64,000 nt of DNA from Deltaproteobacteria bacterium IMCC39524 (GTDB lineage Bacteria; Desulfobacterota; Desulfuromonadia; Desulfuromonadales; BM103): the NCBI GenBank assembly GCA_029667085.1, contig JARUHJ010000004.1:310001-374000 (forward strand). The letters are read 5' to 3'. The notes under the pieces are model-generated. The model made no database searches. It worked only from the letters and a program-made list of their open reading frames with translations, and was not told the origin of the DNA. A program made the translations under genes and the position numbers. Of this stretch, positions 1-64,000 are shown one piece after another. The number at the start of each line of letters is the position of its first letter. The first letter of the stretch is position 1.

Positions 1-30
1 CGCCTGGAAACACGCGAAGAAGCTCAACTG

Positions 31-1161
31 ATGCAGCAGTTAGAGAAGCCGACCCTTCTCATCGTCGACGACGAAGAGATAATTCGCGATCTCTGCGCCA
101 GGGCACTCAAAGACTATCGAATCCTTCAGGCCGATAATGGCCAGGCAGCACTGAAGATTCTGGTTCAGCAAGAGGTCGACCTGGTCCTGGCCGACATCAT
201 GATGCCGATCATGAACGGTCTCGACCTGCTGCAACAGGTTAAGGAACGTGACCCATCGCAGCTGGTCATCGTCATGACCGGGTATGCAGACAAAGACATA
301 ATCCTGCGTGCCCTCAAGGCTCACGCCGATGACTTCATACAGAAGCCGATCAATCTTCTCCAGCTCAAAAACACCATCAGCAAGGCCCTGGAGCAAAAAG
401 CTCTGCGCCGTGAGTTATTGCAATTAAAACAGCTCGATCGCATCAAATCTGATTTTCTTGGCCTCATCTCGCACAAGCTGCGCACCCCGACGACCTCCAT
501 ATCCCTCTTCATTCAAAACCTCGCCAGCGGAGCTGTCGACACCGAAGAGGCCGGTTTCACTGAAGCACTCAAAGCCATTCAGGAAGAATCGGAGTACCTG
601 GCTTACCTGATTAAGGATCTTCTCTACTACAGTGACATTATTCTCCAGGACAACGAGGGCAAGGCCGCAGCGGAAGATCTGAAAGAAATTGCCATGAGCC
701 TGTTGGCCGAAAAACGCTCTGCGCTCGAGAAGAAGGGCTTGATCCTGCAGAGCAGGCTGGCCGGCAGTTGGCCGGCCATTATAGTCGATCGCCGGCGTAT
801 TGCTTTTGCCCTTAACGCCCTCTTGGACAACGCGATCAAGTTCACTCCGCCAGGAGGTGAAATCACGCTTACGGGCGAGATTACAGAGCAGGACATCTCA
901 CTGACGATTACCGATAACGGGCCAGGCATTACCAAGGAAGAAAAAGCCAAGATCTTCGAAAAGTTTTATCAGGTCGACCCACATCGCACTGGCCAGGTCC
1001 GTGGTTTTGGCCTGGGGCTCTTTTACGCCCGTAAATTTATCCGTGATCATGGTGGCACAATTCATCTGGACACAGCTCCAGGGAAAGGAACAGCCGTCAC
1101 AATCCAGCTGCCCAGGAGGCTGCCGGACTATACGGGCCGAAGTGAAAATTCGGAAGTTTGA
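31..1161 (+). CDS. Hybrid response regulator / histidine kinase (REC-HisKA-HATPase)
   Basis: This is a soluble two-component protein with a receiver domain in front of a kinase core. The receiver (residues 5-120) has the acidic pair DDE, the phospho-acceptor D55 (in ADIMMP) and K105. A coiled linker leads to a HisKA domain with H148 in SHKLRTP. The HATPase domain has an N box around N267, a DNGPGI G1 box and a GFGLGLF G2 box, so the kinase looks active. There is no membrane segment, so input probably comes through the receiver from another kinase. The frame stays open upstream to base 1 and only a weak GAAGAAG precedes the ATG, so the protein may be longer than shown and begin outside the window. 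The partner is unknown. Confidence 0.85.
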   Translation: MQQLEKPTLLIVDDEEIIRDLCARALKDYRILQADNGQAALKILVQQEVDLVLADIMMPIMNGLDLLQQVKERDPSQLVIVMTGYADKDIILRALKAHADDFIQKPINLLQLKNTISKALEQKALRRELLQLKQLDRIKSDFLGLISHKLRTPTTSISLFIQNLASGAVDTEEAGFTEALKAIQEESEYLAYLIKDLLYYSDIILQDNEGKAAAEDLKEIAMSLLAEKRSALEKKGLILQSRLAGSWPAIIVDRRRIAFALNALLDNAIKFTPPGGEITLTGEITEQDISLTITDNGPGITKEEKAKIFEKFYQVDPHRTGQVRGFGLGLFYARKFIRDHGGTIHLDTAPGKGTAVTIQLPRRLPDYTGRSENSEV

Positions 1162-1521
1162 GGACAGATTGTGTCTCATTTGAGGTTAGTAGCCGTAGCT
1201 ATTGGCCGAACAGGGGCCAATAGATGAACCAAACAGCCGGATTTGCAGCCCGGTCATGGCTAGTCCGGCAGCCTCCAGGACTGGCAAACAGCTGATACAA
1301 GTCGGACACCTCCCCCCACCCTGCCGGAACTTTCTCCCAAAGTCTCAGATTGAGTCTTCTACAACTTCATCCCGAATCTTTTCTTTGACCTTTTTTTGTC
1401 TGCCATTTCCATCTTGACATCTTGCTTGGCTACAGGCATTTTGCTTTGTCTGTTCGCAGACTTATGTTATATTTTCAATATTTTTCACCAATTTACAGCA
1501 AGTTCCTTCAAGGGGTTTAAA
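1162..1521. other. Intergenic region before hslV
   Basis: This 360-base gap separates the hybrid kinase from hslV. It holds a 9-bp hairpin (arms 1199-1207 and 1215-1223) without a T-tract, a possible weak terminator for the kinase gene. It also holds the hslV promoter candidate and a Shine-Dalgarno-like AAGGGG just before 1522. A 71-codon frame at 1202-1417 shows no protein-like features and was not called. Confidence 0.5.
1446..1473 (+). promoter_or_regulatory. Candidate sigma-70 promoter of hslVU
   Basis: TTGTCT at 1446 and TATATT at 1468 are separated by 16 bases, and the region downstream to hslV is A+T-rich. A second TTGACA at 1414 lacks a good -10 at the right distance. hslVU is heat-shock controlled in E. 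coli, but no clear sigma-32 site is visible here. Confidence 0.4.
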
Positions 1522-2052
1522 ATGTTCAGAGGAACAACCATTCTTTGCGTGAGACGGGGAAGCGAGGTGGCGATGGCCGGAGATGGTCAGGTCAGCCTCG
1601 GCAACACCGTCATGAAACACACCGCAAGGAAGCTGAGACGCATGTACGATGACCAGGTGATTGCCGGATTTGCGGGCAGTACGGCTGATGCCTTCACCCT
1701 CTTCGAAAAGTTTGAGGTGAAGCTCCAGGAATACCGCGGCAACTTGCAGCGAGCAGCCGTTGAGCTGGCCAAGGACTGGCGCAAAGACCGGATTCTTCGG
1801 CACCTTGAAGCCTTGCTGATTGTCGCGGACCGTGAAACAACCCTGGTCCTCTCAGGTGTTGGTGATGTCATCGAACCGGAACACGGCATCGCCGCGATTG
1901 GTTCAGGGGGCACCTTTGCACAGGCCGCGGCCCGTGCCTTAACCTGCCATACAGAGTTATCCATGGCCCAGGTTGCTGAAGAATCGCTGAAGATTGCTGC
2001 CGACATCTGTGTTTACACCAACGATCAGATTATCGTGGAGACCCTGACGTGA
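1522..2052 (+). CDS. hslV: ATP-dependent protease peptidase subunit HslV
   Basis: HslV is the threonine-protease core of the cytoplasmic HslUV (ClpQY) protease; dodecamers capped by HslU degrade unfolded and regulatory proteins. The protein has 176 residues, normal for the family. The conserved TTILCVRRG begins at residue 5, so Thr5 should be the N-terminal nucleophile after a four-residue MFRG propeptide is removed. The [12 protein letters not shown] stretch and the GSGG motif are present. The start at 1522 has AAGGGG upstream and keeps the propeptide short; the frame is open 126 bases further upstream but that extension does not resemble HslV. The stop overlaps the hslU start. Confidence 0.95.
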
Positions 2053-3374
2053 ACAACTTTACTCCACGTGAAATCGTTTCCGAACTGGATCGCTATATCG
2101 TCGGCCAGAACAACGCTAAACGCGCGGTCGCGGTCGCCTTGCGCAACCGCTGGCGCCGTCAGCAGGTTGCACCGGATCTGCGCGATGAGATTGCCCCGAA
2201 GAACATCATCATGATCGGCCCGACAGGGGTGGGCAAAACCGAGATCGCCAGACGCCTGGCACGCCTGGCGCAGGCTCCGTTCGTCAAGGTTGAGGCCAGC
2301 AAATTCACCGAAGTCGGCTATGTCGGCCGGGATGTCGAGAGTATGGTTCGCGATCTCGTTGAACTGGCGATCCTCATGGTCAAGACCGAAGAAGCCAGGA
2401 GCCAGAGGCTTAAAGCTGAAGATCTCGCTGAGGAACGCTTACTCGATCTCCTCCTGCCGGGCGAAAAGAACCTTGAAGAGGCCAAAGACGGTAGCAGCAC
2501 AACGCGTGACAAGCTGCGCCGCTTGTTGCGTATGGGCGAACTCAACGAGCGCATGGTCGAGATCGAAACACAGGACTCCCAGATGCCGAACATGCAGGTC
2601 TTCGGCCCTCAGGGCTCCGAAGACATGGGCATCAACATCAAGGAGATGTTTGGCAACATTTTTCCGAAGAAGACCAAGAACCGCAAGGTGAAGGTCTCGG
2701 AAGCCCGCGAGATGCTGGTTGAGATGGAAGCCGAAAAGCTCGTCGACATGGACAAGGTCCAAACCTTGGCCAAGGAGCGAACCGAACAGAACGGCATCAT
2801 CTTTATCGACGAAATTGACAAGATTGCCAGTCGTGAAGGCGGTCATGGCCCGGAAGTCTCCCGCGAAGGTGTACAACGCGACATCCTGCCGATCGTTGAA
2901 GGCAGCGCGGTCAACACCAAGTATGGTCCGGTCAAGACAGACCACATCCTCTTTATTGCGGCCGGCGCGTTCCATGTTGCCAAACCTTCGGATCTGATTC
3001 CCGAGTTGCAGGGGCGTTTCCCGATCCGGGTTGAGCTCGACAGCCTCGAAGAGGCTGACTTCGTAAGAATTTTGACTGAACCGAACAACGCCCTTATCCG
3101 CCAGTACCAGGCGCTCATGGAGACCGAAGGTATTCATCTGAAGTTCAGCAAAGAGGCGATCGCGGAGATTGCCAAAACCGCGGCCAGGGTCAACGAACGA
3201 ACAGAAAATATCGGCGCTCGCCGCTTGCACACCATTATGGAAAAGCTGCTCGAGGAACTGTCTTTCAACGCCCCGGAACTTCAGGACAAAGGCCTGTCCA
3301 TCGACGATGCCTTTGTTCGTGAGCGCCTCTCTGATATTGCCGACAATGAAGATCTTTCACGGTACATCCTGTAA
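2049..3374 (+). CDS. hslU: ATP-dependent protease ATPase subunit HslU
   Basis: HslU is the AAA+ unfoldase that feeds substrates into HslV. The 441-residue length is typical. A Walker A motif GPTGVGKT lies at residues 57-64 and a Walker B IIFIDEID near residue 250, with the charged insertion (I domain) between them. The C-terminal SRYIL matches the tail that docks into HslV. The start is GTG in a GTGA overlap with the hslV stop, which indicates translational coupling. argB follows after 15 bases, so protease and arginine genes probably share a transcript. Confidence 0.96.
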
Positions 3375-4280
<906 letters not shown>

Positions 4281-4283
4281 AGC

Positions 4284-4352
4284 AAGCTGCAAGCTGCAAG
4301 CTGCAAGCTGCAAGCTGCAAGCTGCAAGCTGTTAGCTGTTAGCTGTTAGCTG
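4284..4352 (+). repeat. Heptanucleotide tandem array between argB and argD
   Basis: Six head-to-tail copies of AAGCTGC begin at 4284, a transitional copy follows at 4326, and three copies of TTAGCTG end at 4352. The 7-bp phase is kept through the change of unit. The array starts three bases after the argB stop and ends 37 bases before argD. It is non-coding and slippage-prone, and lies inside an operon. Confidence 0.9.
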
Positions 4353-4389
4353 TAACGATAATGATCATTTACTTATATGGAAAGCAACA

Positions 4390-5586
4390 ATGAGCAGTTC
4401 GTCAGAGTGGATTAACAGAGCAGACAAACATGTCATGAAAACCTATGGTCGCTACCCGATCGTCGCAGAGCGCGGCGAAGGTTGCCGATTGTGGGATGTT
4501 GATGGCAAAGTATATCTCGACTTTCTCGCCGGAGTGGCCGTTAACAATCTTGGCCATTGCCACCCCAAGGTGGTAGAGGCCCTGCGCGAGCAAGCAGGAC
4601 GTCTGCTGCATTGCTCAAACTTCTATCATATCCCTCAACAGGTTGAGTTGGCAGAGTGGCTCTGTGAGCACTCCTTTGCCGAGCGGGTCTTCTTCTGCAA
4701 CTCTGGAGCGGAAGCCAATGAAGCGGCCATGAAGCTGGCACGCAAGCACAGCAACGAGAAACACGGTGCAGACCGCTTCGAGGTGATTACCGCCCTGGCC
4801 TCTTTTCACGGCCGCACGATCGGTGCCATCAGCGCTACCGGCCAGGAGAAGGTCAAGGCAGGTTTCAAACCGATGCTTGAGGGTTTTAAACACGTCCCCT
4901 TTGGTGACGTGGAAGCCATGCGCCAGGCGATCACACCACAGTCCTGCGCCATTATGCTCGAACCCCTTCAGGGTGAGGGAGGCGTCAACGTCGCGCCGTC
5001 TGGTTACCTCAAAGCTATCCGCGAGCTCTGTGACGAATTCGACCTTTTACTGATCTTTGATGAGGTTCAGGTCGGCTGCGGAAGAACCGGCACCCTCTGG
5101 GCTTATGAGCAGGACGAGGTTCTCCCCGACGTCATGACCCTGGCCAAAGCCTTGGCCGGTGGGCCGCCGATCGGCGCGCTCCTGACTACGGAAGGGCTGT
5201 CGGCAAGTCTCGGGCCCGGGACTCACGGCTCCACCTTTGGTGGCAATCCGCTGGTCTGCGCCGCAGCGCTGGCGGCTATGCAGACCATCAACGAGAAAAC
5301 CCTGCTCGACAACTGCCGGGCAATGGGCGCGTACCTGGCCGAAAAACTCGAGCAATTAAAAGGCAAGTATTCTTTTATCAAGGAGATCCGTGGCCTCGGC
5401 CTGATCATCGGCGTGGAGCTCGCCATAGAAGGCGGCCCCCTGGTCATTAAGGCCATGGAGCGCGGCCTGTTGATGAATTGCACCGTCGGCAACGTCTTGC
5501 GATTCGTACCGCCACTAATCGTCAACCAAGCAGAGATTGACGAGGCCATGACGATACTTGACGAAGTGCTGGCAACGGCCGGCTGA
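4390..5586 (+). CDS. argD: Acetylornithine aminotransferase
   Basis: ArgD is a PLP-dependent class III aminotransferase that makes N2-acetylornithine from N-acetylglutamate semialdehyde with glutamate as donor. In related bacteria it can also act at the succinyl-DAP step, but DapL in this window makes that unnecessary. The protein has 398 residues. The PLP lysine is K253 in TLAKALAGG; FCNSGAEANEAA (phosphate binding) lies near residue 105 and the IFDEVQ aspartate near 222. The 109-base gap from argB is filled mostly by the tandem array, and argF follows after 26 bases. Confidence 0.94.
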   Translation: MSSSSEWINRADKHVMKTYGRYPIVAERGEGCRLWDVDGKVYLDFLAGVAVNNLGHCHPKVVEALREQAGRLLHCSNFYHIPQQVELAEWLCEHSFAERVFFCNSGAEANEAAMKLARKHSNEKHGADRFEVITALASFHGRTIGAISATGQEKVKAGFKPMLEGFKHVPFGDVEAMRQAITPQSCAIMLEPLQGEGGVNVAPSGYLKAIRELCDEFDLLLIFDEVQVGCGRTGTLWAYEQDEVLPDVMTLAKALAGGPPIGALLTTEGLSASLGPGTHGSTFGGNPLVCAAALAAMQTINEKTLLDNCRAMGAYLAEKLEQLKGKYSFIKEIRGLGLIIGVELAIEGGPLVIKAMERGLLMNCTVGNVLRFVPPLIVNQAEIDEAMTILDEVLATAG

Positions 5587-5612
5587 AAAACAAATAAAAC
5601 CATGAAGGAGTC

Positions 5613-6527
5613 ATGACTGTGAATAAAGACTTTCTCTGTCTCAGCGACTGGAGCCTTGAAGAACTGGAAACGATCTTCACGCTGACCAGTGAACTTAAAT
5701 CAAAGCAAAAAGCGGGCACGCCTCACCACCTCTTGGCCGGCAAAACCCTTGGTATGCTCTTCGAGAAAAGTTCGACAAGAACCCGGGTCTCCTTCGAGGC
5801 AGGCATGTTCCACCTCGGTGGACACGCCCTGTTTCTGGCTTCAGGCAACACCCAGATGGGCCGCGGCGAGCCGATCAAGGACACCGCCCGTTGCATGGCC
5901 CGCTATGTCGATGGCGTCATGATCAGGACTTACTCGCAACAGGCCGTCGAGGAATTTGCCAAGCATAGTTCTGTTCCGGTTATCAACGGCCTGACCGACA
6001 GCTACCATCCTTGTCAAATTATGGCAGACCTCTTTACTGTCAGCGAACACAGAGAGAACTATCGTGATCTGACCTACTGCTGGATCGGTGACGGCAACAA
6101 CATGGCGAACAGCTGGATCAACGCCGCTGCCGTATTCGGCTTTGAACTGCGCGTTGCCACTCCGGCCGGCTATGAGCCCGACACTGCAGTCTGCAAGCGA
6201 GCGGCCGATGCCGGGGCAACAATTTTCTATACGAAGGACCCACGCGAAGCCGCACAAGGTGCGCAGGTCCTCAACACCGACGTCTGGGCCAGCATGGGCC
6301 AGGAAGAAGAACAGCTGGAGCGTGCCAAAGCCTTTGCCGGCTACCAGATCAACATGGACCTGGTTAACCTGGCTGATCCCGACTGTGTCGTTATGCACTG
6401 CCTGCCTGCACACCGTGAGGAAGAGATTACTGATGAGGTCATGGAGAGCCGCCACGCCATCATCTACGACGAAGCCGAGAATCGGTTGCATGTGCAAAAA
6501 GCCATTATGGCAACATTGATGGGCTAA
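5613..6527 (+). CDS. argF: Ornithine carbamoyltransferase
   Basis: ArgF condenses ornithine with carbamoyl phosphate to give citrulline. The STRTRVSFE carbamoyl-phosphate loop lies near residue 50, HPCQ near 135 and the ornithine-loop HCLPAHR near 265, all intact in 304 residues. The start is uncertain. AAGGAG at 5605-5610 lies only two bases from the ATG at 5613 but eight from an in-frame GTG at 5619, so translation may begin at the GTG and give 302 residues. Acetylated substrate is unlikely because the sequence follows the standard OTCase pattern. Confidence 0.94.
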   Translation: MTVNKDFLCLSDWSLEELETIFTLTSELKSKQKAGTPHHLLAGKTLGMLFEKSSTRTRVSFEAGMFHLGGHALFLASGNTQMGRGEPIKDTARCMARYVDGVMIRTYSQQAVEEFAKHSSVPVINGLTDSYHPCQIMADLFTVSEHRENYRDLTYCWIGDGNNMANSWINAAAVFGFELRVATPAGYEPDTAVCKRAADAGATIFYTKDPREAAQGAQVLNTDVWASMGQEEEQLERAKAFAGYQINMDLVNLADPDCVVMHCLPAHREEEITDEVMESRHAIIYDEAENRLHVQKAIMATLMG

Positions 6528-6586
6528 AAACCGGAGACACCTGGCGAACAGCATGACAAGAGATAAATTTTCCGCATAGAGACATA

Positions 6587-7312
6587 ATGAATATTATCTG
6601 TCCACATTGTAATTTTTCCAAAACCGTTGATCCTGCTCAAGTTCCGGACCGCCCCGTTAAGGTGAGTTGCCCCAAGTGCAAAAAGCGTTTCACTTTTGAC
6701 AAGAAACTCGAAAAAGGAGAGGCTTCAGCCAATACAGCTACTCCGCAAAAGGATTCTCTGTCATCTCAAGCAGGAGGCTACCAGGGGCGCAGGATTATCT
6801 GTAACGCCTGCGGCACGGTACAACCGCCTGCGGCTCGATGCGTACAGTGCGGCGCAACCATCATCGCCACAGCGAGCCCGCTAAACGAGCAAAGCTATGC
6901 AGGCTTCTGGGTCCGGGTTCTGGCTTACCTGCTCGACTCGGTTCTACTGATCACGGTGCAAACGGCACTCAGTTTACTGATCAACCTGACCATCGGCATG
7001 CTGGGGATTGCCACCGAGGGAGACCCCGCCATCAACACCATCATCTGGCTTTTCGGAGCTGTACTCAGTATAAGCTATGCGGTCTTCTTCACCGGATACT
7101 GCGGCCAGACCCCTGGCAAGATGGTGCTGCGCATCAAGGTTATCCGCACCGACGGCAGCCCGATCAACTACGGTCGCGCTGCCCTACGCGAAGTCCTTGG
7201 AAAGTTTATTTCCAGCATTCTGCTCGGCATCGGCTATCTCATGGTCGCCTTTGACAACCGCAAGCAGGGTTTGCATGACAAGATCGCCGATACTTACGTT
7301 ATAAAGCTTTAG
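6587..7312 (+). CDS. Zinc-ribbon and RDD-domain membrane protein
   Basis: This 241-residue protein has an N-terminal MJ0042-type zinc ribbon (C5, C8, C28, C31), a low-complexity linker, a second ribbon with paired CxxC motifs (CNACG and CVQCG), then an RDD domain of about 130 residues with two to three hydrophobic helices. The RDD hallmark is FWVRVLAYLLD and the later GQTPGKM. The ribbons should face the cytoplasm and may sense metal or bind nucleic acid or protein; RDD proteins are poorly understood and some are linked to transport. It sits between argF and argG on the same strand without any obvious metabolic link, so the function is not assigned. Confidence 0.8.
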   Translation: MNIICPHCNFSKTVDPAQVPDRPVKVSCPKCKKRFTFDKKLEKGEASANTATPQKDSLSSQAGGYQGRRIICNACGTVQPPAARCVQCGATIIATASPLNEQSYAGFWVRVLAYLLDSVLLITVQTALSLLINLTIGMLGIATEGDPAINTIIWLFGAVLSISYAVFFTGYCGQTPGKMVLRIKVIRTDGSPINYGRAALREVLGKFISSILLGIGYLMVAFDNRKQGLHDKIADTYVIKL

Positions 7313-7391
7313 GATAAAGGTGAAGGGATCAGGGTCAAAAGAAGCAGATCAAAACTTACCCCTTTACCCTGAGCCCTTTACCCTGAACCAT
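7312..7391. repeat. Imperfect palindromic intergenic repeat, CCCTTTACCCTGA type
   Basis: The right arm has two copies of CCCTTTACCCTGA-like units ending in CCCTGAACC. The left arm (7312-7336) is their degraded reverse complement. It starts at the stop codon of the RDD gene and ends 26 bases before argG. It shares the CCCTGAACC end with the repeat at 8640-8704. Confidence 0.75.
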
Positions 7392-7416
7392 TCATAATCA
7401 AAAGGAGCACATTTCA

Positions 7417-8634
7417 ATGTCTAAGCCACAAATCAAAAAAGCAGTCCTCGCCTACTCCGGAGGTCTTGATACCTCGATCATCCTGAAGTGGCTGATTGAA
7501 GAATATGGTTGTGAAGTCATCGCCTTTTCGGCAGACCTCGGCCAGGGTGAAGAACTCGACGGCATCCCGCAGAAAGCCAAGGATACCGGCGCAAGCGCCT
7601 GCCACATCCTCGACCTGCGTGAAGAATTCGTCCGCGATTTCGTTTTCCCCATGTTCCGCGCCAACGCCATTTACGAAGGACGTTACTTCCTCGGCACCTC
7701 GATCGCCCGGCCGTTGATCTCCAAAGCACAGATGGAAATCGCCGCCAGCGAAGGTGCTGACGCCGTCTCTCATGGCGCCACCGGCAAGGGCAACGACCAG
7801 GTTCGTTTCGAGCTCGCCTATTATCACTTTGATCCTTCTGTTACGGTCATCGCCCCCTGGCGCGAGTGGGATTTAAACAGCCGTACGGCATTGGAAGAGT
7901 ATGCCAAGAAGCATGGCATCCCGGTACCGACCAGCAAAAAGAGTCCCTGGAGCAGCGACCGCAACCTGTTGCACATTTCTTTCGAGGGCGACATACTTGA
8001 AGACCCCTGGGCCGAAGCACCTGAGCACATGTACGTGCTCAGCGTCGCACCAGAAGAGGCTCCCGACCAAGCGGAATATGTTGAAATTGATTTTGAGAAA
8101 GGTGATGCCGTTGCCGTTAACGGCGAACGGCTCTCCCCGGCCAAACTGCTTGCCAAGCTCAATGAACTGGGCGGCAAGCACGGTATCGGCCGCGTCGATC
8201 TGATGGAGAATCGCTTCGTCGGCATGAAGAGCCGCGGGGTCTACGAGACGCCCGGCGGCACCATTCTCGAAGAGGCTCACCGCGCCGTGGAATCAATCAC
8301 CATGGACCGCGAGGTCATGCACCTGCGTGATTCTATAATCTCCCGCTACGCCACGATGGTCTACAACGGCTTCTGGTTCGCTCCGGAGCGCATTGCGCTG
8401 CAGGCGATGATTGACCAGACCCAGCAGACGGTCAACGGTAAGGCACGCGTCAAGCTCTACAAAGGTCACTGCCGCGTGGTTGGCCGTGATTCCGACACCA
8501 ACAGCCTTTTCAATGTCGACTTCGCCACCTTTGAGGCCGATGAAGTATACAACCAGGCAGACGCCGAAGGGTTTATCAAGCTGAACGCGCTACGTCTGAG
8601 AATTGCAGCGATGCAGAGAGAAGTGAAGAAATAA
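7417..8634 (+). CDS. argG: Argininosuccinate synthase
   Basis: ArgG joins citrulline and aspartate with ATP cleavage to AMP and PPi. The 405-residue protein begins with the PP-loop AYSGGLDTS (residues 11-19). It keeps the conserved [15 protein letters not shown] stretch near residue 115 and the [10 protein letters not shown] region near residue 173. An AAAAGGAG Shine-Dalgarno sequence precedes the ATG. It is flanked on both sides by CCCT-type palindromes (7312-7391 and 8640-8704), so its message may be bounded by hairpins. Confidence 0.96.
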
Positions 8635-8639
8635 AAACA

Positions 8640-8704
8640 GGATAAGGGGTCGAGGCTAAGGGCACAGGGTTTTCCCTTAACCCTTAGCCCTGCGCCCTGA
8701 ACCA
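8640..8704. repeat. Palindromic repeat between argG and the Nudix gene
   Basis: Left arm 8640-8669 (GGATAAGGGG...AAGGGCACAGGG) and right arm 8674-8704 (CCCTTAACCCTTAGCC...) pair imperfectly over about 30 bases around a four-base TTTT loop. The right arm ends two bases before the ATG of the Nudix gene, so the hairpin occupies the place of its ribosome binding site. Confidence 0.8.
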
Positions 8705-8706
8705 AA

Positions 8707-9198
8707 ATGGACTTCAAAAAACAGTCGATCAAAACCTCTATCGTCGCCTGCATTATCGACGACCAGAAACGAGTCCTTTTGACCCGGCGCTGCATTGAGC
8801 CTTTTTGCGGTCAGTGGGTCATGCCGGGAGGCAAGGTCGATCACGGTGAACCTTTAGCAGAAGCACTGCACCGTGAGGTTCGTGAAGAGGTCGGTCTCGA
8901 AGTTCATATCGACGGACTGCTCGATGTTTACGAACACCTTGCCATCGGTGACAACAACGATCACTACGTGATTCTCTATTACCGGGCACACCCATTGACG
9001 GTTGAACTGGTACCGAATAATCAGGAAGTCACCGAGGCGGACTGGGTTTCTGCGGAACGACTTGCTAAATATGACATGACCCCCGGCACACGCCATATTC
9101 TGGCCCAGATTTACCCTGGCGTACTGCAGGATCCGGGGAATCCGGACGATGAACTGACAAACCGCAATCTGGCTGGAATTATTGACCAACAACCTTGA
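8707..9198 (+). CDS. Nudix hydrolase
   Basis: This 163-residue protein should hydrolyse a nucleoside diphosphate linked to another group. The Nudix box (GX5EX7REUXEEXGU) is complete at about residues 40-62, from GGKVDHGE to REEVGLE, including the REVREE metal-binding glutamates. The preceding CGQWVMPGG strand is typical of the family. The substrate cannot be told. No Shine-Dalgarno sequence is visible because the palindrome arm runs almost to the ATG. The stop lies 40 bases before argH. Confidence 0.88.
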
Positions 9199-9238
9199 GC
9201 GTAAAAGAGTTCAAGACTGCCTTACTAAAGGGAAAAAC

Positions 9239-10621
9239 ATGAGTGACAAACTCTGGGCCGGACGATTCACACAACCAACCGATGCCTTTGTCGAAGAATT
9301 CACAGCTTCGATCAATTTTGACCAACGCCTTTACCGCTACGACATCCTCGGTTCTGTCACTCATGCCAGAATGCTCGCCCGGCAGCAGATCATTACCGAT
9401 GGCGAGGCCGAAACGATCGTTGCGGGCCTTAATGAAATCCTGCTTGAGATTGAATCCGGCAACTTTACCTTCTCTGTCGCCCGCGAAGATATTCACATGA
9501 ATATCGAAGCACGCCTGATTGAAAAGATTGGTTCGGTCGGTGGCAAGCTGCACACCGCACGCTCAAGAAACGACCAGGTCGCACTCGACGTGCGCCTCTA
9601 CCTGCGCGATGAAGTTGATGCCATCTCCGCAGCCCTTAAGAAGTTGCAAACGGCCCTGCTTGACCAGGCCGAGGCAAACCTCGATGTCATCATGCCGGGC
9701 TACACGCACCTGCAAACCGCACAGCCGGTTCTCTTTGCCCATCACATGCTCGCTTACGTGGAGATGCTGGCGCGGGATACCGGTCGTCTGCATGACTTGC
9801 GCAGTCGCCTCAACCTGATGCCTCTGGGTGCCGGAGCCCTTGCGGGAACAACCTTCCCGATTGACCGGGAATGGGTGGCCGAGCAACTCGGTTTTGCCGG
9901 TGTCACACGCAACAGCCTCGATACCGTCTCCGATCGTGACTTCGCGCTCGAGTTCTGCAGCTTCGCCTCGATCATGATGATGCATCTCTCGAGGCTCTCC
10001 GAGGAACTGATCCTCTGGTCGAGCGCCGATTTTGCCTTCATCGATCTCTCCGATGGCTTCTGCACCGGCAGCTCGATCATGCCGCAGAAGAAAAACCCCG
10101 ATGTCCCAGAACTGGTGCGGGGTAAAACCGGCCGGGTTTATGGCAACTCGATCAGTTTACTAACGCTTATGAAATCCCTGCCCCTGGCTTATAACAAGGA
10201 TATGCAGGAAGACAAAGAGCCTCTCTTCGACACCATCGACACAGTCCGTGGTTCACTCAAGGTCTTCGCCGAGATGATCGCCGAGATGAGCATCAAGTCG
10301 GAGCAGATGAGGATTGCTGCCGCACGCGGCTTCTCAACCGCCACCGACATTGCCGATTACCTGGTACGCAAGGGCCTGCCCTTCCGTAACGCCCACGAAG
10401 TCGTTGGCAAAACCGTGCGTTACTGTGTTGAGAACGCAAAGGATATTCCCGATTTGACTCTTGCCGAGTTCCAGCAATTCTCCGGCGACATCGAATCCGA
10501 CATTTTCGATTACGTCACCCTTGAAGCTTCTGTGAATGCCCGCACAGCGACCGGCGGAACAGCCCGCTCAGCGGTCGAAAAAGAACTTGGCCTCGCCCGC
10601 CAGGCCCTCAAGGAAGGCTAA
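9239..10621 (+). CDS. argH: Argininosuccinate lyase
   Basis: ArgH splits argininosuccinate into arginine and fumarate, the last arginine step. The 460-residue protein starts with the typical SDKLWAGRF. The fumarase/aspartase signature [12 protein letters not shown] begins at residue 277, so the catalytic serine is S278 or S279. The frame is open back to 9182, inside the Nudix gene, but the family N terminus and AAAGGG at 9227 point to 9239. The lipoprotein gene follows after two bases. Confidence 0.96.
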
Positions 10622-10623
10622 AT

Positions 10624-11415
10624 ATGAGATTTTTGCGTTTGTTTGCTTTCCCCGTGACCTCAATCCTGCGAGCTGCGCTCCTCGTCACCATCAGTTTTTC
10701 GCTGGTTGTGTCGCTCTCTGCCTGCGGTAAAAAAGGCCCGGTCCGGCCGAAAATTGCCATACAGTTGAAAGCTCCGACCGATGTCACGCTGCAACAGCAG
10801 GGCAACCTTTTCGTCCTCGGCTGGAAAATCCCTTCCGACAATCATGATGGGAGTGCAGAAGACTTGACCGGCTTTATCATCAAACGCCTGACCTACAATG
10901 CCACCGAAGACTGCCCTACCTGCCGCACCCCGGAAGAGGAAGTCGCCGAACTTTCAATCAAGGATCCGGCACCAGGCCAAAGAATCGGCGACCGGATTTA
11001 CTGGCGTGACTTCAACATTCGCGAGGGCACCGGCTACAGGTACGCCATTGTCCCTGTCACCCTTGGCAATATAGAAGCGCCGTTCGCTACAATTCATCTT
11101 GAAGTCCGGCAATCACCACCCGCACCCAGCGGTTTGAAAGCGGAATCTGGTGACGGTCAGATTGCATTGCAATGGAACGCACCCACTCTGCCGGAAGGGT
11201 TAGAGCTGCTCGGTTACAACCTGTATCGGAGACAGGCCAAACGGCCATTTCCGATTGTTCCTGTCAACGTCAAGCCCTTGCAGGAGACCCAACTGCTTGA
11301 TCGCGGCCTCGATAACGGACGGGCCTATGAATATCGCGTCAGCGCACTCGTAAGCACCGGCACTCAACAGCTTGAAAGTATGGCCAGCCCTGGTGTGCTG
11401 ATTACCCCTCAGTGA
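10624..11415 (+). CDS. LptM-like lipoprotein with fibronectin type III-like repeats
   Basis: This 263-residue protein has a signal peptide ending in a lipobox (LSAC, lipidated C34), so it is membrane-anchored. The mature N terminus CGKKGPVRPK resembles LptM/YifL, the tiny lipoprotein that helps LptD mature. Unlike YifL it continues with about 220 residues that look like two fibronectin type III beta-sandwiches (for example LFVLGWKIP near 60 and IALQWNAPTLPEG near 180). AAGGAAGG inside the end of argH serves as its ribosome site, so it is co-translated with argH. An outer-membrane role is inferred from the N terminus only. Confidence 0.75.
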   Translation: MRFLRLFAFPVTSILRAALLVTISFSLVVSLSACGKKGPVRPKIAIQLKAPTDVTLQQQGNLFVLGWKIPSDNHDGSAEDLTGFIIKRLTYNATEDCPTCRTPEEEVAELSIKDPAPGQRIGDRIYWRDFNIREGTGYRYAIVPVTLGNIEAPFATIHLEVRQSPPAPSGLKAESGDGQIALQWNAPTLPEGLELLGYNLYRRQAKRPFPIVPVNVKPLQETQLLDRGLDNGRAYEYRVSALVSTGTQQLESMASPGVLITPQ

Positions 11416-11555
11416 GGGCCTAGATACGGGCTTTACAAGAGTCTACTGCTATGTTACCTAAGTGCATCAGTGACTTGATTTCAGGAAATTCATACAGCAC
11501 CAGAGAACGTTCGGACAATGAGATCCGGTCGTCTTCGCCCTTTAAGGAGAGAATC

Positions 11556-12431
11556 ATGTTCAGTGGAGCCATGGTAGCGATCGTCACCCCTTTTGATAAC
11601 CAGGGGCAATTTGCCGAGGAGACCTATCGTCAGCTGATCGACTTCCAGATCGAAAACGGCACTGACGTTATCGTGCCCTGCGGCACAACAGGAGAATCAG
11701 CGACCCTCGATGTTGACGAGCACGAATATGTCATCAAGGTTTGTCTCGACCAGGTCAACAAGCGTGTTCCTGTTATCGCCGGCACAGGTGCCAACAACAC
11801 GGCCGAAGCCATCCATCTCTCTAACAAGGCCAAGGACATGGGCGCCGATGGTCTCCTGCTGGTCTGCCCCTATTACAACAAACCTTCCCAGGAAGGTATC
11901 TTTCAGCATTACAAGTTGCTTGCCGAAGAGGTTGCCTTACCCCAGATTCTCTACAATGTCCCGGGTCGTACCGGCGTTAACATGACCTCTTCGACAACTG
12001 TCCGCCTGGCTGAATTCGACAACATCGTTGCGATCAAGGAAGCCTCCGGCAGCCTGACCCAGGTCTCCGAGATTTTGGCGAAAGCCGGTGAAAAGATCGA
12101 CGTCATCTCCGGTGACGACTTTCTCACCTTCCCGATGATGTGCTGCGGCGCCAAGGGTGTTATTTCCGTCTCCGCCAATGCCATTCCAAAGCAGGTCAAG
12201 GACATGGTCGAAGCGGTCCTGAACGCCGACTACATGATGGCTCGCAAGCTGCATCTCGAAATGTTGGACTTTCACAATGCCATGTTTATCGAGTCAAACC
12301 CGGTTCCGGTCAAAAAGACTCTGGAACTGATGGGCAAATTGCAGGCGAACGTCCGACTGCCCCTGGTCGACATGAGTGATGAAACCCTTGAGAAGTTAAA
12401 AACCGTTTTGAAAAAATATGCCATTATCTGA
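11556..12431 (+). CDS. dapA: 4-hydroxy-tetrahydrodipicolinate synthase
   Basis: DapA condenses pyruvate with aspartate semialdehyde, the first committed step to DAP and lysine. The protein has 291 residues. The Schiff-base lysine is K161 (in VAIKEASG) and the proton-relay tyrosine lies in ILYNVPGRTG near residue 132. GTTGES near residue 43 is the substrate-site motif. The start at 11556 has AAGGAGA seven bases upstream; the frame extends to 11451 but that part is not DapA-like. The 140-base gap after the lipoprotein contains no gene and no recognisable lysine riboswitch. Confidence 0.95.
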   Translation: MFSGAMVAIVTPFDNQGQFAEETYRQLIDFQIENGTDVIVPCGTTGESATLDVDEHEYVIKVCLDQVNKRVPVIAGTGANNTAEAIHLSNKAKDMGADGLLLVCPYYNKPSQEGIFQHYKLLAEEVALPQILYNVPGRTGVNMTSSTTVRLAEFDNIVAIKEASGSLTQVSEILAKAGEKIDVISGDDFLTFPMMCCGAKGVISVSANAIPKQVKDMVEAVLNADYMMARKLHLEMLDFHNAMFIESNPVPVKKTLELMGKLQANVRLPLVDMSDETLEKLKTVLKKYAII

Positions 12432-12434
12432 TTG

Positions 12435-12510
12435 AACCACAGAGATCACGAAGAGCGCGAAGGAAAGAGCCATTGTCATCTCTGTGTTCTTCGTGTCTTT
12501 CGTGGTCTAT
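12435..12510. repeat. Nine-base-period palindrome between dapA and dapB
   Basis: The left arm is built of 9-base units (ACCACAGAG, ATCACGAAG, AGCGCGAAG). The right arm is their approximate reverse complement (CTCTGTGTT, CTTCGTGTC, TTTCGTGGT). It fills nearly the whole gap and stops just before GAGG, the dapB ribosome site at 12515. Confidence 0.8.
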
Positions 12511-12525
12511 TATTGAGGTTAAAAA

Positions 12526-13329
12526 ATGATCAAAGTTGCTGTAACTGGGGCCGCCGGGCGTATGGGCGGCCGTATCATTACCCTGATTACCGAAGCAGAG
12601 GGATTGGAAGTCGCCGGTGCGATCGAAATGGCTGGACATGCCAGGCTCGGAGATGATGCCGGCTATGTTGCCGGTTGCGGTGATCTCGGTGTCGCAATTA
12701 CCGACTCCCTTGAACAGGCCCTTGCCAGCGCTGACGTCCTCATCGACTTTACCTGGCCGGAAGTAACTATCGGTAACGCCGAAGTCTGCGCAAGACTCGG
12801 CAAAGCCATAGTGGTCGGCACAACCGGCCTGAACCCGGAGCAACGCGAAATTATTAAGCGGGCAGCCCAATCCTCACCTGTGGTCTTCGCACCGAACATG
12901 AGCGTCGGTGTCAACGTCTGTTTCAAGCTTCTCAAGGATATGGCCGAGACCCTCGGCGAAGGCTTCGATGTCGAGATCGTCGAGTTGCACCACAACAGGA
13001 AGAAAGACTCTCCCTCGGGAACAGCCGTGCGCATGGGCGAAATCGTTGCCGATGCTCTCGATCGTAATTACGACGAAGTCGCCAACTATCATCGAGAAGG
13101 CATGTGCGGTGAGCGCAGCCAGGATGAGATCGGCATGCAGACCGTGCGCGGCGGCGATATCGTCGGCGAGCACACGGTCTACTTCATCGGCATGGGCGAA
13201 CGCATTGAACTGACCCATCGCGCCATGAGCCGCGACATGTTCGCCCGTGGCGCCGTTCGCGCAGCCGGTTGGCTGGCAGAAAAACCAGTCGGGCTCTACG
13301 ATATGCAGGATGTCCTTGGATTGAAATAG
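12526..13329 (+). CDS. dapB: 4-hydroxy-tetrahydrodipicolinate reductase
   Basis: DapB reduces the DapA product to tetrahydrodipicolinate with NAD(P)H. The 267-residue protein has the nucleotide-binding GAAGRMGGRI at residues 7-16 and the catalytic ELHHNRKKDSPSGTA near residue 150, with the conserved His-His and Lys. GAGG precedes the ATG by seven bases. It is flanked by two palindromes of the same design, between dapA and dapL. Confidence 0.95.
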   Translation: MIKVAVTGAAGRMGGRIITLITEAEGLEVAGAIEMAGHARLGDDAGYVAGCGDLGVAITDSLEQALASADVLIDFTWPEVTIGNAEVCARLGKAIVVGTTGLNPEQREIIKRAAQSSPVVFAPNMSVGVNVCFKLLKDMAETLGEGFDVEIVELHHNRKKDSPSGTAVRMGEIVADALDRNYDEVANYHREGMCGERSQDEIGMQTVRGGDIVGEHTVYFIGMGERIELTHRAMSRDMFARGAVRAAGWLAEKPVGLYDMQDVLGLK

Positions 13330-13335
13330 AAATAA

Positions 13336-13400
13336 ACCACGAAGATCACGAAGGGAAAGCCGCAGGGCCTTTTGTTCGTGTGCTTCGTGATCTTCGTGGT
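13336..13400. repeat. Perfect 18-bp inverted repeat between dapB and dapL
   Basis: Arms 13336-13353 (ACCACGAAGATCACGAAG) and 13383-13400 are exact reverse complements with a 29-base spacer. Each arm is two 9-base units differing at one base. No T-tract follows, so it is a strong RNA hairpin but not a standard terminator. dapL starts 25 bases later with its own GAAGGAG. Confidence 0.9.
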
Positions 13401-13424
13401 AATCATTTTTGAAGGAGTTTTAAA

Positions 13425-14660
13425 ATGGCAAGAATTAACGATTCGTATTTAAAATTACAAGCAGGCTACCTCTTCCCTGAAATCGGCCGTCGCGTTAAAG
13501 CTTTCACTGACGCCAACACCGACGCTCAGGTTATTCGTCTCGGCATCGGCGATGTCACCCTACCGCTGGCACCGGCCGTTCTTAAAGCCTTCCACGAAGG
13601 TGTCGATGACATGGCCAAAGGCGAAACATTCCACGGCTACGGCCCTGAACAAGGCTATGACTGGCTCTCCCGGATTATCATCGACAAAGCTTACAAACAG
13701 CTTGGCGTTGACTTGAAAACCTCTGAGGTCTTTATCTCTGATGGTTCCAAGTGCGACTGTGCCAACATTCTCGACATCTTTGACCTTGGCAACAAGGTCG
13801 CGATCTGCGACCCGGTGTACCCCGTCTATAACGACACCAATGTCATGGTCGGCCGCACGGGCCAGGCAGACGACAAGGGCTACTATGAAGGCATCCACTA
13901 CATGCCTTGCACCGGTGCCAACAACTTCACCCCGTCGATCCCGAACGAAAAGGTCGACGTCATTTACCTCTGCTACCCGAACAACCCAACCGGTGCGGTG
14001 GCAACCAAGGCGGACCTGAAAAAATGGGTCGATTACGCCCTGGTCAACGACGCTGTTATCCTCTTTGATGCCGCCTACGAGGCCTTCATTACGGAAGCGG
14101 AGATTCCTCATTCGATCTATGAGGTCGAAGGTGCCCGCGAATGTGCCATCGAGTTCCGCTCCTTCTCCAAGACAGCAGGTTTCACCGGTGTGCGTTGCGG
14201 TCTTGTGGTTGTTCCAGAAGAGTTGATGGGCACCACCGCTGATGGAGCCAAATACAGTTTCAACAAGCTCTGGAATCGTCGCCAGACCACCAAGTTCAAC
14301 GGCGTCTCTTATCCAGTGCAGAAAGCCGCTGCAGCTGTTTATTCTGATGAAGGCTGGGCACAGGTCAAGGAAACCATCGACTACTACATGGAGAATGCCC
14401 GGATTATTCGCGAAGGCCTTACCGACGCCGGCATCACCTGCTTCGGTGGCGTCAATGCTCCCTACATCTGGCTGGAAACCCCTGAAGGCATGACCAGCTG
14501 GGACTTCTTCGACAAACTCCTGAACGAGTGTCATGTGGTCGGCACCCCCGGCAGCGGTTTCGGCCCTTCCGGTGAAGGCTACTTCCGCCTCTCGGCTTTT
14601 GGTGATCGAGCCAATGTAGAAACGGCGGTACAACGGATCAGAGAAAAATGGGGCAAATAA
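13425..14660 (+). CDS. dapL: LL-diaminopimelate aminotransferase
   Basis: DapL converts tetrahydrodipicolinate directly to LL-DAP using glutamate, bypassing DapC/D/E acylation; the route is known in plants, Chlamydia and Desulfuromonadales. The protein has 411 residues, the usual length. The PLP lysine is K249 in [16 protein letters not shown], and the CYPNNPTG motif near residue 186 is typical of class I aminotransferases. GAAGGAG precedes the ATG. This is the last gene of the arg/dap run and is followed by a terminator-like hairpin. Confidence 0.95.
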
Positions 14661-14706
14661 TTCTCAACAAGACAATCAAAGTCCCTTTTTGACCGACCAT
14701 CAAAGT

Positions 14707-14743
14707 ACTAAAGCCCCGCACTCATCTGGTGTGGGGCTTTAGT
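14707..14743 (+). terminator. Terminator-like hairpin after dapL
   Basis: Arms 14707-14721 and 14729-14743 form a 15-bp stem, with GCCCC/GGGGC at its centre and one G-U pair, around a seven-base loop. The descending arm ends in CTTTAGT and a TCTTG follows rather than a long T-tract. Confidence 0.7.
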
Positions 14744-14780
14744 CTTGTGGAGAGCTGCATGACTGATACACTCATGTGTA

Positions 14781-14809
14781 TTGACAAAATCTGCTGTCCA
14801 CGTCATATT
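14781..14809 (+). promoter_or_regulatory. Candidate promoter of gltBD
   Basis: A perfect TTGACA at 14781 is followed after 17 bases by CATATT at 14804. Transcription would start near 14816, giving a leader of about 90 bases before gltB. No GG-N10-GC sigma-54 site was seen next to it. Confidence 0.5.
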
Positions 14810-14907
14810 TTCTGATTATGCTCACTCCGGTCTCCTGTACAGGAGGGCAAAATTCTAAGTAGAAACAGAAGCCCATGCTTCCGTTCCCCAATAGCCGAGG
14901 ACCAACC

Positions 14908-17900
14908 ATGACAAACCATATAGGGATGCCGCCCGCACAAGGCCTTTACGATCCAGCCAACGAACACGATAATTGCGGTGTCGGTTTTATCGCTAACATC
15001 AAAGGCCGCAAAAGCCACTCTATCGTCAAGCGTGGCATTGAAATACTTTGCAACCTGACCCATCGTGGTGCCGTGGGTGCCGACCCTCTGGATGGTGACG
15101 GCGCTGGCTTGATGATCCAGACCCCTGAGGCCTACTACCGCGAGGTCTGTGATTTCGAGCTGCCAGAGACTGGTAATTTCAGTGCCGGCATCGTATTCCT
15201 GCCTCAAGACAAAGCTCGCCGCGAAACGTGCATCGAGGTGTTGAACCAAGAGCTGGAACGAGTCGGGTGCTGCGTCCTTGGCTGGCGTGACATCCAGACC
15301 GATGGCAAAACCATCGGCCGCAACGCCCGCTCTGTAGAGCCTAAGGTCATGCAAATCTTTGTTGGACGGGGTGACGTCGATCTGCCACGCTTCGAACTGA
15401 TGCTTTACCTGGCGCGCAAGCGCGCCGAGAATACTATCCGCAACGAGACACTTGCCGGCGCTGAACTCTTCTACATTTGCTCTCTCTCCAGTCGCACCGT
15501 CCTTTATAAAGGCATGCTGCTCTCAGAGCAGCTGGACACCTTCTTTCCGGAGCTGGCGGATGAACGTCTCGTCAGCGCCATTGCCTTTGTTCATCAGCGC
15601 TACAGCACCAACACCTTCCCGACCTGGGACCTGGCCCAACCCTTTCGCTATGCAGCTCACAACGGCGAGATCAACACCCTGCGTGGCAACATCAACCGTA
15701 TGCGCGCCCGAACTGCGCTGTTTGAGCATTCCCAACTGGGAGATGCGGTTAAGGATCTGGATCCGATCATTATCGAAGGAAGTTCTGACACCGCCTGTCT
15801 CGACAATGCCCTCGAGCTCCTTTTGGTAACCGGCCGAAGTCTGGCCCACTCTCTTGCGATGCTGGTCCCAGAGGCATGGGTCTCCAAGGCTCACCTGCGC
15901 AAGGAGGTGAAAGGCTTCTTCGAATACCATGCAACCATGATGGAGCCCTGGGACGGCCCGGCCAACATTGTGGCCTGCGACGGCCGACAGGTCGTTGCCA
16001 TCCTCGATCGCAACGGGCTGCGCCCGGCCCGCTACTGGGTCACCAGCGATGACGAGATTATTTATGCTTCGGAAGCCGGTGTCCTGGAGATTGCCCCGGA
16101 AAAGATCCTTCGTAAAGAACGTCTGGCCCCGGGCAAGATGATCCTGATCGACGTTGAAACAGGAGTTTTCAAGGAAGACCACGAAATCAAAGGCGACCTT
16201 GCTGCAGAACAGCCTTATGCTTCGTGGGTCCGCGACCAATTAATCTCTCTCGATGACCTGCCTACACCGGCACCCAGACGACTCCCCCGGCGCGATGAAT
16301 TTAAGCGCAGACAGGCGAGCTTTGGCTACACCCTGGAAGAGATGCGTGAGATCATGGCGCCAATGGCCATCAACGGTCAGGAGCCAGTTAGCTCGATGGG
16401 TACCGACACTCCGGTTGCAGTTCTGTCTAAGCAAAGCAAACTTCTCTACTGGTACTTTTCTCAGCTCTTCGCCCAGATAACCAACCCTCCGATTGATCCC
16501 CTGCGTGAAGAAGTGGTCATGAGCCTGGTGCAGTACCTGGGACCGGCACGCAATATCCTCATGCCTGGGCCGGAGCACTGTCGGATGCTCGAACTCGACC
16601 ACCCGGTTATTACCAACGATGTGCTTGAGCAATTACGCCATAGCGACATTGACGGTTTCCGTGGCACGACACTGAACACTCGCTTCTCCTCGGAGCAGGG
16701 ATCCGGGGCCCTTGAGCAACGCCTGCAGGAACTTTTCGTCGAAGCCGAGGAGGCGATCGATGCCGGTCGCACCATTCTGGTGCTCTCTGACCGTGGTGTC
16801 AGCGCTGACAAAGCACCGATTCCTGCACTTCTGGCACTTTCCGGGATCCATCACCACCTGATCCGGGTCGGCAAGCGCAGTCAATGCTCACTCGTCGTAG
16901 AAACTGGCGAGGCCCGTGAAGTCCATCATTTTGCCCTACTGCTTGGCTATGGTGCTACAGCGGTCAATCCCTACCTCGCCTTTCAGACTCTTCAAGATAT
17001 GGTCCTTCTGGGGATGCTGCCAGGCCAGGATGGCAACAAACATGCTGACGAAGAAACCGACATCGTCTATCACTACATCAAGAACTACATCAAGGCGGTC
17101 GGCAAGGGCCTGCTCAAAGTCTTCTCAAAGATGGGAATCAGCACCCTGCAGAGTTACTGCAGCGCACAGATCTTCGAAGTTGTCGGTCTGGACCAGGATT
17201 TCATCAGCAAATACTTTCCAGGCACCGCCAGTCGCATCGGTGGCGCCGGACTGAATGAGATCGCAACAGAGAGCTTGATACGCCATCGCAATGCCTACGC
17301 CGAGCAGGTGGACCCCAACCGTGGCCTGGAACGAGGCTCAGAATACTCCTGGCGCCGTGAGGGGGAAGCCCACCTCATGAATCCGGAGGTTATCGCTCTG
17401 CTGCAGCATGCCGTGCGCTCCGGAAATCGCGACGACTTCAGTCGTTATTCTAACCTGGTCGACAATCAGAGCGAGCAAATATGCACGCTGCGTGGCCTCT
17501 TCAAGTTCAAGAATCTGAAGCCATCGATACCCCTTGAAGAAGTCGAACCTATCAGCGCCATCATCAAGCGCTTCTGTACCGGAGCCATGAGCCTCGGCTC
17601 CATCTCTGAAGAGGCCCACGAAACACTGGCCATCGCCATGAATCGTCTCGGCGGCAAATCCAACACCGGAGAAGGCGGCGAAGACCCTCGCCGTTTCACC
17701 CCGGACGCCAACGGCGATTCACGCCGCAGCGCCATCAAGCAGGTCGCTTCAGGACGCTTCGGTGTCACACCCCACTACCTGGTCAACGCCGACGAGCTGC
17801 AGATCAAGATCGCCCAGGGCGCCAAGCCCGGAGAGGGAGGGCAGCTGCCCGGTCACAAGGTCAGCGAGTACATCGGAGAGTTGCGCTTCAGCGTTCCCGG

Positions 17901-19473
17901 CGTCACCCTGATTTCGCCGCCGCCGCATCATGACATCTACTCGATTGAAGATCTTGCACAGTTGATTTTCGACCTTAAAAACTGCAACCCCAAAGCCGAC
18001 ATCACGGTCAAACTGGTGAGTGAAGTCGGCGTCGGCACCGTTGCAGCAGGGGTCAGTAAAGGCCACGCTGAGCGCGTCATCATTGCCGGCCACGATGGCG
18101 GCACCGGCGCCTCACCAAGCTCTTCGATCAAGCATGCCGGCATCCCCTGGGAAATCGGTCTGGCAGAAACTCAGCAAACGCTGGTTCTCAATGACTTGCG
18201 CGGCCGTATTATCGTGCAGACCGATGGTCAACTGCGCACCGGTCGCGATGTCATCATCGCGGCGCTGCTCGGCGCCGAGGAATATGCCTTTGCCACCGTG
18301 GCACTGATAACCGTGGGTTGCATTATGATGCGCAAATGCCACCTCAACACCTGCCCGGTTGGTGTTGCCACCCAGGACAAGGCCCTGCGCGCCAAATTCA
18401 CCGGCAAGCCAGAACACGTGGTCAACTATTTCACCTTCCTCGCCGAAGAGGTCCGTGAATTAATGGCCGATTTGGGTATGCGAACATTGGACGAGCTGAT
18501 CGGTCAGACGCAGTACCTGGAGATGGACGATGCGATCAAACACTGGAAGAATCAGGGCCTTGATTTCTCGCGCATTCTCACCAAGCCCGATGTCGATAGC
18601 GAGGTTGCCATCCGACGCATTCAGGGACAGGAACATGGACTGGAAGGTCAACTCGACAACCAGTTGATCAAGCTCGCGGCACCGGCGTTGGAACACAAGG
18701 AGAAAGTGTCCATCGAGATGCCGATCCGCAACTCCAACCGGACCTTCGGCACCATGCTCTCGGGTCAGGTTGCCATGCTCCATGGCCGCGAAGGGCTCCC
18801 CGCAGGCACCATCAACATCAAGCTGAACGGCATTGCAGGCCAGAGTTTCGGTGCCTTCCTGGCACCAGGCATTGACCTGGAGTTGATCGGCGAAGCGAAT
18901 GATTACGTCGGCAAAGGGATGGCCGGTGGACAGATCATCATCCACCCCGACCCCAGGGCCCCCTTCGTCTGGCATGAAAACTCGATCGTTGGCAACACCG
19001 TTCTCTATGGTGCCACTGGCGGCGAGGTCTTCTTCGCCGGCAAAGCTGGTGAGCGCTTCTGCGTTCGCAACTCTGGAGCCACTGCAGTTGTCGAAGGCAC
19101 CGGGGATCACGGCTGTGAATACATGACGGGGGGTCATCTGGTCTGCCTGGGTCGTACCGGACGAAATTTCGCTGCGGGCATGTCCGGGGGCTTTGCATAC
19201 GTTCTGGATGAAGACAATCGTTTCCGTCGCCGCTGCAACCAGGCCATGATTGATCTCGAGCAGATGTCGGACGAGGACGAGGATGCCCAATGGCTGCAGG
19301 ACATTATCACCAAACATCACCAACTGACTGGCTCGCCTCGTGCAGCTGAGATTCTCACCAACTGGAATGATTCTTTGCCGCGTTTCGTTCGCGTCTTTCC
19401 CCGTGAATACCGCCGGGTACTGACCGAACGGGCGAGCAAGACTAATAAAGAGAAGGAGGCCACCCATGGGTGA
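14908..19473 (+). CDS. gltB: Glutamate synthase (NADPH) large subunit
   Basis: GltB makes two glutamates from glutamine and 2-oxoglutarate. The 1521-residue protein has the N-terminal glutaminase domain with nucleophile C23 (in DNCGVGF), exposed after removal of a 22-residue propeptide. Next come the central domain, the FMN/3Fe-4S synthase domain ([13 protein letters not shown] near 920, the [13 protein letters not shown] cysteine cluster near 1145) and the C-terminal beta-helix domain rich in glycine. The start at 14908 has CGAGGA six bases upstream; an ATG at 14875 adds 11 unlikely residues. gltD overlaps its end by eight bases. Confidence 0.96.
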
Positions 19474-20944
19474 CCCACGCGGATTTATCAAACACGGCCG
19501 GCGTGACAAGACATTACAACCAGTCAACGCCCGCCTGCAGCATCATGAAGAGCAGTATGACTACCCCAGAGAAGAAAAGGTCAAGACCCAGGCCTCTCGT
19601 TGCATGGATTGCGGGGTTCCTTTCTGCATGACGGGCTGCCCTCTGGGCAACCTGATTCCTGAGTGGAACGACCTTGTCTACCGTGGCCAGTGGAAACAGG
19701 CACTTCAGGCCCTGCATGCCACAAACAACTTTCCGGAGTTTACCGGCCGGGTCTGTCCTGCGCCCTGTGAGACCTCTTGTGTCCTCGGCATCAACGAACC
19801 TGCGGTAACGATCAAACTGCACGAGGTCTCCATCGTCGACAAGGGCTTCGAAGAGGGCTGGATTGTCCCTCAACCACCTTCCCGACGCAGCGACAAAACC
19901 GTTGCCATCATCGGCTCAGGCCCTGCCGGTCTGGCCTGTGCCCAACAGCTGAATCGTGCTGGCCACAACGTGACCGTGATTGAAAAAACAGACCGTGCCG
20001 GAGGTCTGGTGATGTATGGCATCCCCCATTACAAGTTGCGCAAAGAAAAGGTCCAGCGTCGCATCGACCTTTTGCAGGCGGAAGGGCTTGAATTCCGCTA
20101 TTCCTGTGAAGTCGGTAAGGATGTGGAGTTTGATGAGATCAAGTCTGAATTCGATGCAGTCGTTATTGCCACGGGTGCAGAAGAGCCACGGGATCTGCCC
20201 GTCGACGGCCGCGACCTAGAGGGCATTCACTTCGCAATGGAGTTTTTACCTCAGCAGAATCGTGCCAACTGGGGAGACAGTAATATTGCCGCCCTGCACC
20301 AAAAAAAGCAGACGATCAGTGCCAAAGGAAAAAAAGTTATTGTCATAGGTGGCGGTGATACCGGTTCGGACTGCATTGGCACGTCGATGCGCCAGGGAGC
20401 CACCAGCGTAGTCAACTTCGAGCTTCTCGAGCAGCCCCCGAAACAACGCAGCGCCGACAACCCTTGGCCACAGTGGTCACGCATCATGCGTGTCAGCACT
20501 TCGGTTGAGGAGATGCAAGTTATGGGTGGTGAGGTTTTTTATGAAATCATGACCACACGCTTCCTTGGCAGGGGAAAAACAGTCACCGGGCTCGAGACCG
20601 TCAAGGTCAAATGGGTCGATGGCCGTCCAGAAAAGGTCGAGGGGAGTGAGCATATCTGGAAATGCGACCTCGTCCTCCTGGCGATGGGTTATCTAGGGCC
20701 GCGCTCGGAGTTGGTTAAACAGTGCGGCTGCGAAACGGACTTGCGTTCCAACATCAAAACCGATCCCAACACCCGCATGAGCTCGGTCGATGGCGTTTTT
20801 GCAGCCGGCGACTGTCGTAGAGGTCAGAGTCTGGTGGTCTGGGCCATCAGCGAGGGACGCGAGGTCGCCCGCTGCGTCGACACCTACCTGACCGGTGCAG
20901 AGAGTTTATTGCCCAAGGTACGATTGGAGCCCTTCGTTTACTGA
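19466..20944 (+). CDS. gltD: Glutamate synthase (NADPH) small subunit
   Basis: GltD passes electrons from NADPH through FAD and Fe-S centres to GltB. The 492-residue protein has the N-terminal dihydropyrimidine-dehydrogenase-like Fe-S domain ([14 protein letters not shown] near residue 45 and CPAPCETSC near 97), an FAD site [15 protein letters not shown] near 148, an NAD(P) site [10 protein letters not shown] near 292, and the closing [19 protein letters not shown]. The ATG lies inside the end of gltB behind GGAGG, so the subunits are translationally coupled. A strong terminator follows. Confidence 0.96.
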
Positions 20945-20977
20945 TCCGGTCACCAGGGTTTAATGGACGACATATTG

Positions 20978-21010
20978 AGAGCAACAGATTAAGATCTGTT
21001 GCTCTTTTGT
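20978..21010 (+). terminator. Rho-independent terminator of gltBD
   Basis: A perfect 12-bp stem (20978-20989 with 20994-21005, AGAGCAACAGAT) closes a four-base loop and is followed by TTTTGT. Confidence 0.85.
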
Positions 21011-21111
21011 CTTTCGGAAAGCGAAAGGCAACACCGGCGGTTTCAGGTTTTTAATTATCAAGAGAAGAGCAACAGGTCGTTACTCTATTACTATCAAATG
21101 ACTAAAAGGAT

Positions 21112-21594
21112 TTAAGAAACATCAATAATGGTGAAAGTTTTTTGCCCCTTACCTTGCCCAACACGCACCTCCTCGTCACAGACTCTCCCAAGCAGAGCTT
21201 TTCCCAAAGGCGACTCAGGAGTAACAACGATATACTCCTCGTCACCATCAATGAGCTTCAACCCACCAGCTTCAGGACCAAGAAACACTTTCCTGCCGTT
21301 GCCATTCACGTCTTCGAGACTGACTAAAGCAGTCAAACGAATGGGTGCCTCCTCGTCAAAGGGTTTAGCCACCAGAGCCTTGTATGTCTCCAGGGCGTGA
21401 CGGATTTCCTGAGCACGATTGGCTTGTCCCTGCGCCACATAAGACGCCTCAAGGCCGGTCGTGTCGTACTTGTTGTCAGGAAGACACTCTTCATGAGTGG
21501 CCGCCGCATGAGCTTTGCGGGCGGCCTCGGTCAGAATTTTAAGATCTTCTGTGAGGAGGGCTATGATCTTATTTAAAATCAGTTTTTTATTCAT
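21112..21594 (-). CDS. GreA/GreB-family transcription factor
   Basis: This 160-residue protein has the Gre layout: an N-terminal helical hairpin (residues 1-75) and a C-terminal FKBP-like domain with VTPESPLGKALLGR near residue 127. The hairpin contains EECLPDNKYDTTGLEAS, a pattern of the shorter GreAB relatives rather than canonical GreA. Canonical factors bind the RNA polymerase secondary channel and rescue backtracked complexes with acidic residues at the hairpin tip; whether this one cleaves RNA or competes with other channel factors is not evident. It stands alone, convergent with gltD. The ribosome site is weak (GAGAAG). Confidence 0.75.
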   Translation of the reverse strand: MNKKLILNKIIALLTEDLKILTEAARKAHAAATHEECLPDNKYDTTGLEASYVAQGQANRAQEIRHALETYKALVAKPFDEEAPIRLTALVSLEDVNGNGRKVFLGPEAGGLKLIDGDEEYIVVTPESPLGKALLGRVCDEEVRVGQGKGQKTFTIIDVS

Positions 21595-21788
21595 ATAGAA
21601 AGCTTCTCACAGTCGCAGGGTGGGTTGCAAGACAGGTCATCTTCAATAAATGTCATAGTAATAATTGATAGAAACCGATAATCGGCAGAGCCGATAACCA
21701 TTTCAAATTACATTCCGCAATGTTTTTGGTAGATTGTAATAGTTGTTAGCTTTCCGCACACCTGCACTCACTGAACAGAGGCCAAACC

Positions 21789-23765
21789 ATGACTGAGCTG
21801 ACCGCTCTTCAAGACATCCTTATCCTCCTTTGCCTCGCTCTGCTCAACGCATACGCCTTTAGCCTTCTGCGTCAATCACCAATTGTCGGCTACCTCACCA
21901 CCGGACTGCTCGTAGGCCCCTATGGTTTCCACCTGGTTACCGGGCACCACGAAGTCGAACTGGTTGCCGAGGTCGGAATTGTTCTGCTTCTCTTCACTAT
22001 CGGACTGGAGTTCTCCTACGATCGAATTTTGCGCCTCAAGAAGCTGTTGCTTTCAGCCGGCGTCACGCAAGTGGCCTTAACCGGGGCAACTGTATTTTGC
22101 ATAACCCTCCTGTTTGGAGGAAGCATGGTTTCCGCCACGATTCTCGGTATGGCAATGGCCCTGTCATCAACTGCAATCGTCTTGAAATTACTCCTTGAAC
22201 GCGGCGAAGTTGATGCAGCACACGGTCGCATGGCGCTCGGCATCCTGCTGTTTCAGGACCTGTGCATCATCCTCTTCATTGTTGCCCTGCCCCTTCTTGG
22301 CGAAACAGATCAAGACTTTACGATCTGGGCTCTGGTTAAAACCGGCTTGATTCTGTGCTCTCTCTACCTGTTCGTCCGTCATCTTCTCAAGCCTCTGCTG
22401 CGCATCATCCTGAGCACCCGTGCTCCAGAGCTTTTTCGCCTGACGATTATCGCTGTGGTTCTCGGCACCGCCTGGGCAACGGCCCATGCAGGCCTGTCGC
22501 TGGCGCTTGGAGCTTTCCTGGCGGGATTGGCTTTGGCAGAATCAGACTCCTCCCATCAGGTCATGGCTGATATTATCCCCTTCCGCGATGTTTTTCTGGC
22601 CGTCTTCTTCATCTCAGTCGGCATGTTGGTCGACATCCAGCTGTTCATGAGCAATTTGTGGCTTGTGCTTCTCTGCGTGGTCCTGCTCAGCCTGACCAAA
22701 GCCGTGACTGGAACGCTCGCAGGTCTGATGGCCAACCAGCCTCTACGTACGTCCATGATCGCAGGATTGATGACCTTCCAAGTTGGAGAGTTCTCTTTCA
22801 TCCTGCTCGAGTCAGCCCAGGAGTTAAAACTGATTCCTATTCAAACCTATCAACTCGCGCTTTCAGTTGTCGCCTTAACGATGATGTTGTCACCCCTGAT
22901 GTTTCGTCACGCCCATAATATCTCAGATCGCCTCTCGTCCCTGTGGAGCGGAGCCGCTGATCGCCCGATGACAGAGGATAACGAGCGCACTGCCAACCTC
23001 GAGGGACATGTTGTGATCGCGGGCTACGGAGTGGCGGGCAGGAACATCGCGCGCACCTTACGCGAGATTCGCATTCCCTACATTCACATCGAAATGAATG
23101 GTGAAATGGTGCATCAGGCACGCAAATCAGGTGAGATCATCATTTATGGCGATGCAACGGCACCGGCGGTTCTGGAAGGGGCGGGAATCCACAAGGCACG
23201 AGCCATGGTCCTTGCCATTAACGACCCCTCGGCTTTAGCCCGGGCCATCCCAACAGCACGAGAGCTGAACCCCGACTTGTACATTCTGGCTCGCACCAAC
23301 TTCGTTGCCAGCATTGAGCAGCTGGTGCGGCTGGGAGCCGACGAAATCATTACGGATGAATTCGGAGCCGGACTTGAGATGTCGACTTTCCTGCTACGCC
23401 AGCTCGACATCCCCGAAGGTCGGGTCCTGAAGATTCTCTCCTCCTTGCGCGAGGAGCATCATCAGCGCTACAAACAACATGACAAGCCGACCAGAAACCT
23501 GACCGGCTACCTGTCTGTACTAGAGGGCGGAGAGATTGAGATTCAAGCGGTTCCGGACGATTCCCCCTGCCTTGGCAAGAGCCTTGCCGAACTCAACTTT
23601 CGCGCCGTAACCGGTTGTAGCGTTATGGGAGTGATTCGTCAGGAGAGGGTCGATTACAATCCCACGGCAGAATTGCGCCTGGAAGTCGGTGACACCCTTA
23701 TGCTTCTGGGCGAAGAGGGGGGGATTATTAAAGCTCGCAAGTTATTGCATGGAAATCTCATTTAA
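21789..23765 (+). CDS. KefB/CPA2-type cation:proton antiporter with TrkA-N and TrkA-C domains
   Basis: This 658-residue inner-membrane protein has a Na/H-exchanger domain of about 12 helices (residues 5-385), with GIVLLLFTIGLEFS near residue 67 and the QDLCII motif near 157 typical of CPA2 transporters. A cytoplasmic RCK (TrkA-N) domain begins at VVIAGYGVAGRNIA near residue 410, and a TrkA-C domain covers about 575-655. Such proteins export K+ or Na+ under nucleotide or redox control. Glutathione gating, as in E. coli KefB/C, cannot be confirmed. It has its own gap on both sides and seems monocistronic. Confidence 0.88.
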   Translation: MTELTALQDILILLCLALLNAYAFSLLRQSPIVGYLTTGLLVGPYGFHLVTGHHEVELVAEVGIVLLLFTIGLEFSYDRILRLKKLLLSAGVTQVALTGATVFCITLLFGGSMVSATILGMAMALSSTAIVLKLLLERGEVDAAHGRMALGILLFQDLCIILFIVALPLLGETDQDFTIWALVKTGLILCSLYLFVRHLLKPLLRIILSTRAPELFRLTIIAVVLGTAWATAHAGLSLALGAFLAGLALAESDSSHQVMADIIPFRDVFLAVFFISVGMLVDIQLFMSNLWLVLLCVVLLSLTKAVTGTLAGLMANQPLRTSMIAGLMTFQVGEFSFILLESAQELKLIPIQTYQLALSVVALTMMLSPLMFRHAHNISDRLSSLWSGAADRPMTEDNERTANLEGHVVIAGYGVAGRNIARTLREIRIPYIHIEMNGEMVHQARKSGEIIIYGDATAPAVLEGAGIHKARAMVLAINDPSALARAIPTARELNPDLYILARTNFVASIEQLVRLGADEIITDEFGAGLEMSTFLLRQLDIPEGRVLKILSSLREEHHQRYKQHDKPTRNLTGYLSVLEGGEIEIQAVPDDSPCLGKSLAELNFRAVTGCSVMGVIRQERVDYNPTAELRLEVGDTLMLLGEEGGIIKARKLLHGNLI

Positions 23766-23924
23766 AAGTTTTTCCTCCTGCTACAAAAACCTGGAGGATA
23801 TTTTAACCGGATCTTCCCCAACCTTTCTTGTATGACCCGATAGAAATTCCTGCTCAAGAGATGAAACGCTTGTGCTAGTATCGCACCCCCTGACAACAAC
23901 CCCGAAACAAGGATCGACTCAACA

Positions 23925-26222
23925 ATGAACACTGCAGGAATAATCGCAATCAATCAGATTCTGGTCGAAGAGACCGGGTTGCAACTAGCGCAAATCAAGC
24001 AGACCGTAGCGCTTCTCGAAGAGGGCGCGACCGTCCCCTTTATCGCCCGTTATCGTAAAGAAGCCACAGGGGAGCTCGATGAGGTTGAGATACGCCTGAT
24101 CCAGGAACGCCTTGAATATCACACGGCCCTGAACGAGCGTCGACAGACCATTCTTAAGTCAATCGATGAGCAGGGCAAACTGACCCCTGAGCTACGCCAG
24201 AAGATTGAGCAGACCCGGCAAAAAACTGAACTGGAAGACCTCTACCTGCCCTTCAAACCGAAACGACGCACCAAGGCACTGATTGCCAAGGAGCGTGGGC
24301 TTGAACCCCTTGCAGGGCAGTTACTGGCGGCACGAGGCCAAGGGGCCTCTGCTGAAGAGTTGGCAAGGCCTTATCTCAATGCGGAACGGGAAATAACAAC
24401 AACCGAAGAAGCCTTGACCGGTGCTGGCCATATTCTTGCTGAACAGTTCGCCGATGTTGCCGAGGCACGTGCGATTGTGCGCGACCTGACCTGGCAAAAA
24501 GGACTGTTTTCTTCTCAACCGGCACGGGGCAAAGAGGAGACGGTCAGCAAGTTTGAGATGTATTACGATTTCAGCGAACCGCTGCAACAGATACCATCAC
24601 ACCGGATGCTCGCCATGCGGCGAGGTGAAAAAGAAGACGTTTTACGTCTGCGCATCGAGGCGCCGGAAGAAGAGATTCTTGGCCGACTCTGCGTACTTTT
24701 CGTTCCTGCCGAAAGCCGTTTTAGCGAATTATTACGTGAGATCATCGTCGACGCCTACAAACGCCTGCTCACCCCTTCGATCGAAGTGGAATTGAGGTTA
24801 CAGGCAAAAAAGGCTGCTGATGACGAGGCGATTCGTGTCTTTGCGGAGAACTTGCGGAACCTGCTTCTGGCCGCGCCGGCCGGCAGCTATAAACTCCTCG
24901 GTGTTGATCCGGGCTTGCGCACCGGCTCCAAGCTGGCTGTGGTCGATGCGACCGGCCGCTTTCTCGAGCATGTGACAATTTACCCCCACACCGGGGGAGG
25001 AGCCAAGATCGAGTCGGCCCGTCGTGAACTGCTGCGTCTGATTGAGAATCACAACGTTGAAATGATTGCTATCGGCAACGGCACCGCTGGGCGTGAGATG
25101 GATCAATTCATTCGCGCCGCCCTCAAAGAGGCCGGTTTAAAGCTGCAGGTTGTCATGGTCAGCGAAGCTGGCGCCAGCGTCTATTCGGCATCAGAGATCG
25201 CCCGCGAAGAATTTCCGGATCTCGACCTGACCGTTCGCGGGGCCATCTCCATTGCCCGCCGCCTTCAGGATCCCTTGGCCGAACTCGTCAAGGTCGACCC
25301 CAAAAGTATCGGCGTTGGTCAGTATCAGCACGATGTCAGCCAAACAGCCCTGAAGAAGTCCCTCGATGAGGTGGTTGAATCTTGCGTCAACTTTGTCGGT
25401 GTTGACCTGAACACGGCCAGCTGGGCGCTCTTGAGCTTTGTGTCGGGAATCAGCGATACTCTTGCCAAGGCGATCGTCAACCATCGTGATGCTGAAGGTG
25501 CTTTTGTCAGACGGGATCAACTCCTCCAGGTGTCGCGCTTTGGCAAGAAGGCCTATGAGCAGGCAGCAGGTTTTTTGAGGATCAGGAACGCCGTTCAGCC
25601 CCTCGACAACACGGCCGTCCATCCGGAACGCTACGGGGTGGTGGAGAAGATGGCCTCCGACCTCGGTGTGGCCATAGCAAAGTTGGTCACTGAACCGGCT
25701 TTACTCAACAACATCAAGCTGGAAACTTATGCCGGAGACGACATTGGACTGCCGACGTTGAATGACATTGTCTATGAGCTAAAAAAGCCAGGTCGGGATC
25801 CCCGGGAAAGTTTTGTTACGACAAGCTTTCGCGAAGATGTCATGGAGGTGAAAGACCTTAAAGAAGGGATGACACTTAACGGCATCGTGACCAATGTCGC
25901 AGCCTTTGGTGCCTTTGTCGATATTGGCGTCCACCAGGATGGCCTGGTCCATGTCAGCCAGCTTGCCGATCGCTTTGTTAAAGACCCGAACCAGGTGGTC
26001 AAGGTTGGTCAGCAGGTTCAGGTCAGGGTTCTGTCGATTGATCTGCAGCGCAAACGGATCGGCCTGACCATGCGCAAGGGTGAGTCAGAGAAGCCACCGC
26101 AGCAGAAAGAACGTGTCAAGCAAGCAAGATCCGAAAAAAAAGCCCCTGAGCCTTCAACGGCCATGGCCGAGGCCTTGTCAAAATCAGGTTTCCGGGTCAA
26201 CAAGGGCAAAGGCCCCCGTTAA
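23925..26222 (+). CDS. tex: Transcription accessory protein Tex
   Basis: Tex is a cytoplasmic nucleic-acid-binding protein related to eukaryotic Spt6. The 765-residue protein has the N-terminal helical domain (1-320), a YqgF/RuvC-like domain starting at LLGVDPGLRTGSK near 323, helix-hairpin-helix motifs (SWALLSFVSGISDTLAK near 500), and a C-terminal S1 domain (GMTLNGIVTNVAAFGAF near 648) with a basic tail. All family parts are intact. Its stop codon overlaps that of the convergent unknown gene by three bases. Confidence 0.94.
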   Translation: MNTAGIIAINQILVEETGLQLAQIKQTVALLEEGATVPFIARYRKEATGELDEVEIRLIQERLEYHTALNERRQTILKSIDEQGKLTPELRQKIEQTRQKTELEDLYLPFKPKRRTKALIAKERGLEPLAGQLLAARGQGASAEELARPYLNAEREITTTEEALTGAGHILAEQFADVAEARAIVRDLTWQKGLFSSQPARGKEETVSKFEMYYDFSEPLQQIPSHRMLAMRRGEKEDVLRLRIEAPEEEILGRLCVLFVPAESRFSELLREIIVDAYKRLLTPSIEVELRLQAKKAADDEAIRVFAENLRNLLLAAPAGSYKLLGVDPGLRTGSKLAVVDATGRFLEHVTIYPHTGGGAKIESARRELLRLIENHNVEMIAIGNGTAGREMDQFIRAALKEAGLKLQVVMVSEAGASVYSASEIAREEFPDLDLTVRGAISIARRLQDPLAELVKVDPKSIGVGQYQHDVSQTALKKSLDEVVESCVNFVGVDLNTASWALLSFVSGISDTLAKAIVNHRDAEGAFVRRDQLLQVSRFGKKAYEQAAGFLRIRNAVQPLDNTAVHPERYGVVEKMASDLGVAIAKLVTEPALLNNIKLETYAGDDIGLPTLNDIVYELKKPGRDPRESFVTTSFREDVMEVKDLKEGMTLNGIVTNVAAFGAFVDIGVHQDGLVHVSQLADRFVKDPNQVVKVGQQVQVRVLSIDLQRKRIGLTMRKGESEKPPQQKERVKQARSEKKAPEPSTAMAEALSKSGFRVNKGKGPR

Positions 26223-26989
26223 AGGCCTTTTAGCCGCATGCTCCGGGAGAGGATTTCGAAAGCCAGGTCGTGATCTACTTCAGGGTTGAGCGCCGGCCCT
26301 ATCAGGCGAATCATAGCGGCTCGTTTGAGTAACCGATTGTCGAAGCGCGCCCCCGGAGCGAGACGCTTCAGTTCGTTCTTCAGGTGGTTAAAATTAAGCT
26401 CACGGGTAAACTGCATCGCCTCGCCCAGACCATCGTAGCTCATCACCGGGCGATCGAAGATAAACAGTGCACGATCATGCGTGTAGAGCCAGAGTGATTC
26501 GTCACGCTCTTCGACCGTCACGATTTTCTCTGTCTTGACTTGTTTGGTCATCGGCAACCCGCCGGCCAGAAGAGTCTTGCCAAGGCTGAACTTACGGCTA
26601 GTCTCGGTCCCCGTGGTCTGAATCTCACCGGCCTTACAGATGGCAACCAGCAACAGTTCGATCGTACCGTATTCAATCTCGCAACTTTCACCATCACGCG
26701 ACTCTACCTTTAACGCCTCTTCTCCCAGAACAAAACGATAGACGTAGCAGGCTGACTGGTGTTTACGCACATCTTCCGTGTCGATCATGAACGCCGGCAG
26801 TTCTTCTTGAGTCAAACTGGCAACCAACGCACGGGCGTGATCTTCGTCTGCAAAAGTTGCAATCACAACCGGACTGCCACCAGAAAGTTTCTGACGGGCT
26901 TCGAATGCCACGGTTCCCAGTTTTTCAGCGACAACCATGGCAACAGCGCTCTCTTCCATCTTCCAATCATGTAGAACGACTAGATACAA
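26219..26989 (-). CDS. Conserved-looking protein of unknown function
   Basis: I do not recognise a family. The product (256 residues from the preferred start) is soluble, with an N-terminal LVVLHDWKMEES, a region rich in VVIATFADEDHAR-like strand-helix pattern (about 40-75), and a basic C-terminal third containing LKRLAPGARFDNRLLKRAAMIRLIG. There are no signal peptide, membrane helices or metal clusters. A TTG at 26989 has GGAG six bases upstream and is preferred to a TTG at 27031 that lacks a ribosome site. The gene converges on tex, and the two stop codons share the palindrome TTAA. Confidence 0.6.
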   Translation of the reverse strand: MYLVVLHDWKMEESAVAMVVAEKLGTVAFEARQKLSGGSPVVIATFADEDHARALVASLTQEELPAFMIDTEDVRKHQSACYVYRFVLGEEALKVESRDGESCEIEYGTIELLLVAICKAGEIQTTGTETSRKFSLGKTLLAGGLPMTKQVKTEKIVTVEERDESLWLYTHDRALFIFDRPVMSYDGLGEAMQFTRELNFNHLKNELKRLAPGARFDNRLLKRAAMIRLIGPALNPEVDHDLAFEILSRSMRLKGL

Positions 26990-27186
26990 TGCGTACTCCA
27001 ACGAGAAAACGGATAGTCCCAAGACCGGCAATAGAGTAATGATAACCTAAAGCGTTTAAATTTCTTAGCCCATTCTTTGCGTTTTTACTTTTCTGGTTAT
27101 CTACTTCATTCCAGCAAACTGTTGCATAAACTTTCTGGTGACGTACTAAACAAAAACTTTAAACCGGAAAAGCAGACGGCCGGCCT

Positions 27187-27271
27187 TACGCAGAGGCGCA
27201 GAAATCGCGCAGGCAGGACTTCCACATCCTGGCTTTCCGGATTTTGTCTTACTCTGCAATCTCCGCGTCTC
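27187..27271. repeat. Degenerate palindromic repeat, ACGCAGAG type
   Basis: The left arm reads ACGCAGAG, GCGCAGA, then GCGCAG (27188-27212). The right arm (27252-27271) has CTCTGC and CTCCGCGTCTC, the approximate reverse complement. The design matches the other palindromes of the window, but decay is stronger. Confidence 0.55.
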
Positions 27272-27351
27272 AAGTGAGCATAGCGACCGAGCGTGAGTCA
27301 AACTTACTTTTTGGCAAGACCTAACGCCTCAGTACCATTAATCCGTTTGCT

Positions 27352-27360
27352 TGATATAAT
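27352..27360 (+). promoter_or_regulatory. Extended -10 promoter of the lone receiver gene
   Basis: TGATATAAT at 27352-27360 is a consensus extended -10 element 36 bases before the ATG. The -35 region (near 27332) is poor, as expected for an extended -10 promoter. Confidence 0.55.
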
Positions 27361-27396
27361 AAACGTCTAGGCACACTTAACTTAAGAGAAACCATC

Positions 27397-27768
27397 ATGA
27401 AAAGAATCCTGATCATCGATGACGATCGACTCTTTCTCGATCTACTCACAAGATACGTGCGAGAACGCTACCCGAACCTTGAGATCATAACCTGTGATGA
27501 ACCGCACCAGGGTCTGGCACAAATTGATAAGGATCTCGATTTACTTCTTCTCGACCTTGAGATGCCCAAAATGGACGGCGGCAAACTGCTCTCCTACGCC
27601 ATCGAAAAGGGCCTGGATAGCCGGCGCATTATAATCCTCTCGGGACGTGACGCAGACTACCTGCACGAACGTTTCGCCATGGGTGAATGTCTCGCGGTGC
27701 TGAACAAGAATGAGGCGCGGCAGAAGGTGGTGTTGGATATGATTTTTGGTGCGTTGCAGAAGAAATGA
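27397..27768 (+). CDS. Single-domain response regulator
   Basis: This 123-residue protein is only a receiver domain. It has the acidic triad DDD at residues 8-10, phospho-acceptor D53 in LLDLEMPKMDG, a switch Ser near 82 and K104. The lysine sits in LNKNE rather than the usual K-P, so the following loop is atypical. With no output domain it should act by protein contact, as CheY or a phosphorelay intermediate. No kinase lies beside it. It has its own promoter and a strong terminator. Confidence 0.88.
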   Translation: MKRILIIDDDRLFLDLLTRYVRERYPNLEIITCDEPHQGLAQIDKDLDLLLLDLEMPKMDGGKLLSYAIEKGLDSRRIIILSGRDADYLHERFAMGECLAVLNKNEARQKVVLDMIFGALQKK

Positions 27769-27834
27769 AGTAAAGGCTGTTACAGAGGCTCAGAGCTGGC
27801 AACCTTAAAAAGGCTCTTTGATCTACAACACTAT

Positions 27835-27870
27835 GGCCACCAGGGGGGCGATCCCTGGTGGCCTTTTTTT
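27835..27870 (+). terminator. Rho-independent terminator of the receiver gene
   Basis: An 11-bp stem, GGCCACCAGGG at 27835-27845 with CCCTGGTGGCC at 27853-27863, is followed by seven T residues. Confidence 0.92.
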
Positions 27871-27885
27871 ATTTTTATTTTTCTG

Positions 27886-27913
27886 TTGACATACCTGACA
27901 AAATCAGTAATAT
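27886..27913 (+). promoter_or_regulatory. Promoter of the putative small RNA
   Basis: A perfect TTGACA at 27886 is followed after 16 bases by TAATAT (27908), with an overlapping TATATA at 27911. It lies between two plus-strand terminators. Confidence 0.5.
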
Positions 27914-27919
27914 ATAAAC

Positions 27920-28011
27920 ACAGAACACAAGTTCTTCATGGTTCTACCTCCTAAGCAAAACCCATAAAACCCGTTGCCCCACAGCCCCTCCTAGCTGTGG
28001 GGCTTTTTTTG
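27920..28011 (+). ncRNA. Putative small RNA with two CCUCC motifs
   Basis: Between the receiver-gene terminator and the minus-strand SpoIIM gene lies a promoter followed by about 90 non-coding bases and a terminator. The terminator is a 9-bp stem GCCCCACAG/CTGTGGGGC (27976-27984 and 27995-28003) with eight T residues. Its ten-base loop is CCCCTCCTAG, and a second CCTCCT lies unpaired at 27947-27952. Exposed CCUCC is the anti-Shine-Dalgarno motif used by several trans-acting small RNAs. The T-tract orients it to the plus strand. The 5' end is a guess from the promoter, and no known RNA family was recognised. Confidence 0.5.
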
Positions 28012-28041
28012 TTAAAACTCAGGGCTTATTAGAAAACTTTT

Positions 28042-28818
28042 TCAGCTACCGGCAATCATGGCGACCACCTGACGCGTTAAATAAGCTTCGGTCAGGCCGG
28101 CAATCAGAAGAAGATTGATGATCATCTTCAAATTCTGCTGAAACTTCTGCGACGCAAGCACATGATCAATACTTTGGAAAGACTCCAATGTGGATTCATT
28201 ACCGAACACGACCGGACGAATGGTCTTCCAGATTCCGACTGGGAGGCTACAGGCGAGTAATATAGCTGCAATCTCAGGAATACCATGCGGTAAAACGTAG
28301 GCCAAGGCGACAGGCAGCGACGAACTAAACACATGGCCGATACCGATCCAAGCCCCGGCCATAAAACCTAGAGCAATTGTGGCGATGTAGGGGACAACCA
28401 TCAAAAGGAACAAAGACAGACGCAGTTGAGGGGATGGGATGGGCGCAAAAGCCGGGATTTTCAGCAAGTATTCTGCAGAACGGTCTTTTTGCAGGTATCT
28501 GCGGAGTCGCAGGAACGACCGGTTCTGGTTGTGAGGATTGAGTAGTTGGGTCCAGTAGGCGAGGGCCACGATCGACAGAGCAACTGTGAGATTACAGAAA
28601 AACAACGTGAGCCATGCATCAACACCAAGGGCCATCCCCTGGCTCGTAATCATCGTACCGACATGTGGCAGACCAAACGTCGTCGCCTTCAGAAGGGTTA
28701 CAGGTTCCACCTGAAACAGCCCGGCCACTAACATCGTGGAGAAATAACCGATCAAGGCCGCTATGACCAGATGACTTAGCAGCCATTTCCATGCACGAGC
28801 CACGTGAGAGGTTTGCAT
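28042..28818 (-). CDS. SpoIIM-family (DUF95) integral membrane protein
   Basis: This 258-residue protein has about six hydrophobic helices. The motif LPHGIPEIAAILLA near residue 190 is the hallmark of the stage II sporulation protein M family, which also occurs in many non-sporulating bacteria with unknown function. The start at 28818 (MQTSH) follows a GGAGAG ribosome site; an ATG 14 codons upstream lacks one. No family partner (such as a MoxR or RDD gene) is adjacent, so no role is assigned. Confidence 0.75.
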   Translation of the reverse strand: MQTSHVARAWKWLLSHLVIAALIGYFSTMLVAGLFQVEPVTLLKATTFGLPHVGTMITSQGMALGVDAWLTLFFCNLTVALSIVALAYWTQLLNPHNQNRSFLRLRRYLQKDRSAEYLLKIPAFAPIPSPQLRLSLFLLMVVPYIATIALGFMAGAWIGIGHVFSSSLPVALAYVLPHGIPEIAAILLACSLPVGIWKTIRPVVFGNESTLESFQSIDHVLASQKFQQNLKMIINLLLIAGLTEAYLTRQVVAMIAGS

Positions 28819-29277
28819 TGTAATCTCTCCGGAGGTCTTGAAGGAAATTGGTAAGCACATTTGCCCGACAAAAATACTCAGGTAATTACACTATAAGGTT
28901 TCTGTGGTGCATGTCAAACAGCAGATTTGAGCTAGGACAAAACTTTTTTGGAAATGAGTATAGATTCAAGAAATCAAAGAGGGCTTTCCAGAGCACCACA
29001 GGTCTAGTAGCTGAAACTTGATCTGACAGTCAGTGTCAGATTTAGTCGAACTGAAAAAGGCCTTGTCGACATTTTTAGAAGTCGGGGGGTGCAGTAATTT
29101 TGCATTTCAACAAATCTTAGCACACCAAAACAATGTGAGAGGATTTCTAGTAAAAGCCTCTAGAATGAATCAAGCTGTCTCCTCATTATAATTCATTCCT
29201 AAATATCAAGATATATAATAAAGTATAGAACAACTGCTCTTACCATGTAGAGCCAAATTCATTGACCGCGGATTACT
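28819..29277. other. A+T-rich gap upstream of the HD-GYP gene
   Basis: This gap of about 460 bases contains the left copy of the inverted 48-bp sequence (29001-29048). It also has an 8-bp inverted repeat GAATGAAT/ATTCATTC (29163-29170 and 29191-29198) and a TATAAT at 29214 without a clear -35 box. No coding sequence was found. Confidence 0.5.
29001..29048 (+). repeat. Left copy of inverted repeat flanking the HD-GYP gene
   Basis: This 48-bp stretch matches the reverse complement of 30717-30764. The core ACTTGATCTGACAG (29016-29029) and CAGTGTC (29031-29037) are identical, and GGT-TAGTA at the outer side also matches. The copy contains its own small palindrome, ATCTGACA/TGTCAGAT. Confidence 0.7.
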
Positions 29278-30600
29278 ATGGATCTTCAACAAGGACACGA
29301 AACAATAGGGCAACTGGTCGCTGCTTGGCAGAGCTTTCGCATGTACCCGGCCAAACACCCTGCTTGCGTTCAGAGGATAAAGAAGTGCTACGAACAACTG
29401 TCTATGCTGCTAATGCAGCAGCCCAAAATTTGTATTGGCATAACAGAAGAAACTCTTTTTGTAGATGATTACCTCTTCACCGACCCATACATTTCAGAGG
29501 CAGAAGCCATAGACATTCTGAATGACCTTGGACTCAAAGGTCTCGAAGTAGTACGTGGATTGACGCTTGAGGAATTGAATCTTTTTTTTGCTCTGAGCGT
29601 TTACTGTCTTAATTCAGACAAAAAGATTGAGAATGCTCACGATCTTAAAAAGCTGCACCATCTACGTATTATCACTTTACAGGAAGAAGATGAAAAACCG
29701 CGTGCTGTCTATAATGCCGCGATGCAAGCTGTTGACCAGGTTTTTAATGACATTAAGGGAGGACGTGTTCCTTCAACAGAAGGCCTTCGCAATGTTTCAA
29801 AAAGTATGGTTCAGTCAGTTCTGCGTGAGAAACATGCCTTGTTTGCTCTAGCCCAGATCAAGGACTATGACAATTACACATTCAACCATTCGGTAAATGT
29901 TGGCATTATTTCACTGACCGTTGGTCATGCCTGCAACATTGACCCAAAACAGCTCGCTCTATTGGCCTTCGGCGGCATGGTGCACGATATCGGCAAGCTG
30001 AAAATATCCTCGAAAATCCTTAACAAGCCAGGGAAGTTGACCAAGGAAGAATATGATTTGATGAAAAATCACCCTGTAGCTGGAATGGAATTGATCTCTA
30101 AGGTTGAGGGTATTCAGCAAGAAGTTATCGATATGGTGCATTATCACCATTTACACAACAAAGGCTTTGGTGGCTATCCCAGCCGTCCGCGAAGAAACCT
30201 TTCTCCTATGGTAGATATGGTCAAGATTGCAGATACCTATGATGCAATAACCACGCACCGGGTTTACAAGCGGTCAATACCGCCCCGAGAAGGTCTCCGG
30301 CAAATGAAAGCTGTCCGGGGCAACATTTTGAATCCAGAGTTTCTAGACTATTTTACTTTCCACCTTGGGGACTACCCTGTAGGTAGTCTTATTCGACTAA
30401 AAAATGGCGAAATCATGCTGGTCATCGGTTTCGGCGAATTAGGCAGCAGCCATTTAAGGTTGCGCCGATTAAGAACTGCGAATGGGAAGTCGGACCCCGG
30501 AAAAAACTTATCTGAACTACTGCCGACTGAACACGACTTGATAGTTGCTGACATTGATCCTACGACTCAGGGGATCGATACGTCAGTCTATTTCGATTAA
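29278..30600 (+). CDS. HD-GYP domain protein (probable cyclic di-GMP phosphodiesterase)
   Basis: The 440-residue protein has an N-terminal helical region (1-190) of no recognised family and a C-terminal HD-GYP domain. Visible signature residues are H236-D237 with following GK, a later HP (NHPVAGME), H290-H291 and G299-Y300-P301. The usual HHExxDGxGYP is HHLHNKGFGGYP here, so the Glu and Asp before the GYP are replaced; activity is likely but unproven. The C-terminal 80 residues carry a basic strand region. Codon use is visibly richer in A and T than in neighbours, no Shine-Dalgarno sequence is evident, and the gene is bracketed by inverted repeats, all of which suggest acquisition. Confidence 0.85.
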   Translation: MDLQQGHETIGQLVAAWQSFRMYPAKHPACVQRIKKCYEQLSMLLMQQPKICIGITEETLFVDDYLFTDPYISEAEAIDILNDLGLKGLEVVRGLTLEELNLFFALSVYCLNSDKKIENAHDLKKLHHLRIITLQEEDEKPRAVYNAAMQAVDQVFNDIKGGRVPSTEGLRNVSKSMVQSVLREKHALFALAQIKDYDNYTFNHSVNVGIISLTVGHACNIDPKQLALLAFGGMVHDIGKLKISSKILNKPGKLTKEEYDLMKNHPVAGMELISKVEGIQQEVIDMVHYHHLHNKGFGGYPSRPRRNLSPMVDMVKIADTYDAITTHRVYKRSIPPREGLRQMKAVRGNILNPEFLDYFTFHLGDYPVGSLIRLKNGEIMLVIGFGELGSSHLRLRRLRTANGKSDPGKNLSELLPTEHDLIVADIDPTTQGIDTSVYFD

Positions 30601-30716
30601 CCACTATTTACAGTAAACATTACCCCCGCCCTGATTCTCCGAGTAGGAGTATTCCTATGAGTATTACTGCAACTCTTTCTTACATTATCTAGGGATATTT
30701 AGTACGCGGAAGGCAA

Positions 30717-30764
30717 GCTAAAAACCAGACACTGTCTGTCAGATCAAGTCCCGATTACTAAACC
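30717..30764 (-). repeat. Right copy of inverted repeat flanking the HD-GYP gene
   Basis: This is the reverse-complement partner of 29001-29048; the core CTGTCAGATCAAGT lies at 30736-30749. The pair encloses about 1.7 kb with only the HD-GYP gene inside. Confidence 0.7.
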
Positions 30765-30805
30765 AAAGGCATACCATCCTACTCTTTGCTGAAGCCAACA
30801 ACGAA

Positions 30806-30831
30806 GAAGGGCAGCCGACAGGCTGCCCTTC
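30806..30831. terminator. Hairpin between the HD-GYP and zinc-ribbon genes
   Basis: A perfect 11-bp stem GAAGGGCAGCC with loop GACA lies between convergent genes. Short T runs on both sides suggest a weak bidirectional terminator. Confidence 0.6.
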
Positions 30832-30853
30832 ATAACTTTTATATGGTCTGGTT

Positions 30854-31045
30854 TTAAAGCGCGCAGCTCATATCTTCGCCGCAACACATGGGCGACTTGA
30901 TCTTACCATGGCCGTTGGGGCACTTGGAGATTTGAACGCTGTTGCCGTCACCCAGAACCAGAGAATCATTTTCAAGAGGAGCGTCGCATTTGGCGCAGGT
31001 AGCATTGACGCCCATTCCACACTTCGCACAGGTATAAGTTGCCAT
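30854..31045 (-). CDS. Small zinc-ribbon protein
   Basis: This 63-residue protein carries paired cysteines CAKCG and CAKCD within the first 20 residues, then C-P-N-G-H and CCGED near the end, which looks like two treble-clef or ribbon metal sites. The start at 31045 has AAGGAG in TAAGGAGAAATGAA upstream; the frame extends further but without support. It resembles short conserved proteins of the Geobacter and Chlorobium groups as far as I recall. Function unknown. Confidence 0.75.
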   Translation of the reverse strand: MATYTCAKCGMGVNATCAKCDAPLENDSLVLGDGNSVQISKCPNGHGKIKSPMCCGEDMSCAL

Positions 31046-31161
31046 TTCATTTCTCCTTATGGTTGTTATGAATGAATTCGTTAGCCTCACCGGGTTACTC
31101 AAAAAAGGTACCCTAAATATCTACAATAGCGACAGGGGTCTGTCAAACACCTGGGGCAAAT

Positions 31162-31995
31162 TCAGGAGTCATTTTTCAAACGAACACCATCGCCGGGAAG
31201 TTCGATCAATCCCTCTTTGTAAAGGTTGCCAACACCTTTCTTGAAAAGCTTCTTGCTCAAACCGAGCATCTCCTGAATATCTTCAGCCGGGCTCTTGTCG
31301 TGCAGGGGTAAAAAGCCATCATGGTCGATCAGGGCTTTCATGACTTTTCCGCGGGCATCGTCCCTGTCGCTTCGGGTTCCCATACTCAGGGTACAATCAA
31401 CTTTGCCATCGGCACGAATCTGCCGGATATAGCCTTTCACCTGGTCTCCGTATTTCAGGCGACTACCAACCTCGTCGTTATAGAGCAAACCGGCAAAGCG
31501 ATGATTGATAATCACTTTGGCTCCAATCTCGGTAAATCCCCAGACGATCAGGTCAACCTCCTGACCTTCGCCCAAAGTTTCATCAACAGCAGAGAGCCCT
31601 TTTTCGACACGCGCCGTACCGATCGGCCGCCCCTCGCGATCGAGACGCACCTTAACCAGGTAACGCCCTCCGGGTTTCATCTCTACCAACTGCTCTTTGA
31701 CCGGCACCAGCAGATCTTTGAACAATCCCCAGTCCATGAAAGCACCATGAACATTGACCTGGCTTGCGCGCAGCAAGGCATACTCACCAACCTCGGCAAA
31801 GGGCTGGCGCAGGGTCGCGACAGGCTCCCCGGAAGTATCCGCATAAACAAAAACCAGGAGCGTATCGCCCTTCTTGATTTCTTCGTCAAGCTCCCGCTTT
31901 GGCAAGAGCGCTTCTTGCCGACCGGAACGTAACCAGGCGCCTTCTTCATCTATTCGTGACACTTCAAGTCGATTCATATGACCAAGGTCGAACAT
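31162..31995 (-). CDS. CvfB/YitL-like S1 RNA-binding protein
   Basis: The 277-residue protein matches the CvfB layout: tandem S1-type OB folds (about 5-60, 65-135 and 145-210) followed by a C-terminal winged helix (215-275, ending near KKLFKKGVGNLYKEGLI). A typical S1 strand is VNVHGAFMDWGLFKDLLVP near residue 80. CvfB of Staphylococcus affects virulence-gene expression through RNA; here a general RNA role is inferred. GGAGAAT lies upstream of the ATG. It is divergent from the ABC-F gene. Confidence 0.85.
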   Translation of the reverse strand: MFDLGHMNRLEVSRIDEEGAWLRSGRQEALLPKRELDEEIKKGDTLLVFVYADTSGEPVATLRQPFAEVGEYALLRASQVNVHGAFMDWGLFKDLLVPVKEQLVEMKPGGRYLVKVRLDREGRPIGTARVEKGLSAVDETLGEGQEVDLIVWGFTEIGAKVIINHRFAGLLYNDEVGSRLKYGDQVKGYIRQIRADGKVDCTLSMGTRSDRDDARGKVMKALIDHDGFLPLHDKSPAEDIQEMLGLSKKLFKKGVGNLYKEGLIELPGDGVRLKNDS

Positions 31996-32233
31996 TGGGA
32001 TTCTCCATTCTGATAAGTTTTTTTACCGGTTAAGTTTAACACCAAGCGGCTCGGGCGCAGGATAAAATCATCGGCCGAGCAAATTTTAAATATCTTCGTG
32101 CAGATTCACACTCGCAGACGTCCTTAAAGAGGACGGCTGTTACATGACAGAAAGTAAGAAGAAAACCATTTTCCTTTGCATGGCAACGTCACTCTGCCAT
32201 AATCCCTCACGATTATCCGGGAAGAGAGTATTC

Positions 32234-34111
32234 ATGGCATTTATTAATCTCCGCAACATCAGTCTGGCCTTCGGGGGCCCGAGTCTTTTCGAGGACGTCT
32301 CCCTGCGCATTTCCAAGGGCGAACGCATCTGTTTGCTCGGTCGCAACGGCACAGGCAAATCGACCCTGCTCAAAGTGATTTCCGGCGAGCTTCCACCTGA
32401 TGATGGCGTCATAGATCGTCAACAGGGGCTGCGCGTCGCACGCCTCGAACAGGACGTGCCCCGCAACCTGCGGGGGACCATTTATGAAGCACTCGCCGGA
32501 GGACTTGGCCAGGCGGGCTCGCTGCTGAACCGTTACCACGAACTCAGCCTGCGTATGGAGCAGGGAGAGTCTGATCTGCACAAGGAACTCTCCGAGATTC
32601 AACATAAGCTGGAGAGTTGTGATGGCTGGGCTCTGCAGCAGCAGATTGAACAGGTTCTCTCCCGCCTCAAGCTCGAAGCCGATCTGCCGGTGCAGGGTCT
32701 CTCGGGAGGGATGATGCGACGGGTTCTTCTCGGACGGGCTCTTGCTGTTAATCCCGACATCCTGTTACTTGATGAGCCGACCAACCACCTGGACATCGAG
32801 TCGATTACCTGGCTTGAAGGATTCCTCAAACGCGAGAACCTCACCTTGGTCTTTGTCACTCACGACCGGGCCTTTTTACGTAATCTGGCAACCCGTATCG
32901 TCGAGATAGACCGTGGCCGCCTGTACGACTTCGCCTGCGATTACGACACCTTTCTGCTCCGCAAAGAAGAGCACCTTCACGCCGAGAGCCAGGAGAACGC
33001 CCGCTTTGACAAGAAGCTGGCGGAAGAGGAAGTCTGGATCCGTAAAGGGATCAAGGCACGACGCACCCGTAATGAGGGGCGGGTCCGCGAGTTGAAGAAG
33101 ATGCGAGAAGAGCGCAGTCAAAGGCGCGCACGCCTCGGCACAGCCAACTTCAACCTGCAGGAAGCCGATCGCAGCGGAAAACTGGTCGCTAAAGTAAAAG
33201 GACTTTCCTTCGCCTATGGCGAGGCCCCCGTGGTCAAGGACTTTTCAACGACCGTCATTCGCGGTGACCGGATCGGCATCATCGGCCCCAACGGTGTGGG
33301 CAAAACCACCCTGCTCAAGTTGATTCTCGGCGAGTTGCAGCCGCAACAGGGTGAAGTCAAACTTGGCACAAACCTGCAGACAATTTATTTTGATCAACTG
33401 CGGGAGCAACTCAACCCGGAACTGACGGTACAGCAGAACCTCGCCGGCGAACAGGATACGGTGGTGGTTGGCGGCAAAGCCAGGCATGTCATCGGCTATC
33501 TGCAGGATTTTCTGTTCACACCTGACCGCATCCGTAGCCCGGTACGCATTCTTTCCGGTGGGGAACGCAACCGGCTTTTACTTGCCCGGCTTTTCACCCG
33601 GGAAGCTAACGTCCTGGTGCTTGACGAGCCCACCAATGACCTGGACCTGGAAACCCTCGACCTGCTGGAAGAGTTACTCGCCGACTTCAAGGGAACCCTG
33701 TTTCTGGTCAGTCATGACCGGGCATTCTTAAATCGGGTGGTCACCAGCACAATCGTCTTCGAAGACAACGGCCAGATAAACGAGTACGTCGGCGGCTACG
33801 ATGAATGGTTGCGCCAAAAGGAAGAGACCGAAGAACCGCGGCCAGTGGTTGAGGCGACCAAGGAGAAGCCCAAAAAAGAACGCGCCCGCAAGCTGACGTT
33901 CAAAGAGAAGCATGAACTTGAAGAGTTACCGGTAAAGATAGACGCGCTAGAGACTGAAATCTCTGAACTCCATGAAAAAATGGCTGACTCCGATTTTTAT
34001 CGCAACGCCGGAGAGCAGGTCGCTGAAACCACGGCACGATTGGAAAGACTCGAAACTGAGCTTGCTGAAACCTATGCCCGTTGGGAAGGACTCGACGCTT
34101 TGAATAATTGA
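32234..34111 (+). CDS. uup: ABC-F family ATPase, Uup type
   Basis: This 625-residue protein has two ABC ATPase domains and no membrane part. Walker A motifs are GRNGTGKST near residue 36 and GPNGVGKTT near 350. Walker B motifs end in LLDEPTNHLD and VLDEPTNDLD. The linker between domains is rich in charged helix, and the C-terminal 90 residues form a coiled coil (from KKERARKLTFKEK), which distinguishes Uup from EttA. Uup-type proteins bind ribosomes or branched DNA and affect transposon excision. The start at 32234 follows GGAAGAGAG; an upstream in-frame ATG at 32144 is unlikely. Confidence 0.88.
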   Translation: MAFINLRNISLAFGGPSLFEDVSLRISKGERICLLGRNGTGKSTLLKVISGELPPDDGVIDRQQGLRVARLEQDVPRNLRGTIYEALAGGLGQAGSLLNRYHELSLRMEQGESDLHKELSEIQHKLESCDGWALQQQIEQVLSRLKLEADLPVQGLSGGMMRRVLLGRALAVNPDILLLDEPTNHLDIESITWLEGFLKRENLTLVFVTHDRAFLRNLATRIVEIDRGRLYDFACDYDTFLLRKEEHLHAESQENARFDKKLAEEEVWIRKGIKARRTRNEGRVRELKKMREERSQRRARLGTANFNLQEADRSGKLVAKVKGLSFAYGEAPVVKDFSTTVIRGDRIGIIGPNGVGKTTLLKLILGELQPQQGEVKLGTNLQTIYFDQLREQLNPELTVQQNLAGEQDTVVVGGKARHVIGYLQDFLFTPDRIRSPVRILSGGERNRLLLARLFTREANVLVLDEPTNDLDLETLDLLEELLADFKGTLFLVSHDRAFLNRVVTSTIVFEDNGQINEYVGGYDEWLRQKEETEEPRPVVEATKEKPKKERARKLTFKEKHELEELPVKIDALETEISELHEKMADSDFYRNAGEQVAETTARLERLETELAETYARWEGLDALNN

Positions 34112-34223
34112 GGTCACAGACAGGAGGACTTTCTCAGTTATCCAGGCCACAGCCTTTCACTTTTCGATCTTTACGTTATTCTATACAATAGGCAAACAGG
34201 TTGACCCTCTTTATGGTGGCAAA

Positions 34224-35234
34224 ATGAGTATTCTGATTGTTGATGATTCTCTGGTTTCCCGTACCTTCATTAGCGATCTTCTCAACGAAGTCGGCTACAC
34301 AGAGCTGATTCTCTGCGAGTCTATCGAGGATGCGTACAAAACCATCGGCTTTTACGATTCGGAGACAACCAGCACCGACCTCGACCTGATCCTGCTCGAC
34401 ATCAACCTGCCCGGCAAAAGCGGTATCGACGCCTGCCGGGAAATTTCTGATCATGAGCTTTTCTGCGACATTCCGATTATTGTTATCAGTGGCGCCGACC
34501 ATCTTGACGGCTTGGAAGCAGCCTTTACAGCCGGCGCTTCAGACTACATCACCAAGCCTCCAAGCCATACCGAGCTCCTCGCCAGAATCCGCTCAGCCCT
34601 GCGTTTAAAAGCAGAGATGAATCAGCGCAAGGCTCGTGAAGAAGATCTGCTGGTTCTCAACGATCGCCTGGCCGAGATGAACCGGGAGCTGGAAAGACTT
34701 TCCACAACCGACAGCTTGACCGGCCTGGCCAATCGGCGCTCATTCAATGAATTTCTCTCCCGCGAATGGTTAAGAGAGCAGCGCGAGCAGCAACCTTTTT
34801 CCGTCATTATGATCGACATCGATCACTTCAAAAAATATAATGATCACTACGGCCACCTGGAGGGCGATGTCTGCCTGCAGAAGGTCGCATGGGCACTGCA
34901 GAGCGCCCTTTGTCGACCCGGTGATCTGCTTGCTCGCTACGGAGGTGAGGAGTTTGTCGCTATCCTGCCGCATACCGATCTGCAAGGGGCTGTGGAGCTG
35001 GCAGAGAATCTGCATGAGCGGATTCGGGAACTGGAACTTGTACACGAAGATTCACCGGTATCATCAAACGTGACTGTAAGCGCTGGCATCGCCAGTGTGA
35101 TCCCCAATCAAGGCATCTCACCTTCCCAGGTGGTTGCCATGGCAGATAAAGCGCTCTACGCAGCCAAGCAGGCCGGCAGGAATCAAAGTGCCATAGCGAC
35201 CCCCCCCTCAAGCGAAGCGCAATCACTGAATTAA
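34224..35234 (+). CDS. Diguanylate cyclase with receiver domain (REC-GGDEF)
   Basis: This response regulator makes cyclic di-GMP. The receiver (1-125) has DD at residues 7-8 and phospho-acceptor D59 in LLDINLPG. A short coiled coil leads to a GGDEF domain whose active site is GGEEF at 240-244, consistent with activity. The product-inhibition site RxxD is present as R231-D234, exactly five residues before GGEEF. No kinase gene is adjacent. The gene is only 11 bases from the dus gene. Confidence 0.92.
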   Translation: MSILIVDDSLVSRTFISDLLNEVGYTELILCESIEDAYKTIGFYDSETTSTDLDLILLDINLPGKSGIDACREISDHELFCDIPIIVISGADHLDGLEAAFTAGASDYITKPPSHTELLARIRSALRLKAEMNQRKAREEDLLVLNDRLAEMNRELERLSTTDSLTGLANRRSFNEFLSREWLREQREQQPFSVIMIDIDHFKKYNDHYGHLEGDVCLQKVAWALQSALCRPGDLLARYGGEEFVAILPHTDLQGAVELAENLHERIRELELVHEDSPVSSNVTVSAGIASVIPNQGISPSQVVAMADKALYAAKQAGRNQSAIATPPSSEAQSLN

Positions 35235-35245
35235 GAGACCTGAAG

Positions 35246-36244
35246 ATGCCCGTTGCACAACCTCTACCGAAGACAAAGCATGGCCTGCGTGCGTTGCCCT
35301 GGGATTCTGAAAAAAAGCCACTCATGCTCGCCCCATTGCAGGGTCTGACCAACCGCGCGACACGCTCTCTGTTTATTGACTGGGTTCGCCCCGACGTGGT
35401 TTTCACCGAGTTCATGCGTGTCAGCAGCGTCGGCCGTAAACATCTGTCCAAAAACGACCTGAAAGAAGCCGTCAGTACCACCGGAGGCGTGCCCTTGGTC
35501 GCACAGCTGGTCGGCAATAACAGCCAGGCCCTGGTGAAGGCGGCCGAGCACGCAGAAGCCGCCGGCGCCCTGCATATCAACCTGAACATGGGATGTCCCT
35601 ACGGGCGCACGGCCAGCGGCGCAAGTGGTGGCGCCATGCTGCAGTATCCCGAGATTCTTGCCGAAATGCTGCCGGCTTTACGCCAGGCCATCTCCGGGAC
35701 GTTCTCGATCAAGCTACGGGCGGGATACAAAGACCCCGAGGAGATTTTTGCCCTGCTGCCGTTGATTACTGCCGCCGAGGTCGATTTTCTAATCATACAC
35801 CCACGCACAGTCACGCAAAAGTACGCGGGATCAGCAGACCACAGGATCACGCAACGGGTCGTAGGTGAGCTATCCATACCGGTTATCGCCAATGGTGATA
35901 TCCGCACGGCAGAGCAGGGATTGCGCATACTTGAAGAGACCGGTGCCGCCGGGCTGATGCTCGGGCGGGGCGCGATTGCCGACCCGCTGCTCTTTGAACG
36001 CCTGCGCAAGCAAAACACCGAAGAGCCAACGGAAACAGAAACCGCCCTCATGTTGCATCGCTATCTGAAGGAGCTGCTCAGACTTTATAGTGATCTTTTC
36101 TGCGGTGAACGACAGATCCTCGACAAGGTAAAAAACGTCATGTCCTTCATTGACACCCCGGCCTTCTCGAAACGGATCACGAAGATGAAACGGGTTCACA
36201 ACCTCGCCGACCTGGCAGCCCTGATCGAGGCACTTAAAAGATGA
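35246..36244 (+). CDS. tRNA-dihydrouridine synthase
   Basis: This FMN-dependent enzyme reduces uridines in tRNA. The TIM barrel begins with LMLAPLQGLTNRATR near residue 28. The catalytic cysteine is C117 in LNMGCPYGR, followed by SGASGG. FMN-phosphate binding appears in ANGDIRTAE near 215 and LGRGAIADP near 238. The sequence diverges from DusA, DusB and DusC (NMGCPYG rather than NxGCP), so the subfamily and target uridine are not assigned. The next gene overlaps by four bases. Confidence 0.88.
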   Translation: MPVAQPLPKTKHGLRALPWDSEKKPLMLAPLQGLTNRATRSLFIDWVRPDVVFTEFMRVSSVGRKHLSKNDLKEAVSTTGGVPLVAQLVGNNSQALVKAAEHAEAAGALHINLNMGCPYGRTASGASGGAMLQYPEILAEMLPALRQAISGTFSIKLRAGYKDPEEIFALLPLITAAEVDFLIIHPRTVTQKYAGSADHRITQRVVGELSIPVIANGDIRTAEQGLRILEETGAAGLMLGRGAIADPLLFERLRKQNTEEPTETETALMLHRYLKELLRLYSDLFCGERQILDKVKNVMSFIDTPAFSKRITKMKRVHNLADLAALIEALKR

Positions 36245-36468
36245 TGAGCGAGAGCCCTGATTTTGATCACACGGAGTTACTCGAACTGGTGAAGGCGCGT
36301 ATGCCGTTCGGCAAATACGAAGGGCGGCTGATCATCGATCTGCCGGAGGATTATCTGGTCTGGTTTGCCAGTAAAGGTTTTCCGCAAGGCCAGGTAGGCA
36401 GGAGGTTGCAGGCGGTCTACGAGTTTAAACTGAACGGTCTTGACGCACTTTTTGAGCCACTGCGCTAA
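36241..36468 (+). CDS. DUF3820 family protein
   Basis: This 75-residue protein has the family core MPFGKYEGRLIIDLPEDY at about residues 22-39, followed by LVWFASKGFPQGQVG. DUF3820 also forms the C-terminal part of some exonuclease X-like proteins and may bind nucleic acid. It starts within the end of the dus gene (ATGATG over the stop), so the two are co-translated. Confidence 0.85.
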   Translation: MMSESPDFDHTELLELVKARMPFGKYEGRLIIDLPEDYLVWFASKGFPQGQVGRRLQAVYEFKLNGLDALFEPLR

Positions 36469-36491
36469 AGAAATTGTGAAAAAACCTGCCT

Positions 36492-36797
36492 CTAAAGCTC
36501 AACAGCATTAAAATCATAACGACCCACACCTTGAACCAGCAGGTATTTTGCCGTTTCAGGCAACATATTAACAACTCTGTGTACCCGCGTCACCGCAACC
36601 TCGCAACGCTCTCCGCAAGCAAGCTGAACAGACTCCCGAGGGTCCTGATACTCCACGGCAATCAAGCCTTGCAGACAAAGGATCCGATCAGTCACCTCCG
36701 AGTGAAAGTGCCAGGCCGTAGCCTCGCCGGGGTCGAGAACCAGGATGCGGACCCGAACATTTCCCGTTTCAAGAATGACCTCATCGCGATCGTTCAT
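36492..36797 (-). CDS. Cupin-fold protein
   Basis: This 101-residue single-domain cupin has a histidine-containing first motif (AWHFHSEVTDRILCLQG, residues 28-44) and a second motif with RVHRVVN near 73. The metal set looks like H-H-(E)-H, so it may bind one metal. Substrate unknown. AGGAG precedes the ATG. It is the last of a minus-strand run below murB. Confidence 0.8.
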   Translation of the reverse strand: MNDRDEVILETGNVRVRILVLDPGEATAWHFHSEVTDRILCLQGLIAVEYQDPRESVQLACGERCEVAVTRVHRVVNMLPETAKYLLVQGVGRYDFNAVEL

Positions 36798-36844
36798 TAA
36801 TCACTCCTGGAACAAAACCAAAAGATCGTCTTAAGTGCCATGCT

Positions 36845-37825
36845 TCAGATCACGGCTTGATGGGCAGGGATGATGTCTCCGGTCGGGCACACGTAGCGTA
36901 CTTCACAACACAGGTCAAAGCCGATCCGTTCATGCACAACCTTGCGGATATGTGCAATCAGGTTCAAAACGTCTTCTGATGTAGCGCCCCCGAGATTGAC
37001 AATAAAATTGGCGTGTTGACGAGAGACTTCAGCTTTGCCGATGCGTGTTCCTTTCAGGCCGGCATCTTCAATGACCTTGCCTGGAGGACCGACGCTGGCG
37101 TGCATCTCGCTAGTGCTGAGAAATACAGAGCCACAGTTGGGTTGCTTGCGTGGGAATTTGCGGCGACGCTCACGCAAATCCTCCAACATCATTTTACGAA
37201 TATTCCGCGGTTCCTGCCGTTCACATTGCAGCTCCACCTTAACCACCACGGTGCCGCTACCCTGCAGAGCACTGCGACGATAAGCAAAAGCACACTCGTC
37301 CCGGTTGAGCTCCAACTGCTTGCCATGCTGGTCGACAATCCAGACCCGGCGCACGTTTTCACCGATGCCTTTACGCTGACTGCCGCCATTCATCAGGACC
37401 AAGCCCCCGAGCGTTCCGGGAATACCAATCGTGTGTTCCAACCCCGCCAGGCCGGCGAGCATCGCTTTGCGGGCCAAACCAGGGACCCAGGCGCCGGCTT
37501 CGGCGATAATCCTGTTGTCAGAGATCGCAACACGGGACAGGCTTTTACCGAGCTTGAGGACAATACCGCGCAGCCCGGAGTCATCAAAGAGCAGGTTCGT
37601 GCCTTGGCCAATCACCATCAGGGGGATGTCGTGGAGACGGGCAAAAGAGACCACGCGCGCAACCTGCGCAATCGTTTCAGGCTCAACCAACAGATCGGCA
37701 GGACCGCCAATCTGCCAACTGTTATGATCGGCAATCGGGGCATCAAACAGAGTGCGGCCAACGCCAGCGGCTACAATCTGGGCAAGTTGCTGTGAACGCT
37801 GGTCACGGATTGATCGAGAGGACAT
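36845..37825 (-). CDS. murB: UDP-N-acetylenolpyruvoylglucosamine reductase
   Basis: MurB is a FAD enzyme that makes UDP-MurNAc for peptidoglycan. The 326-residue protein has NSWQIGGPADLLV near residue 34, IGIPGTLGG near 138 and the active-site serine region NCGSVF near 230, followed by GPPGKVIEDAGLKG and SRQHANFIVN. The standard PSAGSVF is PNCGSVF here and the protein has an 18-residue tail beyond the usual EVRYVG end. It lies outside any mur/fts cluster, so it could be a second copy. It is 51 bases downstream of the spermidine-synthase-like gene. Confidence 0.88.
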   Translation of the reverse strand: MSSRSIRDQRSQQLAQIVAAGVGRTLFDAPIADHNSWQIGGPADLLVEPETIAQVARVVSFARLHDIPLMVIGQGTNLLFDDSGLRGIVLKLGKSLSRVAISDNRIIAEAGAWVPGLARKAMLAGLAGLEHTIGIPGTLGGLVLMNGGSQRKGIGENVRRVWIVDQHGKQLELNRDECAFAYRRSALQGSGTVVVKVELQCERQEPRNIRKMMLEDLRERRRKFPRKQPNCGSVFLSTSEMHASVGPPGKVIEDAGLKGTRIGKAEVSRQHANFIVNLGGATSEDVLNLIAHIRKVVHERIGFDLCCEVRYVCPTGDIIPAHQAVI

Positions 37826-37876
37826 TGCTTTTCCTGTAAAAGTCTTTTAGCAGCGATCTCTGTCAAAAGATTCGAG

Positions 37877-38593
37877 TTAATTCTTCCTATGAGTCAGCGG
37901 CTGTTTGGTTCTGGAGAGTGGCAGCTTGGCCAGAAACACCACGTGACGAAAGCCTCCCCGTCCGGGCCGCTCGTGGCTGACAGTGAAGCCAGTGGCACAA
38001 AGACGCTTGTCGAAGCCCTCATCATAATTCTCGCCCCAGATGGAAAACATGCCGCCGGGATTCAGAGCAGCTTTCACATGGTCAATCGCACGACTGCCGT
38101 AGAGGGGGTCTTTGATCTTGTGGGTATGATAATGCGGTCCCTTGTAAAGGTCAAAGACGATGGCATCAAATTTTTCCAAGCCGCCTTTCCGTCCCGTATT
38201 TCGAACCAGGTCAGCCACGTCGCCAATCTCGACGCGAACCCGCGGATCGCTCGCAGCGCCATCAGTCAATCTGGACAAGGGCCCCCGACACCAATCGAGT
38301 ACGACCGGGTTAAGCTCGGCAACAACGACTTCTGCAGTTACAGGCAGTGAATCGAGAACCGCCCGGAGAGTACAGCCCATACCGAGCCCACCAACCAGCA
38401 CCCGGGGTGCAGCATGACTTTTGAGATGTTGGCAACCGAGTTGGCCGAGAACCACTTCGGAACGGTTCGCCATGCTGTTCATCAACACCAGGCCACCAAC
38501 GGTGATCAAAAAATCCCGCTCATCGCGCTGACGCAGCTCAAGGACACCTTCGTCCGTATCAATACTTTCTATTGTCTTCCAGGGTTTGGCCAT
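37877..38593 (-). CDS. Spermidine synthase-like methyltransferase-fold protein
   Basis: This 238-residue protein has a Rossmann-type AdoMet-binding fold like polyamine aminopropyltransferases: VLVGGLGMGCTLRAVL near residue 66, an acidic loop ELNP at the end of strand 2, GDVADLV and DAIVFDLYKGP near 150. The polyamine-site residues are not evident and the N-terminal beta-hairpin is short, so polyamine synthesis is unproven. The start at 38593 (MAKPWKTI) fits the fold; an ATG 19 codons upstream runs into the hairpin at 38604-38645. Confidence 0.75.
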   Translation of the reverse strand: MAKPWKTIESIDTDEGVLELRQRDERDFLITVGGLVLMNSMANRSEVVLGQLGCQHLKSHAAPRVLVGGLGMGCTLRAVLDSLPVTAEVVVAELNPVVLDWCRGPLSRLTDGAASDPRVRVEIGDVADLVRNTGRKGGLEKFDAIVFDLYKGPHYHTHKIKDPLYGSRAIDHVKAALNPGGMFSIWGENYDEGFDKRLCATGFTVSHERPGRGGFRHVVFLAKLPLSRTKQPLTHRKN

Positions 38594-38603
38594 GAATTTT
38601 CCA

Positions 38604-38645
38604 TTAAAAGAAAGGGGACAGGCACCTGCGGAGCCAGTCCCCTTC
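38604..38645 (-). terminator. REP-like palindrome acting as terminator after hflC
   Basis: Read on the minus strand, a stem with GGGGAC/GTCCCC arms and an inner GGC/GCC pairing (separated by an A-A mismatch) is followed by TTTCTTTT. The sequence resembles a GGGGACAGGCACC/GGAGCCAGTCCCC palindrome that I recall as a frequent dispersed repeat in several bacteria; this is from memory. It lies between hflC and the spermidine-synthase-like gene. Confidence 0.7.
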
Positions 38646-38675
38646 ATCATCTTTCAAGCAAACAGGGTTAAATGT

Positions 38676-39608
38676 TTACTTCGCTTCTTTCAGATAACGA
38701 TAATAATCCGAGTCAGTGGATATCACCAAACGGCCGTTCTTCTGGATCGATTTTTTATAAGATTCCAGAGTCCTCAGAAACGTATAGAACTCTTTGTCCT
38801 GGTTATAAGCCTCAGCGTAAATCGCTGCAGCCTCAGCATCAGCACCACCACGCACCTCGAGAACCTTACGATAGGCCTCGGAGCTGATCTCCTTGAGCTC
38901 GCGTTCCATCTGGCCGAGGATATCAGCCTTCTCGCCCTCGCCTTCGGAGCGGTACTGGGCGGCAACCTTTTTACGCTCGTTGATCATACGCTCGTAGACC
39001 CGGGTTCGTACCTGCTCAACATAGTTAATGCGTTTGATTTGCACATCGAGCAATTCAATGCCGTAATCAGGAGTGTTGGCACGGGCCTTGTCGAGGATTC
39101 CCGCCATAATCTCTTCGCGCCCCACCAGATTCTCCTTGGCGACCTCGACACCTTCTACCTCGAAGCGCTCTTCGCCGCCGCCATCTCGGACCTCATAATC
39201 GCTACCGCGTACCAGCTCCACCAGCAGACGACCGGAGACGGCATCGCGCACCACAGAATCAATGATATCGTCGAGGCGGCTCATAGCGCCGCGCTCGGTG
39301 GCAACCGTGGTATAGAACAGAAGTGGATCCTTGATGCGCCAACGAGCCGTGGTATCAATCCAGATGAATCTCTTGTCCTTGGTCGGGATCTGGTTCGGAT
39401 CACCATCCCATTTCAGGATGCGCTTTTCAAAGCGGCTGACCTTCTGCACAAAAGGGATCTTGAAGTGCAGACCAGACTCAGAGACATCACCCACCGGCTT
39501 ACCGAACTGGGTGACAATCGCTTGCTCTGCTTCATTAACTACGTAGAGACCATCCACGCCGACAAAAAGCGCGGCAATAATAATGACAAAGATAATGGGA
39601 GCTTTCAT
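38676..39608 (-). CDS. hflC: FtsH protease modulator HflC
   Basis: HflC forms with HflK a large membrane complex, anchored in the inner membrane, that modulates FtsH. The 310-residue protein has one N-terminal transmembrane helix (about 4-22), an SPFH/band 7 domain (YVVNEAEQAIVTQFGKPVG onward), and a coiled coil rich in A, E and R (RSEGEGEKADILGQ near residue 220). Its ATG overlaps the hflK stop by one base (TAATG), so the two are translationally coupled. Confidence 0.94.
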   Translation of the reverse strand: MKAPIIFVIIIAALFVGVDGLYVVNEAEQAIVTQFGKPVGDVSESGLHFKIPFVQKVSRFEKRILKWDGDPNQIPTKDKRFIWIDTTARWRIKDPLLFYTTVATERGAMSRLDDIIDSVVRDAVSGRLLVELVRGSDYEVRDGGGEERFEVEGVEVAKENLVGREEIMAGILDKARANTPDYGIELLDVQIKRINYVEQVRTRVYERMINERKKVAAQYRSEGEGEKADILGQMERELKEISSEAYRKVLEVRGGADAEAAAIYAEAYNQDKEFYTFLRTLESYKKSIQKNGRLVISTDSDYYRYLKEAK

Positions 39609-40636
39609 TATTTGGCCCCTCCTTCCAACGCTTTGCGCAAGGGCAGCAACGGCAGTGCCCCAGCGTTTTTGGCGTCCATAACATAGATTTCATCCAAGCG
39701 GGGCAGGACCTCTTCAAGTGTTTCCAGGTAAATTCTACTCCGGGTCACCGAAGGCGCCTTGCGATACTCGGTCAGCAGAGCAAGAAAACGGTTGGTCTCG
39801 CCGCGAGCCTTGTTGACACGCTCAACGGCATAACCTTCCGCCTCCTGAAGAACTTTCTTGGCCTCACCACGGGCGCGGGGAACCTCTCTGTTAAATTGCT
39901 CGCGAGCCTGGAAGATCAGGCTTTCACGCTGCTGCTCAGACTCATTGACCTCGTTGTAAGCCGCCTTGACCGGATCAGGTGGCGTTACATCCTGGAACTT
40001 GACGGTAACGATGCGCACACCGATGTCATAATTATTGAGGGTTGATTGCAGATCTACCTGGATTTCGTTGGCCAGCAAGGCGCGTTCCGTGGTCAAAACC
40101 TCGGTAACGTTGGCGTTGCCGATCGCCTTGCGCACCATGGCTTCGGCAATATCACGGATGGTCCCGACCGGATCTTTGATGCGGAAAATAAATTTGAACG
40201 GATCGGAAACCTGGAACTGGACAATCCACTCGACGTCACTGACGTTCAGATCACCGGTCAAGGTCAAAGACTCTTCTTCGAGCCCCTTCTTGGTGTAGGT
40301 GGAACGGACATCAGGCTTGACGGTACGAAAGCCGAATTCCTCTTTCAGAACACGACCGGTCTGCACCAGGTAAACCCGGTCAACACCGAGAGGTATTTTG
40401 AAATGCAGCCCCGGTTCCGCAAAACTGTGGAATTTGCCGAACCTTAGTACGACGCCAGTCTCTTCCGTGTCGACCTCGTACATACTGCTGTATCCGCCAA
40501 CGAGGATCAAAAAAGCTATGATCACTATCGGCAAGAAGCCCTTTTGCTGGCCAAACTTATTCTTGAAATGGTTCTTTATCTCGATGACTTTCTTTTCAAA
40601 GTCTTCACTCGAGGGACCGTTGCCCCAATCCTGCAT
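39608..40636 (-). CDS. hflK: FtsH protease modulator HflK
   Basis: This 342-residue partner of HflC has a short glycine-poor cytoplasmic N terminus (MQDWGNGPSSEDF), a transmembrane helix near residues 36-55, the SPFH domain (VDTEETGVVLRFGKF near 58) and a long coiled coil. The start at 40636 has AGGAGG seven bases upstream; an in-frame codon 12 residues earlier lacks one. The 126-base gap to the flavoprotein upstream is free of a strong terminator. Confidence 0.94.
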   Translation of the reverse strand: MQDWGNGPSSEDFEKKVIEIKNHFKNKFGQQKGFLPIVIIAFLILVGGYSSMYEVDTEETGVVLRFGKFHSFAEPGLHFKIPLGVDRVYLVQTGRVLKEEFGFRTVKPDVRSTYTKKGLEEESLTLTGDLNVSDVEWIVQFQVSDPFKFIFRIKDPVGTIRDIAEAMVRKAIGNANVTEVLTTERALLANEIQVDLQSTLNNYDIGVRIVTVKFQDVTPPDPVKAAYNEVNESEQQRESLIFQAREQFNREVPRARGEAKKVLQEAEGYAVERVNKARGETNRFLALLTEYRKAPSVTRSRIYLETLEEVLPRLDEIYVMDAKNAGALPLLPLRKALEGGAK

Positions 40637-40762
40637 TGTAACCTCCTGTATCTCCAGTAAGAGTTTGTCCAAACGTTCCCAGAATGGGAAAGCCCAACAC
40701 TCCAGGTAAGAAAATCAGTTTAACAGATTTATAGACGGACACAAAGTCTACAGCGACCGGAA

Positions 40763-42004
40763 TTACGCCTCCGCTGCGCTGATTCCCGCGAGGTACCCCG
40801 TCGACCAACACTCCTGCAGGTTGAAACCACCGGTAGGACCATCGAGATCGATCATTTCACCGGCGAAAAAGAGATTCTTCACCCGCTTCGAGCGCATGCT
40901 GCGCATATCGATATCTTTCAGGGAAACGCCCCCGGAGGTGACAATCGCCTTACGGAAGCCTGCGCAACTTGAGACACTCAGCTCAAGCTCCTTGAAAAGC
41001 TTAAGCAAGCGCTGCCTCTCCACCTTCGTCACCGAATGACATTTTTTTTTCGGATCGATGCCAACCAGTCGCAAGAAAACCGGAATCATATCGCGCGGCA
41101 GCAGGCCGCCGAGGGATTTGCCAAACTCCAGATTACTCTGCTCAGCCAGCTCTCTCTGTAAACGTTTGTCGAATAGCTCCGTAGCAACCGCCGGCTTTAA
41201 ATCGAGAAGAAGTTTCACCTCTCCCTTCTTGAGCTCATCACGGATACGACTGCTCATGTCGAGGATAATCGGCCCACCGATTCCTGCGCGGGTAAAGAAG
41301 GCTTCACCGAAACGCTCGTCGACCTTCTTGCCATCAACACAGAGCGAAATCCGGACATTCTTCAGGTTGAAGTTGCTGACCTCGGCAGTCCAGGCGTCAT
41401 TAAGCTTCACCGGCACCAGGGCTGCTTCAGGCTTCACCACGCGATGCCCGCAAGCTTTGGCCCAGGCATAACCATCACCCGTGCACCCGGTTTCCGGATA
41501 AGACAGGCCGCCGGTCGCGACAATGATGTTATCTGCCGAAAAAGCACCGGCTGTGGTTTCCAGGGCCTTGATGATATCATCTTCAATCCGTAGTTTTTTC
41601 ACCGTACAGGAAGTACGCATCTCTACTCCGGCGTCACGTGCAAAGGCGATCACGGCCTTCTGCACATCCTTGGCTTCACCTTTGTCTGGGAAAATGCGAC
41701 CACCACGCTCAACTTTGAGCGGCACACCCTGTTCTTCAAAAAATGAGACGACATCTTTGACACCGAAAGCATAGAGCGCAGTCAGCAAGGCTTTACCATT
41801 CCGCCCGAAGTGTTCAACGAACTTGCGCGGGTCATCTTCACTGTGCGTGACATTACAACGTCCTTTGCCGGTAATCAGGATCTTTGCACCACAGTGTGAA
41901 TTCTTCTCCAGCAACAGCACCTTGGCACCTTTACGCGCAGCAAAACCAGCGGCAAAGAGTCCGGCCGGGCCACCGCCAACGACGATGACGTCATAATTTT
42001 TCAT
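40763..42004 (-). CDS. HI0933/YhiN-family flavoprotein
   Basis: This 413-residue FAD-binding oxidoreductase begins with DVIVVGGGPAGLFAAG (residues 5-20). The family signatures GAKILITGKGRCNVTH near residue 40 and GGVSLKDID near 355 are clear. A C-terminal FAGEMIDLDGPTGGFNLQ closes the FAD site. The family includes BaiN, but the substrate here is unknown. The gene heads the minus-strand run toward hflK. Confidence 0.88.
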   Translation of the reverse strand: MKNYDVIVVGGGPAGLFAAGFAARKGAKVLLLEKNSHCGAKILITGKGRCNVTHSEDDPRKFVEHFGRNGKALLTALYAFGVKDVVSFFEEQGVPLKVERGGRIFPDKGEAKDVQKAVIAFARDAGVEMRTSCTVKKLRIEDDIIKALETTAGAFSADNIIVATGGLSYPETGCTGDGYAWAKACGHRVVKPEAALVPVKLNDAWTAEVSNFNLKNVRISLCVDGKKVDERFGEAFFTRAGIGGPIILDMSSRIRDELKKGEVKLLLDLKPAVATELFDKRLQRELAEQSNLEFGKSLGGLLPRDMIPVFLRLVGIDPKKKCHSVTKVERQRLLKLFKELELSVSSCAGFRKAIVTSGGVSLKDIDMRSMRSKRVKNLFFAGEMIDLDGPTGGFNLQECWSTGYLAGISAAEA

Positions 42005-42123
42005 AAGCTGTCCATATATTAAATGTCGGTGGATGATACGCCTTTGTCGATCTCAACTGCTGGCACAATAGCAGGTTTAGCACATAAATCGAGAGATTAA
42101 CCGCAAAGGTCACTTCTTAAGTC

Positions 42124-42152
42124 ATGACAGGTGTGATAAACATGCTTATAAT
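42124..42152 (+). promoter_or_regulatory. Strong sigma-70 promoter of the S1-repeat gene
   Basis: ATGACA at 42124 and a consensus TATAAT at 42147 are separated by exactly 17 bases. The expected start of transcription, near 42159, gives a leader of 30 bases before the gene at 42189. Confidence 0.75.
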
Positions 42153-42188
42153 ATTGATTCAAATTCATAAATCTAAACGAGGAAGCTT

Positions 42189-43370
42189 ATGAGTGACGAA
42201 ACATTTGACGATCAAGACATGAGTGAAGAGGGTGATTTTGCCAAAATGTTCGAAGCGAGCATGGTTGGCAAAACGCAACTAGAACCAGGCCAGAAGATCG
42301 ATGCCACCGTTTTGCAGATCGGCAGCGAGTGGCTGTTTCTCGATGTGGGGCAAAAGGGTGAAGGCGTTCTCGACCGTAAAGAGTTCCTTGATGACGAAGG
42401 CAACCTGACCGTTGCCGTGGGTGACACTGTCAGCGCCTACTTCATGTCCCGTAAAGGCGGTGAGTTGCGATTCACCACCCGGCTCGGCGGCGGCTCCTCC
42501 GGAACAGCACAGCTGGAAGAGGCCTGGCGCAACGGCATCCCCGTAGAAGGGCGCATTGAAAAAGAGATCAAGGGCGGTTACGAGATCAAACTGCCGGGCA
42601 ACGTTCGTGCTTTCTGCCCATTCTCCCAGCTAGGTCTGCGTCGTCAGGAAGAATCGGCAGACGTCATCGACACCACCCGCTCTTTCCGCATCTCCCAGTT
42701 TGCCGAGCAGGGTCGCAACATCGTCGTCTCTCATCGCGTCATCCTCGAAGAGGAACGTCAAGTACAGAAGGCCGCACTGATGAAAACCCTCAAAGAGGGG
42801 CTGGTCGTTTCCGGCACCATCACCAACATCCGTGACTTTGGCGCCTTTATTGATATCGGCGGTCTCGAGGGGTTGCTGCCTATCTCCGAGATTTCCTACG
42901 GCCGGGTGGAAAACATTGAAGAGGTTCTGCAAGTTGGCCAGGAACTCGAAGTTGCCGTTAAACGCTGTGACTGGGAGAATGAAAAATTCTCCTTCAGCTT
43001 GCGTGACACCCTCGCCAACCCCTGGAGCAAGGTCGAAACCAGTTATCCTCCCGGGTCGACCCACACCGGCACCGTGTCACGGTTGGCCAAGTTCGGCGCC
43101 TTTGTCACTCTGGAAGAAGGCATTGACGGCCTGCTGCACATCTCGCAGATTGGTGGTGATCAGCGCATCAAACATCCCCAGGATGTACTGAAGCTCGGCC
43201 AGGAGATACAGGTCAGCGTTGAGAAGATCGACCTTGACGAGAAGAGGATCTCCCTGGCTTCGGTTCGCGATAAATCGGAAGAGTCGATGGAGACTTCTTA
43301 CGAAGAGAAGGCTACGGGTGGCATGGGTTCTTTTGCGGATCTTTTCAAGCAGGCTCAAAAGAAGAAGTAA
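42189..43370 (+). CDS. Multi-S1-domain RNA-binding protein
   Basis: This 393-residue protein is related to ribosomal protein S1 and contains four S1 domains: about residues 35-105, 115-185, 205-275 (VVSGTITNIRDFGAFIDIGG) and 290-360 (HTGTVSRLAKFGAFVTLEEG). The N-terminal 30 residues are acidic. With fewer repeats than the six of E. coli S1 and a separate locus, it is probably an accessory S1-like protein rather than the main ribosomal S1. It has a strong promoter and a 15-bp terminator. Confidence 0.85.
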   Translation: MSDETFDDQDMSEEGDFAKMFEASMVGKTQLEPGQKIDATVLQIGSEWLFLDVGQKGEGVLDRKEFLDDEGNLTVAVGDTVSAYFMSRKGGELRFTTRLGGGSSGTAQLEEAWRNGIPVEGRIEKEIKGGYEIKLPGNVRAFCPFSQLGLRRQEESADVIDTTRSFRISQFAEQGRNIVVSHRVILEEERQVQKAALMKTLKEGLVVSGTITNIRDFGAFIDIGGLEGLLPISEISYGRVENIEEVLQVGQELEVAVKRCDWENEKFSFSLRDTLANPWSKVETSYPPGSTHTGTVSRLAKFGAFVTLEEGIDGLLHISQIGGDQRIKHPQDVLKLGQEIQVSVEKIDLDEKRISLASVRDKSEESMETSYEEKATGGMGSFADLFKQAQKKK

Positions 43371-43394
43371 CTGGCAGAACGTCAACCTGAAATA

Positions 43395-43428
43395 AAAGAG
43401 GGACACTTCAATCGAAGTGTCCCTCTTT
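43395..43428 (+). terminator. Terminator of the S1-repeat gene
   Basis: A perfect 15-bp stem, AAAGAGGGACACTTC with its complement, closes a four-base loop (43410-43413) and ends in CTTT. The next gene starts two bases later. Confidence 0.85.
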
Positions 43429-43429
43429 A

Positions 43430-44392
43430 GTGATGATACCGATGAAAGCAACCGAACCCCTCGCGGGCAACAACCAAGCCACAACGTCAGAGGCAGATCA
43501 CAACTCGCGCATCGGTGTACTGCTTGGCCTGACTGCCTACCTGATCTGGGGTTCCTTCCCAGTCTTTTTCAAGGCCCTCGAAGGCGCAGCACCCCTCGAA
43601 ATTGTCTGCCACCGCATCTTCTGGTCTGTGGTCTTCCTCTTTATTCTCGTCACTTGCCGACGCCAGCTGGGACAAGTCGGCACAACTATCAAGAACCGTA
43701 GGGTTTTACTGACTCTTTGCGGGTCTACACTCCTGATCGCCACCAACTGGCTGGTTTTCATCTATGCCGTTCAGCATGGCGAAGTCCTCCAGTCCAGCCT
43801 GGGCTATTTCATCACGCCGCTTTTGAGCATTCTACTCGGCTTTATCTTTTTGCGCGAGCGGCTGAACCGCTGGCAGCAGTTCAGTGTGTTGCTCGCCCTG
43901 ATCGGAGTCCTGAACTTAACCCTTCACCACGGGCAGGTCCCATGGATCGCCCTTATTCTTGCCTCATCTTTCGGGCTTTACGGGCTATTGCGCAAAGTGG
44001 CACAAGTCGAGGCGATGATCGGCCTGACCGTGGAGACGCTCCTGCTCGGCCCCTTTGCCCTTACCTATATTATTTACCTGACCACCCAGCAGGACAGCTC
44101 GTTTCTGACAGGGACCTTGCGACTCGACCTGTTGCTACCTCTCTCCGGCATCGTCACCGCCATTCCACTGCTCCTCTTCGTCGCCGCTGCACGTCGGTTG
44201 CAGTTGGCAACTATCGGCTTTCTGCAATACCTGACACCGAGCCTGCACTTTCTCCTGGCCGTTGGGCTCTACAACGAGCCGTTCAGCCGTGGGCACCTGG
44301 TCAGTTTCCTTTTCATCTGGATGGGATTGGCGATTTATTCAGGGAATACGATCTGGAAGAGTCGCTCGGCATGGCAGCGGGAGGAAAGCTAA
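43430..44392 (+). CDS. rarD: RarD-type EamA-family transporter
   Basis: This 320-residue inner-membrane protein has about ten helices. LTAYLIWGSFPVFFKAL near residue 28 and LEIVCHRIFWS near 46 are typical of RarD, a family of unknown substrate. Start codons GTG 43430, ATG 43433 and ATG 43442 are all in frame and none has a ribosome site; the terminator of the S1 gene reaches to 43428. Leaderless translation, or coupling to read-through, is possible. It converges with the methyltransferase gene with a 17-base gap. Confidence 0.88.
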   Translation: MMIPMKATEPLAGNNQATTSEADHNSRIGVLLGLTAYLIWGSFPVFFKALEGAAPLEIVCHRIFWSVVFLFILVTCRRQLGQVGTTIKNRRVLLTLCGSTLLIATNWLVFIYAVQHGEVLQSSLGYFITPLLSILLGFIFLRERLNRWQQFSVLLALIGVLNLTLHHGQVPWIALILASSFGLYGLLRKVAQVEAMIGLTVETLLLGPFALTYIIYLTTQQDSSFLTGTLRLDLLLPLSGIVTAIPLLLFVAAARRLQLATIGFLQYLTPSLHFLLAVGLYNEPFSRGHLVSFLFIWMGLAIYSGNTIWKSRSAWQREES

Positions 44393-44409
44393 GGGGTTTC
44401 CCGAAAGCA

Positions 44410-45066
44410 CTATTTCCTAGTCAGCAGGACCGCATATTCCATCAATTTCGTCACACCTCTTGCAGCCAGGCCTTGATGCGACCTGAGGGCCTCCTCTTCT
44501 GACAGAATTTCAACACGAAAACTTTCTGAGAACAAGGTCTCAAGCTCTTGCTGCGAAACCGAAAAAGGCGGCCCTTTCGTTTCACTCTGATTGTACGAGT
44601 AACTGATCAGAAGGACCCGGCCACCGGGCGGCATCAGCGCCGCCATATGGGCGACGTAACACACACGCATCTCTGGTGGCAACGCCACCAATGCACCGCG
44701 GTCGTAGTATGCGCTAATCCCGCTCAACTCAGACGCAGTCAAGTCAAAGAAATCGCCGCAATAGAGCTTGTACCCTTCAGAGGAACAAAAGGGGAGAACC
44801 GCCTCATCAGTCCAATGGCCGGGCAGATCATTCTCATTGAAAAAAGCCTCGATAGCCGTTCGGCTTAATTCAATACCGACGACCTTGAGACCTTCTTCGC
44901 GCAACCAGACCAGGTCAGGGCTCTTGCCGCAAAGTGGAACAAAGACACTGTCGGTGGGTTGTGTTTGCAAGAGCGGGAAAAATTGCTGCAGGAAATGGTG
45001 AGGGTCGGTCATGTGAAAACCGATCTCATTCTTTTGCCAACGCCTGTGCCAGAAATTCTTGTCCAT
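44410..45066 (-). CDS. tpm: Thiopurine S-methyltransferase family protein
   Basis: This 218-residue AdoMet-dependent methyltransferase begins with the family signature NFWHRRWQKNEIGFH (residues 4-18). VFVPLCGKSPDLVWL near 42 and VVGIELSRTAIEAFF near 62 bind AdoMet. Bacterial members methylate selenium or tellurium compounds and thiopurines; selenium handling would fit a selenoprotein-using host but is not shown. The ribosome site is weak. Confidence 0.9.
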   Translation of the reverse strand: MDKNFWHRRWQKNEIGFHMTDPHHFLQQFFPLLQTQPTDSVFVPLCGKSPDLVWLREEGLKVVGIELSRTAIEAFFNENDLPGHWTDEAVLPFCSSEGYKLYCGDFFDLTASELSGISAYYDRGALVALPPEMRVCYVAHMAALMPPGGRVLLISYSYNQSETKGPPFSVSQQELETLFSESFRVEILSEEEALRSHQGLAARGVTKLMEYAVLLTRK

Positions 45067-45101
45067 AAGATTTAAACCTTAAAAAACACCTTTAAAAAAG
45101 G

Positions 45102-45198
45102 TTTAACGCAAAGATGCAAAGAACGCAAAGGAAAGCCTTCTAAATTTCAGAGGAACTAGAGGATTCAGGACCATTATTCTCTGCACCTTTGCGTTAAA
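45102..45198. repeat. Palindromic repeat, AACGCAAAG type
   Basis: The left arm (45102-45131) has units AACGCAAAG, ATGCAAAG, AACGCAAAG. The right arm, CTCTGCACCTTTGCGTTAAA (45179-45198), is the reverse complement of the left arm with two mismatches over 20 bases. The arms enclose about 47 bases. The right arm includes the stop codon of the DedA-like gene. Confidence 0.85.
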
Positions 45199-45646
45199 AA
45201 GCCTTTGTCCCTTCCAGAACCAGCTTAGCGACCACCAGGTAACGAACAAACTTTCCGACCGATACCAGCAGAATAAACCGCCAGAGTCCGGCACGCAAAA
45301 CACCACCAACCAGGCAAAGGGGATCACCGATAACGGGCAGCCACGAAAAGAGCAAAGCCCAGCTGCCATAACGGTTAAAATGATGCTCAGCCCGTCTTTG
45401 ACTTTCCGGTCTGATCCGCAAAAGACGTTGGGTGAGGTAGGGACCTCCCCAGAGCCCGATGGCGTAGGTCGTCAGAGCACCACAGCTGTTACCAAGAGTT
45501 GCCACCAGCACAGTGATCGTTGGGTCAAAGCCATTCAGCAGCAGCACACCCAACAACCATTCACTACCAAGCGGCACCAGCGTGGAGGCCAGAAAGCTGA
45601 ACAGAAAGAGCGCGGGGTAGCCATATTCCAAGAGCCACTGTTCCAA
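45194..45646 (-). CDS. DedA/YqaA-like membrane protein
   Basis: This 150-residue membrane protein has about four helices and the SNARE-associated (VTT/DedA-type) pattern: GNSCGALTTYAIG near residue 52, then FNRYGSWALLFSWLPVIGDP near 90. It resembles YqaA. DedA relatives take part in lipid flipping or proton-dependent homeostasis. The start is TTG with AAGGA upstream. The last codons and stop fall in the palindromic repeat. Confidence 0.8.
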   Translation of the reverse strand: MEQWLLEYGYPALFLFSFLASTLVPLGSEWLLGVLLLNGFDPTITVLVATLGNSCGALTTYAIGLWGGPYLTQRLLRIRPESQRRAEHHFNRYGSWALLFSWLPVIGDPLCLVGGVLRAGLWRFILLVSVGKFVRYLVVAKLVLEGTKAF

Positions 45647-45727
45647 CAGAGGGATTCCTTTATACGTACCATCTATGCCATGATGGGTTCAGGTTGATCC
45701 GCATACACATTCTGACACGAGGACATT

Positions 45728-46342
45728 ATGCGTCGAAGCATTTTCCTTATTTTCACGCTCTTTTTTTCTGGTCTGCTCTTCACCGGCTGCGACTCCGGCC
45801 CCGGCATCAAACCGTTCAACCAGGAGAGCGTGGTGCTCGCTTTCGGCGACAGTCTCACTCATGGCACGGGAGCATCTGCCGGACAATCCTACCCGGACGT
45901 GCTCTCTGAACTGCTCGGCAGACAGGTAATTAATGGCGGTATTCCCGGGGAAGTATCAGCCGCCGGGTTAAAACGTCTCCCCGCTGTTCTGGAGGAATAT
46001 AAGCCGACGCTCGTCATCCTCTGCCACGGCGGCAACGATTTCCTTCGCAAGCTGAATCAGGCAACCACAAGCAGCAACCTTGATGCGATGATCACCCTGA
46101 TCCGCTCACGCGGTGCTGATATCGTTCTGGTTGGCGTGCCGAAGGTCGGCTTTGGCCTGCAGGTACCGGAGCTTTATTCGAAAATTGCCGACCAGCACAC
46201 GATCCCCTTGCAAAAGGAGATTCTTGTCGATCTGCTCAGTGACAACAGCATGAAGAGCGACGTTATTCATCCCAACGCGACCGGTTATCGGCTGATGGCT
46301 GAAGCGATTTACGATCTGATCAACAGAGCGCAGAAGAAGTAG
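45728..46342 (+). CDS. SGNH/GDSL esterase lipoprotein
   Basis: This 204-residue hydrolase is related to E. coli TesA and arylesterases. It has a signal peptide with lipobox FTGC (C21), so it should be a lipoprotein facing the periplasm. The SGNH blocks are visible: GDSLTHG (catalytic Ser, near 41), GGIPGEVS, CHGGNDFL near 99 and DVIHPNATG near 179 (Asp-His). GAGGAC precedes the ATG. The radical SAM gene follows after seven bases. Confidence 0.88.
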   Translation: MRRSIFLIFTLFFSGLLFTGCDSGPGIKPFNQESVVLAFGDSLTHGTGASAGQSYPDVLSELLGRQVINGGIPGEVSAAGLKRLPAVLEEYKPTLVILCHGGNDFLRKLNQATTSSNLDAMITLIRSRGADIVLVGVPKVGFGLQVPELYSKIADQHTIPLQKEILVDLLSDNSMKSDVIHPNATGYRLMAEAIYDLINRAQKK

Positions 46343-46349
46343 GCCCTAC

Positions 46350-48185
46350 GTGAGCGAAACCAGGCAGCATAAATTCATTCCATGCAGTCGCGCGGAGATG
46401 ATCGAGAGAGGCTGGGACGAACTCGATGTGCTCTTCGTCACCGGGGACGCCTATATCGACCACCCCTCTTTCGGCACATCACTGCTCGCGCGCCTGCTTG
46501 AAGACGAAGGCTTGCGAGTCGGCATTCTCGCACAGCCGGACTGGCGCAATGTGGAAGCCTTCAAAGTCATGGGGCGACCACGGCTCTTTGCGGCAATTTC
46601 GGCCGGTGCCATGGATTCCATGGTCAATCACTACACAGCCGCCAAGAAGGTGCGTAACGATGATGCCTACACTCCGGGAGGGCGTTCCGGTGCGCGCCCG
46701 AATCGTGCGGTCATCGCTTATACCGCCGCAGTCAAAGGCGCCTTCAAAGGCCTGCCAACGGTCGTCGGAGGGATCGAAGCGAGCCTGCGTCGTCTGGCTC
46801 ACTACGATTATTGGGACAACAAGGTCAGGCGCTCAGTGCTAGTCGACAGCAAGGCCGACCTGCTCCTGTTCGGTATGGCGGAAACCGCACTTGTGGCACT
46901 CGTCAAGCGCATGCTGGCGGGCGAAGCTTTCGAGACCATCACTGATTTGCGCGGTACAGCCTTCCTTGCCGAAACAACACCGGACAATGCTGTCATTTTG
47001 CCCTCCTTTGAAGAGGTCAGCTCAAGTACGGACGCTTACAACAAGGCCTTTAAGCTGGCTGCAGACGAGAAGAATCCTTTCAGTGGCAAAAGACTCGTAC
47101 AAGAACACGGCAATCGACAGCTTGTGGTCAACCCGCCTGCCTCGCCCCTGGATGAGGAGCAGCTCGACCGCATCTACGCCCTGCCCTTTTCCAAGCTGCC
47201 GCACCCTTCCTACCAGGACGTGATTCCAGCTTACGCGCAGATCAAGTTCTCCATCACCAGTCACCGCGGTTGCTGTGGCGGCTGCGCTTTCTGCGCCATA
47301 ACCCATCATCAGGGCAAGACGATTCAGTCGCGCTCCGAGCAATCGGTGCAGGAAGAACTTGAGCGCTTGAGCCTGCACCCGGATTTCCGTGGTACGGTCT
47401 CAGATGTTGGTGGCCCGACTGCGAATATGTACGGCATGCTTTGCAGCAACCCGGAGGCGCAGGCGACCTGTCGTCGTGAAAGCTGTCTTTATCCGCAAAT
47501 CTGCAAGCATCTGGACACCCGTGATGACCGAGCCGTCAACCTGCTCCGCAGACTCCGCAAGAACCCGGCCGTCAAGCATCTTTTCGTCGCCTCGGGAATT
47601 CGTTTCGACCTGCTCCATCGGCAAGCGGATTATTTTGCGGAGCTGGTCAAACATCACGTTGGTGGTCTGCTCAAGGTGGCTCCGGAGTCGACCAGTCCGA
47701 AGGTCACGCAAGTCATGCGCAAGCCGGGACCGCAGGTGTTTGAACAATTCCTGCAAAAGTTCCGTGAACAGAGCTCGAGCCTGGGGAAGAAGCAGGCCGT
47801 TATTCCCTACTTCATCAGCTCACATCCCGGCTGTACGCTCAAGGACATGATCGATGTCGCCCTCTTTCTTAAGGAGCACAACTTGCGCGTCGAGCAGGTT
47901 CAGGAGTTCACCCCCACCCCGGGCAGCCTGGCCACCTGTATTTATCATACAGGTCGAGACCCCTTCAGCGGTGAACCCATCCACGTGCCCCTTAATCTGA
48001 ATGAACGGCGTCAGCAAAAGGCCCTGCTGCTCTGGCACCTGCCCGAAAGCCGTAAGGATGTTCTGGCCGCGCTCAGACAATGCGATCGCGAAGACCTGAT
48101 CACGACTTTGCTTGGTCATCAAAAGCAAGCAGCCAAACAAGCTGCACCAGCCAGGAAACAACCGAAACGACCCCGCAAACGATAA
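46350..48185 (+). CDS. YgiQ-family radical SAM protein
   Basis: The 611-residue protein has the family N terminus FIPCSRAEMIERGWDELD and a radical SAM core. The CX3CX2C cluster is C308, C312 and C315 in CCGGCAFC. The N-terminal B12-like Rossmann portion (LDVLFVTGDAYIDHPS) precedes it, and the C-terminal tail is basic. Function is unknown, though YgiQ proteins are widely conserved. The start is GTG, eight bases after the esterase stop, so the genes are probably co-transcribed. Confidence 0.92.
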   Translation: MSETRQHKFIPCSRAEMIERGWDELDVLFVTGDAYIDHPSFGTSLLARLLEDEGLRVGILAQPDWRNVEAFKVMGRPRLFAAISAGAMDSMVNHYTAAKKVRNDDAYTPGGRSGARPNRAVIAYTAAVKGAFKGLPTVVGGIEASLRRLAHYDYWDNKVRRSVLVDSKADLLLFGMAETALVALVKRMLAGEAFETITDLRGTAFLAETTPDNAVILPSFEEVSSSTDAYNKAFKLAADEKNPFSGKRLVQEHGNRQLVVNPPASPLDEEQLDRIYALPFSKLPHPSYQDVIPAYAQIKFSITSHRGCCGGCAFCAITHHQGKTIQSRSEQSVQEELERLSLHPDFRGTVSDVGGPTANMYGMLCSNPEAQATCRRESCLYPQICKHLDTRDDRAVNLLRRLRKNPAVKHLFVASGIRFDLLHRQADYFAELVKHHVGGLLKVAPESTSPKVTQVMRKPGPQVFEQFLQKFREQSSSLGKKQAVIPYFISSHPGCTLKDMIDVALFLKEHNLRVEQVQEFTPTPGSLATCIYHTGRDPFSGEPIHVPLNLNERRQQKALLLWHLPESRKDVLAALRQCDREDLITTLLGHQKQAAKQAAPARKQPKRPRKR

Positions 48186-48293
48186 ATACCTGAGGTGCCC
48201 GGTTTCTAGACTCAGCTACGCACCTTGGCATTTCATAGTTATCTGGCTATGATTAACAGCAACCTTCAACACCGAAAGAACAAGAGGTTTACT

Positions 48294-48950
48294 ATGGAAC
48301 GCCTGCTTGATGACATTGAAGCCAGAGTCGTGGGTTGCCTGGTCGAGAAAGATCTGGCGACGCCCGAGTACTATCCCTTGACCCTGAATGCGCTGACCAA
48401 TGCCTGCAATCAGAAGTCGAACCGTGACCCGGTGATGCTCTTTGAAGAGACTGATGTGATCCGGGCCCTCGACAGTCTGCGGCAAAAACAGCTGGCACAT
48501 CAATCGGCGGAAGGTGTTCGTGCCGCCAAGTATTGCCACAATCTGGAAGCCGTTCTGAACCTGGACCCTGAAGATCTGGCGATCCTGGCCGAACTGCTCT
48601 TGCGCGGGCCGCAGACCGTTGGTGAACTGCGCAACCGCGCCGAAAGGATGTGTCCGGTAGGCGATCTCCAGGCCGTCGAAGAGTTGTTGCAGAACCTGAT
48701 GGAGCGCGAAGAGCCCCTGGTGATGCGACTGCCTCGCCAACCCGGCCGTAAAGAGCATCGCTTTGCCCACCTGCTCTCCGGCCTGCCGGACATTGAAGAA
48801 TCGGCTGCACTGCCCACAGAGCCCGCAAGGCTGAAGGTTGCTGCGGAAAATGATCGGATTGCCCGGTTGGAAGAAGAGGTCGCGGCACTGCGCGCCGAAC
48901 TTGATGAGGTGAGTAACCAGCTGAAAGCCTTTCAGTCGCAATTCGAATAA
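48294..48950 (+). CDS. YceH family (DUF480) protein
   Basis: This 218-residue protein matches YceH: two winged-helix domains with EARVVGCLVEKDLATPEYYP at the start (residues 8-27), NQKSNRDPVM near 39 and RGPQTVGELRNRAERM near 104. The last 30 residues form a coiled coil. Function is unknown. The start at 48294 follows AAGAGG; the frame extends 23 codons upstream without support. The PabBC gene follows after 22 bases. Confidence 0.9.
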   Translation: MERLLDDIEARVVGCLVEKDLATPEYYPLTLNALTNACNQKSNRDPVMLFEETDVIRALDSLRQKQLAHQSAEGVRAAKYCHNLEAVLNLDPEDLAILAELLLRGPQTVGELRNRAERMCPVGDLQAVEELLQNLMEREEPLVMRLPRQPGRKEHRFAHLLSGLPDIEESAALPTEPARLKVAAENDRIARLEEEVAALRAELDEVSNQLKAFQSQFE

Positions 48951-48972
48951 CTCTTTTGACGAACAAACCACC

Positions 48973-50742
48973 ATGCCTTCACTAGCCGTTCTCTACGATC
49001 CTCAGGCAGACCACTGGTTGCGTTTTTGTGACCCTGTTGAAGAGATCGAAATCAGTCTTCTCAAAGACGTCCTGCCGACGCTGGAAAAGATTGAAAAACG
49101 TGTTGAGCAAGAGGGGCTTTATGCCGCAGGCTATCTTAGCTACGAGGCCGCACCAGCCTGTGACGATGCCCTGCAAACTCACGCTTCAAAGGGTTTCCCC
49201 CTGCTGCGTTTCGGCCTCTTTGCAAAAGTGGAGCAGATAGAGCTGCCTGCAGCCTCGGAGGCGGTGCCGCTTCCAAACTGGCACCCGCAGGAAGGCGCTG
49301 ACACTTTTTCCAGCAAGGTCAATGAGATTCGCGAGGCAATTGCCCGGGGAGAAACCTACCAGGTCAACCTGACCTTCCCGCTACGCAGCAGCTTCACTCA
49401 AAGCCCTTGGGAGTTCTTCCTGCAGCTGGTGCATGGTCAGCAAGCCAGTGGCGCCGGCTTCCTGCAAAGTGAGCGTTGGGCCATCTGCTCAGTCTCACCT
49501 GAGCTGTTCTTTAGCAGAGAAGGCAAGCATCTGACCATGCGGCCAATGAAGGGAACGGCACCGAGAGGTCGAACCCTCGCAGAAGATCGTCGCCTGGCGA
49601 ACGCGCTGCTGGAATCGGACAAAAATCGCGCTGAGAACATCATGATCCTCGATATGGTGCGTAACGACCTCGGTCGATTGGCTCCTCCGGGAGAAGTGAA
49701 AACGGAAAAAATCTGCTCTTTGGAAAAATATCCAACCGTCTGGCAGTTGACTTCAACGGTCACCGCTTGCAGCCAGGCAACCCTGGCGGAAACCTTTCAG
49801 GCGCTCTTTCCCTGCGCTTCGATCACCGGCGCCCCCAAAGCACAAACCATGCAGATCATCAAAGCGACCGAAGAGCAACCCCGCAACATCTACACCGGCA
49901 CTTTCGGTTGGCTGGCACCAGGCCAAAAGGCTCGCTTCAACGTCGCGATCCGCACTCTGTTGATCGACCGGCAACACAATATCGGCACCTATGGCGTAGG
50001 TGCCGGCATCACCTGGGATTCCGACAGTCACGAGGAATACAAGGAGTGCCTGGCTAAGGCGGAGGTCCTCAAACAGCCGCTGAGCGACTTCGCCCTGATC
50101 GAAACCTTGCGCTGGACACCGAAGAAAGGTTATTTCGTCCTGGCCGAGCACCTGGCACGATTGGAGGCCTCAGCGGAGTACTTTGATTTCTGCTTTTCCG
50201 ACGAACAGGTTATCGAGCATCTGCTCAAAATTGCTGAAAACTTTCCGGCAAGACCGCAGAGGGTGCGACTTCTGCTGCATAAAGATGGTTTTCTGGAGAG
50301 CACTTACCTGCCTCTTGCAGCGACGTCATCAGCCCCGGTAAAGATCCGACTTGCAGCTGATCCGGTTAATACTGAGGACATTCTGCTCTATCACAAGACC
50401 ACCCGAAGACAGCTCTATGAACGCTTCCTGGCCGAAGCAAAGGATGCCGATGAGGTGGTTCTGTGGAATGAGCGGAAAGAGATCACCGAATGCTGCAAGG
50501 CGAACCTTGTGCTTGAACTTTCAGGGGAGTTAATGACCCCTCCAGTCAGCTCGGGGCTGCTGCCGGGGACCTATCGGGAATACTTGCTGTCACGCGGGAT
50601 TCTTAAAGAACAGGTTCTGACGATAGACGACCTGCGCAACTGTTCTCGGATTTACCTGGTAAATGCGGTTCGTAAGTGGCGTCAGGCGGTCTTGTGCGTG
50701 CCACAAATAAAACAAAAAGTATTTTCATTAGCAGCCCCCTAG
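48973..50742 (+). CDS. pabBC: Aminodeoxychorismate synthase/lyase fusion (PabB-PabC)
   Basis: This 589-residue fusion makes p-aminobenzoate for folate. The N-terminal part (to about 375) is a chorismate-using PabB with K193 in PMKGTAPRG, DMVRNDLGR near 227 and SITGAPKAQTM near 280. The C-terminal part is a class IV PLP aminotransferase-fold lyase with K475 in LYHKTTRR and ECCKANLVL near 510. A separate PabA glutaminase must exist elsewhere. Only a poor ribosome site is visible. Confidence 0.92.
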   Translation: MPSLAVLYDPQADHWLRFCDPVEEIEISLLKDVLPTLEKIEKRVEQEGLYAAGYLSYEAAPACDDALQTHASKGFPLLRFGLFAKVEQIELPAASEAVPLPNWHPQEGADTFSSKVNEIREAIARGETYQVNLTFPLRSSFTQSPWEFFLQLVHGQQASGAGFLQSERWAICSVSPELFFSREGKHLTMRPMKGTAPRGRTLAEDRRLANALLESDKNRAENIMILDMVRNDLGRLAPPGEVKTEKICSLEKYPTVWQLTSTVTACSQATLAETFQALFPCASITGAPKAQTMQIIKATEEQPRNIYTGTFGWLAPGQKARFNVAIRTLLIDRQHNIGTYGVGAGITWDSDSHEEYKECLAKAEVLKQPLSDFALIETLRWTPKKGYFVLAEHLARLEASAEYFDFCFSDEQVIEHLLKIAENFPARPQRVRLLLHKDGFLESTYLPLAATSSAPVKIRLAADPVNTEDILLYHKTTRRQLYERFLAEAKDADEVVLWNERKEITECCKANLVLELSGELMTPPVSSGLLPGTYREYLLSRGILKEQVLTIDDLRNCSRIYLVNAVRKWRQAVLCVPQIKQKVFSLAAP

Positions 50743-50870
50743 ATTGTCTTGTTTTGGAGGGGTGACAAGTATAAACTGGTGTTCATCCCTCATCTCTAAG
50801 CAAAGGAAGAATTCTTTGTCTCTGCCTCGCGCCGGGGCGACAACAAGGAAGAAACTGGGCCGACACTCTG

Positions 50871-52901
50871 ATGCGTATTACGACTTTTCCCATTGCTGTT
50901 ATTCTGTTGACCCTCCTGCTTGTTTGGCCAGGGGTTGCCTGGCCGGCGGATCCCGAGAGGTCTCTCTCACTAACGCAACAAGAACGCGCATGGATTGTTG
51001 AACACCCTGTGATCAACGTCCGGGTCAGCACCAGTTATCCCCCTTTTGAATTCTTGGAAGACGGTATCTACCAGGGGCTGGCCTACGACTACCTGATGCT
51101 CATCGGCGAACGAACAGGGCTCAACTTCCGGACGGCGCCTGAAATGCCCTGGAAAGACGCCGTGCAGAGTCTTCAGGACAAGCATGGCGTCGACCTGATC
51201 CTGCTGATCACACACACCCAGGATCGCGAAGCGTCGATGAATTTCACGCGCGATTATATCACTTTCCCTGAAGTTATTTTTACCCGTAGGAGTGGTGTGT
51301 TTGTCTCGGGCCAGGAGGATCTGCAGGGGCTCCTGGTTGCAACTGAGAATGACTTTGTTGAAGGCGAAACCCTGAAAAAGGATATTCCTCAGATCAGGCT
51401 TCTGGAAACGGAGACAACAGCCGACGCCCTCGAAGCCGTTGCGACGGGTCAAGCCGATGCCTATATAGGGAACCTGGCCGTGGGTAGTTACCTGATTGAC
51501 GAACTCGGTCTGACGGCTCTGAAAATTGCCGCGCCCACAGATTATGTCGATGACAGCTATGCAATGGCGGCCCGCAAGGACTGGCCAGAGTTGGTCAGCA
51601 TCATAGAGAAGGGCATGGGCTCATTTGCACCTGCAGATCACAAACACATTAAGCAGAAGTGGTTTGTCATCCCCTACGAGCATGGCCTCAATTCTGCTGA
51701 CATCATCAAATGGGTTCTGCTGGTCACGCTGATCCCTCTCGTCTTTATTGCCCAGCTTCGGCGTTTGGTTAAAATCCGTACCAGGGAACTTCATGCCAGT
51801 CAGAAGCTCCTGCAGACAGTCCAGGACAACACCTCTCAATTTGCCGGGTTGTTAACACCGGATGGGATTCTTCTTGATGCCAACCGTACCTCTCTCAACT
51901 TCATAGGCGTTGAGAAAGACGCCGTCGTTGGCAAACTCTTCTGGGACACCCCATGGTGGAAACATTCTCCCGATGCTCTGACAGATCTCAAGCTGGCCAT
52001 CCAGAAAGCGGCGCAGGGCGAAACGGTCCAGTTTGAAACCACTCATATCTCTAAAGCGGGAGAAACCCGGATCGTTGATTTTTCAATCAACCCTGTTCGT
52101 AATGACGAGGCTGAGATTATCTACCTGGTGCCTAGCGGGCACGACATCACAGAGCTCAAGGAGTTGCAGGCGAAAGCGCTCCGCACCTCGCAGCTGGCTT
52201 CACTCGGTGAACTGGCAGCCGGAGTTGCTCACGAAGTCAACAACCCGATCAACGGCGTGATTAACTACGCACAACTGCTTTTGAACAGGAGTCGCGAGGA
52301 CGATAAAGACCGTGACATTCTTAGACGCATCGTCAAGGAATCAAACCGGGTGGCCATGATCGTCAAAGGCTTACTGGCTTTCGCACGCGATGATAATGTT
52401 CGTTTTGAAGCGCTTGATCTCCAGAACCTTATCGATGAAACCCTGGCCTTGAATGGTAGCCAGCTCACCAAGGAAGGCATCTCGTTCAACTTTGAGCGCG
52501 TGGAGCCTTTGCCTCTGGTGCAAGGCAACGCCCAACAATTGTTACAGCTTTTTCTGAACCTGCTCAGCAATGCACGCTACGCGCTCAATGAGAAACACCG
52601 CGATGACCACGCGAAGAAAAATTTACAGATTACGGCTGAACCACTCGCAAATAATTTTGGTGAATTTGTCAGGGTCACGGTTTTTGACAACGGAGCAGGA
52701 ATTCCGGAAGAACAACAGGCTCAGGTGATGAAACCTTTCATTACAACCAAGCCGGTGGGACAGGGGACAGGGCTGGGTTTAAGTATCTGCAATGACATCG
52801 TAAACAACCACGGTGGCGTCATTAACATCGACAGCAGGCAGGGCGAATATACGAAGCTCCTGATTGATCTGCCTGTCGCTACAGAAGAGGCGAACGAGTA
52901 A
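50871..52901 (+). CDS. Sensor histidine kinase with periplasmic solute-binding domain and PAS
   Basis: The 676-residue protein has a signal sequence (1-26), a periplasmic SBP_bac_3 domain like amino-acid-binding proteins (about 45-270), one transmembrane helix (about 280-300), a PAS domain (325-430), HisKA with H454 in AGVAHEVNNP, and a HATPase with a DNGAGIPEE and a GTGLGLSIC motif. It should sense a small solute in the periplasm and phosphorylate a regulator that is not adjacent. The layout resembles BvgS/EvgS-like sensors without their receiver domains. Confidence 0.9.
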   Translation: MRITTFPIAVILLTLLLVWPGVAWPADPERSLSLTQQERAWIVEHPVINVRVSTSYPPFEFLEDGIYQGLAYDYLMLIGERTGLNFRTAPEMPWKDAVQSLQDKHGVDLILLITHTQDREASMNFTRDYITFPEVIFTRRSGVFVSGQEDLQGLLVATENDFVEGETLKKDIPQIRLLETETTADALEAVATGQADAYIGNLAVGSYLIDELGLTALKIAAPTDYVDDSYAMAARKDWPELVSIIEKGMGSFAPADHKHIKQKWFVIPYEHGLNSADIIKWVLLVTLIPLVFIAQLRRLVKIRTRELHASQKLLQTVQDNTSQFAGLLTPDGILLDANRTSLNFIGVEKDAVVGKLFWDTPWWKHSPDALTDLKLAIQKAAQGETVQFETTHISKAGETRIVDFSINPVRNDEAEIIYLVPSGHDITELKELQAKALRTSQLASLGELAAGVAHEVNNPINGVINYAQLLLNRSREDDKDRDILRRIVKESNRVAMIVKGLLAFARDDNVRFEALDLQNLIDETLALNGSQLTKEGISFNFERVEPLPLVQGNAQQLLQLFLNLLSNARYALNEKHRDDHAKKNLQITAEPLANNFGEFVRVTVFDNGAGIPEEQQAQVMKPFITTKPVGQGTGLGLSICNDIVNNHGGVINIDSRQGEYTKLLIDLPVATEEANE

Positions 52902-52933
52902 ACTCAGCATCACAAGGGTTCGTTGGCACAAAA

Positions 52934-52967
52934 AAACGGGCTCCGCAGAATTCTGCGGAGCCCGTTT
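52934..52967. terminator. Perfect 34-base palindrome, bidirectional terminator
   Basis: A 34-base perfect palindrome (17 bases each side, no spacer) contains the G+C-rich AAACGGGCTCCGCAG, with A residues before it and TTT at its end. It separates the convergent kinase and cold-shock genes and should terminate both. Confidence 0.85.
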
Positions 52968-52989
52968 CGATAAATGTTGGTTAAGAATC

Positions 52990-53190
52990 TCAGCCTTTGA
53001 CAACATTAGAAGCCTGAAGACCTTTCGGGCCATCTTCAACATCAAAGGTGACGCGCTCACCTTCAGCCAGAGATTTAAAGCCGTCCCCCTGAATTGTGGA
53101 AAAATGTACAAACACATCCGGCCCCTCATCTTGAGTGATAAACCCGAACCCCTTCGCATCATTAAACCATTTCACTGTTCCTTCTGCCAT
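52990..53190 (-). CDS. Cold-shock domain protein
   Basis: The 66-residue protein is a complete cold-shock domain with RNP1 (KGFGFI, residues 13-18) and RNP2 (VFVHF, 26-30), followed by a [14 protein letters not shown] strand. It binds single-stranded RNA and DNA as a chaperone. AAGGAG precedes the ATG. The gene is preceded by a long leader region; whether it is cold-inducible is unknown. Confidence 0.95.
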
Positions 53191-53564
53191 TTCTACTTCT
53201 CCTTCTTTCTGCTCAATACTTTGAGCATTGTTTTTGGTTGTGCCTGCATAATCAGCTCAAAAAAAGTCATCCACACGAACCCCCTTGCCCGTGCGGTACG
53301 ACATCATAAATCGCTAATCTTAAATGCATTACCAGCTATATTTACAGGCACAAACTTTCGATATAATATATTATTAAACCAAACAAATGCTCGATTGCAA
53401 GGGATAACAAACCTGACAGGAGAAACCTCCTCGAACCACGCAAGGGGAATTATTAACAGAGGGAATAATTTATCTTTTGAGACAAACTCCCGAAAAGATT
53501 ACACTGTCGCAGAGGAAAATAAAACGGGCCGGGGTTCAGAGTCTTTTCAAAAGGGAGTCTTCTG
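53191..53564. other. Divergent intergenic region, cold-shock and YkgJ genes
   Basis: This A+T-rich gap of 374 bases holds the promoters of two divergent genes and the leader of the cold-shock gene. A GCTCAA/TTGAGC hairpin lies at 53212-53227, and an A+T-rich ATATAATATATTATT is visible near 53360. No convincing gene or named RNA element was seen. Confidence 0.5.
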
Positions 53565-54245
53565 TTGAAAGAACATCACCAATTTGTATCCTTTGCCGAT
53601 GCGTGGATCAGCTCCTATCTTGACTCCGGCAAACAGCTTTATTGTCGTGACAACTGCTCTGGCTGCTGCCATCTTGCAGTCCATGCGACCTTTCCGGAAG
53701 CTGTCGCTGTGACTTCAGAATTATCGACACAGCAAACAGCTGCACTGGCCGGTTATGTTGAACGAATAAAAAATGCCCACAAAGAGTGGGGCGACCTGAA
53801 AAGCTACCTGAAAGAGCACCGCCAAAAACTCGGTCCCTGCCCATTTCTAAACCAGAAGGGATCTTGTACAATTTATCCGTTACGTCCGCTGACCTGTCGC
53901 GCCTTGCTGTCAACGCGACCGGCAGCCTGGTGCACTGTGGACTTTTCAGAATTGAACAACTGGGACAAACAGGCATACGAAAGCAGCCTCGACCGTCGGG
54001 TGGTGGCATGGCCAACGCACTATGTTGCAGAGACTCAGGACTTCGGGCGACAACTTGAGAAGATGCTGCTTGAAACAATGCAACGAGAAAAGGGCTGGGC
54101 TCTCTCTGGAAATTTTGCCATCATGGTCTGGCTGGAACAAACTTGCCGCTTAAGCGAAGTTACCAGCAAAGAAGAATTCCAGGAACTCCTGGTAAGCAAC
54201 GAGCTGAACAGCAACCTGCTACTTGACTTCATCACCCACAATTAA
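53565..54245 (+). CDS. YkgJ-family cysteine-cluster protein
   Basis: The 226-residue protein has the CxxCC cluster CRDNCSGCCH (residues 27-36), then CPFL and CTIYPLRPLTCR near 100-115, which should bind zinc or iron. The start is TTG, with AAGGGAG seven bases upstream; no ATG lies near. The family is poorly characterised. A HIT gene follows on the same strand. Confidence 0.8.
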   Translation: MKEHHQFVSFADAWISSYLDSGKQLYCRDNCSGCCHLAVHATFPEAVAVTSELSTQQTAALAGYVERIKNAHKEWGDLKSYLKEHRQKLGPCPFLNQKGSCTIYPLRPLTCRALLSTRPAAWCTVDFSELNNWDKQAYESSLDRRVVAWPTHYVAETQDFGRQLEKMLLETMQREKGWALSGNFAIMVWLEQTCRLSEVTSKEEFQELLVSNELNSNLLLDFITHN

Positions 54246-54280
54246 AGCTGAATTAGGCCGGCCAACGGCAAGGGGAGAAT

Positions 54281-54727
54281 ATGTTCGAGCTTCATCCGCA
54301 ACTGGCTCAAGACACCATCACAATCGGCGACTTCCCCCTCTGTCGCCTGTTGCTGATCAATGACAACAACTATCCCTGGTTTATCCTGGTACCACGTCGT
54401 TCGCAAATAAGAGAAATTTATGAGCTTGAGGAGAGTGATCAGCGCCAACTCCTGAAAGAATCGTCACACCTTTCCCGGGTTCTGGTAAAAATCTTTCAGG
54501 CCGACAAGTTGAATGTTGCAGCTCTTGGCAACATGGTTCCGCAACTTCATATCCACCACATCGTTCGCTACCAGGACGATCAGGCATGGCCAAAGCCGGT
54601 ATGGGGACTGTTCCCTGCGCAAGCCTACACAGAGAGGGCGCTACAGGAAGTCTGCGGCAATGTCGCTGCCCTCCTGACTGACTTCACCCCCGACAGCAAC
54701 GGTGCCCTCGCACCCAGAGTCTGCTGA
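54281..54727 (+). CDS. HIT-family protein
   Basis: The 148-residue protein has the histidine-triad motif in QLHIHHIVRY (residues 89-98), preceded by ALGNMVP. This form of the triad is found in a bacterial subfamily that ends with the PxPVWG motif (PKPVWG here, near 107). Such proteins hydrolyse nucleoside phosphate conjugates. A GGGGAG lies upstream of the ATG. Confidence 0.85.
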   Translation: MFELHPQLAQDTITIGDFPLCRLLLINDNNYPWFILVPRRSQIREIYELEESDQRQLLKESSHLSRVLVKIFQADKLNVAALGNMVPQLHIHHIVRYQDDQAWPKPVWGLFPAQAYTERALQEVCGNVAALLTDFTPDSNGALAPRVC

Positions 54728-54756
54728 AGAGCGATAGAGGTTAAAATCAAAGTATC

Positions 54757-55320
54757 ATGAACATTTCTGACCCGAAATACCTCGAGCACCTTCGCGACCT
54801 ACCTACGGGCTACCTGCTGGATTTAATGACCGACCATGAAGAGGGCGACAATGAATCTGTTGCCTGGGTCCTGCGCGAACGTGGCATGCCTCAAGAAGAA
54901 ATTGACCGCAGAGTCTCTCGCAGAAAAAATTCAAACTGGCCAAGGCCTTACATTTTCTGGGAGGCGGCTCGCTGGCTAACAATCCTTAACGCGATTATCG
55001 TGGGCTACTTTAACCTGACCGGGCTCTACCGGCTATTTCTCGGTGAGCATGCTTTCAAAGGGGCACTCCTCTTCCTCGCCGTCGGCTCTGTGGCTTTTGG
55101 GTTCTATCTAGGCTTCAAATTGACAACTCATGTTTATATGGGAGAAAAAACACGCCTGCACTGCGGCTTTCCTCTTCAAGTCGGATTCGTTGATCTGGAG
55201 ACCGGGAATGAGATCACCAGGGACAAAGCGACGATGAATATCGCCATGGCTCTGAACGCTCTGACAGGCATCAACCTCAGCCTCTTCCCGCTCGTTTTCA
55301 TATACGTCATGATGGCCTAA
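54757..55320 (+). CDS. Membrane protein of unknown function
   Basis: I do not recognise a family. The 187-residue protein has a soluble acidic N terminus of about 70 residues (starting MNISDPKYLEHL, with repeated D/E and R pairs) followed by three likely transmembrane helices (about 73-90, 103-125 and 165-186). Between the last two lies a soluble stretch rich in charged residues, including ETGNEITRD. No ribosome site is obvious and no partner is evident. Confidence 0.55.
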   Translation: MNISDPKYLEHLRDLPTGYLLDLMTDHEEGDNESVAWVLRERGMPQEEIDRRVSRRKNSNWPRPYIFWEAARWLTILNAIIVGYFNLTGLYRLFLGEHAFKGALLFLAVGSVAFGFYLGFKLTTHVYMGEKTRLHCGFPLQVGFVDLETGNEITRDKATMNIAMALNALTGINLSLFPLVFIYVMMA

Positions 55321-55465
55321 GAAACAGACCGATCTCCGGATTTTACGGTTTTTTTGGTGACAAAAAAATCGCCATAACATTTAAACAGCAGACAATCAAG
55401 GTCCATTCTTGCAAAGACCGTGAGAAACTGATAATCTCTCGCTACAATCAACACTTGAGGTCTGA

Positions 55466-56575
55466 ATGCGTGCTCTTTTCCTTGCCATACTCCTGACAAC
55501 CTGCCTGTTACTTCAAGCAGGCTGTCAAGATTCCGAACCTATCCGGATTGGCTTTCTCGGTGGTCTGACGACACGCGCCGCAGGATTGAGCACCAGCGGC
55601 CGTGACGGCTTTCAGCTGGCCATAGAGGAGATCAATGCCAGCGGGGGCATCAATAACCGTCAAGTAGAAGGAATCATTCAAGACACTCGCGGACACAAGG
55701 AAACAGCTCTTCAGGCGGTCCATTCGCTGGTAGGGCGCAAGGTAGCGGCAATCATAGGACCCATGACCAGCCAGACAGCCGTTGCTGTCGTTCCTGAAAC
55801 CAACCTGAACAAAATCCCCATGATCAGCCCCACGGTCAGCACCAATCAGCTGAACGGTCTCGACGATTACTTCTTCAGAGTTTATTACACCAACGCCCAG
55901 GCAGCGAAGCTGTTGGCTGAACGGATATCGTCTCAGGAGAAAAAGCGGATCGCAGCAATCTACGATCTCGGCAACAAGGCCTATACAGAAGACTGGGTCA
56001 ACCATTTCCAGGAAGCTATTGAGCGGGACAACGGCTCTGAGGTCGTCAGGATCCCTTTCGACATGCGTTCCGACACGCTCTTTATTAAACTTGCGGCACA
56101 AGCAGCAGAAGCCAACCCGCAAGGGATATTAATACTCGCCAACGCGGTTGACACGGCCATAATATGCCAGCAACTGGCAAAGCTATCGATCGATCTACCT
56201 CGTTACGCTACAGGGTGGTCCTATTCTGACGACCTGGTTCAATTCGGTGGCAAAAGCGTTGAAGGGCTGTCCATTATTCAAAGTGCCAATGTCACAGATC
56301 CGGCGCCGGCAGTGCAGAACTTTGTCGAGGCTTACCGGCAAAGATTTCGCGCTGTGCCGAATTTCCCAGCCTTCCATGCCTACGATGCAACCAGAATGCT
56401 CCTCAGCGTTCTTGAAAAAACGACTGACCCCGAAAAGATCCGACAAGAACTGTTAAAGATTGAGAGTTTTGCCGGACTTCAGTCCGACATCTCTTTCGAT
56501 CGTTACGGTGACCTCAAAAGACCCCGCCTTCATCTCGCAAAAATCGTAAATGGCCAGTTTATAAAAACAGATTAA
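55466..56575 (+). CDS. Branched-chain-amino-acid-type periplasmic binding lipoprotein
   Basis: The 369-residue protein has a signal peptide with lipobox QAGC (C19) and a type I periplasmic-binding fold (IRIGFLGGLTT near residue 26, the GRDGFQLAIEEIN helix near 45, and a VAAIIGPMTSQ strand near 91). It resembles LivJ/Leu-Ile-Val-binding proteins. No permease or ATPase gene accompanies it here, so it may serve a transporter elsewhere or a sensor. GAGG precedes the ATG. Confidence 0.85.
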   Translation: MRALFLAILLTTCLLLQAGCQDSEPIRIGFLGGLTTRAAGLSTSGRDGFQLAIEEINASGGINNRQVEGIIQDTRGHKETALQAVHSLVGRKVAAIIGPMTSQTAVAVVPETNLNKIPMISPTVSTNQLNGLDDYFFRVYYTNAQAAKLLAERISSQEKKRIAAIYDLGNKAYTEDWVNHFQEAIERDNGSEVVRIPFDMRSDTLFIKLAAQAAEANPQGILILANAVDTAIICQQLAKLSIDLPRYATGWSYSDDLVQFGGKSVEGLSIIQSANVTDPAPAVQNFVEAYRQRFRAVPNFPAFHAYDATRMLLSVLEKTTDPEKIRQELLKIESFAGLQSDISFDRYGDLKRPRLHLAKIVNGQFIKTD

Positions 56576-56680
56576 CTGCTACTAAACCACTCTCTTCACA
56601 TCCCAACAAATCCCTCTCCAAAAGTAGCAATCCCACGACGTCATGATATGCTCGAGAGATTACAAGTGAAAGGATCTCTC

Positions 56681-57331
56681 ATGACTTTGAACAACACATT
56701 ACAGGAAATGAAACGTAAATCCCTGTCACGTATCCCCCCGGAAGCGGCGGCGATCATGGCACACACGACAAAGCAGCTCGAGCTCTCAGGCATTGTCGAC
56801 AAAGCCCTCGCCAAAGGCGACAAAGCCCCATCTTTCGAGCTACAGGACTGGCAGGGGAACAGCTACAGCTCAGCTCGTCTACTGGCCCAGGGGCCTTTAA
56901 TCCTCCACTTTTATCGAGGCTCCTGGTGACCTTATTGCAACGCGGAGCTGGAAGCTCTGCAAACGATCTACGATGCCGTTACTGACCTTGGCGCCAACCT
57001 GCTGGCAATATCTCCATCGAGACCGGAGTTTGCTCGCCAGATCGTCAAAAAGAACAACCTCTCCATCCCGGTTCTCTGCGATCAGAATAACGCCATTGCC
57101 GACAAGTTTCGATTGGTCTTCACCGTTCCGGACGATTTGCGGGAAATTTATCTCTCCTTCGGAATCGATCTCGAACGTCATAACGCCGATCCAAGCTGGA
57201 CATTGCCGATGCCTGCCCGCTACCTCATCGGTAAAGATGGTGTGATCATTGATGCCGATATCAGTGTTGATCATACAACCCGGTCTGAACCCGGGGACCT
57301 TTTGAAAAAGCTGGAGGAAATCAATCCATAG
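56681..57331 (+). CDS. Selenocysteine-containing peroxiredoxin-like protein (UGA at codon 83)
   Basis: An AhpC/TSA-like thioredoxin-fold protein of 216 residues is interrupted by one in-frame TGA at 56927-56929. The residues before it (HFYRGSW) and after it (PYCNAELEAL) form the RGSWCPYCN active site of this family with TGA in place of the first cysteine, so it reads UxxC: Sec83 and C86. No other stop occurs before TAG at 57329. A hairpin with a GGA loop lies 20 bases after the TGA. The ATG at 56681 has AAAGGA six bases upstream. It probably reduces peroxides or protein thiols. Standard gene calling splits it into two short pieces. Confidence 0.85.
56942..56960 (+). promoter_or_regulatory. 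Bacterial SECIS hairpin for the peroxiredoxin
   Basis: GCGGAGCT (56942-56949) pairs with AGCTCTGC (56953-56960) over eight base pairs, with one G-U pair, around a GGA loop. The loop begins 20 bases after the UGA. Published bacterial SECIS rules ask for a loop 16-37 bases from the UGA with a G among its first two bases; both are met. Confidence 0.7.
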
Positions 57332-57452
57332 ACATGACAATTGAATTTGTTCACAACAGCTGTGACAAATTTTTGAGATACGTCTGCTAACATGTAGGAA
57401 TGATTACAGACCTGTACTCCTTTAGAGGACACAGCTCTGAATCCGGGGGAAC

Positions 57453-57878
57453 GTGTTTAAAGACCACAGAGCTTTGGCTCTAACAGCGATATTGCTTACC
57501 TCTCTTGCTCTACCGGCAGACGCCGCCCTTCTGTCGCAAAGCCAGGCAGAAAACCAGGCAAGGGGGTTTTTGAAGCAACTTGACCAGGACCTGAACGACG
57601 AGTCCTGGCACGCCATGTCATCTCTTTTCAAGGCTTTCAACGATCAGGCCCGTTGGAAAAACCGGCAGCAGGTCATCAGAGCCGCTTACGGCCCTCTCAT
57701 CTCCCGAGAGTTCAAAAATGTCAGCTACAGAACAACCTTTAGTCTTTCTCCAGATGGCGAATACGTTATTGTCCAGTTCCGGTCAAGTTACCAGAACAAA
57801 ACCGAATCGATCGAAACCGTAGTGTTAGACTGCAGCTCTGGACCAGCCTGCTCGGTTCGGGAATATTTCATCCAGTAA
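57453..57878 (+). CDS. Secreted DUF4019-like protein
   Basis: The 141-residue protein has a signal peptide (residues 1-24, LALPADAA) and a mature domain with W-A-M, QARWKNRQQV and YEREYFIQ-like C-terminal strands that resemble DUF4019. It should be periplasmic. The start is GTG behind GGGGGA. No function is known. Confidence 0.6.
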   Translation: MFKDHRALALTAILLTSLALPADAALLSQSQAENQARGFLKQLDQDLNDESWHAMSSLFKAFNDQARWKNRQQVIRAAYGPLISREFKNVSYRTTFSLSPDGEYVIVQFRSSYQNKTESIETVVLDCSSGPACSVREYFIQ

Positions 57879-58000
57879 CAACCAACTCATAACCGCCCAC
57901 AAGTTCGCTCCAGAAAAAGAACACGCCCCTAAAAGTTGACACCACCACCATGAGCAGGTAATAAAAAGCTTCCACTAATTTACCCGGGAGGTACACGATT

Positions 58001-58381
58001 GTGATTAAGATTGATTTTGAAAAGATGGGGGGCCTGATCCCCGCGATTATCCAGGACCATGAAAGTGGTGAAGTTCTCATGGTCGCCTTCATGGACGAAA
58101 AAACTCTCAACAACACTTTGCGCGATGGCAAGACCTGGTTCTACAGCCGCACCCGCCAAAAGTACTGGATGAAAGGAGAAGAGTCCGGCAACACCCAGGA
58201 CGTCGTCGAGATATTAACTGATTGTGATGCCGACACCGTGGTCATCAAAGTCAAGCAGAATGGGCCGGCAGCCTGCCATACAGGAAATCGCAGCTGTTTC
58301 TATGTCCGCTGGGAAGACGACCAGTGGGTGGAACACTCTAACCCGCTCTTCGACCCTGACGAGGTTTACAAGAAAAAATAA
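58001..58381 (+). CDS. hisI: Phosphoribosyl-AMP cyclohydrolase
   Basis: HisI opens the purine ring of phosphoribosyl-AMP, the third step of histidine synthesis. The 126-residue protein has the metal sites [18 protein letters not shown] near residue 63 and the zinc cysteines in CHTGNRSCF near 93. The Mg site aspartates are in DCDADT. The start is GTG behind CGGGAGG. The HisE domain fused in E. coli is absent, so it is encoded elsewhere. hisG follows after a palindrome. Confidence 0.95.
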
Positions 58382-58387
58382 TCTTTT

Positions 58388-58485
58388 GCCACAGAGGCAC
58401 AGAGGCACGGAGAAAACAAAAGCTTTGGGTTAACGGTTCAAACGACCCTTATTGGTTAAAATCTTTTCTCTGTGACCCCGTGGCC
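58388..58485. repeat. Palindromic repeat between hisI and hisG
   Basis: The left arm (58388-58416) has units GCCACAGAG, GCACAGAG, GCACGGAG. The right arm, CTCTGTGACCCCGTGGCC (58468-58485), is their approximate reverse complement. The spacer is about 50 bases. The design matches the other palindromes in the window. Confidence 0.8.
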
Positions 58486-58507
58486 ATAGCCCTTATGAGG
58501 TTTAAAA

Positions 58508-59383
58508 ATGTCAAACGAACTCAAATTCGGCCTTCCGAAAGGAAGCCTGGAAAGTGCGACCGTTGAACTCCTTGCGAAAGCAGGGTGGAATATAAAGACC
58601 TCTTCACGCAGCTACTTTCCCAGCAGCGATGATGATGAGTTGAAATGCAGCCTGGTTCGCCCTCAGGAGATGGCCAAGATCTTGGAACGCGGCAAACTCG
58701 ATGTCGGCATTGCCGGCCGTGACTGGGTCCGCGAAAATGACTCCGATGTCGTCGAAGTCGGAGAGATGGTCTACTCCAAGGTGTCACGCCGGCCGGCCCG
58801 CTGGGTTCTGGTCGTCGGTCCAGACTCCGAAGTAGAGAGACCGGAAGACCTGGCGGGAGCCACCATCTCAACGGAACTGGTCGGCTTCACAAAACGCTAC
58901 TTTGCCGAACGCAACATCCCGGTGGACGTCGAATTCTCATGGGGAGCAACGGAAGCCAAAATCCTCAAAGGTTTGTGCGAAGCGATTGTTGAAGTCACGG
59001 AGACCGGCTCAACAATCAAAGCCAACAATCTGCGCATTGTCTGTGAGTTAATGGAATCCGTACCCGTCCTGATTGCCAACAAGGAGGCTTGGGCGGACCC
59101 ATGGAAGAGAGCCAAGATTGAGCGCATTTACACCATGCTGAAATCTGCACTCCGTGCTGAGGGGATGGTTGGGCTGAAAATGAATGCCCCCGGAGACAAG
59201 ATTGAACCAATAGTCAATCTTCTGCCAAGCCTGAATCGCCCGACCATTGCCCACCTGTACCAGTCTGACTGGGTTTCCATTGAAACAATTATGCAGGAAT
59301 CGGAAGTGCGCAAGATCATTCCGGAACTTATGGAATTAGGGGCTGAAGGGATTGTTGAATATGCTCTCAATAAGATTATCTGA
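58508..59383 (+). CDS. hisG: ATP phosphoribosyltransferase, long form
   Basis: HisG starts histidine synthesis by joining ATP and PRPP. The 291-residue length and C-terminal domain (about 215-291) identify the long form, which is inhibited by histidine through that ACT-like domain and does not need His[10 protein letters not shown] near residue 75 and the PRPP loop [10 protein letters not shown] near 165 are visible. The short leader between the palindrome and the ATG contains AGG. Co-transcription with hisI is likely. Confidence 0.94.
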
Positions 59384-59506
59384 TCTTTTTTGTGAGGTGC
59401 CCACTTTCTCGCCCGTTTTGAGAGGATTGTGAGTGCTCTCCTGTATAGTGCCTGATTATAAGAGGCTCACCTCACCTGAATACTTCGAGATAAGATAACG
59501 GCAACC

Positions 59507-59701
59507 ATGACCATTCAAGTTGAACTCATCGATGGCACCCTTTGCAGAGTTGTTCCGAAAGGATTAAACCTGCTATTGAACCGTGAACTGGTGAAACGCT
59601 TCAACCGTTCTTCCGGCTGGGCTGTTGTTGGCCAGGACCCAATCCGCTACACTGAGAAGGTCAACGGTTATAAGGGCATGGAGCGTCGCAAAACAACATA
59701 A
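59507..59701 (+). CDS. Small protein of unknown function
   Basis: The 64-residue protein (MTIQVELIDGTLCRVVPKG...) is basic at both ends and contains KRFNRSSGWAVVGQDPIRY (31-49). It is preceded by a long leader and followed by a strong terminator, which supports it being a real gene. I recall no named family; no function is proposed. Confidence 0.6.
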   Translation: MTIQVELIDGTLCRVVPKGLNLLLNRELVKRFNRSSGWAVVGQDPIRYTEKVNGYKGMERRKTT

Positions 59702-59733
59702 CTTTCCCTCCATCTTCATAGTCACTTTCACCA

Positions 59734-59770
59734 AAAGATACGGACGCATTTGATGCTCCGTATCTTTTTT
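59734..59770 (+). terminator. Terminator of the small-protein gene
   Basis: A stem AAAGATACGGA/TCCGTATCTTT, extended by GCAT/ATGC with one bulged base, is followed by more T residues at 59764-59770. Confidence 0.85.
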
Positions 59771-59868
59771 ATTGCCCTCCGAGAGATTTCTTAAGAGGGA
59801 TGAACACTTGCCATATTAAAGGATCGTGATTAAATTAAGCAAACCTTATCGAGAAAAGGTTATCCCTT

Positions 59869-60825
59869 TTGGCCAAGACTCTTTCCCAAAAATCATCGTT
59901 CCGACTATTCCTCTGGGGCATGGTTCTGGTTCCTTTCGCCGTCATCTCTGATGTCATTCTTGACGCGGTCCTCTTCAGCGACGGAAGCATACAGGAGCAG
60001 CTACTTTCCCCGACCACTCAAGAAGTGGCTATCCGCCTTCTGTTCAGCACCTTCATCCTGGCAGCCATTTATCTCGGCATACATTATCTGGCGAAAACCT
60101 CCCAGAAAGAAGCAGCCCTGCTGAGCAGAGTGCAAGACCTGTCTCTAGTCAGGCAGGACCTTGAAGAGTTTCATGAAAATCTCTCCCGGCAACTGCGTCA
60201 AACCTCGGCGTCTCTGACAAGCACCGTTGAGCTATTGCAAGCCCAATGCAGTAACGACTTTGACGAAAAAACCCGTTTTTTCATGGAGAATGTCTATAAC
60301 TGCAGCTCCAGGTTGAATGAACAACTCGACATCAACCAGGCACTCAAAGAACTCACCTGTGGCGAGCCCCACCGGGAAAAAACCCGGCTGGACTTTTTAG
60401 CCAAGGAAGTTGTCGAAGAGTTGCAACAAAAATATCCGGATCGAGAACTTGAGTTCAAGATTCAACCGTGGCTCAGCGACTGGTGCGATCAGAAAATGCT
60501 GAGGCTCATCATCCACAACCTCTTCTGCAACGCCATTGATTTTATTCCTGCGGAACGCAAAGGGCGTATCGAGCTAGGCATGTTCAACCGCAATGAACAG
60601 AAAGTTTTTTTCGTTCGTGACAACGGTACGGGCTACAGTGACGCACAAGCAAAACGTCTGTTTGATGCATTTCGAGACAACTCCCTCGATGCAGAGCTGC
60701 CCAAGGATGCCATCTCCCTCGCTAACGCAAGAAGGGTCATTAACAGACACAATGGGCAGATCTGGGCGGAAGGGATCGAAGGCGCTGGCGGCACGGTTTT
60801 CTTTACTTGTAACACGCCCATGTAA
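59869..60825 (+). CDS. Degenerate histidine-kinase-like membrane protein
   Basis: This 318-residue protein looks like a sensor kinase with two transmembrane helices (about 12-32 and 50-70) and a short loop between them. The dimerization helix reads LSRQLRQTSASL around R107, where active kinases have a phosphorylated His, so the phospho-acceptor is missing. The ATPase domain keeps an N box (N217, N221) and DNGTGY (D251), but the GxGxGL G2 box has become PKDAISLANARRV. It is probably a pseudokinase or a protein-binding scaffold. The start is TTG behind AAAAGG. Confidence 0.7.
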   Translation: MAKTLSQKSSFRLFLWGMVLVPFAVISDVILDAVLFSDGSIQEQLLSPTTQEVAIRLLFSTFILAAIYLGIHYLAKTSQKEAALLSRVQDLSLVRQDLEEFHENLSRQLRQTSASLTSTVELLQAQCSNDFDEKTRFFMENVYNCSSRLNEQLDINQALKELTCGEPHREKTRLDFLAKEVVEELQQKYPDRELEFKIQPWLSDWCDQKMLRLIIHNLFCNAIDFIPAERKGRIELGMFNRNEQKVFFVRDNGTGYSDAQAKRLFDAFRDNSLDAELPKDAISLANARRVINRHNGQIWAEGIEGAGGTVFFTCNTPM

Positions 60826-60905
60826 AAGCAAGGACGGTAGAATCTGGACATCATACCGACAGCGGGTTATCCTCCAGAACTACTGACGTCGCAAGGGAGG
60901 AGCTT

Positions 60906-61664
60906 ATGTCGCGAGAAAAAACCCCGAAACCTCAACACACCTGCTCAAGCTGCAGCACAATCTGGAAGAAACAAGGCACCACAAATTGCTGGAGTGATCC
61001 GGAGAATAAACCGAGCAAACCGGCTTATTGTCCTTCTGAGCCCCATGCAGAGATAATTTACGGTTCCTTTCTCAAATACCAGGGCGATGATTCTGACGCT
61101 CGTCTGGCTCAGGTCGCCGCCAAAGTCGAGGGCCTTTGCTATCAACCTGTACCCGGTTCCGATGCAGTGAACGCTCGCTGGACAAGAATCGAAGACACCA
61201 TCGCCCTGGCAAAGCTCATGGGCTACAAAAAGATCGGCATCGCCACCTGCATCGGCCTGCTGGATGAGTGTGATCGGCTATGCGAGATCCTCAGAGCACA
61301 GGACCTTGAGCCTTACTCCTCCTGTTGTAAAGCCGGCAGTATCGACAAGCTTGAACTCAACCTCGAAGAAGAAGACAAAGTCAGGCCGGGAACTTTCGAA
61401 CCGGCCTGCAACCCGATCGCCCAGGCCCGGATTCTGAATGCCGAAGGGATGGAGATGAATATCATCATGGGGTTGTGCGTCGGCCACGACATGCTCTTCA
61501 ACAAATATTCAGAAGCACCGGTTACCACCCTGGTGGTCAAAGACCGGGTGACCGGGCACAACCCGATAGCGGTTCTCTATGGACAGAACTTTTATTACAA
61601 GAGGTTACAGAAGCAGCCGGTCTTAAGTGACGAAGAGCTTGCTGAGCATCAAAACGACTCTTGA
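60906..61664 (+). CDS. DUF1847 cysteine-rich protein
   Basis: The 252-residue protein has the family cysteine clusters: CSSCSTIW near residue 13, NCWSD near 28, and later CIGLLDECDRLC (117-128) and SCCKAG near 140. A fourth region, NIIMGLCVGHD near 193, also matches. The cysteine pattern suggests metal or Fe-S binding in the cytoplasm. Function is unknown; members occur mainly in anaerobes. GGGAGGAG precedes the ATG. Confidence 0.85.
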   Translation: MSREKTPKPQHTCSSCSTIWKKQGTTNCWSDPENKPSKPAYCPSEPHAEIIYGSFLKYQGDDSDARLAQVAAKVEGLCYQPVPGSDAVNARWTRIEDTIALAKLMGYKKIGIATCIGLLDECDRLCEILRAQDLEPYSSCCKAGSIDKLELNLEEEDKVRPGTFEPACNPIAQARILNAEGMEMNIIMGLCVGHDMLFNKYSEAPVTTLVVKDRVTGHNPIAVLYGQNFYYKRLQKQPVLSDEELAEHQNDS

Positions 61665-61851
61665 AAAGGTTTCTCTGGTGAAACAGTGAGACGACACAAC
61701 AGAAATAAAGAAGCCGGCCCTGGTCGAGGGCCTTCCAGGTCGTGGTCTTTTGCAGCAAAAGGCAAAAAGAGCAACAATTTAACGATCTATCCCTCTGAGA
61801 CTACCGAAAAAAAAGAAACACTTAATCAGCCAGGCAGATACACATCAAAGA

Positions 61852-62829
61852 CTATGCAAGCATCACCGTGGAACCAGTGGTTTTCCTGGCTTCAAGATCA
61901 CGATGAGCCTGCGCCGCCTCACTGAGCGGGTAAGTCTGATTGACCTCTATCCTTACATCACCGGATTCAACGACAGCGAACAGGTCCGTTGCGCTGGCCA
62001 ACAGGTCAGCACGGTCCGCGGTATAAGTCATCAAGGTTGGTCGAGTCAAAAACAGAGAGCCTTTTGCCGCCAGCAGCGCTGGATCAAAAGGTGCCACCGG
62101 ACCGGACGCCTGACCGAAACTGACCAGAAGCCCCAGAGGCCGCAGACAGTCGAGAGACTTCATAAAAGTCTCTCCGCCGACAGAATCGTACACAACCGGC
62201 ACACCCTCGCCATCAGTTATCTCCTTAACCTTGCTCACCCAATCTTCTTCCTGATAAAGCAACGGGAAATCACAGCCATGTTTTCTGGCCAACTCCGCCT
62301 TTTCCGGGCTGCCGACCGTACCAATGACTGTGGCGCCAAGAGCCTTGGCCCACTGGCAAGCGATCAGACCAACACCACCGGCCGCGGCATGAAACAGAAT
62401 CGTATCACCCGGCTTGACATGAAAGGTGCTTCGCAACAGGTACTGCACCGTCATTCCCTGCAACATCATCCCCGCTGCCTGCTGATCACTGATGGCCTCG
62501 GGCAGAAGCACCAGACGATGGGCCGGGATCAGGCGTTCCTCCGCATAAGCCCCGGGTGGCAGGCCCGCATAGGCCACACGATCACCAGGGACAAAACCTT
62601 CCACACCTTCCCCCGTGGCAACAACAATTCCAGCACCTTCCATGCCCGGCGTTGCCGGCAGCGCGGGCAGCGGGTAAAGCCCACTGCGGTGGTAAACATC
62701 GATAAAATTCAATCCCACGGCACTCTGGCGCAGATGAACCTCACCCGGTCCAGGAGGGCCAATCGTGACCTCTTCCCAACGCAAGACCTCGGGGCCACCC
62801 GTTTCATGCATACGAATCGCTTTACTCAT
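61852..62829 (-). CDS. NADPH:quinone oxidoreductase (zinc-independent MDR family)
   Basis: The 325-residue protein has the QOR motifs GLNFIDVYHRSGLYP near residue 39 and GMEGAGIV near 66 and an AAAGGVGLIACQWAKALGA nucleotide-binding site near 150. The zinc-binding cysteines of alcohol dehydrogenases are missing. It should reduce quinones or other unsaturated carbonyls with NADPH. The start at 62829 follows GGGAGA. It is divergent from the TRAP gene. Confidence 0.9.
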   Translation of the reverse strand: MSKAIRMHETGGPEVLRWEEVTIGPPGPGEVHLRQSAVGLNFIDVYHRSGLYPLPALPATPGMEGAGIVVATGEGVEGFVPGDRVAYAGLPPGAYAEERLIPAHRLVLLPEAISDQQAAGMMLQGMTVQYLLRSTFHVKPGDTILFHAAAGGVGLIACQWAKALGATVIGTVGSPEKAELARKHGCDFPLLYQEEDWVSKVKEITDGEGVPVVYDSVGGETFMKSLDCLRPLGLLVSFGQASGPVAPFDPALLAAKGSLFLTRPTLMTYTADRADLLASATDLFAVVESGDVRIEVNQTYPLSEAAQAHRDLEARKTTGSTVMLA

Positions 62830-62969
62830 CGAAAAATCTCCCATTATCGATCCATGACTGACCTGGTTTAAAATCATCACTATAAGCTAAGCATTAAAGG
62901 TAACATCCGCGAAGTATTCGTCAAGCCGTGAAAAACAGGCAAATACCTGAAAACATTATAACCAGGTTA

Positions 62970-62997
62970 TTGACAACGGCTTGTTTTCGGGCATAGT
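62970..62997 (+). promoter_or_regulatory. Candidate promoter of the TRAP binding-protein gene
   Basis: A perfect TTGACA at 62970 is followed after 16 bases by CATAGT. It lies 90 bases before the TRAP ATG in a gap of 258 bases shared with the divergent oxidoreductase gene. Confidence 0.4.
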
Positions 62998-63087
62998 TTA
63001 GGTCTGTGTATTGACGGTTTCTCGTGGAAAGTCTGAAATTTTCAGACAGACAAATTATGTCGTAAAACACACGAAGGAGGAGAAAAA

Positions 63088-64000
63088 ATGAAACAGATGA
63101 AGCGTTTTCTGAAGTTGTCTACCGGCCTGTTAGTCTGCGTCGCATTTCTGGGGCTGACTGCCTGCGGTGAGCAACAACAGGCACCCAAAGCAGAAGCTGA
63201 AAAAGTTGAGAAGAAAGCCATTGTCTGGAAGCTTGCCCAGACCTGGGGAACCGGCTTCCCTATCTTCGGTGATGCCGTTATCAAGATGGCCGACATGGTC
63301 AAGACCATGTCAAATGGTGAAATGGAAATCCGAATCGACTCATCCAACAAACACAAAGCAGCCTTCGGCATCCTCGACATGGTTAAAGCCGGCCAGTATG
63401 AAATGGGTCATTCGGCCTCTTACTACTGGAAAGGCAAGGATGCCAACACCATGTTCTTCACCACCATGCCTTTCGGCATGATCGCCCCCGAGCAGTATGG
63501 CTGGTTCTATTACGGCGGCGGCATGGAATTGATGAAGCAGGTTTACGACAAGCATGGCGTCTATGCCTTCCCCGGTGGCAACACCGGCAACCAGATGGGT
63601 GGATGGTTCCGCAAAGAGATCAACACCCTCGACGACTTTAACGGCCTGAAGATGCGTATCCCCGGCTTCGCCGGTGAAGTTCTCTCCAAGCTTGGCGTTG
63701 TCGTCACCAATATTGCCCCGGGCGAGCTCTATACAGCTCTCGATCGCGGCACGATCGATGCCCTCGAGTGGGTCGGTCCCTCTCTCGATCTGAACATGGG
63801 CTTCCAGAAAATTGCCCCTTACTATTATACGGGTTGGCATGAGCCTGCAACCGAGCTGCAGTTCATGGTCAACAAGGAAAAGTTTGATGCACTACCAAAA
63901 CACCTGCAGGAGATCCTGACAGTTGCCATGCAGTATGCGGCCTACGACATGTATGCTCGCTCCTATCATGAAAGTGCAGTCAACTGGGCATCAATCGAAA
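63088..64000 (+). CDS. TRAP transporter solute-binding lipoprotein (partial)
   Basis: The gene runs off the window end; about 304 residues are seen. It is a DctP-family (TAXI-unrelated) periplasmic binding protein of the TakP/SmoM type, with GGNTGNQMGGWFRKEI near residue 166, LKMRIPGFAGEVL near 188 and GWHEPATE near 250. A lipobox LTAC marks C26, so it is membrane-anchored, unlike most soluble TRAP binding proteins. Ligands in this branch are usually 2-oxo or other small organic acids. GGAGGAG precedes the ATG. Permease genes probably follow outside the window. Confidence 0.9.
   Translation, partial: MKQMKRFLKLSTGLLVCVAFLGLTACGEQQQAPKAEAEKVEKKAIVWKLAQTWGTGFPIFGDAVIKMADMVKTMSNGEMEIRIDSSNKHKAAFGILDMVKAGQYEMGHSASYYWKGKDANTMFFTTMPFGMIAPEQYGWFYYGGGMELMKQVYDKHGVYAFPGGNTGNQMGGWFRKEINTLDDFNGLKMRIPGFAGEVLSKLGVVVTNIAPGELYTALDRGTIDALEWVGPSLDLNMGFQKIAPYYYTGWHEPATELQFMVNKEKFDALPKHLQEILTVAMQYAAYDMYARSYHESAVNWASIE

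Follow-up and report, generated by a model that had tools for sequence, protein, structure and literature searches.

Deltaproteobacteria bacterium IMCC39524 encodes, in the 64,000-nucleotide stretch of DNA analysed here (the window), a peroxiredoxin-like reading frame that is crossed by a TGA codon. Is this TGA a stop that breaks the gene, or is it translated, and if it is translated as selenocysteine (Sec), what kind of protein results? Judged from the gene and its relatives, the mid-gene TGA is almost certainly read as Sec, which would give a complete peroxiredoxin-fold redox protein. We consider it highly probable that Sec is inserted at codon 83 and that Sec83 forms a redox pair with Cys86.

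Gene structure and domain match

The predicted gene for a Sec-containing, peroxiredoxin-fold UxxC redox protein of 216 amino acids lies on the forward strand at 56681-57331, with a TAG stop at 57329-57331. The sole interruption of its 216 codons is the TGA at codon 83 (56927-56929), in the motif RGSW-U-PYC; the initial annotation was therefore right to describe an otherwise intact frame with a single TGA at the first Cys of RGSWCPYC. A TGC (56936-56938) encodes Cys86, the second residue of the UxxC motif. A Shine-Dalgarno-like AAAGGA (56669-56674, same strand) stands 6 nt upstream of the ATG, and AAAGG is present in all five genes compared, which are the window gene and its four nearest relatives, in keeping with the good ribosome site that had been noted. 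There is an alternative in-frame ATG at 56648; the start at 56681 is supported because the MTL start is common to the gene and the four nearest relatives.

Both sides of the TGA belong to the same family and the same frame, as had been proposed. Read from 56648, the part before the TGA matches profile positions 2-37 of the AhpC-TSA domain PF00578 (E 4.5e-4, 20.6 bits), which on its own falls below the gathering score of 26 bits, and the part after the TGA continues in register with it over profile positions 39-122 (E 1.2e-13). The read-through frame reaches 92.3 bits, above the gathering score. Ten models of NCBIfam release 20.0 match the protein and none of the ten reaches its cut-off, so that annotation as two fragments is probable; standard gene finding would probably split the gene in two, the outcome expected by the initial annotation.

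Conservation of the TGA codon

The TGA is conserved at the aligned codon among relatives. In the 136 genomes of the source order, 33 have a match (E 1e-25 or better in this count) at 35 places, and TGA is found at 34 of these and Cys at one (genome G002). The 277 genomes of the source class, which include those of the order, yield 59 with a match at 61 places (55 TGA, six Cys), so the family is patchy. A sample of 395 genomes from the phylum gave 29 with a match, at 30 places, of which 29 have a TGA inside the match; the 23 phylum places not seen before comprise 21 with TGA in W-U-P-Y/F-C, one with WUVFC and one degraded copy. The nearest relative is from Deltaproteobacteria bacterium IMCC39146 and is 94% identical; G016, probably the same genome, was counted with it once.

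Altogether 82 rows carry the motif, 76 with TGA and six with Cys. L157 (degraded) and L159 (WUVFC) lie outside the motif and are not among them; L105 and L146 are duplicates of L106 and L110, and the distant second type L076 was left out. From a set of 24 loci, L009 (probably the same genome as L054) and the 18 distant loci L015-L032 enter no count. In a 93-row alignment, codon 83 is TGA in 76 rows and Cys in all 17 others. Cys occupies this place in the five nearest Cys homologues from genome contigs and in six plasmid homologues, the latter being six of 101 plasmid records, used in the tree and the Cys count and not in the SECIS test. The suggested alignment with Cys homologues thus gave a positive answer, and in relatives the TGA is conserved and not drifting to TGG or TGC, which would have pointed to a random nonsense mutation.

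Compared with L054, the closest relative, dN/dS is 0.121 before the TGA and 0.121 after it, and 0.128 after it when codons 84-95 are removed. By these ratios the frame past the TGA is under purifying selection as protein, as on the upstream side.

A single origin of Sec was considered and rejected, as the tree needs ten Sec/Cys changes over the 93 rows, five of them forced by well-supported branches; the changes were counted without direction and several long branches are unsure. Individual copies depart from the common pattern. The homologue L159 (G646:C12:27389-28006) has WUVFC instead of WUPYC, with the TGA at the same codon. Extra stops occur in L157 (G521) and L094 (G067), the latter with a TAA before the motif, and mark decayed genes or assembly errors.

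The hairpin downstream of the TGA

A putative bacterial SECIS hairpin occupies 56942-56960 of the forward strand, where 56942-56949 pairs with 56953-56960 in an 8-bp stem that closes a GGA loop (56950-56952), at -12.5 kcal/mol. The stem begins 12 nt and the loop 20 nt after the TGA; the initial annotation had placed a hairpin with a GG-containing loop 20 bases after it. Published criteria for bacterial SECIS elements ask for a loop of 3-9 nt with a G in the first two positions, 16-37 nt after the TGA, on a stem of at least 4 bp with an MFE of -7.5 or lower (PMC13188914, Fig. 2 legend). The hairpin lies within these limits. When the 45 nt after the codon were folded by MFE, 69 of 76 Sec genes also lay within them and the other seven outside, whereas not one of 11 Cys homologues did so (L010-L014 and six members of the class). 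The SECIS search that had been suggested was thus positive.

Hairpin energy alone was rejected as proof of Sec. Dinucleotide shuffles folded as well in 8 of 200 and 4 of 200 cases (two lengths); when the gene was recoded synonymously, 176 of 2000 versions had a hairpin within the limits. By energy alone the hairpin is moderately unusual and weak as proof, and since such a hairpin is not rare, the case for Sec rests on comparison with relatives, where the evidence is strong.

This comparison is clearest at synonymous sites. In nine Sec orthologues, which are the window gene and eight others at 95-40% identity to its protein, codons 89-93 do not differ in any of 180 pairs, and codons for the same residue agree in 226 of 252 cases in codons 88-94 versus 1547 of 3444 outside codons 78-95. 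In six Cys homologues the corresponding figures are 19 of 59 and 349 of 1101. Pair counts are consistent with this picture: in 42 distinct hairpins of the window type, 96.4% of the pair cells form, versus 92.8% in shuffled and 31-49% in slid alignments. These counts lean to the window type, because only window-like hairpins, 46 of the 76 from Sec genes, were taken into the alignment used (A4); L152 and L154 are of this type and were left out of it. Covariation is thin, as one of the eight stem pairs changed on both sides, from GC (30) to CG (8), mostly in related genomes, and the number of two-sided pair changes and of pair types was not above that of shuffles (470 of 500 as high).

The Sec genes of another family in the class have a different stem at this place; all 20 of them form six of six pairs, and the loop has G in its second position. 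L144, which belongs elsewhere in the phylum, forms five pairs of this stem. Cys copies of that other family form 5, 5 and 6 pairs (L116 has all six), and a fourth copy, of a neighbouring family, forms four.

Selenocysteine decoding machinery

The source genome (3.78 Mb, 99.99% complete) carries selA, selB and selD next to one another on contig C2, where a tRNA-Sec with anticodon tca (UCA) is also encoded. All four of the genes selA, selB, selC and selD, whose absence had been named as evidence against Sec, are therefore present. The selD gene (L041:1501-2424) itself has an in-frame TGA, at residue 11 of the stretch read, and the selenophosphate synthetase of this genome is probably a selenoprotein too. 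As conserved anatomy and machinery coincide, we infer SelB-dependent insertion: SelB with Sec-tRNA(UCA) would bind the hairpin just past the UGA and so place Sec at codon 83.

Among the 32 genomes of the order with the Sec form, selB is found in 31 and selA in 31; G132 (87% complete) has no selB match and G070 (70% complete) no selA match, and the selA match of G066 contains a TAA. Five of the six genomes with the Cys form keep selA and selB, the exception being G151 (78% complete), which matches neither; the Cys form is therefore not explained only by loss of Sec decoding. Cys versions occur in a mostly-Sec genus at L113, L115 and L116 (genomes G177, G171 and G180, which keep selA and selB), and the former SECIS stem is mismatched in two of the three, which suggests recent changes from Sec to Cys. 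The homologue at L059 (G007:C248:7858-8499) is followed on its own strand, after about 0.5 kb, by selA and selB.

Can the TGA be explained without Sec? Pseudogenes are usually recognised by a stop within the frame, and copies with extra stops do exist in the family (L157, and L094 with its TAA). A nonsense mutation or an assembly error that split the gene would not be expected to recur at one codon in almost every genome of the order that has the gene, to be followed by a frame in which dN/dS is as low as before it, and to come with synonymous sites that are frozen behind the codon in the nine TGA genes and not in the six Cys homologues. On these three grounds the pseudogene reading was discarded, and we regard it as practically negligible. 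Translation of the TGA as another residue, Trp or Cys, by general read-through or a changed code is a different matter. TGA for Trp is a known recoding, and here the TGA directly follows a TGG Trp codon. However, the residue that replaces it in relatives is invariably Cys, a SECIS-like hairpin lies downstream and the machinery for Sec is complete, which together leave this explanation extremely improbable.

Predicted fold and probable redox centre

The predicted model of the protein (pLDDT 94.3) has the solved structure of AhpE as its best match (Z 21.3, 1.4 A over 152 residues), followed by Bcp4 and BcpB; these peroxiredoxin folds match with Z of about 20-21 over about 150 residues. In a profile alignment with 2cx3, 5epf and 2ywn, Sec83 falls on Ser/Thr and Cys86 on the conserved Cys, which we take to be the peroxidatic Cys, whereas alignment with ResA puts Sec83 on the first Cys of CxxC. 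The place three residues before the peroxidatic Cys, Thr/Ser in peroxiredoxins proper, is here taken by Sec83. By alignment, Sec83 is the first position of a thioredoxin/ResA-type UxxC and not a replacement of the peroxidatic Cys. The initial annotation, which had Sec at the active-site Cys of a peroxiredoxin, holds for the fold and for an active site in the thioredoxin sense, but its Sec is not at the peroxidatic position, with which Cys86 aligns. On the model, the protein would be a peroxiredoxin-fold UxxC oxidoreductase, where "peroxiredoxin" names the fold.

Every one of the 93 rows has Cys or Sec at position 83 and Cys at position 86, and no other column holds at least six Cys. Since these are the only columns conserved in this way, Sec83 and Cys86 form the only redox pair kept by the family, and an intramolecular Se-S bond between them may be inferred. 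The protein is probably a thiol oxidoreductase, in which Sec83 and Cys86 most likely alternate between the selenol/thiol and the Se-S state: the attack on a disulfide, peroxide or oxidised partner would come from Sec83 and the resolution of the intermediate from Cys86, and a thioredoxin-like system would re-reduce the pair. The protein is probably cytoplasmic, as no signal peptide is evident by eye. A conserved gene partner was not found in 12 neighbourhoods read by eye; the neighbourhood in the window (an ABC substrate-binding protein, hisI/hisG and a DUF4019-like gene) recurs in part, among these 12 loci, only at L054-L057.

If Sec is real, the protein might still act mainly as a true peroxidase, with Cys86 or Sec83 as the peroxidatic residue, and not as a disulfide reductase. 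The AhpC-TSA score, the closeness of the fold to the 1-Cys peroxiredoxin AhpE and to Bcp/BcpB, and the alignment of Cys86 with the conserved Cys of the three solved structures all speak for such an activity. However, the Thr/Ser of the T/SxxC motif helps to activate the peroxidatic Cys in peroxiredoxins, and it is exactly this residue that Sec replaces; moreover, UxxC is the arrangement of thioredoxin and ResA, and four TxxU AhpC-TSA genes are already present in the genome. We give a peroxidase role a serious chance, somewhat below even.

Five of the ten AhpC-TSA matches in the source genome carry a TGA, the window gene included. The other four (L003, L005, L006 and L008, on contigs C1 and C3) are TxxU-like, with the motifs DFTPGU, DFTPGU, DFSSGU and IYTPAU, and three of them have a signal-like hydrophobic N-terminus by eye. 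In these four Sec takes the peroxidatic place, opposite to the UxxC of the window gene. Two Sec Prx-like genes that differ in subtype stand one behind the other at L104 (G123:C120). The first of them, like L076 and L135, has a different hairpin and, by eye, a signal-like N-terminus.

Comparison with known selenoprotein families

From its sequence, the gene fits a known broad kind, the UxxC Prx-like selenoproteins of PF00578. A 2026 review lists 119 prokaryotic selenoprotein families or subfamilies (PMC13188914), and its Table 1 includes a Prx-like thiol:disulfide oxidoreductase of PF00578 with UxxC/UxxU and WP_010940744.1 as representative. Prx-like thiol:disulfide oxidoreductases have been given as predicted selenoproteins of the Deltaproteobacteria Geobacter, Syntrophus and Desulfotalea (PMC1794560), and a Prx-like 1 family as pfam00578 with UxxC (PMC2398784). 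The protein resembles the Prx-like thiol:disulfide oxidoreductase in domain and motif, on which the likeness is drawn. A peroxiredoxin-like family protein (AhpC/TSA), listed in the same Table 1 as cd02970 with UxxS and cited there to a paper on an Olavius algarvensis symbiont (PMC13188914), is elsewhere given as pfam13911 (PMC9312934). It shares its product name with many plasmid Cys homologues of our protein; however, its motif is UxxS, whereas all 76 Sec rows here have UxxC, and at an E of 0.01 PF13911 is not among the Pfam matches of the protein.

In the portion of the 119-family catalogue covered, a clearly separate row for the present subfamily was not found (PMC13188914), and in the open-licence literature covered no description of it was found beyond the broad catalogue rows. 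Whether it forms a peroxiredoxin-fold subfamily of its own, mostly with Sec, in which Sec in place of Thr makes a thioredoxin-like Se-S centre in a peroxiredoxin scaffold, and which is patchy over one class and reaches other classes of the phylum, we regard as evenly balanced. With both Sec and Cys versions in a single class, the family forms a natural series in which the reasons for retaining Sec could be studied.

The Sec peroxiredoxin with TxxU, also a PF00578 entry of that table (PMC13188914), belongs to the same Pfam family and has its counterparts in the four TxxU-like genes of the source genome. There Sec is peroxidatic, whereas Sec83 stands three residues earlier, on the place of Thr/Ser; that the Sec positions of TXXU and UXXC differ has been pointed out before (PMC1914089, Fig. 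3 legend). A single genome thus combines TxxU and UxxC, the two placements of Sec, in genes that share one Pfam domain. In eukaryotes, selenoprotein U has been assigned a Prx-like2 domain (PMC3473315). By description it is like the present family in combining a peroxiredoxin-like fold with switches between Sec and Cys among lineages, but it uses the eukaryotic SECIS system.
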